Below are positions 1 through 64,000 of a stretch of DNA of 64,000 bases, one piece after another (positions within the stretch are counted from its first letter, which is position 1; every line of letters begins with the position of its first letter). Source of the stretch: Actinacidiphila paucisporea (GTDB lineage Bacteria; Actinomycetota; Actinomycetes; Streptomycetales; Streptomycetaceae). The notes under the pieces are model-generated. The model did no database searches. It saw nothing but the letters and a program-made list of their open reading frames with translations, and had not been told where the DNA came from. The DNA is taken from positions 63,014 to 127,013 of the forward strand of contig NZ_FRBI01000001.1 in the NCBI RefSeq assembly GCF_900142575.1. Direction: 5' to 3'. The position numbers were made by a program, and so were the translations under genes.

Positions 1-950
1 GCCATGTGCTCCCCGCGCCCGCGGGGCTGTTCCCACCGCGACGGGCACGGCCGGGTCGAGCAGCAGGTGCTCCCCGCGCCCGCGGGGCTGTTCCCCAGCC
101 GACGACCGCCGTGACCAGGTCCGGGATGTGCTCCCCGCGCCCGCGGGGCTGTTCCCGCGGCAGGCACTCTCCTGATCGTCGCCGGTATGTGCTCCCCGCG
201 CCCGCGGGGCTGTTCCCACCACGCAGACGGTGGCGGGCGCGGTCGCCACGTGCTCCCCGCGCCCGCGGGGCTGTTCCCAGCGAACGCCCCTGTCTGGCTT
301 TCGGGCCGGGGTGCTCCCCGCGCCCGCGGGGCTGTTCCCGGCTGGTCAGAAGGTTTCTGATGGAGGTGACGGTGCTCCCCGCGCCCGCGGGGCTGTTCCC
401 ACGACAGTCCGGCCGCCGCGCCATCGGCATCGAGTGCTCCCCGCGCCTGCGGGGCTGTTCCCCCCGAGGGCGGCATCACGGCGGAGATCGGCCGGTGCTC
501 CCCGCGCCTGCGGGGCTGTTCCCGTTTCCCGTAGCAGGGTCCGGCCGAGCTGGATGTGCTCCCCGCGCCTGCGGGGCTGTTCCCACCCTCTCCGGGCAAC
601 CGGAGGCGCCCCCCATGTGCTCCCCGCGCCTGCGGGGCTGTTCCCTGCTCGATCATCGACGCGGCCGACGGGTCGACCGTGCTCCCCATACCCGCGGGGC
701 TGTTCCCTCGGTGATCTGGTACTCGGTGTAGTTCGGGGAGTGCTCCCCGTCCCCGTGGGGCTGTTCCCAAGGCCACATCGCGGACCGCGTTCGCCCGTGC
801 GTGCTCCCTGCGCCTGCGGGGCTGTTCCCATCACGGAGCCATCATGCAGAACACACCTGCCGTGCTCCCCGCGCCTGCGGGGCTGTTTCCCCGTCGGTGG
901 ACCTCGCCGAGCAGGTCGCTGAGTGCTCTCCCGCATGTGGGGCAGTTCCC
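1..950 (+). CRISPR. CRISPR array 1, type I-E (left part outside window)
   Basis: Fifteen 29-nt repeats start at 6, 67, 128, 189, 250, 311, 372, 434, 495, 556, 617, 679, 740, 801 and 862, separated by 32-nt (twice 33-nt) spacers. A degenerate sixteenth repeat lies at 923-950. The core is palindromic, CCCCGC-GCCY-GCGGGG, giving the stem-loop that Cas6e cleaves in type I-E systems. Repeats 1-7 have GCCC in the loop and repeats 8-11, 14 and 15 have GCCT; repeats 12 and 13 carry stem changes, those of 13 keeping G-U pairs. The decayed last repeat marks the leader-distal end, so the leader and newest spacers should be left of position 1 and transcription runs toward cas3. All visible spacers differ. 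Confidence 0.97.
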
Positions 951-1189
951 CGCTTGCCCGGCGCGTCGTAACGACTGGACCCACGCCGACGTGCGCGAGG
1001 GGCGAGTCGGAAGCGATAAAACTGCTCGTTTTCGGCGGCGCGAGAGGGCGCGGCGGGCGAGCCTTTGGCCGCGCGCCTTCCTACGGCGAGGGAAGCCCCC
1101 GTTTGAGAGTCGAGACTATCCCTCTTTTCGATCAGATGTGGTCAATTTCGGCCAGTTCATCGGATCATCACTCCGCGCTGGGATCGGCG

Positions 1190-4100
1190 ATGTCGAATAT
1201 GCCAGTGACTTTCAACCACACCTCGTTCAGCTCAGCCTTCGACGGGCTGTCCGTCGCCGCGCGCCGGGCGTGGGGGAAGCACGATCGGAAGACCGAGGGG
1301 TGGCTGCCGCTCAGGCAGCACATGGCGGACAGCGGTGCGGTCGCCGGGAAGCTTTGGGACGAGTGGCTGCCGAGGAACGTCAAGGGGCTCATCGCTGAGG
1401 CACTGCCTGGTCGCTTGGGGGACGGGCGGCGGCTCGCCGTCTGGTTGGCGGCCGTGCACGACGCCGGGAAGGCAACGCCGGCTTTCGCGTGCCAGGTGGA
1501 CTCCCTCGCGGACGCGATGCGCGGAGTCGGGCTCGACATGCCGTACCAGAAACAGTTCGGCGACGATCGGAAGTTGGCACCGCACGGGCTGGCCGGGCAG
1601 CTGCTCATCCAGGAGTGGTTGGCGGAGCGGCACGGGTGGTCGGGGAGGGTCAGCGGGCAGTTCGCGATCGTGGCCGGGGGACACCACGGGGTGCCGCCTG
1701 GGCATCAGAGGATTCACGACCTGCTGCTGCACCCGGAGTTGATTCGGACACCGGGTGCGAGTGACTGGACGTGGAAGGGCGTGCAGTTCGAACTGCTGGA
1801 CGCCTGTGCGCAGGCAGCAGGGGTGCATGGCCGGTTCGCCGACTGGAACTCGGTGAGGCTGCCGCAGCCGGTCCAGGTGGCGCTCACTGCGATAGTGATC
1901 CTCTCCGACTGGATAGCAAGCTCTGCCGAACTCTTCCCTTACGTCTCCGTGGACGGGAAGGGCGGGCGTACGGCCGAGGACCGGCTGGACGCGGCCTGGA
2001 GGGGGCTCGACCTGCCGGCGGCCTGGGCGCCCGAGGAGCCCACGGGCACGGCTGCGGAGCTGTTCGCGGCGCGGTTCGACCTACCGGCCGGTGCCGGTAT
2101 CAGGCCGGTACAGGAGGCGGCCGTGCGGCTGGCCCGGGAGATGGACCCCGCGGGCCTGCTGATCATCGAAGCGCCGATGGGTGAAGGAAAGACGGAGGCG
2201 GCACTCGCCGCCGCTGAGATCCTGGCGGCGCGTACGGGCGCGGGCGGCTGCCTGGTGGCGCTGCCCACGCGGGCGACCGGCGACGCGATGTTCGCCCGCC
2301 TTTTGAAGTGGCTGGACCACCTTCCGGATGACGGTCCGCGCTCGGTGTTTCTGGCGCACGCTAAAGCGGCGCTGAACGACGCATGGGCGGGACTGGTCCG
2401 CGGTGGCAACCGCACGATCGCCGCAGTCGACGTGGACGGGCCGCAGAAGGTGTCCGCGCCCGGCGCGGCGGTGCGGAGCGGCCCCTCGGGCCTGCAGGCG
2501 CACCAGTGGCTGCGCGGGCGCAAGAAAGGAATGCTGGCGTCGTTCTCGGTGGGGACGATCGACCAGGTGCTGTTCGCGTCACTCAAGAGCCGCCATCTCG
2601 CCCTTCGCCACCTCGCCCTCGCGGGCAAGGTAGTGGTGATCGACGAAGTCCACGCGTACGACGCGTACATGAACTCCTACCTGGAACGCGTATTGGAGTG
2701 GCTGGCCGCTTATCGCGTGCCGGTCATCCTGCTGTCCGCGACTCTTCCTGCGGCGCGCAGGAGTGCACTTGCCCAGGCGTATGCGGGTGGGGGCCGGGAG
2801 GTGGCGCCCCTTGCTGAGGACGCGTATCCGCGGCTCACGGCTGTTTCGCAGGACGGGGGCCTACGTGAGGTGCGGCCGCCCGCGGCGTCCGGTCGCCGAA
2901 CGGAGATCCGAATGGAGCCGATCGATGACGACCTGACGACACTGGCGCTTCGGCTGGAGGTCGAGCTTGCCGACGGCGGCTGCGCCCTGGTCGTGCGGAA
3001 CACAGTCGACCGCGTGCTGAGCACGGCCGAGCGCCTCCAGGACCGCTTCGGCGAGGGTCGGGTCACGGTCATGCACTCCCGATTCCTGGCCGCCGACCGG
3101 GCCCGCAAGGATGCCGAGTTGCTGGCGATGTTCGGCCCGGACGGGAAGCGTCCCGAAGGTGCGCATATCGTCGTGGCGAGCCAGGTCGTGGAGCAGTCGC
3201 TGGACGTCGACTTCGACCTGCTGGTCACCGACCTGGCCCCGGTTGACCTGATGTTGCAGAGGATGGGGCGTCTGCACCGTCATCCGCGCACTCGGCCGGC
3301 CCGCCTCCGGGCGCCACGTTGCCTCGTCACCGGCACGGACTGGGCATGCGATCCGCCGGAGCCGATACGCGGGTCGACCGGGATCTACGGCGGCTCGTAT
3401 CTACTGCTTCGGGGGCTCGCTGTCCTTCGGCAGCACTTGGAGGGGCGGCCTTTGCGGCTCCCGGACGACATCAGCCCGCTCGTCCAGGCGGCCTACGGCG
3501 ACGGTCAAGCAGGGCCCGGGGAGTGGGAGGCGCCCCTGGGTGAGAGCCGTGCGGCGTACCAGAAGCTGCTTGCCGGGAAGCGCGAGCGCGCCGAAATCTT
3601 CCGGCTCGGGCCCGTACGCCGGGCGGGGCGCCCGGTGATCGGCTGGGTCGACGCGGGAGTCGGTGACGCGGACGACACCCGCGAGGGGCGGGCCCAGGTG
3701 CGGGACAGTGAGGAGAGCGTCGAGGTGCTGGTGGTCCAGCGCCGACGGGACGGGACATTGGCCACTGTGCCCTGGCTGGACAAGGGGCGCGGCGGACTGG
3801 ATCTTCCCGAGCACGCTCCGCCGTCTCCTAGGGCGGCCGCGGCCGTGGCCGCGAGCGCGCTGACACTTCCATGGCACTTCTCCAAGCCCTGGGTCATCGA
3901 CCGCACCATCGCGGAGCTGGAGCGTTTCCAGGTCGGCGCGTGGCAGGTCAAGGAATGTCCCTGGCTGGCAGGGGAGCTGCTGCTCGTCCTCGACGAGGAC
4001 TGTCAGACCCGCCTGTCAGGCTTCGACCTCCGGTACAGCCGGTCCGACGGGCTCATGGTGACGCCCGTCGGTGCACCTCACACAAGGGTGGTGGACCGCG

Positions 4101-5794
4101 TGTCCTCCTTCGACCTGGTCTCCCGGCCGTGGCTTCCCGTGCAGCGCCGCGACGGGACGACGGTGGAGCTGTCGCTGCGGGACGTCTTCGCCGAGGCGGG
4201 CAAGCTGCGGCGACTCGTCGGGGACGTGCCCACGCAGGAGTTCGCGCTGCTGCGACTGCTGCTCGCAATCCTGCACGACGCAGTGGACGGCCCCGCGGAG
4301 ATCGAGGACTGGGGTGAACTCTGGGAGTCCCACGATGCGTTCTCCGTCGTACCGGACTACCTTGAACGCCACCGCGACCGGTTCGATCTCCTCCATCCAC
4401 ATCATCCGTTCTTCCAAGTAGCCGGTCTACACACGGAGAAGGACGAGGTCGGGCCTCTGCACCGGATCGTCGCCGACGTCCCGAACGGTGATCCGTTCTT
4501 CAGCATGCGGCAGCCCGGCCCCGACAAGCTGAGCTTCGCGGAAGCCGCCCGATGGCTGGTGCACGTACATGCCTTCGACGTGTCGGGCATCAAGTCGGGC
4601 GCCGTCGGCGATCCACGGGTCAAGGGCGGCAAGGGCTATCCGCAGGGCGTCGGATGGGCTGGCAACCTCGGCGGCGTGTTCGCTGAGGGCAGCACCTTGC
4701 GGGAGACCCTGCTGCTCAACCTCATCGCGGGGGACAACGACTTCCTCCAGGCTGAGAAGAGCGACCGGCCCGCGTGGCGCCGGCCGCAGTGCGGGCCCGA
4801 GCCGATCGAGGCCGATTCGGAGGAGCTGCGCCCGTCAGGCCCACGGGACCTCTATACGTGGCAGAGCCGGCGCATAAGGCTGCGCGCTACTCAAGATGGC
4901 GTGACCGGTGCCGTTCTCGCTTACGGTGACGCGCTGCAGCCGCACAACAAGCACGTCCGCGAACCCATGACGAGCTGGCGCCGCAGCGCCCCTCAGGAGA
5001 AGAAGCTCGGGTGGCCGAAGGTTTTCATGCCTCAGCAGCATGACCCTGCTCGGGCGGCGTGGCGCGGGCTGGCTGCGCTCCTCGGCGACCAGGGCAGACA
5101 GCGCGAGAGTCCCGAGCAGCGGCAGGATGCCGAGAAGTCGCTGGCGCCGGGGGTCGTCACGTGGCTCTCCCGACTCGCGGTCGATGAGTACCTGCCGCCG
5201 TTGAGCCTCATCCGTACGCGGATCGTCGGGGCGAGCTACGGCACGCAGCAGTCCGTCATCGACGAGATCGTGGACGACGCGGTGGTGCTCCCCGTCGTCG
5301 TCCTGCACGAAGAACGCCCCCTGTACGGGCGGGCTGCGGTCGACGCCGTAGCCGACGCGGACGCCGCGGTCACCGCGCTCGGGTATCTGGCCGGCAACCT
5401 CGCCCGTGCCGTCGGTTCCGACCCCGGCCCTCCCACCGCCACGGCACGTGACCTGGGTTTCGCCACGTTGGACGGCCCGTACCGCCGCTGGCTGAGGGGG
5501 TTGGGTGGGAGTTCGGACCCGCTGCGGTCGCGCGGGGACTGGCAGGTGATCGTCTCCGAGGCGGTCCGTGACCTCGGCCGCCACCTGCTGGACAGCGCGG
5601 GGCCTGCCGCTAGCGAGGGGAGGCTGTCGGCCATGCCGGACGGCAAGACCCGCTGGTTGAACGACGCACAGGCCGATCTGTGGTTCCGCACGCGCCTCAA
5701 TGTCGTCCTTCCTGAGGCGGCGGCCAGGCGAGTGACGGTGAGCCCGTCAGCCGTGCGGGGGTCAGACGACGAAGCAACGGAGTCACCAGAATGA
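1190..5794 (+). CDS. cas3-cse1: Cas3-Cse1 (Cas3-CasA) fusion protein
   Basis: This 1534-residue protein joins the type I-E nuclease-helicase Cas3 to the large Cascade subunit Cse1 (Cas8e). Residues 1-about 260 are the HD nuclease (H44, H90-D91). The SF2 helicase follows, with Walker A MGEGKT at 330-335, DEVH at 485-488, an LSAT motif and QRMGRLHRH as motif VI. Cas3 ends near 965, and Cse1 starts near 971 with the typical SFDLVSRPWLPV sequence. Free Cas3 is about 900 residues and Cse1 about 500, so both halves are full length. Such fusions are known in some Streptomyces. I chose ATG 1190 (GGGA upstream) because the longer frame runs into the CRISPR array; ATG 1136 is an alternative. Positions 951-1189 upstream show no certain promoter. 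It heads the cas operon. Confidence 0.95.
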   Translation: MSNMPVTFNHTSFSSAFDGLSVAARRAWGKHDRKTEGWLPLRQHMADSGAVAGKLWDEWLPRNVKGLIAEALPGRLGDGRRLAVWLAAVHDAGKATPAFACQVDSLADAMRGVGLDMPYQKQFGDDRKLAPHGLAGQLLIQEWLAERHGWSGRVSGQFAIVAGGHHGVPPGHQRIHDLLLHPELIRTPGASDWTWKGVQFELLDACAQAAGVHGRFADWNSVRLPQPVQVALTAIVILSDWIASSAELFPYVSVDGKGGRTAEDRLDAAWRGLDLPAAWAPEEPTGTAAELFAARFDLPAGAGIRPVQEAAVRLAREMDPAGLLIIEAPMGEGKTEAALAAAEILAARTGAGGCLVALPTRATGDAMFARLLKWLDHLPDDGPRSVFLAHAKAALNDAWAGLVRGGNRTIAAVDVDGPQKVSAPGAAVRSGPSGLQAHQWLRGRKKGMLASFSVGTIDQVLFASLKSRHLALRHLALAGKVVVIDEVHAYDAYMNSYLERVLEWLAAYRVPVILLSATLPAARRSALAQAYAGGGREVAPLAEDAYPRLTAVSQDGGLREVRPPAASGRRTEIRMEPIDDDLTTLALRLEVELADGGCALVVRNTVDRVLSTAERLQDRFGEGRVTVMHSRFLAADRARKDAELLAMFGPDGKRPEGAHIVVASQVVEQSLDVDFDLLVTDLAPVDLMLQRMGRLHRHPRTRPARLRAPRCLVTGTDWACDPPEPIRGSTGIYGGSYLLLRGLAVLRQHLEGRPLRLPDDISPLVQAAYGDGQAGPGEWEAPLGESRAAYQKLLAGKRERAEIFRLGPVRRAGRPVIGWVDAGVGDADDTREGRAQVRDSEESVEVLVVQRRRDGTLATVPWLDKGRGGLDLPEHAPPSPRAAAAVAASALTLPWHFSKPWVIDRTIAELERFQVGAWQVKECPWLAGELLLVLDEDCQTRLSGFDLRYSRSDGLMVTPVGAPHTRVVDRVSSFDLVSRPWLPVQRRDGTTVELSLRDVFAEAGKLRRLVGDVPTQEFALLRLLLAILHDAVDGPAEIEDWGELWESHDAFSVVPDYLERHRDRFDLLHPHHPFFQVAGLHTEKDEVGPLHRIVADVPNGDPFFSMRQPGPDKLSFAEAARWLVHVHAFDVSGIKSGAVGDPRVKGGKGYPQGVGWAGNLGGVFAEGSTLRETLLLNLIAGDNDFLQAEKSDRPAWRRPQCGPEPIEADSEELRPSGPRDLYTWQSRRIRLRATQDGVTGAVLAYGDALQPHNKHVREPMTSWRRSAPQEKKLGWPKVFMPQQHDPARAAWRGLAALLGDQGRQRESPEQRQDAEKSLAPGVVTWLSRLAVDEYLPPLSLIRTRIVGASYGTQQSVIDEIVDDAVVLPVVVLHEERPLYGRAAVDAVADADAAVTALGYLAGNLARAVGSDPGPPTATARDLGFATLDGPYRRWLRGLGGSSDPLRSRGDWQVIVSEAVRDLGRHLLDSAGPAASEGRLSAMPDGKTRWLNDAQADLWFRTRLNVVLPEAAARRVTVSPSAVRGSDDEATESPE

Positions 5795-6513
5795 CAACGA
5801 ACACTGCTGCCGCAAGTCCGACTGCACGAGGCCACCGCGATCGCGGCCCCGTTGCTGATGCCGCCGACCGTTGCATCAAACGGCTCCAGTACGGCTACCG
5901 CCAGGATCACCCTTCCGCGGTTTCGACACTCGCCCGACTGCGACGGGGTGCGGGCCGCCCGGCGCACGACGTACAAGACCTGTGGGGCCTGACCGCCACC
6001 GACGAGCTGTCGGGCGCACTGGCGCTGCTCCCCGAGGACGAGCAGCGGAGATTCGACCACGACCGTGCCGAGGAAGCACTGCACCTTGCCGTGACGCTGT
6101 GGGCACTGCACCAACAGTCCCACCGTGAAGCCGACATGTATCTGCCGGGGCGCGGCCTGGGGCGAGCCGTCCGCATCCTGATGATCCCGCTCTCGGGCGG
6201 CGCGGAGAGTGCCATCCAAGCGGGCCGGGGTGACGAGGGCAGTGGGGCGCGAGCTGAACCGGTGCTCGATGAGCCGCTGCGCAGGCGGTTCGTACGTGTG
6301 GGCACGTCGAGTTCGTTCGAAGATCTCGCTCAACGGCTTCGCGAAATCGTGTTGCTGCTACGGCGATCCTCCATCGGGCTCGACTACGCGCTCCTTGCCG
6401 ATCAGCTCTACCGGTGGCAGCAGCCGGATCAACGCGCCGAAGTCCGCCGTGGATGGGGCAGGGACTTCCATCTCGCCGGCATAGCTCGCGGGGCGAACGC
6501 GCCGCAGGGCTGA
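5791..6513 (+). CDS. cse2: Cascade small subunit Cse2 (CasB)
   Basis: This 240-residue, Arg-rich helical protein matches Cse2, the type I-E small subunit, two copies of which bind along the crRNA backbone and stabilise the target R-loop. Family features are the early ALALLPEDEQ-type helix, the HLAVTLWALHQQS helix and the C-terminal LLADQLYRWQ...RRGWGRDF block. Its ATG overlaps the TGA of cas3-cse1 by four bases, which indicates translational coupling. The N-terminal 25 residues and the GGAESAIQAGRGDEGSGA loop look like low-complexity insertions typical of high-GC actinomycetes; the protein is somewhat longer than E. coli Cse2 (about 160 residues). Confidence 0.93.
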   Translation: MTTNTAAASPTARGHRDRGPVADAADRCIKRLQYGYRQDHPSAVSTLARLRRGAGRPAHDVQDLWGLTATDELSGALALLPEDEQRRFDHDRAEEALHLAVTLWALHQQSHREADMYLPGRGLGRAVRILMIPLSGGAESAIQAGRGDEGSGARAEPVLDEPLRRRFVRVGTSSSFEDLAQRLREIVLLLRRSSIGLDYALLADQLYRWQQPDQRAEVRRGWGRDFHLAGIARGANAPQG

Positions 6514-6551
6514 CATCCCCCCGACTTCATGACCTTAGGAATCGATCACCC

Positions 6552-7766
6552 GTGACGCAGAACCACGACACACGAACCATCCTCGACGTGCACATCCTCC
6601 AGACCGTGCCACCGAGCAACATCAACCGAGATGACACCGGTTCGCCCAAGACCGCGGTATACGGCGGTGTCCGCCGCTCCCGTGTCTCCAGCCAGGCCTG
6701 GAAGCGTGCGACCAGGAAGAAATTCGAGGAACTGCTGGACCCCTCGGAGCTCGGCGTCAGGACGAAGAAGGTCGCCGAGGCCCTCGCAGACCGCGTGGCC
6801 GCCCTCGACCCGTCGCTCGACCGGAACACCGCCCTGGAACTCGCCGCCGAGACCCTGCGAACCGCAACCGGCTCCAAGATCGAAGCGCCCAAACGCAAGG
6901 TCAAGGACGGTGAGCCGGAACCGGCTCCCGAGTCCTCCTATCTGATGTTCCTCAGTGCGCAACAGCTCGACTCTCTAGCCGAGCTGACCGTCAAAGGCGC
7001 GGAGGACAAGGGCGACATCAAGGTGCTCAAGGAGTTCTTCAAGGACAAGGAGAACAAGGCCCGCGCCCGCCAACTGGTCGACAGCAGGCACTCGGTGGAC
7101 ATCGCCCTGTTCGGCCGCATGGTGGCTGACGCCACCGACCTCAACGTCGAAGCGGCCACCCAGGTCGCGCATGCTCTCAGCGTGCACGCCGTGGACAATG
7201 AGTCCGACTACTACACCGCCGTCGACGACCGGAACACCGACGCCGAGTCCGGAGCGGGAATGATCGGCGTCGTCGACTTCAACTCCGCCACGCTCTATCG
7301 CTACGCGGCGCTCGATGTGAACCGCCTGCACACGAACCTCGGTGCCGGGCTGAAGGAGGACGAACCGTTCGGCGCACCGACCCGGCGGGCGGTCGAGGCC
7401 TTCCTCGAAGGCTTCATCACCTCCCTGCCCACCGGCAAGGTCAACACCTTCGGCAACCACACTCTGCCGACCGCCGTCATCGTCAAGCTCCGCACGAAGC
7501 GCCCCATCAGCTTCGTCGCCGCCTTCGAGAGGGCCGTGACCCAGGGCGCTGAGGGGGGCTTCGTCCGGGAGGCGTGCACGCGACTGGCCCGCTACGTACC
7601 GGATTTGGAAAAGGCGTACGGGGTTGCGGACGCCGACCGTACGTGGGTCGTGCGGGTGGGCGAGGACGCAGAACCGCTGGCCGGCCTCGGACAGGAAACG
7701 GACATCGCGGGTCTCGTCTCGTCCGTGAGTGCGGCCGTTGCGGACAGGCTGGAGCCCGGGGCATGA
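6552..7766 (+). CDS. cas7e: Cascade backbone subunit Cas7e (Cse4/CasC)
   Basis: A 404-residue RAMP protein that forms the six-copy crRNA-binding backbone of Cascade. The N-terminal LDVHILQTVPPSNINRDD and the following KTAVYGGVRRSRVSSQAWKR are hallmark Cas7e sequences. I start it at GTG 6552, preceded by an AGGA about 11 nt upstream. The open frame continues upstream to 6414 but overlaps cse2 and lacks family similarity there. The gap from cse2 is 38 bp, and the stop overlaps the start of cas5e (ATGA). The charged segment KVKDGEPEPAPES near residue 120 is a likely loop insertion. Confidence 0.96.
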   Translation: MTQNHDTRTILDVHILQTVPPSNINRDDTGSPKTAVYGGVRRSRVSSQAWKRATRKKFEELLDPSELGVRTKKVAEALADRVAALDPSLDRNTALELAAETLRTATGSKIEAPKRKVKDGEPEPAPESSYLMFLSAQQLDSLAELTVKGAEDKGDIKVLKEFFKDKENKARARQLVDSRHSVDIALFGRMVADATDLNVEAATQVAHALSVHAVDNESDYYTAVDDRNTDAESGAGMIGVVDFNSATLYRYAALDVNRLHTNLGAGLKEDEPFGAPTRRAVEAFLEGFITSLPTGKVNTFGNHTLPTAVIVKLRTKRPISFVAAFERAVTQGAEGGFVREACTRLARYVPDLEKAYGVADADRTWVVRVGEDAEPLAGLGQETDIAGLVSSVSAAVADRLEPGA

Positions 7767-8467
7767 GCGTGCTCCTGCTGCGGCTGGCCGGTCCCCTCCA
7801 GGCCTGGGGATCGGCCGCCCGCTTCGTACGCCGCACCACCGAGAACGCACCCACCAAGAGTGGCGTTCTCGGCCTTCTCGCCGCTGCCGAGGGCCGTTCT
7901 CGTGAGGCTGACCTCTCAGATCTGGGCGCGCTGCGATACGGCGTCCGGATCGACCAACCGGGCACGCGGGTACGGGATTTCCAGACGGCGCATCACTTCG
8001 TCACCGACAAGTCCATGCCGCTGTCCGAGCGCTTCTACTTGGCCGACGCAGTTTTCGTGGCGGCCGTCGAGGGTGACCGGGACGACGTCCACCGCCTGTA
8101 CGCAGCCGTGCAGGAGCCGGTGTATCTGCCCTACCTCGGGCGCCGGTCATGTCCGCCGGCAGCACCCGTCGACCTCGGGGTACGGGACGACACCGACCTT
8201 GTCGGTGCGCTGGAGCAGGCTCCGTGGCAGGCGTCGCCTTGGTATCGGGCCAGGAAGCGTACGCAGGCGGAGCTCACCCTCCTCCTCGACAGCATGCCGG
8301 GTGAGGAGCCCGAACTCAGCCTGCGTGACGAGCCGCTCAGCTTCGACCCACGGCACCGGCGGTACGGGCTTCGCGGCGTCACCTCACGGCCGGTGGCCGT
8401 CCCGGCTTCCGGGTCGGCCAAGCAGCCGCCCGAGCATGATCCGACCTCCGTCCTGGGAACCTCGTGA
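7763..8467 (+). CDS. cas5e: Cascade subunit Cas5e (CasD)
   Basis: A 234-residue RAMP protein. The start MSVLLLRLAGPLQAWGS is the diagnostic Cas5e opening, followed by the conserved PTKSGVLGLLAAA helix and the VRDFQTAHHF block. Cas5e caps the 5' handle of the crRNA inside Cascade and contacts Cse1. Length is normal for the family (about 225-250). Its ATG overlaps the cas7e stop by four bases and its TGA overlaps the cas6e start, so the Cascade genes are tightly coupled. The last 25 residues (after SRPVAVPASG) are Pro/Ser-rich and probably disordered. Confidence 0.96.
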   Translation: MSVLLLRLAGPLQAWGSAARFVRRTTENAPTKSGVLGLLAAAEGRSREADLSDLGALRYGVRIDQPGTRVRDFQTAHHFVTDKSMPLSERFYLADAVFVAAVEGDRDDVHRLYAAVQEPVYLPYLGRRSCPPAAPVDLGVRDDTDLVGALEQAPWQASPWYRARKRTQAELTLLLDSMPGEEPELSLRDEPLSFDPRHRRYGLRGVTSRPVAVPASGSAKQPPEHDPTSVLGTS

Positions 8468-9168
8468 TGTATCTGACCCGCTTCCGCATCAACACCGCCC
8501 GCCGCGAGGGGCGGGAGCTGCTCGGCTCCCCTCACCGTATGCACGCCGCGGTGAACATGTCTTTCCCCGACCTGCTGTCGCGCGACGGCTCCGGTCCGCG
8601 CGTGCTGTGGCGTGTCGACCGCAACTCCGCTGCGGAGGTGCTGCTCTTCGTCGTCAGTCCCACCCGTCCTGACCTCACGCACCTCGTGGAGCAGGCGGGT
8701 TGGCCAGCCGCCTCCGACACGCCAGGCTGGCACACCTACGACTACGGGTCTTTCCTCGACCGGCTCGCCCGCGGCAGCACGTGGTCCTTCCGCCTCACCG
8801 CCAACCCGGTGCACTCCATCCGCCGCAAGGAAGGCGAGCCGACCAAGCGGACCGCGCACATCACCGCCCGGCACCAAGCGGCATGGTTGCTCAGCAAGCA
8901 GAGCCAGGGCGGATTCGAGATCACCTCGAAGGAACCGGGCGCGCGGCTGCTGGAGCACCGCGACGAGCACCAGTTGGTCGTCCGCGACAAGCGGGACCTG
9001 CAGTTCGCCAAAGCCTCGGAGCGCCGGACGGTAACCCTTACGGCCGTCACCTACGACGGCCGCCTCACCGTCACCGACCCCGAGGTGCTGCGCCGCACCC
9101 TCACCCAGGGGCTCGGCAAGGCGAAGGCGTACGGCTGCGGGCTCATGACGCTCGCCCCGGTGCGGTGA
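8464..9168 (+). CDS. cas6e: CRISPR pre-crRNA endoribonuclease Cas6e (CasE)
   Basis: A 234-residue Cas6e that cuts pre-crRNA at the base of the repeat stem-loop and stays bound to the 3' handle. MYLTRFRIN opens the first ferredoxin-like fold. HRMHAAV around residues 24-30 carries the conserved catalytic-region histidines. The glycine-rich loop GLGKAKAYGCGLMTL near the C terminus is a family signature. The frame can begin at GTG 8464 or at ATG 8467, which falls directly after; I keep 8464 for the outer boundary. The repeats here have the stable GC stem expected for this enzyme. Confidence 0.96.
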   Translation: MMYLTRFRINTARREGRELLGSPHRMHAAVNMSFPDLLSRDGSGPRVLWRVDRNSAAEVLLFVVSPTRPDLTHLVEQAGWPAASDTPGWHTYDYGSFLDRLARGSTWSFRLTANPVHSIRRKEGEPTKRTAHITARHQAAWLLSKQSQGGFEITSKEPGARLLEHRDEHQLVVRDKRDLQFAKASERRTVTLTAVTYDGRLTVTDPEVLRRTLTQGLGKAKAYGCGLMTLAPVR

Positions 9169-9171
9169 CCG

Positions 9172-10125
9172 ATGGCCACCGTCGGTCGGCGGGCCGCCGC
9201 CACCCCGCGTGAGCTCACCCGCGTCGGCGACCGGATCTCCTTCGTCTATCTGGAGCGGTGCGTCGTCCACCGTGACGACAACGCGATCACCGCGGAGGAC
9301 GCGGACGGCGTTACCCACATTCCGTCCGCGACGATCGGCACTCTGCTGCTCGGCCCCGGCACCCGCATCACCCACCAGGCGATGACCGTCCTCGGTGACT
9401 CGGGTGCCGGTGTGGTCTGGGTCGGCGAGCACGGCGTCCGCTTCTATGCCGGGGGCCGGGCTTTGACCCGCTCCTCCGGTCTGGTCGAAGCGCAAGCCCT
9501 GGCATGGGCCAGCCCCCGTAGGCGACTTGACGTCGCCCGCGCGATGTACCGGCTGCGCTTCCCCGACGAGGACCCCTCCGGGCACACCCGGCAGGAGCTG
9601 CTCAGCATGGAAGGGCGGCGGTTGAAGCGGTGCTACCGCGACGAGTCCGCCCGCACCGGCGTTTCTTGGCACCGCCGCGACTACCACCGCGACGACTTCT
9701 CCGCCGGCGACGCTCCGAATCAGGGCGTGACGGCCGCGGCTCAGTGCATGTACGGCATCGCCCACGCCGTGGTCGCGGCCCTCGGCTGCTCACCCGGGCT
9801 CGGCTTCGTCCACTCCGGCCACGAACGATCGTTCGTCCTCGACATCGCCGACCTGTACAAGACCGATGTCGCCATCCCGGCCGCCTTCGACGCGGCGAGC
9901 GAAGGCGTCGAGGACGTCGCAGCCCGTACCCGTCGTGCCTTGCGCGACCGCATCAACCAAGGTCGCCTGCTCGACCGTTGCGTCCAGGACATCAAGGACC
10001 TGCTCGGCTACGACGGCACCCGCGACACCTCGGGTGAGGGCGGCTCCGACCGCGTCACCCTCCAGTCCGACCACAGCGTCGAGCTTGAAGGCGGCCGCAA
10101 CTACGACTCCGAGATCATCTGGTGA
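9172..10125 (+). CDS. cas1: CRISPR adaptation integrase Cas1 (type I-E)
   Basis: A 317-residue Cas1, the metal-dependent integrase that inserts new spacers with Cas2. By alignment offset to the E. coli enzyme, the active-site residues are E147 (in SMEGRR), H214 (FVHSGHE) and D224/D227 (FVLDIADLYK); all are present, so the adaptation machinery looks intact. The gene starts 3 bp after the cas6e stop. The length is normal. The C-terminal tail after YDGTRDTSG is Gly/Asp-rich and probably flexible. Confidence 0.97.
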   Translation: MATVGRRAAATPRELTRVGDRISFVYLERCVVHRDDNAITAEDADGVTHIPSATIGTLLLGPGTRITHQAMTVLGDSGAGVVWVGEHGVRFYAGGRALTRSSGLVEAQALAWASPRRRLDVARAMYRLRFPDEDPSGHTRQELLSMEGRRLKRCYRDESARTGVSWHRRDYHRDDFSAGDAPNQGVTAAAQCMYGIAHAVVAALGCSPGLGFVHSGHERSFVLDIADLYKTDVAIPAAFDAASEGVEDVAARTRRALRDRINQGRLLDRCVQDIKDLLGYDGTRDTSGEGGSDRVTLQSDHSVELEGGRNYDSEIIW

Positions 10126-10135
10126 GGCCATACCG

Positions 10136-10498
10136 GTGACCGTCATCATCCTCACCAACTGCCCCGTCGGCCTCCGCGGCTTCCTGACCCGCTGGCTGCT
10201 GGAAATCTCCCCGGGCGTCTTCATCGGCACACCCACCGCCCGCCTGCGGGACACCCTCTGGGCCGAAGTCCGCCAATACGCCAACCAAGGCCGCGCTCTG
10301 CTCGCCTACCAGACGGACACGGAACAGGGCTACACCTTCCGCACCCACGACCACGCCTGGCACCCCATCGACCATGAGGGCCTCACCCTGATCCACCGCC
10401 CCAACCCGAACCGCCCCCGCGGCAACCACCCGTCTCCGAGCACGCCTCGGACCGGATGGAGTAAGGCCGCGAAGCGTCGGAAGTTCGGAGGAAAGTGA
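10136..10498 (+). CDS. cas2: CRISPR adaptation protein Cas2 (type I-E)
   Basis: A 120-residue Cas2e. The opening VTVIILTNCPVGLRGFLTRW and the GVFIGTPTARLRDTLW segment are typical of the I-E subfamily, which dimerises between two Cas1 dimers and holds the prespacer. I start it at GTG 10136, 10 bp after cas1; the longer open frame upstream overlaps cas1 and is not coding. The C terminus after NRPRGNHPSP is basic and Pro/Ser-rich, longer than in E. coli Cas2 (94 residues). It is the last gene of the operon; the array 2 leader follows. Confidence 0.95.
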   Translation: MTVIILTNCPVGLRGFLTRWLLEISPGVFIGTPTARLRDTLWAEVRQYANQGRALLAYQTDTEQGYTFRTHDHAWHPIDHEGLTLIHRPNPNRPRGNHPSPSTPRTGWSKAAKRRKFGGK

Positions 10499-10653
10499 GG
10501 GGCGCGGGTAGCTGGGCGCTGGGCCGCTGGGGGAGAGGTTGGCAGACCCCTCTGGTTCACGAGCTGCATGCGGGTGAAATGTTCTGTATGTCGGAAGCTG
10601 CGGAAGTAAGTAAAAACTCCCGCGCGGCTTGATGAACCACCTGGTCGCGCCCT
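10499..10653 (+). promoter_or_regulatory. Leader of CRISPR array 2
   Basis: The 155 bp between cas2 and the first repeat hold no gene. The distal half, about 10555-10625, is clearly more A/T-rich than its surroundings (GAAATGTTCTGTATG, AAGTAAGTAAAAACTC), as expected for a leader carrying the array promoter and the site of spacer insertion. The location directly upstream of intact repeats, while the far end of the array is degenerate, fits this orientation. No integration-host-factor site can be claimed. Confidence 0.7.
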
Positions 10654-11232
10654 GTGCTCCCCGCGCCCGCGGGGCTGTTCCCTCGATCCAGCCGGAAATC
10701 GACGCTCTGGCGAAGTGCTCCCCGCGCCCGCGGGGCTGTTCCGACCATGCCGGCGTCGTCCGTGACGTCACCGGTGTGCTCCCCGCGCCCGCGGGGCTGT
10801 TCCCCGGCCGCGCGCCCGGTCAGGCCCGTCGTCATCGTGCTCCCCGCGCCCGCGGGGCTGTTCCCGCGCGCCCCTCCGTGCTCCGCATCCAGTACCGGTG
10901 CTCCCCGCGCCTGCGGGGCTGTTCCCGAACTGGTCTTCCAGCCGGCCATCCTGCCGAAGTGCTCCCCGCGCCTGCGGGGCTGTTCCCGTCCCCGGTTTCC
11001 CAGTGCCGAAGATGGCAACCGTGCTCCCCGCGCCTGCGGGGCTGTTCCTTCGTAGCGGCTCGGCGGGCCGCCCTGTTGGGCGTGCTCCCCGCGCCTGCGG
11101 GGCTGTTCCCGGGCAGGACAACACCAACCCGCTGGCTGCTCAGTGCTCCCCGCGCCCGCGGGGCTGTTCCCTCGCTGAAACCCGTGCAGATGATGATGGC
11201 GACGTGCTCCCCGCGCCCGCGGGGCTGGCCTC
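10654..11232 (+). CRISPR. CRISPR array 2, type I-E
   Basis: Ten repeats of the same 29-nt family as array 1 start at 10654, 10715, 10776, 10837, 10898, 10959, 11021, 11082, 11143 and 11204. There are nine spacers, eight of 32 nt and one of 33. Repeats 1-4, 9 and 10 carry loop GCCC and repeats 5-8 carry GCCT. Repeat 2 ends in G and repeat 7 in T instead of C. The tenth repeat decays after GGGGCTG, marking the leader-distal end. The array reads in the same direction as the cas operon. Confidence 0.97.
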
Positions 11233-11347
11233 TGGCCCGGCCCCTCGGTTGAACCATGATCAGGACGAGGTGCGGACGGCGTCCGAGGCTTTCGGCGATA
11301 GGCCGGCCATACGGCCAGGTCAGGGGGCCGGCGCTGGGGACACGTAT

Positions 11348-11402
11348 GCGGACTGTAAATCCGTCGGCTTAGCCTACCGTGGTTCGAATCCACGTGCCGC
11401 CA
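11348..11402 (+). pseudogene. 3' fragment of tRNA-Tyr(GTA), probable attachment-site scar
   Basis: The anticodon arm (GCGGA-CTGTAAA-TCCGT, anticodon 11355-11357), the long variable arm, the T arm (CGTGG-TTCGAAT-CCACG) and the 3' acceptor strand plus discriminator of a bacterial tRNA-Tyr are all present. The sequence upstream has no D arm and no 5' acceptor strand able to pair with TGCCGCC; the best placement gives five of seven pairs and no D stem. Only the 3' 55 nt remain, the type of segment that tRNA-directed integrases duplicate. It sits 115 bp after CRISPR array 2. A decayed tRNA gene without integration is the alternative. Confidence 0.8.
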
Positions 11403-11407
11403 CATGG

Positions 11408-11450
11408 AAAGGTCCCTGACCTGCAGCGATGCAGGTCAGGGACCTTTGTT
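11408..11450. terminator. Rho-independent terminator after tRNA-Tyr fragment
   Basis: A perfect 18-bp stem (11408-11425 with 11430-11447) closes a 4-nt GCGA loop and is followed by a T-rich run (TTTGTTTTG). It works in principle on both strands. Its place directly after the tRNA 3' end suggests it is the original terminator of a tRNA-Tyr gene. Confidence 0.9.
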
Positions 11451-11576
11451 TTGCCCGGGCGGGGCGCCCGTCCCAGCCGGTACCGTTCCGGCCCGCCGCC
11501 GTGCGCCTGGTCAGCTTCGGCCCTCCCCGCACCCGCGGGGCTCCTGCCCGGACGCGGGTCGCGGTCCGGGCGGAGG

Positions 11577-11708
11577 TCAGGTGTGCCAGAGCCAGGCGAA
11601 GAGGGCCGCGCAGGCGCCCATGGTGATCAGGATGGCGATCAGCCGGACGGTCATCTCCTGCGACTCGATCGCCCGCTGCACCGTCTGCCACAGACCGTTG
11701 AAGACCAC
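11577..11708 (-). CDS. Small single-pass membrane protein (43 aa)
   Basis: A 43-residue frame starts at GTG 11708 behind a strong GGGAGG site about 6 nt away. The sequence has an amphipathic first half (NGLWQTVQRAIESQ) and one clear membrane segment near residues 20-41 (TVRLIAILITMGACAALFAW). I do not recognise a function. The frame can be extended upstream, but the ribosome site decides this start. It faces the CRISPR region convergently and may be a conserved actinomycete small membrane protein. Confidence 0.6.
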   Translation of the reverse strand: MVFNGLWQTVQRAIESQEMTVRLIAILITMGACAALFAWLWHT

Positions 11709-11814
11709 GGCACACCTCCCGCCACACCGCGGATGTTCCACGCTGTCGCCGACCATCCGCTGGTTCTCACGGTGGGCCTGCGGCGGCGGTGCGTGGTGCG
11801 CCACGCCGGGCGGA

Positions 11815-12255
11815 TCACCCGAATGTGTGTCCGTCCGCTGCCGGGAGCAGGCCGGTGAGGCCGAGCGGGGTGCGGTGGGCGAGGACTCGGCGGTGGGTGA
11901 TGCGCCAGCCGGCCGGGGTGCGGGTGACGGTGTCGTCGTAGGTGACGGTGCCGCAGGTGCCGGTCGTGGTGATGCCGATGCCCTTGGACAGGGCGCGGAT
12001 CCGGCCGTCGGCGAGTTCGGTCAGGACGGTGTTGGTGACGTGGTGGCCGAGCGGGTTGCGGTCGCCCAGGGCGAGGGCCGCCTCGCGGACGGCGGCGAGC
12101 CCGTGCAGCGGCGGCTGGCCGAAGTCGGTGACGTCGTAGGTCGCGTCGGGGGTGAACAGCTCGTCCATGAGGTCGAAGCGGCCGCTGTCGACCAGGTGGC
12201 CGTGCATCGCGATCAGGTCGGTGACGGCGGTGCGGTCCTCGTGGGTCAGTGCCAT
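11815..12255 (-). CDS. NTF2-like (SnoaL-type) family protein
   Basis: A 146-residue protein of the NTF2/SnoaL cone fold: helix AVTDLIAMHGHLVDSGRFDLMDELFTPDATYDV, then strands with the GHHVTNTVL and GWRITHRRV blocks typical of these small dehydratase, isomerase or ligand-binding proteins. No catalytic assignment is possible from the fold alone. I start it at ATG 12255 with GAGGGG upstream; a longer frame to 12327 crosses the operator region. It diverges from the TetR gene at 12350 and is its most likely target. Confidence 0.8.
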   Translation of the reverse strand: MALTHEDRTAVTDLIAMHGHLVDSGRFDLMDELFTPDATYDVTDFGQPPLHGLAAVREAALALGDRNPLGHHVTNTVLTELADGRIRALSKGIGITTTGTCGTVTYDDTVTRTPAGWRITHRRVLAHRTPLGLTGLLPAADGHTFG

Positions 12256-12278
12256 CGGTTCCCCTCGCCGAGGTGATA

Positions 12279-12328
12279 CGGGGAAGTCCCCGCTTATCTC
12301 CCGGTAGATTAGTGGGGACCTCCCCACT
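12279..12328. promoter_or_regulatory. Paired palindromes, probable TetR operator
   Basis: The 94-bp gap between the divergent NTF2-like and TetR genes contains two related inverted repeats. One is CGGGGAAGTCCCCG (12279-12292), the other AGTGGGGACCTCCCCACT (12311-12328, two perfect 8-bp arms). A GGGGANNTCCCC core in both, between divergent genes, is the usual arrangement for an autoregulating TetR repressor controlling its neighbour. Confidence 0.6.
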
Positions 12329-12349
12329 TCTCAACACCCGGAGAAAACC

Positions 12350-12937
12350 GTGGCACATGGCGGCGGACCCGCGCCCGTACCCCGGCGGGCCCGCAGGGCC
12401 GACGCCGCCCGCAACGCGGAGCTGCTGCTCGCCGCCGCCAAGCGGCTCTTCGCGCAGGAGGGCCCCGACGTCGCGCTCGACGAGGTGGCCCGGCAGGCGG
12501 GGCTCGGCAATGCCACGCTCTACCGGCACTTCCCCACCCGCGGGGACCTGCTCGTGGCCGTCTACGCCGACGAGGTCGCCGAACTGTGCCGCGGGGCCGC
12601 TGTCCTGGCGGAGCGGCACCCGCCGGGCGACGCCCTCTTCGCCTGGCTGGACGACTTCGTCGTCCACGTCGCGACCAAGCGCGCGCTGGCACTCGCGGTC
12701 ACCGACGGCCCCGACGAGCGGCGTACGGAACTCTTCGCGCGCTGGCACGAGTCGATGACGTCGACCGCGGACGGGCTGCTCGCGCGGGCACGCGCCGCGG
12801 GGGCCGTACGCGGCGACCTCGCCGTCGGCGACCTGCTCGCCCTGGTCAGCGGCGCCGCCATGACCGCGTCCGACGCGGGCCACGCGCGGCGTCTGCTGGG
12901 GATCATGCGGTACGGCTTCGCCCCGCCGGCCGGGTGA
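12350..12937 (+). CDS. TetR family transcriptional regulator
   Basis: A 195-residue TetR repressor. The DNA-binding domain spans about residues 20-65 (RNAELLLAAAKRLFAQEG, then the helix-turn-helix VALDEVARQAGLGNATLYRHF). The remainder is a ligand-binding helical domain with a conserved WHESMTSTADGLLARARAAGAVRGDL segment. The start is GTG 12350 with GGAG 7 nt upstream. It probably controls itself and the divergent NTF2-like gene through the palindromes in the shared promoter. The inducer is unknown. Confidence 0.9.
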   Translation: MAHGGGPAPVPRRARRADAARNAELLLAAAKRLFAQEGPDVALDEVARQAGLGNATLYRHFPTRGDLLVAVYADEVAELCRGAAVLAERHPPGDALFAWLDDFVVHVATKRALALAVTDGPDERRTELFARWHESMTSTADGLLARARAAGAVRGDLAVGDLLALVSGAAMTASDAGHARRLLGIMRYGFAPPAG

Positions 12938-13001
12938 GCCGGTTCCGGCGGCAGCGCGCAGCATCCCGCCCGCTGCCACCGGCGTACGAACGCCTCCGGC
13001 G

Positions 13002-13658
13002 TCAGGTGAGCTGCGCGACCGCCGTGGCGATGTCGGTGTCCCCGGAGATCAGCTCCAGCGTCAGCCCCGCGGTCGCCGGCGCGTCCAGCAGCGCGAGCAG
13101 GACGGCGGCGACGTCGTCCCGCGGCACCGTGCCGCGGCCCGTACTGTCCGCGGACAGGCGCACCCGCCCCGTGCCCGGATCGTTCGTCAGACCGCCGGGG
13201 CGCAGGATCGTCCAGGCCAGGGACGTACGGGCCCGGATCGCGTCGTCCGCCGCGCCCTTCGCCCGCAGATAGGCACGGAAAACCGGCTCCTCGTACGTCG
13301 AGTTCGCGTCCGCGCCCATGGACGAGACGACCAGGAAGCGGCGTACGCCCGCCTGCTCGGCGGCGTCCGCGAGCAGGACGGCCGCGTCGCGGTCGACGGT
13401 CTGCTTCCGCTCCACCCCGCTGCCCGGTCCCGCGCCCGCCGCGAAGACGGCGGCGTCCGCGCCGGCCAGGGCGGCCGCCACGGCGTCGACTGTCGTCGAC
13501 TCCAGGTCCAGGACGACGGGTTCGGCGCCGGCCTCTCGAAGGTCGTCGGCCTGGGCCGGATTCCTGATCAGCCCGGCCACGGAGTCGCCGCGGGCGGCGA
13601 TGAGGCGCTCCAGGCGCAGAGCGATCTGACCGTGGCCGCCGGCAATTACGGTGCGCAT
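13002..13658 (-). CDS. NAD(P)H-binding SDR-like (NmrA/YwnB type) protein
   Basis: A 218-residue atypical short-chain dehydrogenase. The Rossmann glycine motif GGHGQIALRL is at residues 7-16. AVFAAGAGPGSGVERKQTVDRD and FLVVSSMGADA match the a5 (YwnB/BVR-B-like) group, which often binds NADP but has diverse or unknown substrates. ATG at 13658, no strong ribosome site noted. It is convergent with the TetR gene upstream (64 bp gap) and co-directional with the amidohydrolase gene, 52 bp downstream of its stop, so the two may be co-transcribed. Confidence 0.85.
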   Translation of the reverse strand: MRTVIAGGHGQIALRLERLIAARGDSVAGLIRNPAQADDLREAGAEPVVLDLESTTVDAVAAALAGADAAVFAAGAGPGSGVERKQTVDRDAAVLLADAAEQAGVRRFLVVSSMGADANSTYEEPVFRAYLRAKGAADDAIRARTSLAWTILRPGGLTNDPGTGRVRLSADSTGRGTVPRDDVAAVLLALLDAPATAGLTLELISGDTDIATAVAQLT

Positions 13659-13710
13659 GGCCCGACGGTACGTCGCGCGCGGCGGGGAAGGCGCGGGGCG
13701 CGCCGGTCCG

Positions 13711-14973
13711 CTACGCCTCGCGGTGGGCCTGGCGGGGGAGGTCGAGGGCGGGGTCGGTCGAGGTGTCGGAGTATTCGCGGACCGCGCTGGTGCGCGAGAC
13801 GACGCGGCCGTGGTGGATGACGATGCGGCTGTAGGCGAGGGCCAGGACGCTTTCGACGGTGTCGCCGCGGACGGCTAGCAGTTCGGCGGGGAAGCCGGCC
13901 TCGACGCGGACCTCGGGAAGGCCCAGCACGGCGCGGGCCTGAGTGCTGATCAGGTCGTAGGAGTGCCGGGGGTCGCACTCGCCGTAGGAGGCCAGGAGGA
14001 AGGCGGCCTCCAGGGGGTCGCCGCGGCCCACCGGGTTGGCGAGGTCGGCGAGTGCCCCGCTGCCGGCCGCGACGGGGACGCCGGCGCGGCGCAGCAGGCG
14101 TACAGGAGTGTGCAGGCCCGCGGCGCCGCGGCGGACCGTCTCCAGGCCGCCGCAACCGCCCTGCGGGAGGGTGACGACGGAGATACCTGCGGCCGCGAGC
14201 CGTTCGGCTGCGCACATTGCCGCGTCCGGCGGCAATGTACCGAGCCCGTGGCACGGGCCGAGGGTGACGCCGGGGCGCAGGCCGCCGGCCATGGCGGCGA
14301 GCCGGGCCAGCCGGGCAGGTTCGCCCGCGGCGGTGTGCAGGTCGACCGGCACACCGAATTCCGCGGCGAGGGCGATGACGGCCTCGGTGTGGCCGCTCGG
14401 GTCGGGGTCGAGGTCGGGGCAGCCGCCGACCGCGGAGGCGCCCATCTTCAGCGCGTCCCGCAGCACGTCGAGCCCGTCGGCGCCGGCGGCCCCGGTCAGC
14501 AGCCGCGGTACGGCGACGGTGTGGACGTCGACCAGGCCGCGCAGCGCCCGCCGGGCCTGGAGGACCGCTTCGAGGGCGCGCAGCCCATGGACGTCGCCGA
14601 CCCGTACATGGCTGCGTACGGCCGTCGCGCCGTGGCCGAGCTGGAGCAGGGCCGCCTCGGTGGCGCGGCGCTGGACGTCGGCGATGTCGCCTGCCGGTGG
14701 GCCGTCCGCGGCCGCGGTCAGGGCGAGGTCAAGGTGGGCGTGCGGCTCGGCGGGCGCGGGCAGCAGCAGATAGCCGCGCAGGTCGATCCGGGTCCCGGCG
14801 CCCTGGGCGCGGCCGGCGGGTCCCGGCGCCGCGAGGCTGCCCGCGGTGCCGACGGCCTCGATCCGCGGCCCGCTCAGCCGGACGTCGACGGTCCGCCCGT
14901 CGGTGAGTCGGGCGCCGCACAGCAGCAGGGTGGCGGTCTCGGCGGCGGTGCCGCGCGGCGGGCTGTCGGTCAT
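13711..14973 (-). CDS. Amidohydrolase, cytosine deaminase-like
   Basis: A 420-residue metal-dependent hydrolase. It has the N-terminal composite sandwich domain (LLLCGARLTDGRTVDVRLSG), the metal-binding pair H78-x-H80 in AEPHAHLD, later VDLHTAA and LGPCHGLG histidines, and a C-terminal sandwich (AELLAVRGD...RIVIHHGRVV). The overall plan follows cytosine and related deaminases of the amidohydrolase superfamily. The usual S/D metal ligand after strand 8 appears as AAGSGALADLANP, so substrate and even activity are uncertain. It probably lies in one unit with the SDR-like gene. Confidence 0.82.
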   Translation of the reverse strand: MTDSPPRGTAAETATLLLCGARLTDGRTVDVRLSGPRIEAVGTAGSLAAPGPAGRAQGAGTRIDLRGYLLLPAPAEPHAHLDLALTAAADGPPAGDIADVQRRATEAALLQLGHGATAVRSHVRVGDVHGLRALEAVLQARRALRGLVDVHTVAVPRLLTGAAGADGLDVLRDALKMGASAVGGCPDLDPDPSGHTEAVIALAAEFGVPVDLHTAAGEPARLARLAAMAGGLRPGVTLGPCHGLGTLPPDAAMCAAERLAAAGISVVTLPQGGCGGLETVRRGAAGLHTPVRLLRRAGVPVAAGSGALADLANPVGRGDPLEAAFLLASYGECDPRHSYDLISTQARAVLGLPEVRVEAGFPAELLAVRGDTVESVLALAYSRIVIHHGRVVSRTSAVREYSDTSTDPALDLPRQAHREA

Positions 14974-15208
14974 CGCGCTCCTCCGGTGCTGGGGTGCCTC
15001 CGGCCCGGGGACGGGAGCGGGTCGGGCGGGGAGGCAGTGGAGGCTGGGCTGGACGGCGGGGAGGACGGGCGGGACCTCCGGGTCCGGTCCCGGAGTCCCG
15101 GGACCAGGCGGTCCCGGGACCCCGCGACCCCGGGCCCAGGAATCACGGGATGATCACGCATGGTCGAGCCTAGGGGTCGGCCGCGCGCCCGTCCGGTAAG
15201 CGGCGGCA

Positions 15209-15263
15209 GGACACCCGGGAGGAGTGCATTAGTCGTACTGATGCACCGGGCGGTCGGGTGTCC
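15209..15263. repeat. Nested inverted repeat, operator-like
   Basis: Outer arms GGACACCCG (15209-15217) and CGGGTGTCC (15255-15263) enclose a near-perfect 23-bp palindrome at 15224-15246, with arms GTGCATTAGT and ACTGATGCAC around CGT. The inner palindrome has the size and symmetry of a repressor site. It lies 50 bp upstream of the tRNA-Thr promoter and 240 bp upstream of the divergent amidohydrolase gene. Its function is unknown. Confidence 0.5.
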
Positions 15264-15295
15264 GCTGAGCCCGATGTGCCCTGTCGCATACGGAT

Positions 15296-15324
15296 TTCAC
15301 GTATCGCAGCGGACCGTGTAATGT
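15296..15324 (+). promoter_or_regulatory. Promoter of tRNA-Thr/tRNA-Met/rpmG
   Basis: TTCACG (15296-15301) and TAATGT (15319-15324) are spaced by 17 bp, a good vegetative promoter, with the tRNA starting 11 bp after the -10 element. Confidence 0.6.
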
Positions 15325-15335
15325 CTTCCTCGCTC

Positions 15336-15408
15336 GCCCCAATAGCTCAGTCGGTAGAGCGTCTCCATGGTAAGGAGAAGGTCTACGGTTCGATTCCGTA
15401 TTGGGGCT
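15336..15408 (+). tRNA. tRNA-Thr(GGT)
   Basis: A 73-nt cloverleaf: acceptor GCCCCAA/TTGGGGC, D arm GCTC...GAGC, anticodon stem TCTCC/GGAGA with GGT at 15369-15371, and T arm TACGG-TTCGATT-CCGTA. The 3' CCA is not encoded. It is followed 46 bp later by tRNA-Met. Confidence 0.97.
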
Positions 15409-15454
15409 CAGATGGATCGGGTCCCCGCCTCACCGGCGGGGGTCGGTTCGTCGC

Positions 15455-15527
15455 AGCGGCGTAGCTCAGTCGGTAGAGCAAGCGGCTCATAATCGCTGTG
15501 TCACCGGTTCAAGTCCGGTCGCCGCTA
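15455..15527 (+). tRNA. tRNA-Met(CAT), elongator type
   Basis: A 73-nt cloverleaf: acceptor AGCGGCG/CGCCGCT with full pairing at position 1, D arm GCTC...GAGC, anticodon CAT at 15488-15490, and T arm ACCGG-TTCAAGT-CCGGT. The paired first base argues for an elongator rather than an initiator tRNA. It sits between tRNA-Thr and rpmG, probably in one transcript. Confidence 0.95.
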
Positions 15528-15610
15528 CTCCGCGTAGCCGATTGCGGGATCGGTCCCTCGATCGGCTACTCTTTCTGTGTTCATCCACCCGTTCGTCAAG
15601 GAGCACTCAC

Positions 15611-15775
15611 GTGGCCGCCACCGACGTCCGCCCGAAGATCACGCTGGCCTGCGTGGAGTGCAAGGAGCGGAATTACATCACCAAGAAGAACCGGCGTAAC
15701 GACCCGGACCGTCTTGAGATGAAGAAGCACTGCCCGCGTTGCAACGCGCACACCGCGCACCGCGAGACGCGCTGA
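15611..15775 (+). CDS. rpmG: 50S ribosomal protein L33 (zinc-binding form)
   Basis: The 54-residue L33 starts at GTG 15611 behind AAGGAG. It retains both CxxC pairs (ACVEC and CPRC), so it is the zinc-binding C+ form. Streptomyces usually also have a cysteine-free paralogue induced under zinc shortage; none is in this window. [14 protein letters not shown] and [15 protein letters not shown] are family hallmarks. The gene follows tRNA-Met and precedes the MaoC-type dehydratase genes, an order seen in many actinobacteria. Confidence 0.97.
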
Positions 15776-15812
15776 CGCCCCTTCGCAACAACAGCAGCAG
15801 TAACAGGCCGTA

Positions 15813-15856
15813 ACCGCGAGGCCGTCCCCGGTGCATACTGGGGGCGGCCTCGCGGT
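15813..15856. terminator. Hairpin after rpmG
   Basis: Arms 15813-15829 and 15840-15856 pair over 17 bp with one mismatch around a 10-nt loop. It separates rpmG from the dehydratase genes, with only a short TGCTTTG after it. Confidence 0.7.
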
Positions 15857-15940
15857 GCTTTGCGGGCCCGGTGACCGTCACCGGCTCCCGCGACCGCCCA
15901 GCCCCCTCATCTGCCGACCTGCCGCACATCCGAGGTGCCG

Positions 15941-16408
15941 ATGGCTCTGGACCAGTCCTTCGTCGGGCGGAGTTATCCGCCCACTCCCGCCTACGAGGTG
16001 GGCCGGGAGAAGATCCGCGAGTTCGCCGAGGCGATCGGCGACCCGAATCCGGCGTACACGGACCCGGAGGCCGCGAAGGCGTTCGGTCACCCGGATGTGA
16101 TCGCGCCGCCGACTTTCGCGTTCGCGATCACGTACAAGGCGGCGGGTCTGGTCATCGCCGACCCGGAACTGGGGCTCGACTACAGCCGGGTGGTGCACGG
16201 CGACCAGAAGTTCGCCTATACGCGCCCGGTACGGGCCGGGGACCGGCTCACCGTGACGTCCACCATCGAGACGGTCAAGTCCCTCGCGGGCAACGACATC
16301 CTCGACGTCCGGGGCGAGGTCCACGACGAGTCGGGCGAGCACGTGGTGACCGCCTGGACCAAGCTGGTCGCCCGCGCGGCCGACCCGGCGCAGGACGGAG
16401 ACGTGTGA
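15941..16408 (+). CDS. MaoC-like dehydratase subunit, HadA/UPF0336 type
   Basis: A 155-residue hot-dog-fold protein of the FAS1/HadA-like MaoC group: YEVGREKIREFAEAIGDPNPAYTD, then APPTFAFAIT and the VVHGDQKFAYTRPVRAGDRL segment. In mycobacteria the corresponding subunit pairs with HadB to form a (3R)-hydroxyacyl dehydratase; the role in Streptomyces is inferred. I start at ATG 15941 rather than GTG 15935 because CGAGG lies just ahead of it. The stop overlaps the next gene (TGATG), and both neighbours of the pair match the rpmG-hadA-hadB order of other actinobacteria. Confidence 0.88.
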   Translation: MALDQSFVGRSYPPTPAYEVGREKIREFAEAIGDPNPAYTDPEAAKAFGHPDVIAPPTFAFAITYKAAGLVIADPELGLDYSRVVHGDQKFAYTRPVRAGDRLTVTSTIETVKSLAGNDILDVRGEVHDESGEHVVTAWTKLVARAADPAQDGDV

Positions 16409-16836
16409 TGACGGCCACCGTGGCATACGACGAGGTCGAGGTCGGCACCGAGCTGCCCGCGCAGAGCTTCCCCGTCACCAGGGCGACCCTGGTCCAGTAC
16501 GCGGGCGCGTCCGGCGACTTCAACCCGATCCACTGGAACGAGAAGTTCGCCCGCTCGGTCGGGCTGCCCGACGTGATCGCGCACGGCATGTTCACCATGG
16601 CGTCCGCGGCCCGGGTGGTGACCGACTGGGTCGGCGACCCGGGGGCGGTCGTCGACTACGGCGTGCGCTTCACCAAGCCGGTCGTCGTGCCGAACGACGA
16701 CGAGGGCGCGCTGATCGAGGTCACCGCGAAGGTGGCCGTCAAGCTGGACGACAACCTGGTCCGCGTCGACCTGGTCGCGATGTCGGCCGGCCAGAAGGTC
16801 CTCGGCATGTCCCGCGCGGTGGTCCGCCTCGCCTGA
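16408..16836 (+). CDS. MaoC family dehydratase, HadB-like subunit
   Basis: A 142-residue catalytic-type MaoC hydratase. YAGASGDFNPIHWNEKFA carries the hydratase-2 motif (D...N..H), with catalytic D and H in GDFNPIHW. VIAHGMFTMA and VRFTKPVVVPND complete the fold. It should act with the overlapping upstream subunit on enoyl- or hydroxyacyl-thioesters. The gene begins inside the stop codon of its partner, which implies coupled, stoichiometric synthesis. Confidence 0.9.
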   Translation: MTATVAYDEVEVGTELPAQSFPVTRATLVQYAGASGDFNPIHWNEKFARSVGLPDVIAHGMFTMASAARVVTDWVGDPGAVVDYGVRFTKPVVVPNDDEGALIEVTAKVAVKLDDNLVRVDLVAMSAGQKVLGMSRAVVRLA

Positions 16837-16858
16837 GCGACGTGCGCCTGCACCGACC

Positions 16859-16893
16859 GTAAGGACCGCCCACCCCTGGTGAGCGGTCCTTAC
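16859..16893. terminator. Hairpin after the MaoC pair
   Basis: An 11-bp perfect stem, GTAAGGACCGC (16859-16869) with GCGGTCCTTAC (16883-16893), lies 22 bp after the stop codon. Confidence 0.75.
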
Positions 16894-16917
16894 CGCATCC
16901 TCTCCCTGCTCGCCCGT

Positions 16918-16946
16918 TTGACAAGGTAGTGATTGGCCACTAACTT
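16918..16946 (+). promoter_or_regulatory. Promoter with TetR operator
   Basis: TTGACA (16918-16923), a 17-bp spacer and TAACTT (16941-16946) form an almost ideal promoter. The operator-like sequence GGTAGTGATTGGCCACTAAC (16925-16944) fills the spacer and enters the -10 element. On the opposite strand it reads GTTAGT-N8-ACTACC, matching the site ahead of the downstream transporter. Start of transcription should fall at or just before ATG 16954, so the mRNA is probably leaderless. Confidence 0.75.
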
Positions 16947-16953
16947 TCTACCC

Positions 16954-17508
16954 ATGGTCAGGATGAGCGCAGAGGAGCGACGCGAGAGCGTCGTACGCGC
17001 GGCGATGAGCGAGTTCGCGCACAGCGGCTACAAGGGGACGTCCACCGAGGCGATCGCCCGCCGCGTGGGCGTCTCGCAGCCGTATCTCTTCCGGCTCTTC
17101 CCGAACAAGCAGGCCATCTTCCTCGCCGCGTCCCGCTACTGCTTCGACGGCACCCGCCGGCTGTTCGCCGACGCGGCCGCCGGCGTGCCGCAGGAGGACA
17201 AGCTCGAGGCGATGGGGACCGCCTACCAGCGGATGATCCATGACGACCCCGAGCGGCTGCTGATGCAGATGCAGACCTACGTCGCGGTGGCCTCCGCCGA
17301 GGCGGCCGGGGATCGCGCCTTCGGCGAGGCGGTGCGGGCGTCCTGGCAGGAACTGTGGGACACCGTCCAGCTCGCCCTCGGCGCGGACGTGGACGAGACC
17401 ACCACCTTCCTCGCCTACGGGATGCTCATCAACACCCTGGTGTCGCTGGGTTTCCCCGCAGGCCACCGGATCTGGGAGGGCTTCTACGAAGCCGTCAGGC
17501 CGGAGTGA
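16954..17508 (+). CDS. TetR family repressor of adjacent MFS transporter
   Basis: A 184-residue TetR protein: SVVRAAMSEFAHSGYKGTSTEAIARRVGVSQPYLFRLFPNK is the DNA-binding domain (about residues 14-53), followed by a ligand domain. ATG 16954 is chosen because the promoter -10 element ends 7 bp upstream, giving a leaderless transcript; earlier in-frame starts overlap the promoter. A matching operator precedes the MFS gene 130 bp downstream, so this is most likely a self-regulated repressor of drug efflux. The effector is unknown. Confidence 0.9.
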   Translation: MVRMSAEERRESVVRAAMSEFAHSGYKGTSTEAIARRVGVSQPYLFRLFPNKQAIFLAASRYCFDGTRRLFADAAAGVPQEDKLEAMGTAYQRMIHDDPERLLMQMQTYVAVASAEAAGDRAFGEAVRASWQELWDTVQLALGADVDETTTFLAYGMLINTLVSLGFPAGHRIWEGFYEAVRPE

Positions 17509-17514
17509 GCGAGT

Positions 17515-17546
17515 GCCGGCCCTTCCCGGTGGCCGGCTGTTTTTTT
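17515..17546 (+). terminator. Rho-independent terminator after TetR gene
   Basis: GCCGGC (17515-17520) pairs with GCCGGC (17532-17537), with an inner CCGG extension, and is followed by TGTTTTTTT. The seven-T tract makes it one of the clearest terminators in the window. Its T run also overlaps the -35 region of the MFS promoter. Confidence 0.8.
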
Positions 17547-17576
17547 GCCCGCAAAAGTTAGTCATCAATAACTAAC
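17545..17576 (+). promoter_or_regulatory. MFS promoter and TetR operator
   Basis: The operator GTTAGTCATCAATAACTAAC (17557-17576) has 6-bp perfect arms. It shares GTTAGT-N3-CAAT-N-ACTAMC with the site in the TetR promoter. A candidate promoter TTGCCC (17545-17550), N18, TAACTA (17569-17574) places the operator over the -10 element. Confidence 0.72.
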
Positions 17577-17639
17577 CAGAGTTGACGGAAGCAACCCGGC
17601 AGGGGAGCGACCCGACAGGGGAGTAAGGGGAGCACGGCA

Positions 17640-19079
17640 ATGGACCAGCACACCGAGACCCGCAGGCCAGCCACCGCGGCCTGGGCACTTGTGATCACCA
17701 GCGTCGCCGGATTCATGGCGGCCCTGGACAACCTCGTCGTCACCACCGCACTGCCGTCCATCCGCAAGGACCTGGGCGGCGCGCTGTCCGACCTCGAATG
17801 GACGGTGAACGCCTACACGCTCACCTTCGCCGTGCTGCTGATGTTCGGCGCGTCCCTCGGCGACCGCTTCGGCCGCCGCAAGCTCTTCACGATCGGCCTG
17901 TCGATCTTCACCGGGGCGTCCGCCGCCGCGGCCCTCGCGCCCGGCATCAACGAACTCATCGCCTTCCGCGCCGTCCAGGGCGTCGGCGCGGCCATCATGA
18001 TGCCGCTCACCCTCACCCTGCTCAGCGCGGCCGTCCCCGCCGAGCGCCGCGGTGCCGCCTTCGGCATCTGGGGCGCCGTCAACGGCCTCGCCGTCGCCTC
18101 CGGCCCGCTCATCGGCGGCAGCCTGACCGAACACATCTCCTGGCAGTGGATCTTCTGGCTGAACGTCCCGGTCGGCCTGCTGCTGATCCCGCTCGCCCGG
18201 CTCCGCTTCGCCGAGTCCACCGCACCTGGCGCGCGCCTCGACGGCCGCGGCACCGCACTGATCAGCCTCGGCCTCTTCGGGATCGTCTTCGCCCTGGTCA
18301 ACGCCACCTCCCACGGCTGGACCAGCACCCGTGTCCTCGCCGGGCTGATCGGCGGCGCCGTGCTCGTCCTGGCGTTCGTCCGGCACGGCATGACGGCCCG
18401 CAACCCGATCCTGCCCATGCGGCTCTTCCGCGGACGGCACTTCACCGCGATCAACGTCTCCAGCGCGCTGATGTTCGCCGGGATGTTCGGGTCGATCTTC
18501 CTGCTCAGCCAGTTCCTGCAGACCGTGCTCGGCTACACCCCGACCCAGGCCGGGCTGCGCATGCTGCCCTGGACCGGTATGCCGATGCTCGTCGCGCCCA
18601 TCGCCGGCTTCCTCTCCGACCGCATCGGCGGCCGCCCCGTCGTCGCCGCCGGGCTCGCACTCCAGGCCATCGGGCTCGGGTGGTTCGCGCTCATCCTCTC
18701 GCCCGACGTGTCCTACGTCGCCCAGCTGCCCGCGCTCGTCCTCTCCGGGGCCGGGATGGCGCTCTTCATCGCGCCGGCGACCAGCCTGGTCATGTCCAGC
18801 GTCGCGCCGGCCGAGCAGGGGATCGCCTCCGGGGCCAACAACGCGCTGCGTGAAGTCGGAGGAGCGCTCGGGATCGCCGTCCTCGGCTCGATCTTCGCGG
18901 CGCAGGGCGGCTACGGGTCCGGTGCGCAGTACGTCGCCGGGCTGACCCCGGCGCTGTGGGTGGGGGCGGCGGTCCTCGCGGCGGCGCTCGTCGTCGCCCT
19001 CCTGCTCCCGAGCAAGCCTTCGGGGCGCCCCGGGGCCCCGTCCACCTCCGACGCCCCGTTCCTCCAGCCGGTGGCCTGA
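17640..19079 (+). CDS. MFS drug efflux transporter, DHA2 (14-TM) family
   Basis: A 479-residue EmrB/QacA-type proton-coupled exporter in the cytoplasmic membrane. Family motifs are FMAALDNLVVTTALPSI in TM1, DRFGRRKLF (motif A) after TM2, and the GPLIGGSLTEHISWQWIFWLNVP block (motif C region and after) in TM5. About 14 membrane segments are visible. ATG 17640 follows a GGGGAG-type ribosome site. The upstream operator shared with the TetR gene implies induction by an exported compound, plausibly an antibiotic or biosynthetic product. Confidence 0.93.
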   Translation: MDQHTETRRPATAAWALVITSVAGFMAALDNLVVTTALPSIRKDLGGALSDLEWTVNAYTLTFAVLLMFGASLGDRFGRRKLFTIGLSIFTGASAAAALAPGINELIAFRAVQGVGAAIMMPLTLTLLSAAVPAERRGAAFGIWGAVNGLAVASGPLIGGSLTEHISWQWIFWLNVPVGLLLIPLARLRFAESTAPGARLDGRGTALISLGLFGIVFALVNATSHGWTSTRVLAGLIGGAVLVLAFVRHGMTARNPILPMRLFRGRHFTAINVSSALMFAGMFGSIFLLSQFLQTVLGYTPTQAGLRMLPWTGMPMLVAPIAGFLSDRIGGRPVVAAGLALQAIGLGWFALILSPDVSYVAQLPALVLSGAGMALFIAPATSLVMSSVAPAEQGIASGANNALREVGGALGIAVLGSIFAAQGGYGSGAQYVAGLTPALWVGAAVLAAALVVALLLPSKPSGRPGAPSTSDAPFLQPVA

Positions 19080-19093
19080 CCCCTGCCCTTACC

Positions 19094-19135
19094 GGGGCGG
19101 GTGGCCCGGGGGACTTCCCCCGGGCCACCCGCCCC
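19094..19135. terminator. Strong hairpin terminator after MFS gene
   Basis: A perfect 19-bp stem (19094-19112 with 19117-19135) and 4-nt ACTT loop, followed by TTTCC, 14 bp after the stop codon. Confidence 0.85.
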
Positions 19136-19396
19136 TTTCCCGCGCCCACCCGCGCCACCCACCCCGCGCCTGACGGCGCGGGGTGTTTCCCACCTGCAGC
19201 CACCCGTGCAGGTGAGTCCTCGAGTGCACGTCTTCCCGTGCCCCCAAAGAACCCCGGCGGCCGCGCGCCCGCGATCGAGCAGCGCCGGGGGCCGGGGGTC
19301 ACAGGTCACAGGTCGCGGGGAGTCGGGCCACGGGCCGCAGGTCGCGGGCGTACGGGGTCGGGTCGCGGTTGAACGGGGTCGGGTCCCGGGCGGAAG

Positions 19397-19438
19397 GATC
19401 ACAGGTCACGGATCACAGGTCACGGATCACAGGTCACG
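19397..19438. repeat. 14-bp tandem repeat, three copies
   Basis: GATCACAGGTCACG is repeated perfectly three times (19397-19410, 19411-19424, 19425-19438). It is flanked by degenerate GGTCACAGGTCACAGGTCG and GGTCGCGGGTCGCGGGTC, so the array probably grew by slippage. Confidence 0.9.
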
Positions 19439-19491
19439 GGTCGCGGGTCGCGGGTCGGGTTCCGGGTCGGACGGAGGGGGTCGGGGGTGGA

Positions 19492-19598
19492 GGTGGAGGG
19501 GGGCGAAATTGTTCGTATATTTGTGGCGCTCGAAAGGGGCCACCGTCGACGCAGGAGGGTGCCGCGCCGTAAATATGCTAATTTCGCCCCCCTCCACC
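19492..19598. repeat. 107-bp inverted-repeat element, possible MITE
   Basis: The 19-bp arms at 19492-19510 and 19580-19598 are perfect inverted copies (GGTGGAGG...GCGAAATT). A further TATTT/AAATA pair lies just inside. The 69 bp between have no coding frame. No clear target-site duplication flanks it, so a regulatory hairpin upstream of murB is equally possible. Confidence 0.6.
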
Positions 19599-19634
19599 GG
19601 AACCCCCGGCCCCCGGCCCAAATAAGCTGACCCC

Positions 19635-20675
19635 GTGCACCCTCTCGCCCCGTACACCACCCTCCGCCTCGGCGGCCCCGCCACCCGCCTGCTCACCGCC
19701 CGCACGGACGCCGACCTCGTCGCCGCCGTCCGCGACGCCGACTCCCGCGGCGAGCCCGTCCTCCTCATCGGCGGCGGCAGCAACCTCCTCATCGCCGACG
19801 AGGGCTTCGACGGCACCGCCGTCCGCATCGCCACCCAGGGCACCACCCTCCGCGGCACGACCCTCGAACTCGCCGCCGGCGAGCCCTGGAGCGACGCCGT
19901 GGCCGCGACCGTGCGCGCGGGCCTGGCCGGCATCGAGTGCCTGGCCGGCATCCCCGGCTCGGCCGGCGCGACCCCGATCCAGAACGTCGGCGCCTACGGC
20001 CAGGAAGTCTCCAGCACCATCACCGACGTCCTCGCCTACGACCGCAGGACCGCCGAGACGGTCACCCTCCCCGCCGCCGAGTGCGCCTTCTCCTACCGCA
20101 GCAGCCGCTTCAAGGAGGACCCGGCCCGCTACGTCGTGCTGCGCGTGCGGTTCGCGCTGGAGGACGCCGGCGGCCTGTCCGCGCCGCTGAAGTACGCGGA
20201 GACCGCCCGTGCCCTCGGCGTCGAGCCCGGCGAGCGGGTGCCGCTGGACAAGGCCAGCGCGACGGTGCTCGGGCTGCGCGCGAGCAAGGGCATGGTGCTG
20301 GACGAGGCCGACCACGACACCTGGTCGGCCGGCTCCTTCTTCACCAACCCGGTGCTGACCGCCGCCGAATTCGCCGCGTTCCTGGACCGCGTCCACGACC
20401 GCCTGGGTCCGGACACGGCGCCGCCGGCCTATCCGGCGGAGGGCGAGCGTACGAAGACGTCCGCGGCCTGGCTGATCGACAAGGCGGGATTCACCAAGGG
20501 CTACGGCACGGGCCCGGCCCGTATCTCCGGCAAGCACACGCTCGCGCTGACGAACCGCGGCGCCGCCACCACCGACGACCTGCTCACCCTGGCCCGCGAG
20601 GTACGCGACGGCGTCCACGCGGCTTTCGGCGTGACGCTGGTGAACGAGCCGGTGATGGTCGGCGTGCGCCTCTGA
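19635..20675 (+). CDS. murB: UDP-N-acetylenolpyruvoylglucosamine reductase
   Basis: A 346-residue cytoplasmic flavoenzyme that reduces the enolpyruvyl group to make UDP-MurNAc for peptidoglycan. The FAD domain begins with YTTLRLGGPA and VLLIGGGSNLLIADEGF. GIECLAGIPGSAGATPIQNVGAYGQE is the signature of MurB, and the catalytic serine lies in WSAGSFFTNPV. AAWLIDKAGFTKGYG and HTLALTNRGAATT complete the type I domain 3. GTG 19635 is used. It is single in this window and essential by family knowledge. Confidence 0.97.
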   Translation: MHPLAPYTTLRLGGPATRLLTARTDADLVAAVRDADSRGEPVLLIGGGSNLLIADEGFDGTAVRIATQGTTLRGTTLELAAGEPWSDAVAATVRAGLAGIECLAGIPGSAGATPIQNVGAYGQEVSSTITDVLAYDRRTAETVTLPAAECAFSYRSSRFKEDPARYVVLRVRFALEDAGGLSAPLKYAETARALGVEPGERVPLDKASATVLGLRASKGMVLDEADHDTWSAGSFFTNPVLTAAEFAAFLDRVHDRLGPDTAPPAYPAEGERTKTSAAWLIDKAGFTKGYGTGPARISGKHTLALTNRGAATTDDLLTLAREVRDGVHAAFGVTLVNEPVMVGVRL

Positions 20676-20684
20676 CCCGGGACC

Positions 20685-22502
20685 GTGCCCACTCTCGACG
20701 CGCTGATCGGCTCGGCGCCCGCCCGGCTCCGCCGCACCGGCCAGGTGCCGGGCGAGGGCGACCGGCAGGTCGTGGGGGTGTGGCCGGCCGACCCGGCGAA
20801 CACCCCGGCCCGCGAGCGCGGCTGGCGCGACGTGCTGGCCGTGCTGGAGCCGGAGCAGGAGCAGGCCCCTGACGTCGGCGCGCTGGCGCAGGCGGGCGCG
20901 GCGGCGCTGGCCGTCGGCGAGCCGGCCCCGCCCGGGATACTGGCGGCCGCCGCCCGGCACCGGCTGCCGGTGCTGCTGGCCGACAAGGACATGTGCACGG
21001 TGCCGCGGCTCGCGCAGCTGCTCGCCGACCGGGAGGCGGCGGCCGGCCGCCGCGCCCAGGAGCTGCTGGAGAGTGCCAAGCAGCTCTCGACGGCGCCCGG
21101 CAGCGCGGCCGGAGTGCTGCGCTGGCTGGCGCGGATGACCGGCGGCCAGGCCGTCCTGCTCGCCCCGCACCGCCCCGCGCCCCCGCTCAGCGGCGGCCTG
21201 CGGCTGCCGGCCGACCGGATCGCGGCGCTGACCGACGGCACGACGCAGGCCGCAGCGGCGGACGTGGGGGCGTGGACGGTACGGCTGTACGCCCTCGGCC
21301 CGGCGGCGCCGCACCACGTGCTGGCGGTGGCGCGGGCCCGGGAGGCCGGCTGGCCGCAGCCGGCCACGGAGGCGGTGACGATGGCGGAGGTGCTGCTGTC
21401 GTCGTGGCTGCGGCTGCGGGCCGCGGTGGACGGCGAGCGGGCGCCGATACGTTCCTCGGTGCTGCAGATGCTGATGGCGGGCCAGGTGCTGGCGGCCAGG
21501 CGGGCGGCGCACCCGCTGGGGATGAGCCCGGCGGTGCTCGGCGCGGACGGGGAGGTGCGCGTCTACGTGGTCGGCGGCCGGGCCGCCCACCGGGACACGC
21601 TGGTGTCGGCCTGCCATTACCACCTGGGCGACGAGGGGCTCGTCGTCGGATGCCCGGTCGACGAGGACCAGGTGATCATCGTCGCGACGCCCGACGCGCC
21701 CACGGAGGCGCTGCTGCGCGACCTGGTCACCCGCCGGGAGGGCTTCCGGCTCGGGGCGAGCCGCCCGGTGCCGCTGGAGGGCGTCGCGGAGGCGCACGGC
21801 GAGGCGACACGGGCGCTGGCCGCGGCCGGCACCCACGCGGACCGCTTCGCGGTCTTCACGCCGGACGTCGAACTCGTACGCATCCTGCCGCCCGCGGCGG
21901 CGGCCCGGTGGGCGGCGGCGCTGCTGGCCCCGCTGGACACCTGGCCGCACGCCCGCCGGGCGGAGTGGCTGGACGGGATGCGGATGTGGCTGGCGTACGG
22001 CCCGATCGGCGCGGCCCGCCTGGCCGGTTACCACCGCAACACGGCGCGGCAGCGGGCGGAGGCGGTGGGGCGGCTGCTCGGCCTCGACCTCGCCCGGCTC
22101 GCCGACCGGATACGGCTCGACCTGGCCCTGCGGATAGCCGCGCTGGACGGACCCGCCCCCGGACCTGCGCAAGGACCCGTCCCCGATCTCGGCGAGCTGC
22201 TGGCGGGAGACGGCCCGCGGCGCTGGGCCGAGGAGTATCTCGGCCGGCTGGACGGGGATCTGCTGCCGACGGTGCTGACGTGGATCGAATCCGGCCAGCA
22301 CACGCCGAGCGCGGCGGCCCGTCTCGGGGTGCACCCGAAGACGGTGGCGGCCCGGGTGCGCCGGGCGGAGGCGCAGGTGCGCCAGCCGCTGGTCCCGCAC
22401 CCCGAGGCGCGGGGCGCGACCCCGGAGTCGGCGAACGGGGTGAGCGGGGTGCACGATCTCGCCCTGGCCGCGCACATCACCCGGGCGCTCAGCCTAGGGT
22501 GA
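20685..22502 (+). CDS. PucR-type helix-turn-helix regulator
   Basis: A 605-residue protein that ends in the PucR C-terminal HTH domain: LLPTVLTWIESGQHTPSAAARLGVHPKTVAARVRRAE (about residues 525-561). A second HTH-like block, GAARLAGYHRNTARQRAEAVGRLLG, lies near 440. The N-terminal part resembles the purine-catabolism (PucR) sensing region. Target genes are not evident, though adenosine deaminase lies 250 bp downstream on the other strand. GTG 20685 begins 9 bp after murB, so the two may be co-transcribed. Confidence 0.8.
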   Translation: MPTLDALIGSAPARLRRTGQVPGEGDRQVVGVWPADPANTPARERGWRDVLAVLEPEQEQAPDVGALAQAGAAALAVGEPAPPGILAAAARHRLPVLLADKDMCTVPRLAQLLADREAAAGRRAQELLESAKQLSTAPGSAAGVLRWLARMTGGQAVLLAPHRPAPPLSGGLRLPADRIAALTDGTTQAAAADVGAWTVRLYALGPAAPHHVLAVARAREAGWPQPATEAVTMAEVLLSSWLRLRAAVDGERAPIRSSVLQMLMAGQVLAARRAAHPLGMSPAVLGADGEVRVYVVGGRAAHRDTLVSACHYHLGDEGLVVGCPVDEDQVIIVATPDAPTEALLRDLVTRREGFRLGASRPVPLEGVAEAHGEATRALAAAGTHADRFAVFTPDVELVRILPPAAAARWAAALLAPLDTWPHARRAEWLDGMRMWLAYGPIGAARLAGYHRNTARQRAEAVGRLLGLDLARLADRIRLDLALRIAALDGPAPGPAQGPVPDLGELLAGDGPRRWAEEYLGRLDGDLLPTVLTWIESGQHTPSAAARLGVHPKTVAARVRRAEAQVRQPLVPHPEARGATPESANGVSGVHDLALAAHITRALSLG

Positions 22503-22664
22503 GGGCCGGCGCGAAGCGTCACGGCCCGTGCCCCACCGCACACCAGGTGTACCGGATGTGCGCCGGATGGCCACCCGATGTGCATCGGGAGCGCCCCCGA
22601 GGCCGCGGCTGTGCATCCGGGCAGATGCGCGGGAGGCCGTCGGCGTGGTTCCTTGCTTGGCGGG

Positions 22665-22700
22665 GGTCTCGCCCGGACCGTCACGGGGGCGGGCGAGACC
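22665..22700. terminator. Bidirectional hairpin between PucR-like gene and add
   Basis: GGTCTCGCCCG (22665-22675) pairs perfectly with CGGGCGAGACC (22690-22700). The two flanking genes converge on it. The rest of the 252-bp gap shows no feature. Confidence 0.7.
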
Positions 22701-22754
22701 AGGGGGGCCGAGCCGGGACACCGGTGGCTCGGGGGAGTCAGGGACGGCGGCGCG

Positions 22755-23804
22755 TCAGCGCGCCCAGGCGTCGATCCCGCCCAGCATCCGCTCGCGCACC
22801 TCGTCCGGCGCCCGGGAGGCGCGTACCGACTGGCGGGCCAGTTCCGCCAGCTCCTGGTCGGTGAAGCCGTGGACGTCACGGGCGAGTTCGTACTGCGCGG
22901 CCAGCCGGGAGCCGAAGAGCAGCGGGTCGTCGGCGCCGAGCGCCATCGGGACGCCGGCGTCGTAGAGCAGCCGCAGCGGTACGTCCTGGGGCTTGTCGTA
23001 GACGCCGAGGGCGACGTTGGACGCCGGGCAGACCTCGCAGGTGACGCCGGACTCGGCGAGCCGGCGGACCAGTCGCGGGTCCTCGGCGGCGCGCACGCCG
23101 TGGCCGATGCGCTGCGCGCCCAGGTCGTCCAGGCAGTCGCGGACGCTGGCGGGCCCGGCGAGTTCCCCGCCGTGCGGGGCGGCGAGCAGGCCGCCGTCCC
23201 GGGCGATGGCGAAGGCGCGGTCGAAATCGCGGGCCAGGCCCCGGCGTTCGTCGTTGGACAGGCCGAAGCCGACGACGCCCTGGTCGGCGTAGCGGACCGC
23301 GAGCCTGGCCAGCGTGCGGGCGTCCAGCGGGTGCTTCATGCGGTTCGCGGCGACCACGACGGCCATGCCGACGCCGGTGTCGCGGGAGGCGGTGCGGACC
23401 GCGTCGAGGATGATCTCCATGGTGGGGATGAGCCCGCCGAGCCGGGGGGCGTAGGAGGTCGGGTCGACCTGGATCTCCAGCCAGCCGGAGCCGTCGGCGG
23501 CGTCCTCCTGCGCGGCCTCGCGCACCAGCCGGTGGATGTCCTCCGGGGTGCGCAGGCAGGAGCGGGCGGCGTCGTAGAGCCGCTGGAAGCGGAACCAGCC
23601 GCGCTCGTCGGTGGCCCGCAGCTTCGGCGGCTCGCCCGAGGTGAGCGCCTCCGGCAGGTGCACGCCGTGCTTGTCGGCCAGCTCAAGGAGGGTGGCCGGG
23701 CGCATGGAGCCGGTGAAGTGCAGATGGAGATGTGCCTTGGGGAGGTGCCGGATGTCCCGGCCGCCAGGGCCCGGGTCCGACCCCGTACGTACGTCGCTTG
23801 CCAT
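22755..23804 (-). CDS. add: Adenosine deaminase
   Basis: A 349-residue zinc hydrolase converting adenosine to inosine. PKAHLHLHFTGSMRPATL carries the first zinc histidines (HLHLH), HGGELAGPASVRDCLDDL the catalytic glutamate, RIGHGV the next histidine, and LGADDPLLFGS the final aspartate pair. Length and order fit the bacterial enzyme. ATG 23804 follows AGGA and a CTATAGC -10-like element in the gap after aspC. It is transcribed in the same direction as aspC, 100 bp downstream. Confidence 0.95.
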   Translation of the reverse strand: MASDVRTGSDPGPGGRDIRHLPKAHLHLHFTGSMRPATLLELADKHGVHLPEALTSGEPPKLRATDERGWFRFQRLYDAARSCLRTPEDIHRLVREAAQEDAADGSGWLEIQVDPTSYAPRLGGLIPTMEIILDAVRTASRDTGVGMAVVVAANRMKHPLDARTLARLAVRYADQGVVGFGLSNDERRGLARDFDRAFAIARDGGLLAAPHGGELAGPASVRDCLDDLGAQRIGHGVRAAEDPRLVRRLAESGVTCEVCPASNVALGVYDKPQDVPLRLLYDAGVPMALGADDPLLFGSRLAAQYELARDVHGFTDQELAELARQSVRASRAPDEVRERMLGGIDAWAR

Positions 23805-23826
23805 TCCAAGATCCTGCTATAGGTCG

Positions 23827-23861
23827 GCCCCCGCTCGGAACCAGTTTCTCCGAACGGGGGC
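23827..23861 (-). terminator. Terminator between aspC and add
   Basis: A 13-bp stem with one mismatch (23827-23839 with 23849-23861, GCCCCCG core) lies 43 bp after the aspC stop. Confidence 0.7.
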
Positions 23862-23904
23862 TTGCCCGTACAGGCAGCCGACGGCCGGGCGGCCGGCGGC
23901 CGGG

Positions 23905-25143
<1,239 letters not shown>

Positions 25144-25288
25144 GACTGCATGCTCCCAGACCCCGGGACCGCACGGCACCGGGGTTTGACAGCGCACCGG
25201 CGTCCGGTCGCCCGCCGGGGCCCGACCCCGATTCCGGGTGGCCCGCGGCTGATCTTCGCGGGGACTGAGGCAACTCCCGTGCAAGGCG

Positions 25289-25318
25289 TTCGACGGAAGG
25301 CCTCAGAACACGTACACT
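25289..25318 (+). promoter_or_regulatory. Promoter of tRNA-Trp (and secE)
   Basis: TTCGAC (25289-25294), N18, TACACT (25313-25318). It lies 58 bp upstream of the tRNA. Confidence 0.5.
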
Positions 25319-25376
25319 CAACCGTCGATGGCCCTCCCGGCGATGTCGCCTGCGGTACGTTGGGAGTGTCTGTCGA

Positions 25377-25449
25377 AGGGTCGTAGCTCAATTGGTAGAG
25401 CACTGGTCTCCAAAACCAGCGGTTGGGGGTTCAAGTCCCTCCGGCCCTG
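25377..25449 (+). tRNA. tRNA-Trp(CCA)
   Basis: A 73-nt cloverleaf: acceptor AGGGTCG/CGGCCCT (one U-G pair), D arm GCTC...GAGC, anticodon stem CTGGT/ACCAG with CCA at 25410-25412, and T arm GGGGG-TTCAAGT-CCCTC. tRNA-Trp ahead of secE-nusG is the standard actinobacterial order. Confidence 0.97.
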
Positions 25450-25547
25450 CTCCACACGTCCGACCTGGACGTGGGCAGGCAGATAAGCACTCGCCGTACC
25501 GCGCGACGGGCGCGGCACGGCCACGACCCGGAGTCAGGTGAGGACGA

Positions 25548-25841
25548 GTGACTGAGATCACGGACTCCATCGAGGTCCCTGAGCCTGACGCGACTCAGGA
25601 CGACAAGGACTCCGACCGGAAGCCCCGCCGCGGTGGTAAGCGCGGCAAGAAGGGCCCGCTCGGTCGCCTCGCGCTTTTCTACCGCCAGATCATTGCGGAG
25701 CTCCGCAAGGTCGTCTGGCCCACCCGCAACGACCTCACCACGTACACCACTGTGGTGATTGTCTTCGTTGTGGTCGTCATCGGGTTCGTGGCCGTGGTTG
25801 ACTGGGGCTTCGGGAAGCTTATTTCCGCCGTTTTCGGCTGA
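25548..25841 (+). CDS. secE: Protein translocase subunit SecE
   Basis: The 97-residue SecE stabilises SecY in the Sec channel. A long, Asp/Lys-rich N-terminal extension (residues 1-38) precedes the conserved amphipathic helix RQIIAELRKVVWPTRNDLTTYT and one membrane segment (VVIVFVVVVIGFVAVVDWGF). This single-TM form is typical of Gram-positive bacteria. GTG 25548 follows AGGTGAGGA. nusG follows at 138 bp, a wider gap than usual. Confidence 0.96.
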   Translation: MTEITDSIEVPEPDATQDDKDSDRKPRRGGKRGKKGPLGRLALFYRQIIAELRKVVWPTRNDLTTYTTVVIVFVVVVIGFVAVVDWGFGKLISAVFG

Positions 25842-25979
25842 GCCGTCCGCCGGCCGGTCCGTCTTCGGCTGGGTCCCCGGGCCGCTGGTCCCTGGGTCCC
25901 GCCAGTCCGCGCGGAGGGCGCAGGCCGCTGGCCGCCCCGCCCGCAGTGCCACCTTTGAAGTCAGGAAGAAGCAGTCACC

Positions 25980-26903
25980 GTGTCTGACCCGAACGTGTAC
26001 GACGCCGACGAGTCCGTCGAGGGCGCCGAAACCGCGCTCGACATCGTCGAGGCCGCCGACGGCGACGTCGACCAGGCGGCTGCCGCCGACCTGGCCGAGG
26101 GAGAACCCGCCGAGCAGGCCGCCGTCCACGAATCGGAAGAGGACGACTCCGAGGAGTCCGCCGCCGACGAGTCCGCGGAATCGGATGCCGGCGAGGACGA
26201 GGACGAGTCCAAGAGCGAGGACGAGTCCGAGGACGACGACGAGTCCAAGGACGACGAGGATGGCGAGGAGGCAGCGGCCCCGCTGACCCCCGTCGACGCG
26301 GTGGCGGCCTTCCGCGAGGAGCTGCGTACGCTCCCGGGCGAGTGGTACGTGATCCACACCTACGCGGGCTACGAGAACCGGGTGAAGTCCAACCTGGAGC
26401 AGCGTGCCGTCTCGCTGAACGTCGAGGAGTACATCTACCAGGCCGAGGTCCCGCAGGAGGAAGTCGTTCAGATCAAGAACGGCGACCGCAAGACCATCCG
26501 GCAGAACAAGCTCCCCGGCTACGTCCTGGTCCGCATGGACCTGACCAACGAGTCCTGGGGCGTCGTCCGCAACACCCCCGGCGTCACCGGCTTCGTGGGC
26601 AACGCGTACGACCCGTACCCGCTGACCCTGGACGAGATCGTCAAGATGCTCGCCCCCGAGGTCGAGGCGGCCGCCGAGGCCGCGGCCATCGCCGAGGGCA
26701 CCGCCCAGCCCCGCAAGGTCGAGGTCCAGGTCCTGGACTTCGAGGTCGGCGACTCGGTCACCGTCACCGACGGTCCCTTCGCCACCCTCCAGGCCACGAT
26801 CAACGAGATCAACCCCGACTCGAAGAAGGTCAAGGGCCTGGTCGAGATCTTCGGCCGCGAGACCCCGGTCGAGCTGAGCTTCGACCAGATCCAGAAGAAC
26901 TGA
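25980..26903 (+). CDS. nusG: Transcription termination/antitermination protein NusG
   Basis: A 307-residue NusG. The first 100 or so residues are a very acidic, Ser/Glu/Asp-rich extension, a known Streptomyces feature. The NGN domain follows ([22 protein letters not shown]), with [31 protein letters not shown], and the C-terminal KOW domain ([22 protein letters not shown]). It binds RNA polymerase and modulates pausing, Rho termination and coupling to translation. GTG 25980 is used. Confidence 0.97.
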
Positions 26904-26929
26904 CGCTGAAGAACTGACCCCAGCGCTCA

Positions 26930-26969
26930 CCCGAGCCCCCGCTCCCCGTCATGGGAGCGGGGGCTCGGG
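26930..26969. terminator. Bidirectional terminator between nusG and lipase
   Basis: A perfect 17-bp stem (26930-26946 with 26953-26969) around a 6-nt loop, placed between the convergent nusG and SGNH lipase genes. Confidence 0.88.
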
Positions 26970-26990
26970 CGTGTGCGGAGGGGGCGCCGG

Positions 26991-27785
26991 TCAGTTCTTG
27001 GCGTTCAGGACCGGGAGGTAGCCGGCCGAGTGCCCGGTGGCGGTGGGGTGGTAGGACTCCCAGCTGGGGGAGATGACCAGGGAGTGCAGGTAGTCGTCGC
27101 CCGAGCAGAGTTCGTGGCCCTTGAAGGTGGAGCGGACGTCGCCGAAGGCGAAGCCGTGGGCGGCCGCGACGGACGCGGTGGTGGTGTCGAGGACGTCGGC
27201 CGCCTCGTCGATCTTCTGGTGCTTGGTGGCGCTGAGCCCTATGCAGAAGACGTTGAGGGTGTAGATGTCCGGGTAGCCGAGGACGACGACGTGGGCGTTG
27301 GGCGCCTTGGCGTGGATGGCGTTGTAGACGGTGTCGAGGCGCCCGGGCAGGGTGCTCCTGACGAAGGCCTCGGCGGTGTTGACCCGGCTGACGCAGGTGC
27401 TGTCGGAGCCGGTCACGCAGGTGGTGATGACGTCGGAGAAGCCCGCGTCGTTGCCGCCTATGGTGATCGTGACCAGGCCGGTGGAGGCGCTGAGCCCGCC
27501 GAGCTGGCTGCCCGTCACGTCGCTGGTCACCGCACCGGAGCAGGCGGCGAAGGTGAAGGAGGACGGGCTGTGGGCGCTGGCCCACAGTGCCGGGTACGCG
27601 CTGTTGCTGCGGTGGCAGTCGCCACTGGAGCTGATGTAGTTGCCGGCACCGTTCCCGGCCGAGTACGAGTCTCCGAGTGCGACGTACGCCGGTCCTGCGG
27701 CTTGTGCGGGACCGGTCAGCACCAGCGCGCCCACGAGGGCGGATGCGAGTGCGGCGATGGCGGCGAAAGGCCTGGTCAGTCTCAC
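26991..27785 (-). CDS. Secreted SGNH-family lipase/esterase
   Basis: A 264-residue secreted hydrolase. A Sec signal peptide covers residues 1-29 (cut after AQA). The mature part has all SGNH blocks: catalytic Ser40 in ALGDSYSAGNG, G in the QLGGL region, N112 in IGGNDAGF, and SYHPTATG with catalytic His246. Six Cys suggest three disulfides, as in Streptomyces lipases of this family. It acts on lipid or other esters outside the cell; the exact substrate is unknown. It is placed opposite in direction to the ribosomal operon, between nusG and rplK, which are neighbours in other streptomycetes as I recall. Confidence 0.93.
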   Translation of the reverse strand: MRLTRPFAAIAALASALVGALVLTGPAQAAGPAYVALGDSYSAGNGAGNYISSSGDCHRSNSAYPALWASAHSPSSFTFAACSGAVTSDVTGSQLGGLSASTGLVTITIGGNDAGFSDVITTCVTGSDSTCVSRVNTAEAFVRSTLPGRLDTVYNAIHAKAPNAHVVVLGYPDIYTLNVFCIGLSATKHQKIDEAADVLDTTTASVAAAHGFAFGDVRSTFKGHELCSGDDYLHSLVISPSWESYHPTATGHSAGYLPVLNAKN

Positions 27786-28067
27786 GGAACCTCCAAGTGG
27801 GGGACGCTGCCCCCACTTGGTACCAGCCGGTAGCCGGTGCGGGAAGTGTTCATGCCAAGAATTCTCCCCGCGTAGACCGTAATTTCAGCTACCGCCGGCG
27901 CTGATACGGGTGCATCGGGTGAGCTTTCCGATCACTCGTGGGGCGGTGAGTCGCGCCAACGCGCGCCGGTTGTACGGCGGATACGCCGCCCGCTCGGCGC
28001 GGTGGCGACAACGCGGCGGCAGGGGGCGGGAGTTGGCTCAGGCTGCCCGGCGTGCGGGGGCGCGAGA

Positions 28068-28121
28068 GGGTCACCCTCCGTAGTGCACGCGATGCGCTGC
28101 GTGCGCTACGGAGGGTGACCC
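28068..28121. terminator. Large hairpin upstream of rplK
   Basis: 23-bp arms 28068-28090 and 28099-28121 pair with a single mismatch around an 8-nt loop. It has no T tract. It could insulate the rplK promoter from upstream transcription or act as a structured promoter element. Confidence 0.6.
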
Positions 28122-28133
28122 AGGCCGGCGGAT

Positions 28134-28163
28134 TTCAGAGCCGGGCGCATTACCCGCTATCGT
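28134..28163 (+). promoter_or_regulatory. Candidate rplK promoter
   Basis: TTCAGA (28134-28139), N18, TATCGT (28158-28163), about 58 bp ahead of the rplK start. Confidence 0.45.
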
Positions 28164-28221
28164 GGTGCGGTATGCCTGCTCGCAGGCACGGAAAAACTCT
28201 CAACAGGACCCGGAGAGAGCA

Positions 28222-28656
28222 ATGCCTCCCAAGAAGAAGAAGGTCACGGGGCTGATCAAGCTCCAGATCAACGCCGGTGCGGCCAACCCGGCTCCGCCGG
28301 TCGGACCCGCGCTGGGTCAGCACGGCGTGAACATCATGGAATTCTGCAAGGCCTACAACGCGGCGACCGAGTCGCAGCGCGGCATGGTGATCCCGGTGGA
28401 GATCACGGTCTACGACGACCGTTCCTTCACCTTCATCACCAAGACGCCGCCGGCGGCCAAGCTGATCCTGAAGGCCGCGGGCGTGGACAAGGGCTCCGGC
28501 GAGCCGCACGTCAAGAAGGTCGCCAAGCTCAGCCGCGCGCAGGTGCGGGAGATCGCCACGACGAAGCTCCCCGACCTGAACGCGAACGACCTCGACGCCG
28601 CCGAGAAGATCATCGCCGGTACTGCCCGCTCGATGGGTATCACGGTCGAGGGCTGA
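28222..28656 (+). CDS. rplK: 50S ribosomal protein L11
   Basis: The 144-residue L11 binds 23S rRNA at the GTPase-associated centre, the thiostrepton site, and is needed for stringent-response sensing by Rel[35 protein letters not shown] is the N-terminal domain with the conserved PPVGPALGQ segment; the C-terminal domain has [11 protein letters not shown]. Pro residues in the APPVGPA region, where thiostrepton resistance mutations occur, are intact. ATG 28222 follows GGAGAGA. Confidence 0.98.
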
Positions 28657-28822
28657 CGCCCGAGCTCGCGCAGTGGCCGGCCGAGGAACGAGGCCGTCCG
28701 CGGAGCGAGTGAGCAGGAAGCCCGAACGAAAGCGTCGAGGGCTGACGCCCGAGCTCGCGCAGTGGCCGGCCGAGGAACGAGGCCGTCCGCGGAGCGAGTG
28801 AGCAGGAAGCCCGAGCGAGATC
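28645..28822 (+). repeat. 89-bp tandem duplication from rplK 3' end
   Basis: Copy 1 (28645-28733) starts at the last three sense codons of rplK (GTC GAG GGC TGA). Copy 2 (28734-28822) repeats it with only a few differences in its last ten bases. A short third echo, GTCGAAGCTGACG, follows. The unit contains GAGGAACGAGGCCGTCC and GCGGAGCGAGTGAGC, typical of dispersed Streptomyces intergenic sequence. The duplication lengthens the rplK-rplA gap to 255 bp. Confidence 0.93.
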
Positions 28823-28911
28823 GTCGAAGCTGACGTTCACCCCCTGGCACCACTGTGGAAGGGCCGGCTCGGCCCGTACCACGACTCCGTCACGACAACA
28901 GGAGCACGCAC

Positions 28912-29637
28912 GTGAGCAAGCGCAGCAAGTCTCTCCGCGCTGCGGACGCCAAGATCGACCAGGAGCGCCTGTACGCGCCCCTGGAGGCTGTCCGTCTCGC
29001 CAAGGAGACCGCGACCACCAAGTTCGACTCGACCGTCGAGGTCGCCTTCCGCCTGGGTGTCGACCCGCGCAAGGCCGACCAGATGGTCCGTGGCACCGTG
29101 AACCTTCCGCACGGCACCGGCAAGACCGCCCGGGTCCTGGTCTTCGCGACCGGTGACCGTGCTGCGGCCGCGGAAGCCGCGGGAGCCGACATCGTCGGCT
29201 CCGACGAACTCATCGACGAGGTGGCGAAGGGCCGGCTGGACTTCGACGCCGTCGTCGCCACCCCGGACCTCATGGGCAAGGTCGGCCGCCTCGGCCGCGT
29301 CCTCGGCCCGCGTGGTCTGATGCCGAACCCGAAGACCGGCACCGTGACGCCCGACGTGGCGAAGGCGGTCACCGAGATCAAGGGCGGCAAGATCGAATTC
29401 CGCGTCGACAAGCACTCCAACCTGCACTTCATCATCGGCAAGGTCTCCTTCGACGAGACCCTCCTGGTGGAGAACTACGCAGCGGCGCTGGACGAGATCC
29501 TGCGGCTCAAGCCGTCCGCGGCCAAGGGTCGTTACGTCAAGAAGGCTGCCGTGTCCACCACCATGGGCCCCGGCATCCAGATCGACCCCAACCGCACCCG
29601 CAACCTCCTGGTCGAGGAGGACCCGGCGTCGGTCTGA
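28912..29637 (+). CDS. rplA: 50S ribosomal protein L1
   Basis: The 241-residue L1 binds the mobile L1 stalk of 23S rRNA and in many bacteria represses its own operon by binding the mRNA. Family blocks are [39 protein letters not shown] and the signature [25 protein letters not shown] 28912 with AGGAG upstream (ACAACAGGAGCACGCAC) is used; the frame upstream overlaps the duplicated intergenic sequence and is not coding. Confidence 0.98.
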
Positions 29638-29656
29638 CGCCCGGGCGCGAACACCG

Positions 29657-29694
29657 GCGCCCCGCACCCCCGGTCTCCCGGGGGTGCGGGGCGC
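29657..29694. terminator. Terminator after rplA
   Basis: A 17-bp perfect stem (29657-29673 with 29678-29694) and short TCTC loop, followed by TTTCG. It ends the rplK-rplA unit. Confidence 0.88.
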
Positions 29695-29845
29695 TTTCGC
29701 GTGCCGCCGGCCACCCGCCCGCTGCCCAATCTCCGGCCGCACGCAACAGCCCCGCCACAACCCGCCTGGCGGCCTTGTCACCGGCGTGCGTTAGTGTTCC
29801 GCTGGTTCAACGGGGGCACGTGGTCCCCGTGAGGGGGAGTGGGTC

Positions 29846-30796
29846 ATGAGCGCAGTCAAGGGGATCACGGGGATCAGGGGCGGGGTGGCGGCCGGGGTCG
29901 CCGTCGCGTCGGTGCTGGCGCTCGCGGCCTGCGGGCCGCTGGGGACGTCGGCGGACAAGTCGAAGGACAAGCCGGCCGCTACCGGGGCGCCGGCGAGCAC
30001 CGCCGGGAAGGACTCCCGGTCCTCGGGGGTCGCGCACGCGGTCGACGCGCTGGACCTGGTCAAGAAGACCACCACCGGGGTGCACTCGGCCAAGGTCGAG
30101 TCGGACATATCGATCGGCAGCACGGTGTCGATGAACAGCAAGGGCGCGATCGACTGGGGGCACGGCCTGGTGGGCGCCATGGCGATCACGTACACCGGCG
30201 GCAGCGCGGCGGACTCGTTGCGGCAGGCCGGCGTGCCGGCCACCATGAGCGCGCGGTACCTGCCGGACGCGTACTACGTGAACATGGGGTCCGTGATGGC
30301 CACGCAGCTCGGTGGCAAGCACTGGATCAGGTACGGCTACGACGACATGGCCAAGCTCAGCAATGTCGCGGGGTCGTACATGAAGGACACGATCCAGAAC
30401 AACAACCCGGTCAAGAGCGTGGACGCGGCACTGGCGGCGCCGAACAGCCGGGTCGTGGGGACCGAGACGGTCAGGGGTGTGCGCGCGACGCACTACACGG
30501 CCACGGTCGACGTCCAGGCGATGGTCGGCAGCGCGACCCACGGCATGACGGCCGCGGAGCGGTCGCAGCTGAAGGCCACCCTGACCAAGGCCGGTATCTC
30601 CTCGGAGACCGTCGACCTGTGGGTGTCGAAGGACAACCTCCCGGTGGAGGCCGTCGTCACGGCGGACACCAAGACCGGCCTGATGAAGACGACCACCTAC
30701 TACTCGGACTTCGGCACCTCGGTGACCGCCCGGCCGCCGGCCGCGTCCGACACCGTCGACTTCGCCGACGTCATGAACAAGGCGAAGAACAACTGA
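29846..30796 (+). CDS. LolA/LppX-like lipoprotein
   Basis: A 316-residue secreted lipoprotein: the signal peptide ends in the lipobox LALAAC (Cys near residue 29), followed by a Lys/Ala/Thr-rich linker. The mature domain, DALDLVKKTTTGVHSAKVESDISIG onward with repeated beta strands, resembles the LppX/LprG/LolA-type lipid-binding fold. Such lipoproteins occupy this place between rplA and rplJ in other streptomycetes. Its ligand is unknown. ATG 29846 follows GAGGGGGAG. Confidence 0.82.
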   Translation: MSAVKGITGIRGGVAAGVAVASVLALAACGPLGTSADKSKDKPAATGAPASTAGKDSRSSGVAHAVDALDLVKKTTTGVHSAKVESDISIGSTVSMNSKGAIDWGHGLVGAMAITYTGGSAADSLRQAGVPATMSARYLPDAYYVNMGSVMATQLGGKHWIRYGYDDMAKLSNVAGSYMKDTIQNNNPVKSVDAALAAPNSRVVGTETVRGVRATHYTATVDVQAMVGSATHGMTAAERSQLKATLTKAGISSETVDLWVSKDNLPVEAVVTADTKTGLMKTTTYYSDFGTSVTARPPAASDTVDFADVMNKAKNN

Positions 30797-30840
30797 GGGT
30801 CGGCGGACAGCTGGGGATCGGCAGGGGTCCCGCGGGCGAT

Positions 30841-30870
30841 TTGCTCCGCGGGGCCACGGTCCCGTAGTCT
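30841..30870 (+). promoter_or_regulatory. Promoter of rplJ-rplL
   Basis: TTGCTC (30841-30846), N18, TAGTCT (30865-30870), placing the transcript start near 30877 at the head of the L10 leader. Confidence 0.5.
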
Positions 30871-30876
30871 TCCCGA

Positions 30877-31090
30877 GAAGCCAAAGACCGCTGGTCGTCG
30901 TCGTGCCCCGAAAAGGGTGGGACGACCGAAGGATCCGCTGGATGCGGACGGCCCGCGCAGGTGATTCGTGGATGATCTCCGGAGCCCGAGAGGGATTCGT
31001 TGAGTCACGCCCCGTGCGCCTGCGCCGGGGCGTTCGTTTTTGCCACGTAGCCTCCTTCAATTCCGTGCGGTCCGCAATCACCCCGGAAGG
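30877..31090 (+). ncRNA. Ribosomal protein L10 leader (rplJ-rplL autoregulation)
   Basis: The 226-nt untranslated region ahead of rplJ contains the segment AGCCAAAGACCGCTGGTCG, a later CCGAAGGATCCGCTGG and GGCCCGCGCAGGTG. I recognise these as the conserved arrangement of actinobacterial L10 leaders, which the L10-(L12)4 complex binds to repress its own synthesis. Several stems can form, for example GCCCCGTGCG/CGCCGGGGC near 31010-31030. The assignment is by pattern memory and position. Confidence 0.65.
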
Positions 31091-31102
31091 AGGCCGAGAC
31101 TC

Positions 31103-31639
31103 ATGGCGAGGCCTGACAAGGCTGCCGCGGTTGCCGAGTTGACGGATCAGTTCCGCTCCTCGAACGCCGCTGTGCTGACCGAGTACCGCGGTCTCACCGT
31201 GGCGCAGCTCAAGACGCTGCGCCGTTCGCTCGGTGAGAACGCCACGTACGCCGTGGTGAAGAACACGCTGACCAAGATCGCGGCCAACGAGGCCGGGATC
31301 AACCAGCTGGACGACCTGTTCGCGGGTCCGTCCGCTGTCGCCTTCGTGACCGGTGACCCGGTCGAGGCGGCGAAGGGTCTGCGCGACTTCGCCAAGGACA
31401 ACCCCGCTCTCGTCATCAAGGGCGGTGTCCTTGACGGCAAGGCGCTGTCCGCCGACGAGATCAAGAAGCTTGCGGACCTCGAGTCCCGCGAGGTTCTGCT
31501 CGCCAAGCTGGCGGGTGCCATGAAGGCCAAGCAGTCGCAGACTGCCGCGCTCTTCCAGGCGCTCCCCTCGAAGTTCGTCCGCACCGCGGAGGCGCTTCGT
31601 GCCAAGAAGGCCGAGGCCGAGCAGGGCGGTGCCGAGTAA
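31103..31639 (+). CDS. rplJ: 50S ribosomal protein L10
   Basis: The 178-residue L10 forms the base of the L12 stalk. [40 protein letters not shown] and [18 protein letters not shown] are the rRNA-binding domain. The C-terminal helix ([30 protein letters not shown]) binds L12 dimers. ATG 31103 follows AAGGAGG. rplL follows at 137 bp in the usual L10 operon. Confidence 0.98.
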
Positions 31640-31776
31640 TTCGGCTCGCACGATGACCGGTGCCGCAGGGCACCGGTCGTGGGTCGGCGCCACCAGGCAC
31701 CGGCCGACGCGGGCCGACCGTACGCCCGCCGACTTGTACATCCGGCACCTGCCGATTTAGTGGAAGGACCGCCCTC

Positions 31777-32163
31777 ATGGCGACCAAGCTCAGCCAGGAC
31801 GAACTGCTCGCCCAGTTCGAGACCCTCACCCTCATCGAGCTCGCCGAGTTCGTGAAGGCCTTCGAGGAGAAGTTCGACGTCACCGCCGCCGCGCCGGTCG
31901 CCGTCGCCGCCGGTGGCGGCGCTGCCGCGCCCGCCGAGGCCGTCGAGGAGCAGGACGAGTTCGACGTCGTCCTCACCGCCGCCGGTGACAAGAAGATCCA
32001 GGTCATCAAGGTCGTGCGCGAGCTGACCTCGCTGGGCCTGAAGGAGGCCAAGGACCTCGTGGACGGCGCTCCCAAGCCCGTCCTGGAGAAGGTCACCAAG
32101 GAGGCCGCGGAGAAGGGCGCAGAGTCGCTCAAGGCCGCCGGCGCCTCGGTCGAGGTCAAGTAA
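31777..32163 (+). CDS. rplL: 50S ribosomal protein L7/L12
   Basis: The 128-residue stalk protein that recruits and activates translational GTPases. The N-terminal dimerisation helix ([28 protein letters not shown]) leads to an Ala-rich hinge ([16 protein letters not shown]). The C-terminal domain [41 protein letters not shown] contains the factor-binding helices. ATG 31777 follows GGAAGGA. Confidence 0.98.
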
Positions 32164-32210
32164 CACCCTGTCACTCAGGTGACACCCGGAGCTTGTGCTC
32201 CACCCGCCGC

Positions 32211-32240
32211 AGGGCGGCCACCCGAAAGGGTGGCCGCCCT
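32211..32240 (+). terminator. Hairpin after rplL
   Basis: AGGGCGGCCACCC pairs perfectly with GGGTGGCCGCCCT around a GAAA tetraloop, 48 bp after the stop codon. It has no T tract and may be a partial terminator that lets some transcription reach rpoBC, as in other bacteria. Confidence 0.8.
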
Positions 32241-32613
32241 CGGTCGTTCCCGGGTCCGGCGGCGGGCCGCCGCGTCGCTGTCGTACCCCCCGGGTAGTGT
32301 GTTCCTCCTGCTGAGAGCACGTCCGCAGGGCTGGGGCCTTGACGTATGGCACGCGGCGCGCAATTCTCAGACGCGCCGCAGACTGCCGCGGACTTCGGCT
32401 CAGGCCCGGTCGAGGTTCGACCGGAGCCCGGTCGAGGTTCGGTCCAGGTTCGGTCGTGGTCCGATGCATGGATCGGCGGCGATGCGGGAATGCATGGCTA
32501 TGCAGCAGGACGCAGCACGACGGCAGGGTTGACGGACGCGGTCCCAGGTTCCGAGGCTGGGGCCCGCCAGACGGGCGGAGGGGGCGACGATTCGGTACTC
32601 CGAATCTCAGCTC

Positions 32614-32642
32614 TGGACATCAGTGTGCCAAATGGCTACACT
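32614..32642 (+). promoter_or_regulatory. Probable rpoB promoter
   Basis: TGGACA (32614-32619), N17, TACACT (32637-32642). It lies in a comparatively AT-rich patch and predicts a leader of about 150 nt before the TTG start of rpoB. Confidence 0.6.
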
Positions 32643-32801
32643 GACCCTTTGCGCTGCCTGTTAGCTGCTGCCTGGCCCGTCACCAGGAGCATGCCCACGT
32701 CTGAGAGCTGCTGAAGAGACCCGTCATCAGGGTTTTCTTCTGGTCCTCAGGGGCGGACCGGTACGCGCGTAGTGAGTCCGAGCCCTCGGAAGGACCCCCT
32801 C

Positions 32802-35800
32802 TTGGCCGCCTCGCGCAACGCCTCGACCACCAATTCGAACAACGGCGCCAGCACCGCTCCGCTGCGCATCTCCTTCGCGAAGATCCGTGAACCGCTCGAA
32901 GTTCCGAACCTCCTCGCGCTTCAGACCGAGAGCTTTGACTGGCTGCTCGGCAATGCCGCGTGGAAGGCTCGGGTCGAGGCGGCCCTGGACAGCGGGCAGG
33001 ACGTCCCCAGGAAGTCAGGTCTTGAGGAGATCTTCGAGGAGATCTCTCCGATCGAGGACTTCTCCGGGTCGATGTCGCTCACTTTCCGTGACCACCGCTT
33101 CGAGCCGCCGAAGAACTCGCTCGACGAGTGCAAGGAGCGCGACTTCACGTACGGCGCCCCGCTCTTCGTCACCGCGGAGTTCACCAACAACGAGACCGGC
33201 GAGATCAAGTCCCAGACGGTCTTCATGGGCGACTTCCCGCTGATGACCAACAAGGGCACCTTCTGCATCAACGGCACCGAGCGTGTCGTCGTCTCGCAGC
33301 TGGTCCGCTCGCCCGGCGTCTACTTCGACAGCTCCATCGACAAGACGTCCGACAAGGACATCTTCTCCGCCAAGATCATCCCCTCCCGGGGTGCCTGGCT
33401 GGAGATGGAGATCGACAAGCGCGACATGGTCGGTGTCCGCATCGACCGCAAGCGCAAGCAGTCGGTCACGGTGCTGCTCAAGGCCCTCGGCTGGAGCACC
33501 GAGCAGATCCTGGAGGAGTTCGGCGAGTACGAGTCGATGCGCGCCACCCTGGAGAAGGACCACACCCAGGGCCAGGACGACGCGCTGCTCGACATCTACC
33601 GCAAGCTGCGCCCGGGCGAGCCGCCGACCAAGGAGGCCGCCCAGACGCTGCTGGAGAACCTCTACTTCAACCCCAAGCGCTACGACCTGGCGAAGGTCGG
33701 CCGCTACAAGGTCAACAAGAAGCTCGGTGCCGACGAGCCGCTGGACGCCGGCGTGCTCACCACCGACGACATCCTCGCCACGATCAAGTACCTGGTGAAG
33801 CTGCACGCCGGTGAGACCGAGACGGTCGGCGAGTCGGGCCGCTCGATCATGGTCGAGACCGACGACATCGACCACTTCGGCAACCGCCGCATCCGCAACG
33901 TCGGCGAGCTGATCCAGAACCAGGTCCGTACGGGTCTCGCCCGTATGGAACGTGTTGTGCGCGAGCGCATGACCACCCAGGACGTCGAGGCGATCACGCC
34001 GCAGACGCTGATCAACATCCGGCCGGTCGTCGCCTCCATCAAGGAGTTCTTCGGCACCAGCCAGCTGTCGCAGTTCATGGACCAGACGAACCCGCTGTCG
34101 GGCCTGACCCACAAGCGCCGGCTCAACGCGCTGGGCCCCGGTGGTCTGTCCCGTGAGCGGGCCGGCTTCGAGGTCCGTGACGTGCACCCGTCGCACTACG
34201 GCCGGATGTGCCCGATCGAGACGCCGGAAGGCCCGAACATCGGTCTGATCGGCTCGCTGGCCTCCTACGGGCGGGTCAACGCGTTCGGCTTCATCGAGAC
34301 GCCGTACCGCAAGGTCGTCGAGGGCGTCGTCACCGACGACGTCGACTACCTGACCGCCGACGAGGAGGACCGCTTCGTCATCGCGCAGGCCAACGCGCCG
34401 CTGACCGAGGACATGCGGTACGCCGAGTCCCGCGTCCTGGTCCGCCGCCGTGGCGGCGAGATCGACTACATCCCCGGTGACGACGTCGACTACATGGACG
34501 TCTCGCCGCGCCAGATGGTGTCGGTCGCGACCGCGATGATCCCGTTCCTGGAGCACGACGACGCCAACCGCGCCCTGATGGGCGCCAACATGATGCGCCA
34601 GGCCGTGCCGCTGATCAAGGCCGAGGCGCCGCTGGTCGGCACCGGCATGGAGTACCGCTGCGCGGTCGACGCCGGCGACGTGATCAAGGCCGAGAAGGAC
34701 GGTGTGGTCCAGGAGGTCTCCGCCGACTACGTCACGGTGACCAACGACGACGGTACGTACACCACCTACCGGGTCGCGAAGTTCTCCCGCTCCAACCAGG
34801 GCACGTCCTTCAACCAGAAGGTCGTCGTCAACGAGGGCGACCGGGTGGCCGTGGGCCAGGTGCTGGTCGACGGTCCGTCGACCGAGGCCGGCGAGATGGC
34901 GCTCGGCAAGAACCTGCTGGTCGCGTTCATGCCGTGGGAGGGCCACAACTACGAGGACGCGATCATCCTGTCGCAGCGCCTCGTGCAGGACGACGTCCTG
35001 TCCTCGATCCACATCGAGGAGCACGAGGTCGACGCCCGTGACACCAAGCTCGGCCCCGAGGAGATCACCCGGGACATCCCGAACGTCTCCGAGGAGGTCC
35101 TCGCGGACCTGGACGAGCGCGGCATCATCCGGATCGGCGCCGACGTGGTCGCCGGCGACATCCTGGTCGGCAAGGTCACCCCGAAGGGCGAGACCGAGCT
35201 GACCCCGGAGGAGCGGCTGCTGCGGGCGATCTTCGGCGAGAAGGCCCGCGAGGTCCGCGACACCTCCCTCAAGGTCCCGCACGGCGAGGTCGGCAAGATC
35301 ATCGGCGTCCGGGTCTTCGACCGCGAGGAGGGCGACGAGCTGCCGCCCGGTGTGAACCAGCTGGTGCGCGTGTACGTGGCGCAGAAGCGGAAGATCACCG
35401 ACGGCGACAAGCTCGCCGGACGCCACGGCAACAAGGGCGTCATCTCCAAGATCCTGCCCGTCGAGGATATGCCGTTCCTCGAGGACGGCAGCCCGGTCGA
35501 CATCATCCTCAACCCGCTCGGCGTCCCGTCCCGGATGAACCCGGGACAGGTGCTGGAGATCCACCTCGGCTGGCTCGCGAAGCAGGGCTGGGACGTCTCC
35601 GGTGTCGCCGACGAGTGGGCCCGCCGCCTGGAGGCGATCGACGCCCACCGGGTCGAGCCCGGCACCAACGTGGCGACGCCGGTCTTCGACGGCGCCCGGG
35701 AGGACGAGATCCGCGGACTGTTCGAGTCCACGATCCCGAACCGCGACGGCGACCGCATGGTGCTGCCGTCCGGCAAGGCACGGCTCTTCGACGGCCGCTC

Positions 35801-36287
35801 CGGCGAGCCGTTCCCCGAGCCGGTCTCGATCGGTTACATGTACATCCTGAAGCTGCACCACCTGGTGGACGACAAGCTGCACGCCCGGTCCACCGGTCCG
35901 TACTCGATGATCACCCAGCAGCCGCTGGGTGGTAAGGCGCAGTTCGGCGGGCAGCGATTCGGCGAGATGGAGGTGTGGGCGCTGGAGGCGTACGGCGCCG
36001 CATACGCGCTCCAGGAACTGCTGACCATCAAGTCCGACGACGTTCTCGGCCGCGTGAAGGTCTACGAGGCCATCGTCAAGGGCGAGAACATCCCCGAGCC
36101 CGGCATTCCCGAGTCCTTCAAGGTGCTCATCAAGGAAATGCAGTCGCTGTGCCTCAACGTGGAGGTGCTGTCCTCGGACGGCATGTCCATCGAGATGCGC
36201 GACACCGACGAGGACGTGTTCCGCGCCGCGGAAGAGCTCGGAATCGACCTGTCCCGGCGCGAGCCGAGCAGCGTCGAAGAGGTCTGA
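32802..36287 (+). CDS. rpoB: DNA-directed RNA polymerase subunit beta
   Basis: The 1161-residue beta subunit. I start at TTG 32802, behind GGAAGGA; this gives the N terminus [17 protein letters not shown] and the length I recall for Streptomyces. The longer GTG 32772 frame adds residues not in the family. Conserved blocks include [18 protein letters not shown], the rifampicin region, [30 protein letters not shown], and [16 protein letters not shown] and [32 protein letters not shown] near the C terminus. The rifampicin cluster reads [10 protein letters not shown] then [13 protein letters not shown]. Residue 442 (E. coli 531) is Asn, codon AAC at 34125-34127, instead of Ser; residue 429 (E. 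coli 518) is Thr instead of Asn. Confidence 0.98.
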
Positions 36288-36293
36288 CGGGTT

Positions 36294-36330
36294 GCCGCCC
36301 GGACCCCTTTGGAAGGGGAGCCCGGGCGGC
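36294..36330 (+). terminator. Hairpin between rpoB and rpoC
   Basis: GCCGCCCGG (36294-36302) pairs with CCGGGCGGC (36322-36330), with an inner CCCCTT/AAGGGG stem. It has no T run, so it is more likely an RNA-processing or stability element than a full stop. Confidence 0.55.
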
Positions 36331-36386
36331 CCCCACGACCCGTTCAGACCATTTGAGAATCAACCCTGAGAGGGATTGACGACACA

Positions 36387-40286
<3,900 letters not shown>

Positions 40287-40308
40287 CGGTCCGCCTTCCC
40301 GGCACATC

Positions 40309-40345
40309 GCAGAGCGGTCGCTCCCCACGGGGGCGGCCGCTCTGC
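40309..40345 (+). terminator. Terminator after rpoC
   Basis: GCAGAGCGGTCGCTCCCC (40309-40326) pairs with GGGGCGGCCGCTCTGC (40330-40345) with a small bulge, 22 bp after the stop. The DUF1707 gene begins 14 bp later. Confidence 0.75.
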
Positions 40346-40359
40346 GGCATCATGGAGAC

Positions 40360-40857
40360 ATGCTGGCCGGTGATGCGGATCGGGAGAGAGCGGTGAGCGT
40401 CCTCAAGGACGCCTTCGCCGAGGGGCGGCTCAAGCAGCCGGAGTACGAGGACCGGGTGGGCCTGGTCTACCAGTCCCGTACGTACGAGGAGTTGGACCGG
40501 CTCACGGCGGACATTCCCACGCCGGTGGCGCCGCCGCCGGTGATGCCGCCGGGCCTGCTGCAGGGGGCCTACCTGCCGGGGGCGGCGCCGTACGTCACCA
40601 TGGAGCCGAGGGTCCCGTCGACCAACGGGCAGGCCGTGGCGTCGCTGGTGTGCGGCATATGCGGTGCCTTCACGATGGGGTTGGCGGCGATCCCGGCGGT
40701 GATCCTCGGCCACCGGGCCAAGAAGGAGATCCGCAGGACCGGCCAGCAGGGCGAGGGCATGGCGATCGCCGGGCTGATCCTGGGGTATCTGACCCTCGCG
40801 GGCTTCGGGGCGATCATGGCCCTGGTCACGGTGTTCGCCGTGGTGGGCGGCTCGTGA
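40360..40857 (+). CDS. DUF1707/DUF4190 membrane protein
   Basis: A 165-residue protein. Residues 1-50 are a DUF1707 domain ([31 protein letters not shown]...[12 protein letters not shown]), a short motif common at actinobacterial N termini. A Pro-rich linker follows, then a DUF4190 part with two membrane helices ([33 protein letters not shown] and [30 protein letters not shown]). No biochemical role is established. It is placed between rpoC and rpsL and has its own start at ATG 40360, within 15 bp of the rpoC hairpin. Confidence 0.9.
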
Positions 40858-41189
40858 CGTGCTGCGGCCCGTGGGTACGGTGTGACCGGCCCGGACGGTT
40901 GACGGGGGAGATCGGCTGCCGGGCGGCCGGGAGCAGGCCCGTATCCAGCCCGTATGCAGGTGTTTTGACCGCAGCCGATGCGGTAGGTAGGCTCTGACCT
41001 TGTGCCTGGGGTGTGCCCGGGTTCTCGCGCGTGCCATGTGACCGGGCGAGGGCACCGAGGCCGCGACACCCGCCGTACGCACTTCCCGATCTGTTCCCGG
41101 GGATGTGTGGGGTCCGCGACACACCCGACCGCGTGGGTCGGTCCCCAGGTTAGATTTATCGAGATCGGCACACAGAAACCGGAGAAACG
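40858..41189. other. 332-bp leader region of the rpsL operon
   Basis: No gene is supported. It contains the rpsL promoter at 40965-40993 and about 190 nt of untranslated leader, with GC-rich segments near 41000-41110 that can fold. Confidence 0.6.
40965..40993 (+). promoter_or_regulatory. rpsL-rpsG-fusA-tuf promoter
   Basis: TTGACC (40965-40970), N17, TAGGCT (40988-40993), a near-consensus vegetative promoter for the str operon. Confidence 0.72.
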
Positions 41190-41561
41190 GTGCCTACGAT
41201 CCAGCAGCTGGTCCGAAAGGGCCGGCAGGACAAGGTCGAGAAGAACAAGACGCCCGCGCTGAAGGGTTCCCCGCAGCGTCGTGGCGTCTGCACGCGTGTG
41301 TACACGACCACCCCGAAGAAGCCGAACTCGGCCCTGCGCAAGGTCGCGCGTGTGCGCCTTACCAGTGGTATCGAGGTCACCGCTTACATCCCGGGCGAGG
41401 GCCACAACCTGCAGGAGCACTCGATCGTGCTCGTGCGTGGCGGTCGTGTGAAGGACCTGCCGGGTGTTCGCTACAAGATCATCCGTGGCTCCCTCGACAC
41501 GCAGGGCGTCAAGAACCGTAAGCAGGCTCGCAGCCGCTACGGCGCCAAGAAGGAGAAGTAA
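41190..41561 (+). CDS. rpsL: 30S ribosomal protein S12
   Basis: The 123-residue S12 lies at the decoding centre. [12 protein letters not shown] contains K43 and [14 protein letters not shown] contains K88; both lysines are unmutated, so the allele is the streptomycin-sensitive form. [14 protein letters not shown] and [16 protein letters not shown] are family signatures. GTG 41190 is used. It is the first gene of the str operon, with rpsG 2 bp downstream. Confidence 0.98.
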
Positions 41562-41563
41562 GA

Positions 41564-42034
41564 ATGCCTCGTAAGGGCCCCGCCCCGAAGCGCCCGGTCA
41601 TCATCGACCCGGTTTACGGCTCCCCGCTGGTGACGTCGCTCGTCAACAAGATCCTCCTGCACGGCAAGCGCTCCACTGCTGAGCGCATCGTGTACGGCGC
41701 TCTGGAAGGCGTGCGCGAGAAGGCCGGTGCCGACCCGGTCATCACGCTCAAGCGCGCTCTGGAGAACATCAAGCCGACCCTTGAGGTCAAGTCCCGCCGC
41801 GTCGGCGGTGCGACCTACCAGGTGCCGGTCGAGGTCCGTCCGGGCCGCCAGAACACGCTGGCGCTGCGCTGGATGGTCGGGTACTCCCGCGCCCGCCGCG
41901 AGAAGACCATGACCGAGCGCCTCATGAACGAGATCCTCGACGCCAGCAATGGCCTGGGCGCCTCCGTGAAGCGCCGCGAGGACACGCACAAGATGGCCGA
42001 GTCCAACAAGGCCTTCGCGCACTACCGCTGGTAG
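41564..42034 (+). CDS. rpsG: 30S ribosomal protein S7
   Basis: The 156-residue S7 nucleates assembly of the 30S head and contacts tRNA at the exit site. [49 protein letters not shown] and the C-terminal [21 protein letters not shown] are diagnostic. It starts at ATG 41564, 2 bp after rpsL. In the str operon S7 is usually the autogenous repressor. Confidence 0.98.
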
Positions 42035-42072
42035 TCACCACCCCCATCGAAACCGAGAGAAGACTGAGCCAC

Positions 42073-44202
<2,130 letters not shown>

Positions 44203-44284
44203 CCGCGCCTTAGGATTGAAACCAGCACAGATCACCTGGCGCCGATGAAGCAAGGCGTACAGATCCACCCCCAGGAGGAACCCA

Positions 44285-45478
<1,194 letters not shown>

Positions 45479-45500
45479 CGCTGCGCTGAGCTTTACACGG

Positions 45501-45536
45501 AAGGTCCCGCACTGCCCTCGGGCGGTGCGGGACCTT
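45501..45536 (+). terminator. Terminator of the str operon
   Basis: A 17-bp stem with one G-U pair (45501-45517 with 45520-45536), followed by TTCCG, 23 bp after the tuf stop. Confidence 0.85.
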
Positions 45537-45675
45537 TCCGCTTGCCCCGAAAGGCGGCGCCCTTCCCCGGACACGGGGGGCTGCGGTTCCCCGCGCCCCT
45601 GGGGTGGTGGCGGTCCGTCGCGGGCTGGGCGCGCTCGTGCGGCGCCGGCCGCAGGTCAGACGCAGCCCCGCGCGC

Positions 45676-47451
45676 CTAGGTGGGGACCCTCTCTCGGAGG
45701 GAGGCGGGGGAGGCCGGGGGGTGGTAGGTGAGGGTGATGGTGCCGTCGGGGGCGAGGGCGGGGGCGGGGGCGTCGGCGGGGCAGGGCAGGGGGGCCGGGG
45801 GCTGGAAGGTGACCGGGGCGGAGGGCGCGGCCTGGGCCCAGTGGTGGACCGTGTCGCGCCCGGCGGCGAAGACGTGGACGCGGCCCTGCCGGTCGGTGAT
45901 CGTGGTCAGGCCCTCCTGGACCTCCGCGCCGCCAAGGTCGGCCCACGCACTCCAGATGCCGCCGGCCTCACGTACCCGGGTACTGAGGCCCTTGTCGGCA
46001 TTCCGCACGAAGAGGTGCACCCGGCCGTCCGGGGTGCGGACGGCCGACGGCGGGCCGACCCGGCGCCCGCGGTTCTCGGAGTGCTCGGGATTGCCGAGCG
46101 AGGTCCAGCGCCCGCCCTCCAGCAGCACGATGTCCCGCGTGTTGGCGCCGCCGTGCCCTTCGAGCGCGGCGAACCGCAGCCCGAGGACCAGCGTGCCGCT
46201 GCCCGGCACCGCGACGCATGCCAGCCGTGGGGCGAGCGGCCCGCCGCCCAGGTTCTTCGGCGGTCCCCAGCGCCCGCTGCCGGGCGCGCTCTCGGTACGG
46301 ACGGCCGCGTGCAGGCCGAGCACCTCGTACGCCGTCCGCCGTGCCCCCGCCGAGGCCGCGGGGACGACCACCGGGCCGGCGCCCGGGTAGCGCGGGTGGG
46401 TCGAGCGGATCCAGCCCTTGCGGTTGGTGAGCGGCTGGTCGCCGCCCCGCCCGTAGTCGCCGCACCCGCCGGGGTCACCGCACGCCCAGCTGGGGCTGCC
46501 GCCGTACTGCAGCAGGAAGCGCGCCTTGAGGGCGACGGTGGCCGGCGGCAGGTTGAAGGGCCAGCGCTGGTTGTAGTAGCCGCGGTAGGCCGTGGTGGTG
46601 AAGCCGCCGGCGCCGGAGGCGGCCCACCGGGCGAGCGCCTTCCACGCGAAGAGCGCGACGGGCGTGTGGTCGCGGTGGTCGGAGTAGCCGAACTGGTCGC
46701 TGTCCCTGGGGTGCCGGGCGTCGTGCACCTGGATGTCGGGGTCCGGGTCGAGGGTGCGGACGTGCGTGGGCGCGTACCGCTTCAGCAGCGCGACCAGGAC
46801 GTCGACCAGCTTGTCGTGGGTGTAGGTGGCGGGCGTGTCCGCCGGCGCCGGGCTGTCCTCGGCCGGTACGTACGCGAGCGTGGTGCCGGGCGTCCCCCAC
46901 AGCATCTCGACGCTCGCGCTCTGGCTCAGCTCGTGCATCGACACCTGGAGGAAGACCAGGCTGGCCCGGCGGTCGCCGTTGCCGAGCGAGTCGATCTGGG
47001 CGTGCACCCCGCCCGGCAGGGCCAGCACCTCGCTGTGCCAGCGGGTGAAGTGCGGCAGCCCCAGCATCGCCGCGTACGCCTGCCGCAGGCCCTGGTGCCG
47101 GGCCGCGGAGTAGGCCGCCCGGTCGGCGTGCTCGTGCTTGTGCGAGCCGCCCGGCGGGGTGTTCCACCCGTGCGACTCGCCCGCCGTCACGTACACCGAC
47201 ACCACCGGTGTGCCGGCCTGGAGGTCGTGCAGCGTGTCCGGGTTCATGAAGTACAGGTCGTCGTCCGGGTGGGCGAGCACCTGCATCGTCAGCGCCCCCG
47301 CCGCCCTGCGGTAGCCCCCGGCCGCCGGCGCCGGCGGCACGGCCGCCTCGCGCGCGGCGGGCCCGCACCCCGCCCCCGTCACCGCGAGCGCCACCACGGT
47401 GGCGCCCAACGCGGCTCGGCGGGAGGGGTGTTGTACGTCATTCGCGCTCAT
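45676..47451 (-). CDS. Secreted PIG-L family N-acetylglucosamine deacetylase-like lipoprotein
   Basis: A 591-residue exported protein. The N terminus HPSRRAALGATVVALAVTGAGCG carries a twin-Arg and a lipobox-like Cys29, suggesting Tat export and lipid anchoring. The PIG-L/LmbE domain (about 55-330) has the metal motif AHPDDD (H61, D63, D64) and a later YSDHRDHTPV histidine pair. The C-terminal 200 residues form repeated W/G-rich blades (GRWTSLGNPEHSENRGR, DGRVHLFVRNADKGLSTRVRE), a lectin-like beta-propeller. It probably removes acetyl groups from an extracellular sugar. I start at ATG 47451; the longer frame to 47535 disrupts the signal. Confidence 0.87.
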   Translation of the reverse strand: MSANDVQHPSRRAALGATVVALAVTGAGCGPAAREAAVPPAPAAGGYRRAAGALTMQVLAHPDDDLYFMNPDTLHDLQAGTPVVSVYVTAGESHGWNTPPGGSHKHEHADRAAYSAARHQGLRQAYAAMLGLPHFTRWHSEVLALPGGVHAQIDSLGNGDRRASLVFLQVSMHELSQSASVEMLWGTPGTTLAYVPAEDSPAPADTPATYTHDKLVDVLVALLKRYAPTHVRTLDPDPDIQVHDARHPRDSDQFGYSDHRDHTPVALFAWKALARWAASGAGGFTTTAYRGYYNQRWPFNLPPATVALKARFLLQYGGSPSWACGDPGGCGDYGRGGDQPLTNRKGWIRSTHPRYPGAGPVVVPAASAGARRTAYEVLGLHAAVRTESAPGSGRWGPPKNLGGGPLAPRLACVAVPGSGTLVLGLRFAALEGHGGANTRDIVLLEGGRWTSLGNPEHSENRGRRVGPPSAVRTPDGRVHLFVRNADKGLSTRVREAGGIWSAWADLGGAEVQEGLTTITDRQGRVHVFAAGRDTVHHWAQAAPSAPVTFQPPAPLPCPADAPAPALAPDGTITLTYHPPASPASLRERVPT

Positions 47452-47693
47452 ACCCGGCTTGAGCCGGTTATCCCCGGACCGGTTCCCTCCGGGGAGTGTG
47501 ATCTGCCCCGGGCAGGAGTACGAAGCCGGTTCCACCGGCGGTCGCTGCGCCCGGTCGCCCAGTGATGTCCCTCACACTTCGCGAACGCGTGGGCTCGGGC
47601 GCTCCGCCGTGCAGTTTCCTTGGACGGCGGCTGTCGAGGAACACCCCACCCGGATCGCCGGGTGCGCCCGGTCCATCTGGAGGGGTGAGGAAA

Positions 47694-48152
47694 GTGTCCG
47701 TGGGACGGTATCTGGTGGCAGCCGTGTGTGCCCGCGCCTGCCTGCTGTTCGTGGTGTTCGGAGTGGTCGCCCTCGCCGAGGCCGAGCACTTCCACTCCTG
47801 GCCCGGGGCGCTCGCCCTCGCGGGCGAGAGGTCCCTGGTGTTCGCCGTGATCATGGCGCCGGCCGTCACCGCGATGCAGGTGGTGCAGGTGCGGAGGCTG
47901 GCGGGCATCTCGGTGGACTCGCTGCGGTCCGTCCACCGGGCGCGGGTGGACCTCGCCGGCAGCGGCGCTCCGGTCCCGGACGGCGGGGTGACCTCCGGAC
48001 TCCTGCGGAGGACCGACGTGGCCGTGCACGGAGACGTCCTGAGCGTCGAGGTGCGCAGCACCCACCCGATCCTGCTCCCGGGGCTGCCGGGGAACAGGAA
48101 GGCGGCCGAGCGGCTGCTGGCGCGGCTCGCACCGCGGCCGGCAGCCGGGTGA
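47694..48152 (+). CDS. Small membrane protein of unknown function
   Basis: A 152-residue protein with two membrane helices (YLVAAVCARACLLFVVFGVVALAEA and RSLVFAVIMAPAVTAMQVVQV) and a soluble C-terminal half. The segment AGISVDSLRSVHRARVDLAGSGAPVP and SVEVRSTHPILLPGLPGNRKAAERLLARL suggests a conserved cytoplasmic module, but I do not recognise it. I use GTG 47694, with GGAGG 10 nt upstream, over GTG 47685. It diverges from the PIG-L gene across a 242-bp gap. Confidence 0.75.
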   Translation: MSVGRYLVAAVCARACLLFVVFGVVALAEAEHFHSWPGALALAGERSLVFAVIMAPAVTAMQVVQVRRLAGISVDSLRSVHRARVDLAGSGAPVPDGGVTSGLLRRTDVAVHGDVLSVEVRSTHPILLPGLPGNRKAAERLLARLAPRPAAG

Positions 48153-48187
48153 CCGGAGCCCCGTTTCCGCGAGGGGGTCCGCGGCGT

Positions 48188-48703
48188 CTACGCCGGCTCG
48201 CCGAGTGAGCGCGTGAGCCAGACCACTTCGCCGCCGCGGTCGTCCTCGGTCACGTGGTGGCGCTCGAAGCCCAGCTTGGCCAGGACGCGCAGGGAGGGGG
48301 TGTTCCAGCTCCCCACCGTCGACCACAGGCGCGTCCTGCCGGTCGCCGCCGCCGCGTCGACCACGGCGCGGGCCGCCTCGGTGGCGTAGCCCTGCCCGTG
48401 GGCGCGGCGGAACAGCTCGTACGCCAGCTCCGGCTCGTCCACGGTGGCCCTGCCGACGATCAGGCCGCAGTATCCGATGAAGTCCCCCTCCGCCCGCCGC
48501 AGCAGGGGCAGCAGCGCGATGCCGGCGGCCGCCTCCCGGTCGCGCAGCACCTCGATGTCGATGCGGGCCTGCTCCAGCGACGGGGTGTCCCCGCCGCGCT
48601 CCCCGAAGAGCGCCCGCAGGTCCTCCGCGTCGGTGTCCTCCCACGGCCGCAGGTTCAGCCGCGCGGTCTCCAGATGCGTGGCCATCGTCGCGTACGTGCT
48701 CAT
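48188..48703 (-). CDS. GNAT family N-acetyltransferase (RimJ-like)
   Basis: A 171-residue GNAT enzyme: LETARLNLRPWEDTDAEDLRALF is the strand 1-helix 1 start of the RimJ/RimL group. FIGYCGLI is strand 4, and AYELFRRAHGQGYATEAARAVVDAA contains the acetyl-CoA pyrophosphate loop (R/Q-x-x-G-x-G/A form, HGQGYA). LWSTVGSWNTPSLRVLAKLGFERHH is motif B. The acceptor is unknown. It converges on the membrane protein gene with a 35-bp gap. Confidence 0.9.
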   Translation of the reverse strand: MSTYATMATHLETARLNLRPWEDTDAEDLRALFGERGGDTPSLEQARIDIEVLRDREAAAGIALLPLLRRAEGDFIGYCGLIVGRATVDEPELAYELFRRAHGQGYATEAARAVVDAAAATGRTRLWSTVGSWNTPSLRVLAKLGFERHHVTEDDRGGEVVWLTRSLGEPA

Positions 48704-48743
48704 GGTCCTCTCCTGTGTTCCTGTGTTCCTGGGTCGGTGCCGG

Positions 48744-50480
48744 TCAGTGCCGCATCAGGCGGTCGGACATGTGGGCGGCCAGCAGGAGCAGCAGGGCGGT
48801 CAGCAGGACGCAGACGGTGGCGGCCTGGGTCACCGCCGAGCCGGTCGCGTGGTGCAGGACCGGCGCCAGGCCGAGGGTCAGGGCGGTGAGGGCGAGCAGC
48901 GGCCCCGCGGCGTACCAGGCGACGTAGATGAACGGCCCCGGCCCGCCGACGGGGGAGCCGCCGCCGAGGAAGAGGAGCTGGGTCCTGGCCGGGCCGCGGG
49001 CCGCCGAGACCAGGGCGGCGCCGGTGAAGGGCGGCGCGCACAGCGGGAGCAGCAGCAGCGCCCAGGCGTGGCCGGCGACCGCGTAGGGGACCGCGGCGAG
49101 CAGGCCCAGGAGGGCGCCGAGCAGGGCGGGCACGATGCCGTGGTGGAGCATCAGCGTACGGAAGCGGTACGGCGCCCATGCCGCCCTGCGGACGTCGTCG
49201 GTCTCCAGCCGGGCGGGCTCGGCCAGCGCGCCGACGGCGAGGTAGCCGAGGAGCAGGCCGATGACCAGCCCGACCCAGCGGCGCTCCCCGCCGAGGTCCG
49301 CGCCGAGCCCGGCGACCGCCGCGCCGCTCGCCGTCCACAGCGCCGCCTTGCCGAGCCGTCCCGGCGTGCGCAGCAGGGTCAGTGCGTCGCGCCAGGCGAC
49401 GACCAGGTGCCGCCCGAGCCGGCCGCGGGGCGCCCGCAGCCGCACCTGGCGGACCGGGGTGCCGCCGCCCGCGTCCATGATCGCCAGCTTGGCGGCCCGC
49501 AGTTCCAGCGACCAGGCCACCGAGGAGACGGTGGTCGCGGTCGCGGCCCGCTCGCGCAGGCGGGCGGTCGGGACGAGGGCCGCGTCGCGGTAGGCGGCGA
49601 GTACCGCGGCCGCGGTGGCCGCCGCGAGCAGGGCGACGGCGGCGGGCCAGGCCGGGGCGCTGCCGCCGACCGCGTCCACCAGCGGCTGGCCGGCCCAGCC
49701 CCAGGGGCCGCTCCACAGCTCGACCTGCTCGACGGCGGGGGAGCGGTGGCCGTTGACGGCCAGCACGCTCTGGGCGACGAGCGCGGCCAGCAGCAGCACC
49801 GCGGGCGCCGTCCAGCGCCGTACCGCACGGGCGGCCGCGGGCCGGCGCTCCACCGCCATCCCGAGCGCGACGGCCAGCAGCGGCAGGCACACGGCCGCGG
49901 GCAGCGCGGCGAGCACCGCCGTGCCGAGCGGGGCGAGCCCCGTCACCCGCAGGATCGCGGCCCCCGCGACGCCGGCCGGCACACCGACCACCAGCGCGAG
50001 CCCGGCCGAGAGCCAGAACCACGGCCGCAGCACCTTCCCCCGCCGCACCGGCTGCGCCAGCAGCCACCCCACGGCGGGTCCCGGCACGACGACCGGCCCC
50101 CGCCACAGCGCGTCCCGCGCGGCGAGCACGGCGGTCCCGAGGGCGAGCAGCGCGAAGAGCGGGGGCATCGCCGCCCGCAGGTCCCGCGCGGCATCGGCGT
50201 ACCCGGACCCGTCCTCCAGCCCGTGCAGGAAGCTCACGACGAAGCTGCTGCCGTATCCGGCGACGGCGATGAGCACGGTGTAGACGAGGACGGCCGTCTC
50301 CCGCCCCTTGGCCCGCCGGTGCGCGCGCCGCTTGCGCCGCAGCCAGGCGAGCGTCTCGTCGGTCCGGTCGTCGTCCTCCTCCGACCAGGGGGCGTCGTCC
50401 TCCTCGGGCGTTACGGCGGCGTCGTCGTGCGGTGCTGGGTAGTCGTCGTCGTGCGGTGCGGGCCGCAGGCTGTCCGTCAT
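48744..50480 (-). CDS. ABC transporter permease
   Basis: A 578-residue membrane protein with a charged Asp/Glu-rich N terminus (residues 1-45, DDDYPAPHDDAAVTPEEDD) and about 12 hydrophobic segments. It resembles the large permeases paired with one ATPase in Streptomyces export systems of unknown substrate. ATG 50480 overlaps the end of the ATPase gene by four bases, so the pair forms one transport system. No close functional relative can be named. Confidence 0.85.
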   Translation of the reverse strand: MTDSLRPAPHDDDYPAPHDDAAVTPEEDDAPWSEEDDDRTDETLAWLRRKRRAHRRAKGRETAVLVYTVLIAVAGYGSSFVVSFLHGLEDGSGYADAARDLRAAMPPLFALLALGTAVLAARDALWRGPVVVPGPAVGWLLAQPVRRGKVLRPWFWLSAGLALVVGVPAGVAGAAILRVTGLAPLGTAVLAALPAAVCLPLLAVALGMAVERRPAAARAVRRWTAPAVLLLAALVAQSVLAVNGHRSPAVEQVELWSGPWGWAGQPLVDAVGGSAPAWPAAVALLAAATAAAVLAAYRDAALVPTARLRERAATATTVSSVAWSLELRAAKLAIMDAGGGTPVRQVRLRAPRGRLGRHLVVAWRDALTLLRTPGRLGKAALWTASGAAVAGLGADLGGERRWVGLVIGLLLGYLAVGALAEPARLETDDVRRAAWAPYRFRTLMLHHGIVPALLGALLGLLAAVPYAVAGHAWALLLLPLCAPPFTGAALVSAARGPARTQLLFLGGGSPVGGPGPFIYVAWYAAGPLLALTALTLGLAPVLHHATGSAVTQAATVCVLLTALLLLLAAHMSDRLMRH

Positions 50481-51181
50481 CCGCGGACGCCCAGCTCGCG
50501 CAGGACCGCGGCGGGCGTTCCGTCGGCGATCACCTGGCCGTCGTCCAGGGCGATCATGCGGTCGGCGACCGCTTCCGCGAGGTCGGGCTGGTGGGTGGCC
50601 AGCAGGACGGCGACGCCGTCGGCCTTCTCGGCGATGAGCAGGTCGGCCAGCCGGCGCCTGGCGGCCGGGTCGAGGCGCTGCTCGGGCTCGTCGAGGACGA
50701 GCAGGTCGCGGGGGCGTACGAGGGCCGCCGCCAGCAGCAGTGACTGGAGCTGGCCGGAGGAGAGGGAGCCGGGCAGGGCGCGGGCGTGGTCGGACAGCCG
50801 GCGGTCGGCCAGCACCTGGTCGATCCACGCGTCGGCGTCGTCCACGGCGTGCGCGACGGTGACCAGCTCCAGGTGCTCGCGGACGGTGAGGTCCGGATAG
50901 CAGGCGACCGTGTCCCCGACGACGGCGACCCTGGCCCGTACCTCCGGGTCGTCCTCGCTGACCGGCCGCCCCGCGAAGAGCGCGTCACCGCTGGTGGGGG
51001 CGTCGCGCCCGGCGGCTATCCGCAGCAGCGTGGACTTGCCCGAGCCGTTCTGCCCGTAGAGGGCCACGCACTGCCCGGCCGCCAGGTCCAGGTCGAGCGG
51101 ACTGAGCGCGCGGCGCTCGCCGTACGTGCGGCTCACCTTGCGCAGCCGCAGCAGCGCGCTGCCCTTGGTCGTCGCGCGCAT
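50477..51181 (-). CDS. ABC transporter ATP-binding protein
   Basis: A 234-residue ATPase: Walker A GQNGSGKST, Q loop, signature LSSGQLQSL, Walker B LLVLDEP and H-loop LATHQPDLAEA are all visible. The signature reads LSSGQ rather than LSGGQ. I start at ATG 51181 behind GGAGG, where similarity begins; the longer frame to 51694 overlaps the upstream intergenic sequence. It is translationally coupled to the permease. Confidence 0.92.
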   Translation of the reverse strand: MRATTKGSALLRLRKVSRTYGERRALSPLDLDLAAGQCVALYGQNGSGKSTLLRIAAGRDAPTSGDALFAGRPVSEDDPEVRARVAVVGDTVACYPDLTVREHLELVTVAHAVDDADAWIDQVLADRRLSDHARALPGSLSSGQLQSLLLAAALVRPRDLLVLDEPEQRLDPAARRRLADLLIAEKADGVAVLLATHQPDLAEAVADRMIALDDGQVIADGTPAAVLRELGVRG

Positions 51182-51506
51182 CGCGCCTCCGTACGGGTGA
51201 GGGGTGGATGACCGGCGGCCACGCGTTCCGCCCGGTGTATGCCCGGCCGACCCTAATACGCGCCCCCGCCCGACGGCGGGCCCGCCCACCTTTGCGCCGC
51301 CCCGCACGCGGCGGTCAGGGGGAGCCGCCGCCTCCACCGGCTCAGGCACGTCCCCGCCGCCGAGGAGCTGGACCGGCGGGCCGTGCGGCTCGGGTAGGGG
51401 TGCGGGGAGGCGGGGGTGACGCCGGTCTTGACGGGTGGCGAGTCCGTCGGTACGGATATGGGAGCGCTCCCATGAGGGCGCACCCCCCACCCGGAAGGAC
51501 CCGGTC
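51182..51506. other. Intergenic region with CebR-type operator
   Basis: These 325 bp between divergent genes hold no supported gene. They contain the promoter region of the ABC genes, whose position is not determined, and the promoter/operator of the esterase at 51428-51472. Confidence 0.6.
51428..51472 (+). promoter_or_regulatory. Promoter with CebR-box palindrome
   Basis: TTGACG (51428-51433), N17, TACGGA (51451-51456). The perfect 14-bp palindrome TGGGAGCGCTCCCA (51459-51472) follows directly, as in known CebR targets. CebR is the cello-oligosaccharide-responsive LacI-type repressor of Streptomyces cellulase genes. Repression would be relieved by cellobiose or cellotriose. Confidence 0.85.
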
Positions 51507-52694
51507 ATGTCCCGTGGAACACCTCTCGCCCGGCCTGCGCCGCGGGCGGCGAGACTGCTGGTCGCCCTGCTGCTGCTCGCCGTCGGGGCCGTCGTCGCGC
51601 TCGGCGGCGCGCGTGCCGCCTCGGCCGCTCCCCCCGCGGCCGCCCCGGCCGCCGCCGCACCCGTACGGATCATGCCGCTCGGCGACTCGATCACCGGCTC
51701 GCCCGGCTGCTGGCGGGCCCTACTCTGGAACCAGCTCCAGAACGCGGGCTACACGAACATCGACTTCGTCGGCACCCTCCCGGCGCAGGGCTGCGCGGTG
51801 CCCTACGACGGCGACAACGAGGGCCACGGCGGCATCCTGGCCACCAACATCGCCGCCCAGAACCAGCTCCCGGCGTGGCTGTCGGCGACGTCGCCGGACA
51901 TCGTGCTGATGCACCTCGGCACCAACGACGTCTGGAGCAACATCTCCCCGACGCAGATCCTCGCCGCCTTCACCAAGATGGTCGGGCAGATGCGGGCCGC
52001 CAACCCGAACATCAAGGTGCTGGTCGCGCAGATCATCCCGATGAACCCGCCGAACTGCGCCGAGTGCGCGCAGCGCGTGATCGCCTTCGACCAGCAGATA
52101 CCGGCCTGGGCGCAGTCCCTCAGCACGGCCCAGTCCCCGGTGACCGTGGTGGACCAGTGGACCGGCTTCAACGACGCGACGGACACGGGGGACGGCGTCC
52201 ACCCGAACGACGCGGGCATCGTGAAGATGGCGGCCCGCTGGTACCCGCCGCTGGCGGCACTGCTGACCCCTGGCTCCGGGGGTACGTCCACCGGTACGTC
52301 GGCGGGTACGTCCACCGGTACGTCGGCGGGTACGTCCACCGGTACGTCGGCGGGTACGTCCACCGGCACCACCACCGGCGGCACCACCACCGGAGGCACC
52401 GGCGGAGCCGCCTGCACCGCCGCACTCGCCGTCAGCAACGCCTGGCAGGGCGGCTACCAGGCCGGTGTCACGGTCACCGCCGTGCGGGCGCTGACCAGTT
52501 GGACGGTCACGCTCACCGGCGTCCAGGTCACCCAGGTGTGGAACGGCACCGCCGTCACGAATCCCGACGGCAGCGTCACCGTCCACAGCGCCGGCTGGAA
52601 CGGCACCCTCGCCGCCGGTGCCTCGACCACCTTCGGCTTCCTGGCGTCGAGCGCCCCGACCCCGCCGCCGACCGTCACCTGCTCCACTCCCTGA
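51507..52694 (+). CDS. Secreted SGNH esterase (CE3-like) with CBM2
   Basis: A 395-residue secreted protein. The signal peptide covers about residues 1-40 (cut after ASA). The SGNH/CE3-like domain has Ser61 in LGDSITGS, GTND in MHLGTNDVWS and GDGVHPNDAG with catalytic D and H. A linker of GTSTGTSAG repeats, encoded by 24-bp tandem units around 52286-52370, joins a C-terminal carbohydrate-binding module 2 (about residues 305-395, AACTAALAVSNAWQGGYQAGVTV...NGTLAAGASTTFGFLA). It probably deacetylates plant xylan near cellulose. The CebR-type operator upstream supports plant-biomass control. Confidence 0.9.
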   Translation: MSRGTPLARPAPRAARLLVALLLLAVGAVVALGGARAASAAPPAAAPAAAAPVRIMPLGDSITGSPGCWRALLWNQLQNAGYTNIDFVGTLPAQGCAVPYDGDNEGHGGILATNIAAQNQLPAWLSATSPDIVLMHLGTNDVWSNISPTQILAAFTKMVGQMRAANPNIKVLVAQIIPMNPPNCAECAQRVIAFDQQIPAWAQSLSTAQSPVTVVDQWTGFNDATDTGDGVHPNDAGIVKMAARWYPPLAALLTPGSGGTSTGTSAGTSTGTSAGTSTGTSAGTSTGTTTGGTTTGGTGGAACTAALAVSNAWQGGYQAGVTVTAVRALTSWTVTLTGVQVTQVWNGTAVTNPDGSVTVHSAGWNGTLAAGASTTFGFLASSAPTPPPTVTCSTP

Positions 52695-52766
52695 GATCCG
52701 CCGAGGTACGCGCGTGCCCCCGCGCCCGGGACCCAACTCCGGGCGCGGGGGCTACGGTTGCTCCGC

Positions 52767-53708
52767 ATGACGCACACCGGAACCGCCACCTCGCCGGAGA
52801 TCACCGCCGACCTGATCCGGGACCTGCTCCGCGAGCGGCACCCCGATCTGGCCCACCACCCCCTGCGGCTGGGCGCGCGCGGCTGGGACAACCAGGTGTG
52901 GCGGCTCGGCGAGGACCTGGCCGTCCGGCTGCCGTGGGCGACGGCGGGTGCGGACGCGCTGCTGCGCAAGGAGTACGCGTGGCTGCCGCTGCTGGCGCCG
53001 GGACTGCCGATGCGGGTTCCTGTACCGCAGCGGCTCGGTGAGCCGTCCGAGCGGTTTCCGCGGCCGTGGATCGTGACGACCTGGGTGCCGGGTGAGCCCG
53101 CCGACCGTGCCGCCGCCACCCGCGGTCCGCAGGCCGCGGAGGCGCTGGCGGGCTTCCTGACCGCGCTGCACCGGCCCGCCCCCGCGGACGCGCCCGAGGG
53201 GCGGGGGAGGGGGGTGGCGCTCGCCGAGGCCGAGCGGGGGTTCCGCGGGCTGGTCGAGTCGGCGACCGGCTTCGGACTGCTTCCCGACCCGGAGGCCGTG
53301 CGCGCGATCTGGGACGACGCCGTCGCCGCGCCCGTCTGGGAGGGCCCGGCGCTGTGGCTGCATGGCGATCTACACCCGGCCAACGTCCTCACCGCGGACG
53401 GCACTTTCTGCGGGGTGATCGACTTCGGCGACATGTGCGCAGGGGACCCGGCCTGCGACCTCGCGGCCGCCTGGATACTCCTCCCGGACGGCGCCGCCCC
53501 CGCCTTCCACCGCGCCTACCTTCCGGGCGCCGACCCCGCGACGCTGCGCCGCGCCCGTGGCTGGGCGGTGGTGAAGGCCCTGGCGGGTCTTGTCATCGGC
53601 GACGCCGGGGTCCACGGCCGGCCGGGCGGGAAGGCCAGTTGGGGGCCGCCGGCCCGCGCCTCCCTGGGCCGCCTCCTCGCGACGAGCGGCGCCACGGCCT
53701 CCGGGTGA
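52767..53708 (+). CDS. Aminoglycoside phosphotransferase-family (APH) protein
   Basis: A 313-residue kinase-fold protein: catalytic HGDLHPANVL and DFG-equivalent IDFGDMCAGDPACDLA are intact, so it should transfer phosphate. APH proteins act on aminoglycosides, macrolides, choline or other alcohols; the substrate cannot be assigned. I use ATG 52767; a TACGGT -10 element ends only a few bases upstream, so the transcript is probably leaderless, and the TTG 52758 start is less likely. Confidence 0.88.
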   Translation: MTHTGTATSPEITADLIRDLLRERHPDLAHHPLRLGARGWDNQVWRLGEDLAVRLPWATAGADALLRKEYAWLPLLAPGLPMRVPVPQRLGEPSERFPRPWIVTTWVPGEPADRAAATRGPQAAEALAGFLTALHRPAPADAPEGRGRGVALAEAERGFRGLVESATGFGLLPDPEAVRAIWDDAVAAPVWEGPALWLHGDLHPANVLTADGTFCGVIDFGDMCAGDPACDLAAAWILLPDGAAPAFHRAYLPGADPATLRRARGWAVVKALAGLVIGDAGVHGRPGGKASWGPPARASLGRLLATSGATASG

Positions 53709-53800
53709 GACTCTGGGTGAGCCGCCGGATGAGGGCCGTCACCCGGGCGACGGCGTCCGGCGCCACGGATGCGGCCGCCGCGCGGTGATATGACCTTCGT

Positions 53801-54724
53801 ATGACGCAGATGTCGCACGACGAGATACTCGCGGGCCGGCTCGGCGAGGCCGGATACGAGGCGAGGACCGTGCAGAAGGCCGTCGGCGGGGTGGTCGCCG
53901 TCGCCGGGCTGGTGACGTTGGAGGACGGCACCGAGCTGTTCGCCAAGACCCTGCTCGCGCCGGACGGCGAGCCGGATCGGGACGTCTTCCCGGTCGAGTC
54001 CGCCGGCCTGTCGGAACTGCGCGATCTCGGCGGCGCGACGACCCCCGACGTGCTGTACGCCTCGTCCCGCATCCTCGTCCTGGAAAGGATGCGGCCGCGC
54101 CGGGACGACGAGCGCTTCTGGGAGCAGCTCGCCCACATGCTCGCCGCCCTGCACAAGTCCACCGTCTCCGACCGCTTCGGGTGGCACCGCGACGGCTGGC
54201 TGGGCCGCCTGCGCCAGGACAACACCTGGGAGACCGACGGCCACACCTTCTTCGCCGAGCGCCGCATCCTGCGCTGGCTCGCCGAACCGCCGGTCGAAGC
54301 CGCCTTCACCCGCGAGGAGTGCCAGGCGCTGGAGAGGCTGTGCGCGGCACTCCCCGACCTGATCCCGGCGCAGCCCCCCTCGCTGACCCACGGCGACCTG
54401 TGGCAGGAGAACCTGGTCGCGACCCCCGCCGGCGCCCCCGTCCTCATCGACCCCGCCGTCTCCTACAGCTGGCCGGAGGCCGACCTCAGCATGCTGTGGT
54501 GCTCACCCCGGCCGCCGGTCTCGGAACGCTTCTTCGCCGTCTACGAGGAGATCGCCCCGCTCCACGACGGCTGGCGGGACCGTATGCCCCTCCTCCACCT
54601 GCGCGAACTGCTCAGCATCGTCGCCCACGACGCCGACGACTGGGGCGCCGCCGAGGCGGTCAGGCGGACCATCGCCCCCTTCCGCCGCGTCGGCGGCACC
54701 CCGCCCGGTACGGCTCAGCGGTAG
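53801..54724 (+). CDS. Fructosamine/ketosamine-3-kinase family protein
   Basis: A 307-residue kinase-fold protein of the fructosamine kinase group: GGVVAVAGLVTLEDGTELFAKT is the ATP-binding start, ESAGLSELRD the FN3K-like helix, LTHGDLWQENLV the catalytic loop with D, and LIDPAVSYSWPEADLSMLW the metal site. Bacterial members phosphorylate glycated amines, reversing protein glycation. A TATGAC box about 9 bp before ATG 53801 suggests a leaderless mRNA. It is the second kinase-fold gene in a row but not obviously homologous to the first beyond fold. Confidence 0.9.
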   Translation: MTQMSHDEILAGRLGEAGYEARTVQKAVGGVVAVAGLVTLEDGTELFAKTLLAPDGEPDRDVFPVESAGLSELRDLGGATTPDVLYASSRILVLERMRPRRDDERFWEQLAHMLAALHKSTVSDRFGWHRDGWLGRLRQDNTWETDGHTFFAERRILRWLAEPPVEAAFTREECQALERLCAALPDLIPAQPPSLTHGDLWQENLVATPAGAPVLIDPAVSYSWPEADLSMLWCSPRPPVSERFFAVYEEIAPLHDGWRDRMPLLHLRELLSIVAHDADDWGAAEAVRRTIAPFRRVGGTPPGTAQR

Positions 54725-54828
54725 CGCGGCAGGTCCTCCGTGGAGATCGTCCACTCGCCGATCGTGACGTCCTCGCCGTAGACGAAGTCCGTACGGGTCG
54801 CGTACCGCGGCCCGTTGGCGACCGCCAT
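54715..54828 (-). CDS. Predicted 37-aa protein, unrecognised
   Basis: A frame too short for routine calling. It starts at ATG 54828, with GGAG upstream, and encodes 37 residues beginning MAVANGPRYATRTDFVYGED and ending DLPRYR. All but one of its codons end in G or C, as for genuine genes here, and the composition is protein-like (V, Y, E, D, W, T). The stop overlaps the kinase gene on the other strand by 10 bp. No function is known to me. The rest of the gap to the SDR gene has no gene. Confidence 0.6.
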   Translation of the reverse strand: MAVANGPRYATRTDFVYGEDVTIGEWTISTEDLPRYR

Positions 54829-54903
54829 GGCACCCGCTCCTTCCGCTCCGCCGGAGACCCGCCCCGATTATCGCGGCGCCGCCGGTCATCGACACGCCTG
54901 CCG

Positions 54904-55668
54904 TCAGGCGGAGGCGCCGCCGTCGATGACCAGGTCGGTGCCGACCAGGGAGGCGGCGTCCGGGGAGGCCAGGTAGAGGATGGCCGCGGCGACCTCCGCG
55001 GTGGAGGAGACGCGGCCGAGCGGGACGGTGGCCTTCATGCGGTCGGCGCGGTCGGCGTCGGTCTCGCCGGGGCGCAGGGACATGGGGGTGTCGGCCGGGC
55101 CGGGGCTCACCGCGTTGATGCGGACGCCGTCGGCGATGTGGTCGAGGGCGGCGGCCCTGGTCAGGGCGGAGACAGCGGCCTTGGTGGTGAGGTAGCCGGC
55201 CACGCCGGGGATGCGGCTGTGGGCGCCGAGGTTGGAGGCGACGTTGACGATGGCGCCGCCGGCCGGCTGGTCGCGCATCCGGGCGACCTGGGCCTGGAGG
55301 CCGAGGAGCACGCCGGTGACGTTGACGTCGAGGAGGGTGCGCCAGTCCTCCTCGGGGAGTTCGGCCACGGGTGCGCCGCCGCGGAAGACGCCCGCGTTGT
55401 TGACGGCGACGTCCAGGCTGCCGAAGTGCTCGACGCTGCGGCGGACCAGGGCCTTGGCGTCCGCGGAGCGCGTCACGTCGGCGGTGACGGCGACGGCGGT
55501 GCCGCCCGCCTTCTCTATCAGCGCGACCGTCTCGTCGAGCGGTCCCGCGGTACGTCCGGCGGCGAGCACCGAGGCCCCCTCGGTGGCGAAGGCCAGTGCG
55601 GTGGCCCGGCCGATTCCGGTGCCCGCGCCGGTGACGAGAACGGCCTTGCCGGTGAAGCGTGCGGTCAT
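54904..55668 (-). CDS. SDR family oxidoreductase
   Basis: A 254-residue classical short-chain dehydrogenase: cofactor motif TGAGTGIGR at residues 14-22, NNAG, catalytic Ser in NVASNLGAHSR and YxxxK in AGYLTTKAAV. The C-terminal LYLASPDAASLVGTDLVIDGGAS is typical. Arg downstream of the third strand (AAGRT) suggests NADP. The substrate is unknown. It is probably transcribed from a promoter carrying the TetR box at 55848 and controlled by the adjacent TetR. Confidence 0.93.
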   Translation of the reverse strand: MTARFTGKAVLVTGAGTGIGRATALAFATEGASVLAAGRTAGPLDETVALIEKAGGTAVAVTADVTRSADAKALVRRSVEHFGSLDVAVNNAGVFRGGAPVAELPEEDWRTLLDVNVTGVLLGLQAQVARMRDQPAGGAIVNVASNLGAHSRIPGVAGYLTTKAAVSALTRAAALDHIADGVRINAVSPGPADTPMSLRPGETDADRADRMKATVPLGRVSSTAEVAAAILYLASPDAASLVGTDLVIDGGASA

Positions 55669-55698
55669 TGCTGACTCCCTGGGTGGTGGGTGACTCGG

Positions 55699-55829
55699 TC
55701 AGTCGGTAAGGGCGTGGAGGACCGCGAGGCAGCCGATGGCGGCCGGCGCGAGCGCCCGGCGGCGGTCGCGGAGGAAGAGGGCCCGCCGTCCGCCGAACCG
55801 GTCGGCGACCCAGCCGCTGCGGCGGTCAT
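55699..55829 (-). pseudogene. Broken gene remnant between TetR box and SDR
   Basis: ATG 55829 follows a good GGGGAGA site and the TetR box. After five codons the ATG frame loses coding character. The overlapping frame then reads WVADRFGGRRALFLRD and IGCLAVLHALTD to a stop at 55699, with G or C at almost every third position. The pattern fits a former gene that lost most of its length and its reading frame. The original product is not identifiable. Confidence 0.5.
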
Positions 55830-55847
55830 GTCTCCCCGTTCATACAA

Positions 55848-55858
55848 GACCGATCGTT
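55848..55858. promoter_or_regulatory. TetR box upstream of SDR unit
   Basis: GACCGATCGTT, on the opposite strand AACGATCGGTC, matches the sequence ahead of the TetR gene at 56512-56522. It lies about 20 bp upstream of ATG 55829. Confidence 0.6.
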
Positions 55859-55903
55859 CTGGAATGTGGCCAGGAGAAAACGCTGCCGCGCGGTCGGCGC
55901 CGC

Positions 55904-56488
55904 TCAGTCCAGCAGCGTCAGCGCCTGCTCGGCCGCGTCCCTGACCCGTCCCGGGTCGTCCGAGGTCTTGCCGACCACCCGCAGCCCCTGCATCAGCACC
56001 AGCAGCATGCGGGCGAGCGTGCGCGGATCGCGGTCGGCGGGCAGCTCGCCCTGCGCGAGCGCCCGGGTCAGCGCCGAGTGCAGGAGCGTCTCGACGTGCG
56101 ACCAGCTCGCCTCGACCCGCCGGGCCGCCGCAGGGTCGTGCGCGCCCAGCTCGGCGGCCGTGTTGGTGATGAGGCACCCCTTCAGGCGCCGGTCGCCCGA
56201 GCCGGCCTCGCCGGCGAAGCGCCGCACCACCGCGCGCACGGCGGGCAGTGCGGGGCCCGGCTGGGACAGCTCGCGCAGCAGGCCCGGGTCGCAGTTCTCG
56301 TTGTAGCGGTCCAGCGCCTTCAGATACAGCTCGTGCTTGTTGCCGAAGGTGGCGTAGATGCTGGCCCGCCCGACGCCGAGGTGGTCGACCAGGTCCGCCA
56401 TCGAGGTCGCCTCGTAGCCGCGCTGCCAGAACAGCTCAAGAGCTGACTGGAGGGCGGCGTCCGGGTCGAATTCCTTGGTCCTGGCCAC
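55904..56488 (-). CDS. TetR/AcrR family transcriptional regulator
   Basis: A 194-residue TetR: DPDAALQSALELFWQRGYEATSMADLVDHLGVGRASIYATFGNKHELYLKAL is the DNA-binding domain, residues 8-59. The C-terminal part has the RRLKGCLITNTAAELGAHDP segment of the TetR_C_16-like group. The AACGATCGGTC box 24 bp upstream of its ATG recurs ahead of the SDR unit, so it probably represses itself and the SDR gene. Confidence 0.92.
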   Translation of the reverse strand: MARTKEFDPDAALQSALELFWQRGYEATSMADLVDHLGVGRASIYATFGNKHELYLKALDRYNENCDPGLLRELSQPGPALPAVRAVVRRFAGEAGSGDRRLKGCLITNTAAELGAHDPAAARRVEASWSHVETLLHSALTRALAQGELPADRDPRTLARMLLVLMQGLRVVGKTSDDPGRVRDAAEQALTLLD

Positions 56489-56511
56489 GCGCGGACTCTA
56501 GGTCATAATGA

Positions 56512-56522
56512 AACGATCGGTC
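56512..56522. promoter_or_regulatory. TetR box upstream of the TetR gene
   Basis: AACGATCGGTC, the same 11 bp as the SDR-side box on the opposite strand, with a CGATCG core. It also touches the end of the ATPase gene at 56525. Confidence 0.6.
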
Positions 56523-56524
56523 AA

Positions 56525-57007
56525 TTATCCGCGGCGCGGCGGCGTCTGGACGGTCGCCGTCTCCGGTGCCGAGGCCCCCGAGGGCTCCGGCAGCTCCACC
56601 TCGGCCCACACCGTCTTCGACGGGAAGGGGCCCGACGTCACGCCCCACCGGGCGGCGAGCGCGGTGACCAGCAGCAGTCCGCGCCCGGACTCGTCGTCGG
56701 GCTCCCCGGGCCGGGGCACCGCCGGGAGGCGTTCGCCCCGGGTGTCGGTGACCTCGATACGGAGGCGGTCCGCCGTGATCTCCAGCGTCAGCCGGAAGTT
56801 CCGCCCGGGCACGCGGCCGTGCAGGGCCGCGTTCGCGGCGAGTTCGGCGACGACGTGCGCGGCGGCGTCGTGCGGCAGCCCCCACCCGCCGAGTTGGGCG
56901 ACGGTCAGGAGTCGCGCCCGCTGGGCGCCACGCCGGGTGGAGGGCAACTCGGCGCTGAACCGCCGTGCGGGGGCGGCGACTTCGGGGGTACGGGTGTCAT
57001 GGCTCAC
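56525..57007 (-). CDS. ATP-binding protein, anti-sigma/HATPase_c_2 type
   Basis: A 160-residue GHKL ATPase of the RsbW-like group found by the hundreds in Streptomyces. The N box is AAHVVAELAANAALHGRV, and the G1/G2 region is DESGRGLLLVTALAARWGV. Such proteins can bind sigma factors or regulators. I start at GTG 57007 (VSHDTRTPEV) since the longer frame upstream lacks family similarity. It is divergent from the XRE/DUF397 pair, a recurrent arrangement in actinomycetes. Confidence 0.82.
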   Translation of the reverse strand: MSHDTRTPEVAAPARRFSAELPSTRRGAQRARLLTVAQLGGWGLPHDAAAHVVAELAANAALHGRVPGRNFRLTLEITADRLRIEVTDTRGERLPAVPRPGEPDDESGRGLLLVTALAARWGVTSGPFPSKTVWAEVELPEPSGASAPETATVQTPPRRG

Positions 57008-57253
57008 CTCACCGAGAGTGGCCGCGCCGCAACCCCTGTGACCAGCACCGCAGGCCGCCCTGTGGCCTGCTGTCCGGCTGCGTGGCCCGCGCGGACGCCG
57101 GTTGTACGGGCACGTACGGGCCGCCGTACGCCTCCGGTCACTCAAAAGGGGTGACAATCCGTCAGTTCGCCGGACGCGCACAAATGTCCGTGCATACTCT
57201 GTATGGCGCGAACTACGCATAAACTACGCACCGACGCGACGGTGGGGGTCGAC

Positions 57254-58120
57254 ATGGTCGACGGCAAGGACTACACAACGGACGGCGCCGACGGTCCCGA
57301 CTGGGACTCCGGCCTTGAGGACGACGCCAGCGGCGTCATGAAGACGGTCGGCCGCCAGATCAAGGCGTGGCGCGAGGCCGCCAGCCTGACCCAGGCGGAA
57401 TTCGGCGCCGCGATCGGCTACGGCGAGGAGATGGTCTCCAAGGTGGAGCGGGGCGTCCGCGTCCCCAAACCGGCCTTCCTCGACAACGCGGACCGCGTCC
57501 TGGACGCGGGCGGCAAGCTGTCCGCCATGAAGCCGGACGTGGCGGAGGCGCGGTACCCGAAGAAGGTCCGCGACCTGGCCAAGTTGGAGGCCAACGCGGT
57601 CGAGTTGGGCGCGTACGGCAACACCGTGGTGCATGGGCTTCTTCAGACCGAGGAGTACGCCACCGCGAACTTCCATCAGCGGCAACCGGCCTATTCGGAG
57701 GACGAGATTGATCGGTTGGTGTCCGCGCGTATGGCCCGGCAAAGCATCTTCGAGCGACGGCCAGCACCGCTGCTGACTTTCGTCCAGGAAGAAGCGGTCC
57801 TGCGGCGGCCGGTCGGCGGCAAAATGGTCCTGAAGCGACAGCTCGAACACATGCTGGCCCTCGGGAAGTTGCGGCATGTCGAGATTCAGATGATGCCCAC
57901 CGGCACAGAGGAGCACGCCGGATTGGGAGGTTCGCTACAGGTGCTGAAGCTCAAGGGCGGCATGACTGTTGGGCACAACGAAGTTCAATTGACCAGTCGC
58001 TTGATCTCCGACCCGAAGGAGGTACAAGTCCTTGAGATGCGTTATGGCATGATCCGAGCGCAGGCCCTCACACCGCGCCAGTCGCTGGCCCTCATCGAGA
58101 AACTGCGGGGAGACACATGA
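57254..58120 (+). CDS. XRE family regulator with DUF5753 (Scr1 type)
   Basis: A 288-residue regulator. The N-terminal HTH is GRQIKAWREAASLTQAEFGAAIGYGEEMVSKVERG (near residues 30-65). The rest is the DUF5753 domain (AVELGAYGNTVVHGLLQTEEYATA...RQSIFERRPAPLLTFVQEEAVLRRPVGG). I choose ATG 57254 with GGTGGGGG upstream; ATG 57203 lies only 3 bp after a TACTCT -10-like element and would not be on the transcript. It is coupled to the DUF397 gene by ATGA. Confidence 0.93.
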   Translation: MVDGKDYTTDGADGPDWDSGLEDDASGVMKTVGRQIKAWREAASLTQAEFGAAIGYGEEMVSKVERGVRVPKPAFLDNADRVLDAGGKLSAMKPDVAEARYPKKVRDLAKLEANAVELGAYGNTVVHGLLQTEEYATANFHQRQPAYSEDEIDRLVSARMARQSIFERRPAPLLTFVQEEAVLRRPVGGKMVLKRQLEHMLALGKLRHVEIQMMPTGTEEHAGLGGSLQVLKLKGGMTVGHNEVQLTSRLISDPKEVQVLEMRYGMIRAQALTPRQSLALIEKLRGDT

Positions 58121-58383
58121 CCCTCAAGACCTCTGCCGGAGCCGGGTGCGTACCGGAGTGGACCAAGAGCAGCTACAGCGGGAGCAACAACAACGACTGC
58201 GTCGAGGTCGCCTGGGTGAAGAGCAGTTACAGCACGAACGACGGTCCGGAGTGTGTCGAGGTCGCTGCGTCCGGTGGCGCAATACTCGTACGGGACTCGA
58301 AGGACCCGGAGGGCCCCCGCTTCTCGTTCACGCCAGAGGCCTGGTCCTCGTTCCTGGCGTACGCGGCGACCCGCGAGGTCTGA
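58117..58383 (+). CDS. DUF397 protein with doubled motif
   Basis: An 88-residue DUF397 protein, a small partner usually encoded next to Scr1-type XRE regulators and thought to be controlled by them. The diagnostic W-(T/V)-KSSYS...CVEVA segment occurs twice, at residues 15-32 and 33-50, while a single copy is normal. The remainder, GGAILVRDSKDPEGPRFSFTPEAWSSFL, is standard. Its ATG lies inside the stop of the XRE gene. Confidence 0.92.
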   Translation: MTLKTSAGAGCVPEWTKSSYSGSNNNDCVEVAWVKSSYSTNDGPECVEVAASGGAILVRDSKDPEGPRFSFTPEAWSSFLAYAATREV

Positions 58384-58451
58384 GCCGCACCGCGTAACCC
58401 GTCACACCGCGGGCGCGGGCTCAGCCGCAAGTGCACCCCTAGGCTGACGTG

Positions 58452-59747
58452 ATGTCAGGAACAGCGGACGAACTCCGGTACACCGGAACCGACTTCGACG
58501 GCGGCCCGAACCTGTGGCGGCAGCGGGACTTCGTCCTGCTCTGGAGCGGTCAAGCGGTCAGCGAGATGGGCTCGGCGGTCACGCAGCTCGCGTTGCCGCT
58601 GGTCGCGGTCGTCGCACTGAAGGCGAGCACCTTTCAGGTCGGGTTGCTGACGGCCGCCACTACCGTGGCGTTCGCGGTGATAGCACTGCCCGCGGGGGCA
58701 TGGGTGGACCGCGGGTCCAAGCGGGCCATCATGATCGCCTGCGACCTCCTCCGCCTGCTGATCATCGGCTCGATCCCGGTGGTGGGCGCGTTCGGCGGCT
58801 TGACGATGGCGCAGCTCTACGCCGTCGCCGTCGCGGCCGGGGTGTGCACTGTGTTCTTCGACGTCTCGTACCAGAGTTACGTGCCGTCGCTGGTTCGCGC
58901 CGAGTACCGGATCGAGGCCAACGGGAAGTTGGCGACCACCCAGGCCTTCGCGCAGTTCGGGGGCCCCGGCCTGGGCGGGGCACTGGTCGCGGCCTTCGGC
59001 GCCGCGGGGGCTCTGACGGCGGATGCGGCCTCGTACGCCTTCTCGGTCGCCTCGATCGTCGGGATCAGGTCGCGCGAGGAGCCGCCGCCCGCGGGGCGGG
59101 CGGAGGAGACGCTGCTGAGCAGGATCGCCCAGGGGCTGAGATTCGTTCTCCGGCACCCGATATTGCGCAAGATCGTGCTGTGCACGGCCACCGCGAACCT
59201 CTTCAACGGCATGAGTGCGGCGCTGGCGACGATCTTCCTCATCCGGGTGCTGCACGTGCGTCCCGCGCTGATCGGGCTGATCGTGGCGGGCGCGGCCGTC
59301 GGCGGGGTCGTCGGCGGAGCGTGCGCGGGTCGGCTCGCCAAGAGGATCGGCACGGCGCGGGTCCTGTGGGTGTCGATGCTGGTGCTCAGCGCGCCGCAGG
59401 TCGTCGCGGCGGCTGCGTGGCGGGGCTGGGGGGTGCTGCTCTTCCCGCTGGGCTGGGGCGCCGCGTACTTCTCCGCGATGGTCTTCAACGTCGCACAGCT
59501 CAGCTATCGGCAGTCGGTGACACCGCCGGAGCTGATGGGCCGGATGAACGCGGCCGTCCGGTGGATCGTGTGGGGCACGCGGCCGCTCGGCGCCCTTCTC
59601 GGCGGGGTCCTCGGCGCGCAGATCGGTATACGGCCCACCCTCTGGCTGGCCTTCGCCGGCTCCTGGGCGGCCGGCTGGTTCCTCTTCTTCTCCCCGCTCC
59701 GCCGCCTGCGCGACACTCCCGCACCCGCTCTCGGGGTCGCCCCGTGA
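58452..59747 (+). CDS. MFS transporter (MFS_3/enterobactin-exporter-like)
   Basis: A 431-residue protein with 12 membrane segments: WRQRDFVLLWSGQAVSEMGSAVTQLALPL is the first helix of the MFS_3 group, PAGAWVDRGSKRAIMIACDLLR its motif A. The group exports drugs or siderophores, but the substrate is unknown. A TAGGCT box (58440-58445) ends 6 bp before ATG 58452, implying a leaderless mRNA; the GTG at 58449 would lie at or upstream of the transcript start. Terminal PAPALGVAP is disordered. Confidence 0.92.
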   Translation: MSGTADELRYTGTDFDGGPNLWRQRDFVLLWSGQAVSEMGSAVTQLALPLVAVVALKASTFQVGLLTAATTVAFAVIALPAGAWVDRGSKRAIMIACDLLRLLIIGSIPVVGAFGGLTMAQLYAVAVAAGVCTVFFDVSYQSYVPSLVRAEYRIEANGKLATTQAFAQFGGPGLGGALVAAFGAAGALTADAASYAFSVASIVGIRSREEPPPAGRAEETLLSRIAQGLRFVLRHPILRKIVLCTATANLFNGMSAALATIFLIRVLHVRPALIGLIVAGAAVGGVVGGACAGRLAKRIGTARVLWVSMLVLSAPQVVAAAAWRGWGVLLFPLGWGAAYFSAMVFNVAQLSYRQSVTPPELMGRMNAAVRWIVWGTRPLGALLGGVLGAQIGIRPTLWLAFAGSWAAGWFLFFSPLRRLRDTPAPALGVAP

Positions 59748-59866
59748 CGGCGCCGGGGGCGGTGGCACCGAAGAGCCCTAACGGGTACGTCCGCCACTGC
59801 CACAGCCTTGAGCACGAGGACGACGACCTGATGCGGCCCTGGACGATCGTCGAGGCCGGCGACTGA
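59744..59866 (+). pseudogene. C-terminal remnant of a multicopper oxidase
   Basis: After the MFS stop a 40-residue frame ends with GYVRHCHSLEHEDDDLMRPW. The HCH-x3-H-x4-M pattern is the last copper-binding motif of CotA/bilirubin-oxidase-type multicopper oxidases (usual form WHCHILEHEDNDMMRP). It holds type 1 and type 3 ligands and is meaningless alone. No other part of such an enzyme is nearby, so this is the stub of a deleted gene. The W before HCH is R here. Confidence 0.75.
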
Positions 59867-59986
59867 CGCCGCAGCTTCCGGTGTGACGCAGGTCACTCCC
59901 TGCTGGTGGAGTGGACCGCAACCCTCCGCACCGCCCACCGCATTGGACAAGGCAGGAGCCCGCGGGGGCCGGGCGGCGGAGGTGTG

Positions 59987-60475
59987 GTGAACGACAGCCA
60001 GGACGCGTTGGCGGCATTCGTCTCGGCCCGGCGCACCGCCCTTTTCCGCAGCGCGTACCTGCTGTGCGGAAACCGTGAGGAGGCGGAGGACCTGGTCCAG
60101 AGCACCCTGGTCAAGGTGGTGCTCAACTGGCGCCGGCTGCAACGCGTCGACAACGTCGACGCGTACACGCGCAAGACGCTGGTCAACACCTTCATCGCCT
60201 CCCGCCGGCGCTTCTGGCGGCGGGAGCAGCCGTACGGGGAGCTTCCCGAGGAAGGCGCCTCCGCCGACGGCGACCCCGACGTCGGCATCGCGGTGCGCGC
60301 GGCCCTGGCCCGGCTCACACCCGTGCAGCGTGTGGTGCTCGTCCTGCGCTACTGGGAGGACCTGAGCGTCGGGGAAACCGCCAGGCAGCTGGACCTGCGG
60401 GAGAACACGGTCAAGAGCCACGCTGCCAGGGGCCTGGCAGTGCTGCGCACTGACGTCCTGGAGACGATGACATGA
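59987..60475 (+). CDS. SigE-family ECF RNA polymerase sigma factor
   Basis: A 162-residue sigma-70 family protein. Region 2 is ALFRSAYLLCGNREEAEDLVQSTLVKVVLNW. Region 4 is ALARLTPVQRVVLVLRYWEDLSVGETARQLDLRENTVKSHAARGLAVLR. It belongs to the SigE (actinomycete) ECF group. I use GTG 59987 with GGAGG just upstream. The partner gene overlaps by four bases and would be a membrane anti-sigma-like protein. GCAACC at 59920, in the upstream region, could be an autoregulated -35 element but this is speculative. Confidence 0.9.
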   Translation: MNDSQDALAAFVSARRTALFRSAYLLCGNREEAEDLVQSTLVKVVLNWRRLQRVDNVDAYTRKTLVNTFIASRRRFWRREQPYGELPEEGASADGDPDVGIAVRAALARLTPVQRVVLVLRYWEDLSVGETARQLDLRENTVKSHAARGLAVLRTDVLETMT

Positions 60476-61242
60476 GCGACAAGAACAGCCGGACGCGGGA
60501 ACTCCTGGAACACGCGGTCGACGGAGTCGCTCCGCCCGCGGGTGGGCTTCCCGTGGAAGCGGTGTTCCATCGGGCGGCCCAGCTGCGCAGACGACGTCGG
60601 GGCCTGGTGGCGGGGGCGGCGACGGCGGCCGCCGCCGTCCTCGCCTTCACCGCGACCGAACTGCCCGGCACGGGTCTGCGCACGCAGGCCGCGTCACCGC
60701 CGATCCAGGCCTCGCAGCCGGAGAAGACGACCGCGAAGGCGACGCCGAGGGGCAGGGGCTCCGACGCGGAAGCGATCGTGCGCCGCATCCTGCCCGGCGG
60801 GGTGACGGCGTTCAAGGTGCGGAGCCTCGTCAACGAGAGCCCCGACCAGGGCGACCTCGACGGCGTCTACCGCATCGTCCGTGGTGGGAGAACGGGCACG
60901 CTCCAGTTCGTCTGGGGCCTCACGGTCGATCCCAGCCTGGCCTGCGAGCCCGCCGTGGGCCAGTTGTCATGCTCCACGTCCCGTGCCGGGACGGGGCACC
61001 TCAGGGCCGAGAAGATGGCACACGCAACCTTCGACGGCTACGGGAACTCCACTGCCCGCGCCTACGCGGCGTTGCTGGCGACCGGCAACGTGCGGGTGCT
61101 CTTCGTCACCGAGACCGCGGGCTTCCCGGCAGACGACGGCTCCACCCCGCCCACGGCTCTGCCGCTGCTCACCATGGCGGAACTGACCGCCCTCGCCCTG
61201 CGCCCCGAGCTGAAAGCAGGGGCGAACCTCAAGCCGCAGTAG
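60472..61242 (+). CDS. Single-pass membrane protein, candidate anti-sigma partner
   Basis: A 256-residue protein with a cytoplasmic N terminus (residues 1-42, ending LRRRRRG), one membrane helix (LVAGAATAAAAVLAFTATEL) and an extracellular domain of about 190 residues with two Cys. Its gene overlaps that of the SigE-type sigma factor (ATGA). In this group the partner often modulates the sigma factor, but no zinc anti-sigma motif is present. The outer domain GLTVDPSLACEPAVGQLSCSTSRAGTGHLRAEK is unfamiliar. Confidence 0.75.
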   Translation: MSDKNSRTRELLEHAVDGVAPPAGGLPVEAVFHRAAQLRRRRRGLVAGAATAAAAVLAFTATELPGTGLRTQAASPPIQASQPEKTTAKATPRGRGSDAEAIVRRILPGGVTAFKVRSLVNESPDQGDLDGVYRIVRGGRTGTLQFVWGLTVDPSLACEPAVGQLSCSTSRAGTGHLRAEKMAHATFDGYGNSTARAYAALLATGNVRVLFVTETAGFPADDGSTPPTALPLLTMAELTALALRPELKAGANLKPQ

Positions 61243-61359
61243 CGGCCCTCACCTCCTCGTCACACGGAGCCCGCGCCGATACGGCGACGTGCTGCTCCGG
61301 CTTGCCCTCATGCCCCCGTGCCCGCTCCGGCCTCTGCCCTCCGACAGGAGAACCCGACC

Positions 61360-62590
61360 ATGCCACTCGGCCAGACGACCAGCCCCGCCCGGGGGGGCCG
61401 AGCACCCGCCGGACCGGCCGCCCGGCCACCCGGAAGGCGGCACGGCCGAGAACGGGGCGCCACCCCGGCCGGCGGCGCCCCCGGGCTACGGCGGGCGCGC
61501 CGACTCGCTGACGGCCCTGCGGTGGTTCGCCGCGCTGGGCGTCTTCGGCTTCCACACCGCGTCCGACCTGGCACCGCTGCCCGTCCTGGCCCCGCTGATG
61601 CGCATCGGCTACGAAGGGGTCCCGTTCTTCTTCGTGCTGTCCGGTTTCGTGCTGACCTGGTCCGCACGTCCCGGCGACACGGTGCGGAACTTCTACGTAC
61701 GGCGCTTCGCGCGCGTCTGGCCGCTGCTTGCCGTGACGACCCTGCCGGCGCTCGCCATCGTCCACTACTGGAACCGTGCGGCCTTCTCGCCCGGCGGCAC
61801 GGTGGAGACCCTGACCCTGACTCAGGTGTGGACCACCCACCACTTCTACACGGCGAACATCGTCACCTGGACGCTGTCCTGCGAGGCGTTCTTCTACCTG
61901 TCCCATCCCCTGCTCATCCGCCTGCTGTCCCGGCTGCGGGGCCGGTCCCTGGCGGCGACCGCCGCGGCGATGGTGCTGGTGACGCTGCTGACCCGTACGT
62001 GGCCCGGCTCCGGCGCCTTCCCCTTCGAGGCCGTACGCCTCACCTACGCCTCACCGCTCGCCCTCACCCCGATGTTCGTCGTCGGCATGTGCGCCGCGCT
62101 GGCGCTCAGGCGCGGCCGGCGGCCCGTGCTCGGCGTCGCACCGGCCATCGGCCTGCTCGCCGTGATCGTCGCCCTGCGCTGGCGCTCGGTCTTCCAGCCC
62201 GGTCTGATACCCGGCCTGCCGCCGGGTGCCGACTACTTCGACGCCGTCGTCGTGCCCGTCTTCGCGGTGCTGATCGCCGCGGCCGCGCTGCGCGACGTCG
62301 AACGCGGCGGCGGCCTGCTCGTCCACCCCGCGCTGGTCCGGCTCGGCGAGAGGTCCTTCGCCTTCTACCTCGTCCACTCCATGGTGCTCACCGCCTTCCG
62401 GCACTTCGGCATGGCGGCCCGCCTGCACACCGCGGGCGGCAAGGCGGTGATGCTCGTGCTGGTCCTGTCCGCCGCCACCTCGCTCGCGGCGGTCCTGCAC
62501 GTCGCGGTGGAGCGGCCGGCGGAGCGCCACATCAGGCGGCGCCTGCAACGGCTTCCGGCAGGGGGTAGGCGTGCCCTTCAGGACCGGTGA
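61360..62590 (+). CDS. Acyltransferase 3 family membrane protein, probable frameshift
   Basis: A membrane O-acyltransferase with about ten helices. TALRWFAALGVFGFHTASDL has the catalytic H of the family, followed by GYEGVPFFFVLSGFVLTWS and FYVRRFARVWPL. Best start is ATG 61360 with AGGAG 11 nt upstream, but its frame runs to a shift at the seven-G run 61391-61397. Deleting one G joins it to the main frame. The unshifted main frame opens at GTG 61289 without a ribosome site. Such enzymes modify sugars, peptidoglycan or antibiotics. Confidence 0.82.
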
Positions 62591-62613
62591 CAGGGGGGGC
62601 GGCGGCTGCGACG

Positions 62614-63639
62614 TCACACCCCGCCGGGCGGGGCGGCCTCCAGGACGTGCTTGAGGCGGTCCAGGTCGGCGGCGACCGTCGCGGCGTCCCGGTCGAATTC
62701 CTCGTCGGTCATGGCGGGGAGGTGGCGAATGGTGAAGACGACCTCGCTGGCCGGGCCGTCGGGCAGGACGCGGACGGGGTTGTGGACCGTCTCGCCGGTC
62801 GGGAGCGTCACGTCGTGGTCGAGGACGCCGAGGGGGTTGCGCGGGGTGAAGGTGACGGTGACGCGGCCCATCGGGGACTCCGCGACCCACTCCTCGCCCG
62901 TCCCCGATGGGCTGATGGAGCCGCTGAGGCCGTGCGCCCACGCGGGCAGGTTGGCCGGGTCGGCGGCGTACGCGTAGACCTCGCCGGCGGGACGGGCGAT
63001 GCGGACGCTGAGGTGGCGCGATTCCTTGGCGATGCCGTTCATGGCTACGACGCTAGCCGCTGCCGGCGCACCTTTCTTGAACGAACCGGACACGCCGCGC
63101 TCTCCTTGGGCGTGTGCGGCGACGGTGCGGGCGCATGCCGCCGGGTCGGCGCGGGTGGTGTCGACCTCCAGGTCGTACACGACGCCCCGGTGGACCAGCT
63201 CCGCCTGGAGGGCGGCCATCCCGGTGGTGCGGTCACCGCGGGCGGCCTCGCGGGCGGCCGCCGTCGCGGGCTCGCAGCGGACGCCGACCCACAGCACCGG
63301 CAGGTCGCCCAGCGCCTCGCGCCAGCGTCGCTGGGAGTCCGGGCCACCGAGGAAGACCTCGTCGACGATGACGTGGGCGCCGGCGCGGGCCATCGCGGCG
63401 ACACCGGTGACCCAGGCCGCCTCCAGGGCGCGGAACGCGGGGCCGACGCTCACTCCGCCATCCGGGGCGAACTCGATGCCCGCGTCCGAGTCCTGGAGTG
63501 CGGCGGGCAGCGCGTCGACGAAGTCGTCCACGCCGAAGGTCAACCAGGCGTCGGGCAGCACCGCCTGGAGACTGCGGGCGAGCGAGGACTTGCCCGAGCT
63601 CGATCCGCCGTTGAGAACGATCACCTGGATGGCCACCAC
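62614..63639 (-). CDS. Chloramphenicol phosphotransferase-like protein reading into SRPBCC domain
   Basis: A 341-residue open frame. Residues 1-178 resemble the chloramphenicol 3-O-phosphotransferase (CPT) of S. venezuelae: P-loop [11 protein letters not shown] (residues 9-19), catalytic-region [32 protein letters not shown] and [10 protein letters not shown]. From M200 (ATG 63042) an SRPBCC domain follows ([25 protein letters not shown]). The bridge, about 20 residues, includes a TAGCGT -10-like element 7 bp before ATG 63042, so the second half looks like a former leaderless gene. GTG 63639 is also preceded by a TACGGT box. Fusion or readthrough is undecided. Confidence 0.75.
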
Positions 63640-63820
63640 GACACCGTACGGCCCGGCGGTCCCGGGAGGCCGGGATGATGCGTACTCCCAGGCAGGCGGC
63701 CCGAGTTGGCGTCCTCGACCTCGGCCTACCTCCTTCGTACGGAACCGCCCGGTGGGGCTGGAGTGTCGTCGCATACGCTGTGGGACTTCGAACGTTGAAC
63801 GGTGCCATGAGGGGAGACAT

Positions 63821-64000
63821 GTGAGAACACGTCGGGTGTGGGGAGCGGCTCTCGCGGCCGCGGTGGGCGTGTCAGGAATGGTGGGGCTTCAGCAGGCGGC
63901 GCAGGGGGCGCCGGGCAGTGGGGCGGGGGTGACCGGGGCGAGGGCGGCCGGCCCCGTGGCGAGTTCGGTGCACACGGTCGGACTGGCCGTCAGCAGCGAC
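63821..64000 (+). CDS. Secreted protein, N-terminal part (cut by window)
   Basis: GTG 63821 behind GGGGAGA opens a frame running to the window end (60 codons). [21 protein letters not shown] is a Sec-type signal peptide with cleavage near AQGA. The visible mature part is Gly/Ala/Ser/Val-rich and gives no family. Confidence 0.6.

Follow-up and report, generated by a model that had tools for sequence, protein, structure and literature searches.

Type I-E CRISPR-Cas locus in the window

The window, a 64,000-nucleotide stretch of contig C32 of the Actinacidiphila paucisporea genome (G000), begins within a CRISPR-Cas locus whose arrays and genes all lie on the + strand. The right part of CRISPR array B (6 to 889; 15 repeats at up to 7 mismatches) is followed by a cas3-cse1 fusion (923 to 5794, open reading frame bounds), cse2 (5791 to 6513), cas7 (6414 to 7766, likewise open reading frame bounds), cas5 (7763 to 8467), cas6 (8464 to 9168), cas1 of type I-E (9172 to 10125), an open reading frame whose cas2 domain runs from residue 92 on (9866 to 10498), and array C (10654 to 11231; 10 repeats). 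With cas3, cse1, cse2, cas7, cas5, cas6, a type I-E cas1, cas2 and adjacent arrays present, the locus was assigned to type I-E. Cas3 and Cse1 share one frame of up to 1,623 aa, and open frames of 1,548-1,729 aa were found at Cse1 in 10 relatives. The last repeat of array C agrees in its first 24 nt only, and the right arm of the element described below comes next.

Array B continues to the left of the window with 9 further repeats (C32 60777-61292). It is interrupted by a run of 1,715 N at C32 61299-63013, and the repeat counts exclude that part. Because these N cross array B, the link between the left part of the element, here called E2, and the cas genes is provided by the scaffold and by the same gene order in three relatives (G006, G024 and G005). 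Array A, with 25 repeats at up to 7 mismatches, lies in that left part, between the attachment copy att2 and the integrase gene int2. Within it, spacers 8-9 equal spacers 10-11, an adjacent pair being repeated (C32:44334-44549), which suggests a duplication within the array.

A tRNA-Tyr fragment at the right border

The 55 nt at 11348-11402 are identical to the last 55 nt of an intact tRNA-Tyr(GTA) gene at G000:C32:21484-21565, which lies to the left, at 52.8 kb from the fragment and 41 kb before the window starts. The finding of a tRNA-Tyr 3' fragment at this position is thereby confirmed, and the intact gene with identical 3' sequence stands to the left, where the earlier note had expected it. 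Identity with the intact locus extends 6 nt beyond the tRNA, to 11408, for a total of 61 bp; this segment (11348 to 11408, + strand) is referred to as att3 and forms the right border of the island. The fragment has the orientation of the arrays and cas genes, as the note had also stated. Shuffling the window 50 times never gave a tRNA-Tyr match longer than 13 nt, and with 11301-11450 removed the longest match in the unshuffled window was 10 nt.

The 5' half of the tRNA is missing at the fragment, where 8 of 27 bases agree, which bears out the claim that only the 3' 55 nt remain. ARAGORN called a whole tRNA-Tyr at 11323-11403. Rfam scored the intact tRNA-Tyr at 51.4 bits and gave no tRNA match to the window copy at E<=1. 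Because Rfam scores the intact gene and not the window copy, the ARAGORN call was judged false, and the fragment is taken to have no complete cloverleaf. Fragments of this kind, mis-called as tRNAs where integrated elements end, are documented (PMC9897764). At G024's att copy, too, ARAGORN reports a whole tRNA, there a tRNA-Ser.

Immediately to the right, at 11410-11445 (+ strand), a perfect 16-bp inverted repeat with a 4-nt loop and a T-rich tail was identified by eye. It is likely the tRNA-Tyr terminator of this clade and agrees with the tRNA-type terminator that the note had placed directly after the fragment; a pattern scanner recovered a 5-bp stem alone within that repeat (11433-11445). 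To the left of the fragment, the right arm of E2 (11256 to 11347, + strand) resembles the right-hand ends of the G034 and G015 elements at tRNA-Tyr. It has GATCAGGACGAG..GGACGG and also ACACGTATGCG in common with G015.

Two elements between three att copies

Three copies of the att core occur on C32, at 21511 (att1), 43325 (att2) and 74361 (att3), and their pairwise identical blocks are 58, 61 and 93 bp long. The 93-bp block is shared by att3 and att2 and spans 11351 to 11443 of the window. The order along the contig is tRNA-Tyr/att1, a first element (E1), att2, E2, att3 and chromosome, with E1 at about 21.57-43.32 kb (21.8 kb) and E2 at about 43.38-74.36 kb (31 kb). The cas genes and both arrays seen in the window lie inside this island, as had been claimed. 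Gene bounds left of the window were taken from a simple script based on open reading frames and codon composition, with no gene caller.

E1 encodes a tyrosine integrase beside the tRNA (identified by Pfam), Prim-Pol (1.1e-32), SSB, PolA, a C5 methylase, an FtsK-type translocase (FtsK_SpoIIIE, 1.2e-9) and a GntR regulator. It thus combines a tyrosine integrase at a tRNA 3' att site and a direct repeat at its other end with a TraB-type FtsK/SpoIIIE translocase and replication functions, and on this gene content we class it as an AICE. Its own family A DNA polymerase and SSB sit next to Prim-Pol (C32:27331-29202).

E2 comprises array A, int2, a 98-aa protein, an FtsK-like 696-aa protein, three GntR regulators, a glycosyltransferase, an HATPase, 331-aa and 188-aa proteins, array B, the genes from cas3-cse1 to cas2, and array C. 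The integrase gene int2 (C32 45475-46848, - strand) was recognised by PHROGs (1e-25), with no match in Pfam; by eye its product shows R..RHxxVS..Y, which we take to be an integrase motif. In the RAGHS motif, Q replaces H in int2 and its kin from G015, G002 and G034, and H is present in the other six aligned integrases. The 696-aa protein is FtsK/SpoIIIE-like by PHROG (5.2e-25); it gave no Pfam match and scored 0.0022 against the NCBIfam TraB model, far under that model's cut-off. A tyrosine integrase, direct repeats in a tRNA 3' end and a TraB/FtsK-type translocase are the marks of an AICE, and by its predicted proteins E2 is an AICE-like element with its own integrase. AICE replication initiators are of the RepSA, RepAM and RepPP types; none of these was recognised among the E2 proteins scanned, several of which have no family. 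Scans with Pfam, NCBIfam or both, which excluded the 331-aa protein, gave no usable family for those of 98, 301, 83, 126, 149 and 188 aa. A CIME has att copies on both sides and no recombination or transfer genes of its own, and E2, with int2 and the FtsK-like gene, falls outside that class.

The note had advised looking for an integrase or excisionase. Integrases were found, one beside the tRNA and a second inside the island; no excisionase was identified by sequence, and the 98-aa protein of E2 is an excisionase candidate by position.

Empty and occupied tRNA-Tyr sites in relatives

A 44-base tRNA-Tyr pattern, allowing up to 2 mismatches, was searched in 34 genomes of the genus. It was found in 24, with one copy in 17, two copies in six and three copies in the window genome. 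We examined 11 of the 17 one-copy loci (G031, G020, G006, G011, G013, G026, G007, G003, G010, G005 and G030), and cas was absent from the fetched stretch at every one of them. At least one of the four genes right of att3 is kept beside tRNA-Tyr in 10 of these 11 loci, the exception being G005.

The cleanest empty site is that of G031, where one intact tRNA-Tyr continues into the right flank known from the window. Positions 20001-21602 and 74361-80000 of C32 align to one stretch of G031 at about 92% on both sides, except at C32 74511-74580, to the right of the terminator, where the two differ locally. Relatives without the island were thus predicted correctly: they have the whole gene, not the fragment, next to the sequence right of 11408. 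The site is occupied elsewhere in the genus. The E2 backbone stands at tRNA-Tyr, with no cas genes, in G015, G002 and G034, whose integrases are 83-87% identical to int2, and an E1-type element stands there with no E2-type element in G032.

The cas clade lies at tRNA-Ser(TGA) within the genus

Window Cas1 was used to search 35 genomes of the genus, its own included, and matches at 50% or less were left aside. Seven relatives have Cas1 at 81% or higher (G018 in two pieces). In all seven the cas genes are at a tRNA-Ser(TGA) site; at tRNA-Tyr they occur in the window genome only. They lie between att copies in G006, G024, G025 and G032, the last of these in a composite exceeding 75 kb, and they adjoin tRNA-Ser or an att copy in G018, G021 and G005, where no att copy was found right of cas. 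In G006 and G024 the E2 backbone and the same cas locus are both in tRNA-Ser(TGA), and the right end is a direct repeat of 60 or 83 bp of the tRNA 3' end. The window genome itself has one copy of the tRNA-Ser(TGA) pattern and no second; adjacent to it is a truncated Ser-type integrase (41% of the protein).

Two of these loci have further structure. In G025 (L078, L050 and L079), the Ser att copies are at C13:410920, 433400 and 445703, and cas and arrays lie between two att copies, to the right of an AICE-like element with an integrase split into two pieces. No integrase was found in the cas-only segment, which fits the pattern of a cis-mobilizable CRISPR module and would be a better CIME than E2. 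About 600 bp, comprising att, leader and first repeats, are duplicated left and right of this AICE in several exact blocks. The tRNA-Ser composite of G032 (contig C100) has four copies of the tRNA 3' end, one of them in the intact gene, and its cas genes are reversed.

A second group of cas loci, with Cas1 at 69-73%, was found in six genomes (G017, G002, G019, G015, G012 and G008). Its distance from tRNA-Ser(TGA) is about 500 kb in G002 and 326 kb in G008, and the two lie on different contigs in the other four.

Outside the genus, we took the best 80 of 271 Cas1 relatives in named genomes. A partial tRNA end was present in the fetched flank of four (L099, L117, L128 and L136) and a full tRNA in eight; the one Ser(TGA) end among those 80 was that of L099 (Actinacidiphila alni, the same locus as G025). 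Among named loci with Cas1 at 81% or higher, one of 11 (L099) had a tRNA-Ser(TGA) end in the fetched flank, and no such link appeared beyond the genus. These are undercounts, the comparison covering 15 tRNA kinds and flanks of at most 10 kb, and the att copies of L103 lie beyond its flank. The idea that I-E loci are generally linked to tRNA fragments was rejected on the basis of four partial ends in 80, one of them Ser(TGA).

Probable mixed ancestry of E2

E2 was scanned in 500-base steps against three tRNA-Tyr elements and four tRNA-Ser elements. Over 45.8-46.8 kb, which holds most of int2, the Tyr elements match at 78-84% and the Ser elements cover at most 7% of bases. Over 45.3-45.8 kb, where array A ends and the C-terminal part of int2 is encoded, the Tyr elements match at 89-91% and three Ser elements match in part at 65-76%. 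From 47.3 to 50.8 kb the Ser element of G006 matches at 91-94%, versus 74-89% for the Tyr elements. The cas genes match those of G006 at 83-92% and are absent from the three Tyr elements. An exception is the interval 53.3-54.3 kb, where the Tyr element of G015 is equal to or closer than G006. In G031, a Ser-type element with no cas genes has backbone proteins 83-100% identical to those of E2, and the tRNA-Tyr site is empty.

Trees of the integrase and of the transfer protein disagree on the placement of E2. In the integrase tree (13 rows), int2 groups with the Tyr-type integrases of G015, G034 and G002 (100/100), and in the FtsK-like protein tree (8 rows) the E2 protein groups with those of the Ser-type elements of G031 and G006 (99/99). 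With AU groups chosen after the trees had been viewed, forcing the E2 integrase with the Ser type was rejected (p 8.8e-7), as was forcing the FtsK-like protein with the Tyr type (p 3.7e-4) or with G015 alone (p 0.0075). The 188-aa protein groups with that of G031 (93/92). The 331-aa protein tree unites E2, G031, G006 and the Tyr element of G015 in a single clade (98/97), and the GntR2 tree, which contains two very long rows, leaves the same four unseparated. These two trees mean that not every gene divides neatly by site. For the FtsK-like protein, the Tyr elements taken without E2 only just hold together as a clade (AU p 0.048), and because of this and the less clear backbone trees, exchange between site types has probably taken place more than once. 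Taken together, E2 looks like a hybrid in which int2 and the att arms are of the tRNA-Tyr type and most of the remainder is closest to tRNA-Ser(TGA) elements.

Leader-repeat relics

In the chromosome right of att3, at 11506-11548 (+ strand), lies a relic of a CRISPR leader end with one decayed repeat. A pattern made from 11506-11530 matched once in the window and in none of 100 shuffles. The same motif occurs right of tRNA-Tyr in G020 and G006; it is also part of the leaders belonging to arrays A and B and to the cas locus of G006. From att2 to the first repeat of array A, the window genome is collinear with the G020 flank at 69%, and the flanks of G020 and G011 contain, by eye, an arm-like motif of E2-type left arms. 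Another leader-repeat relic lies near the right end of E1 (C32:42246-42287, or L006:2246-2287; motif at 42246-42270); no array or cas gene was found in E1. Remnants of earlier CRISPR-bearing elements at tRNA-Tyr would explain such relics, which may alternatively be those of an old resident array.

Origin of the island

The earlier note had read the fragment as the right border of a CRISPR-carrying island, and the evidence supports that reading. Beyond it are the two stacked elements, the three att copies, the third array, the likely hybrid nature of E2 and the connection to tRNA-Ser. We consider it very probable that two elements are stacked at the tRNA-Tyr 3' end and that E2 is a recombinant of two AICE-like elements, retargeted from Ser to Tyr. 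On the simplest reading, an ancestor would have held a Ser-type element, and such an element would have become E2 by acquiring integrase and attachment region from one of Tyr type. Thus a tRNA-Tyr element would have supplied int2 and the att arms, and an element of the tRNA-Ser(TGA) type the transfer genes and CRISPR-Cas. In circular E2 the exchanged region would be one continuous piece, made up of right arm, attP, left arm, array A and int2, and by its exchange a CRISPR-carrying element would have been retargeted from one tRNA to another. E2 would have inserted at the tRNA-Tyr 3' end, leaving a 3' copy at its right edge, and E1 would have inserted later at the rebuilt tRNA, displacing E2 rightward. 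Any of the three att pairs could in principle recombine, and circles of E1, of E2 or of both are predicted. Mobility, the direction of exchange and defence are inferred from sequence comparison, and the direction from Ser to Tyr by parsimony.

Several other histories were weighed. E1 and E2 could have arrived as one 53-kb composite, never stacked in this host, with att2 an internal relic; recombination is conceivable between any two att copies, and joint excision of tandem AICEs is described in Frankia (PMC3218068). We regard this as unlikely, given that E1-type elements occur alone at tRNA-Tyr in G032 and E2-type elements alone in G015, G002 and G034. The reverse course, with E2 the older element and the tRNA-Ser CRISPR elements derived from it by the opposite integrase exchange, draws on the fact that an unrooted comparison gives no direction. 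It appears quite unlikely in view of the seven relatives that have this cas clade at tRNA-Ser, with tRNA-Tyr used within the genus only here, of the same backbone at tRNA-Ser in G031, whose chromosome stretches are about 92% identical, and of the Ser-type integrase remnant kept in the window genome.

It has also to be asked whether CRISPR-Cas is native to the chromosome right of tRNA-Tyr, the att copies having arisen around it. Such a resident locus is favoured by the leader-repeat relics, which lie to the right of tRNA-Tyr in G020 and G006 and of att3 in the window, and by the collinearity of the att2 side of array A with the G020 flank. Against it stand the 11 single-copy tRNA-Tyr loci, none with cas in the fetched stretch, the tRNA-Ser position of the cas clade in seven of seven relatives of the genus, and the arm-like motif in the G020 and G011 flanks, by which the relics resemble remnants of earlier elements. 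We therefore disfavour a native locus as highly improbable. An odd second tRNA-Tyr gene, for which the ARAGORN call would argue, or a chance look-alike is refuted, so far as the sequence shows, by the lack of an Rfam match, by the poor agreement of the 5' half and by the short matches in shuffled sequence, and has practically no probability left.

A broader extension of the stacked, retargeted model seems to us doubtful as a whole. In the genus, CRISPR-Cas of the Cas3-Cse1 kind would chiefly belong to AICE-like elements and not to the host; it would travel and change tRNA site by integrase exchange, with arrays on both sides of the circle attP (array C, attP, array A), would act in the rivalry of elements for tRNA sites, and its arrays would be exchange seams.

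Relation to known systems

AICE stacking, co-excision and integrase exchange are already known, as is CRISPR on other ICEs. Accretion of AICEs at one tRNA, with possible cis-mobilisation, and one AICE family at different sites with divergent integrase and excisionase are described in Streptomyces (PMC9513070), and tandem AICEs that excise singly or together in Frankia (PMC3218068). The island resembles these AICEs, as those sources describe them, in integrase-driven insertion at a tRNA and in tandem elements between identical direct repeats; unlike them, E2 has as its cargo a whole type I-E CRISPR-Cas locus and three arrays. The word CRISPR is absent from the main text of PMC9513070.

CRISPR-Cas is cargo of integrating elements in other settings: on the Frankia T4SS-type ICE Fcci3350, where it is described as likely not functional (PMC3218068), on Mesorhizobium ICEMspSymAA22, with type I-C and no cas1, cas2 or cas4 (PMC8627217), and on SCCmec, with type III-A (PMC10434264). 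E2 is like these in that respect, but they belong to other element classes, with I-C in ICEMspSymAA22 and III-A in SCCmec, and, unlike in Fcci3350 and ICEMspSymAA22 as described, cas1 and cas2 are open reading frames in E2. In Streptomyces turgidiscabies PAISt an internal att splits the island and allows module-wise excision (PMC4057263), and the E2 island is also split by an att copy; unlike CIMEs and the PAISt modules, E2 has its own integrase and translocase. The type I-E system of Streptomyces avermitilis, likewise a streptomycete system and reported to be naturally active (PMC4762764), is similar by description, not by sequence. In the literature searched (on AICEs and actinomycete ICEs and on Streptomyces, with few subscription papers covered) we found no report of an AICE bearing CRISPR-Cas, and nothing on CRISPR in Actinacidiphila.

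Set side by side, empty and occupied sites point to an entire adaptive immune system that streptomycete relatives can gain, lose and shift from one tRNA gene to another as AICE-like cargo. Should E2 still be able to excise, immunity by CRISPR in these bacteria would be a trait open to transfer and loss, and this could account in part for how patchily it is spread.

Spacer matches

The arrays, minus the part in the N run, were compared with 50,697 phage records and gave weak matches only, some of them over repeats and none a convincing phage target. The best E values of the phage searches were 0.1, 0.3 (best 20 of 27 records), 0.004 and 0.04; in the last, 27 of 29 bases of the minor tail gene of phiBT1 match an array of the window genome. 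Comparison of its 55 spacers with the elements examined, outside arrays, gave none with at least 25 identities; one weak match of 22/25 was noted. For 517 spacers from this genome and its relatives, six matches (four distinct spacers) had at least 25 identities, compared with one for shuffled and one for reversed spacers. The best was a spacer of G006 array C that matches L091:7791-7822 of G018 at 30 of 32 bases, with a mismatch at the first base, in an SCO3933-family regulatory gene near AICE-like genes. This match is a lead to the possible targeting of one element by the CRISPR system of another.
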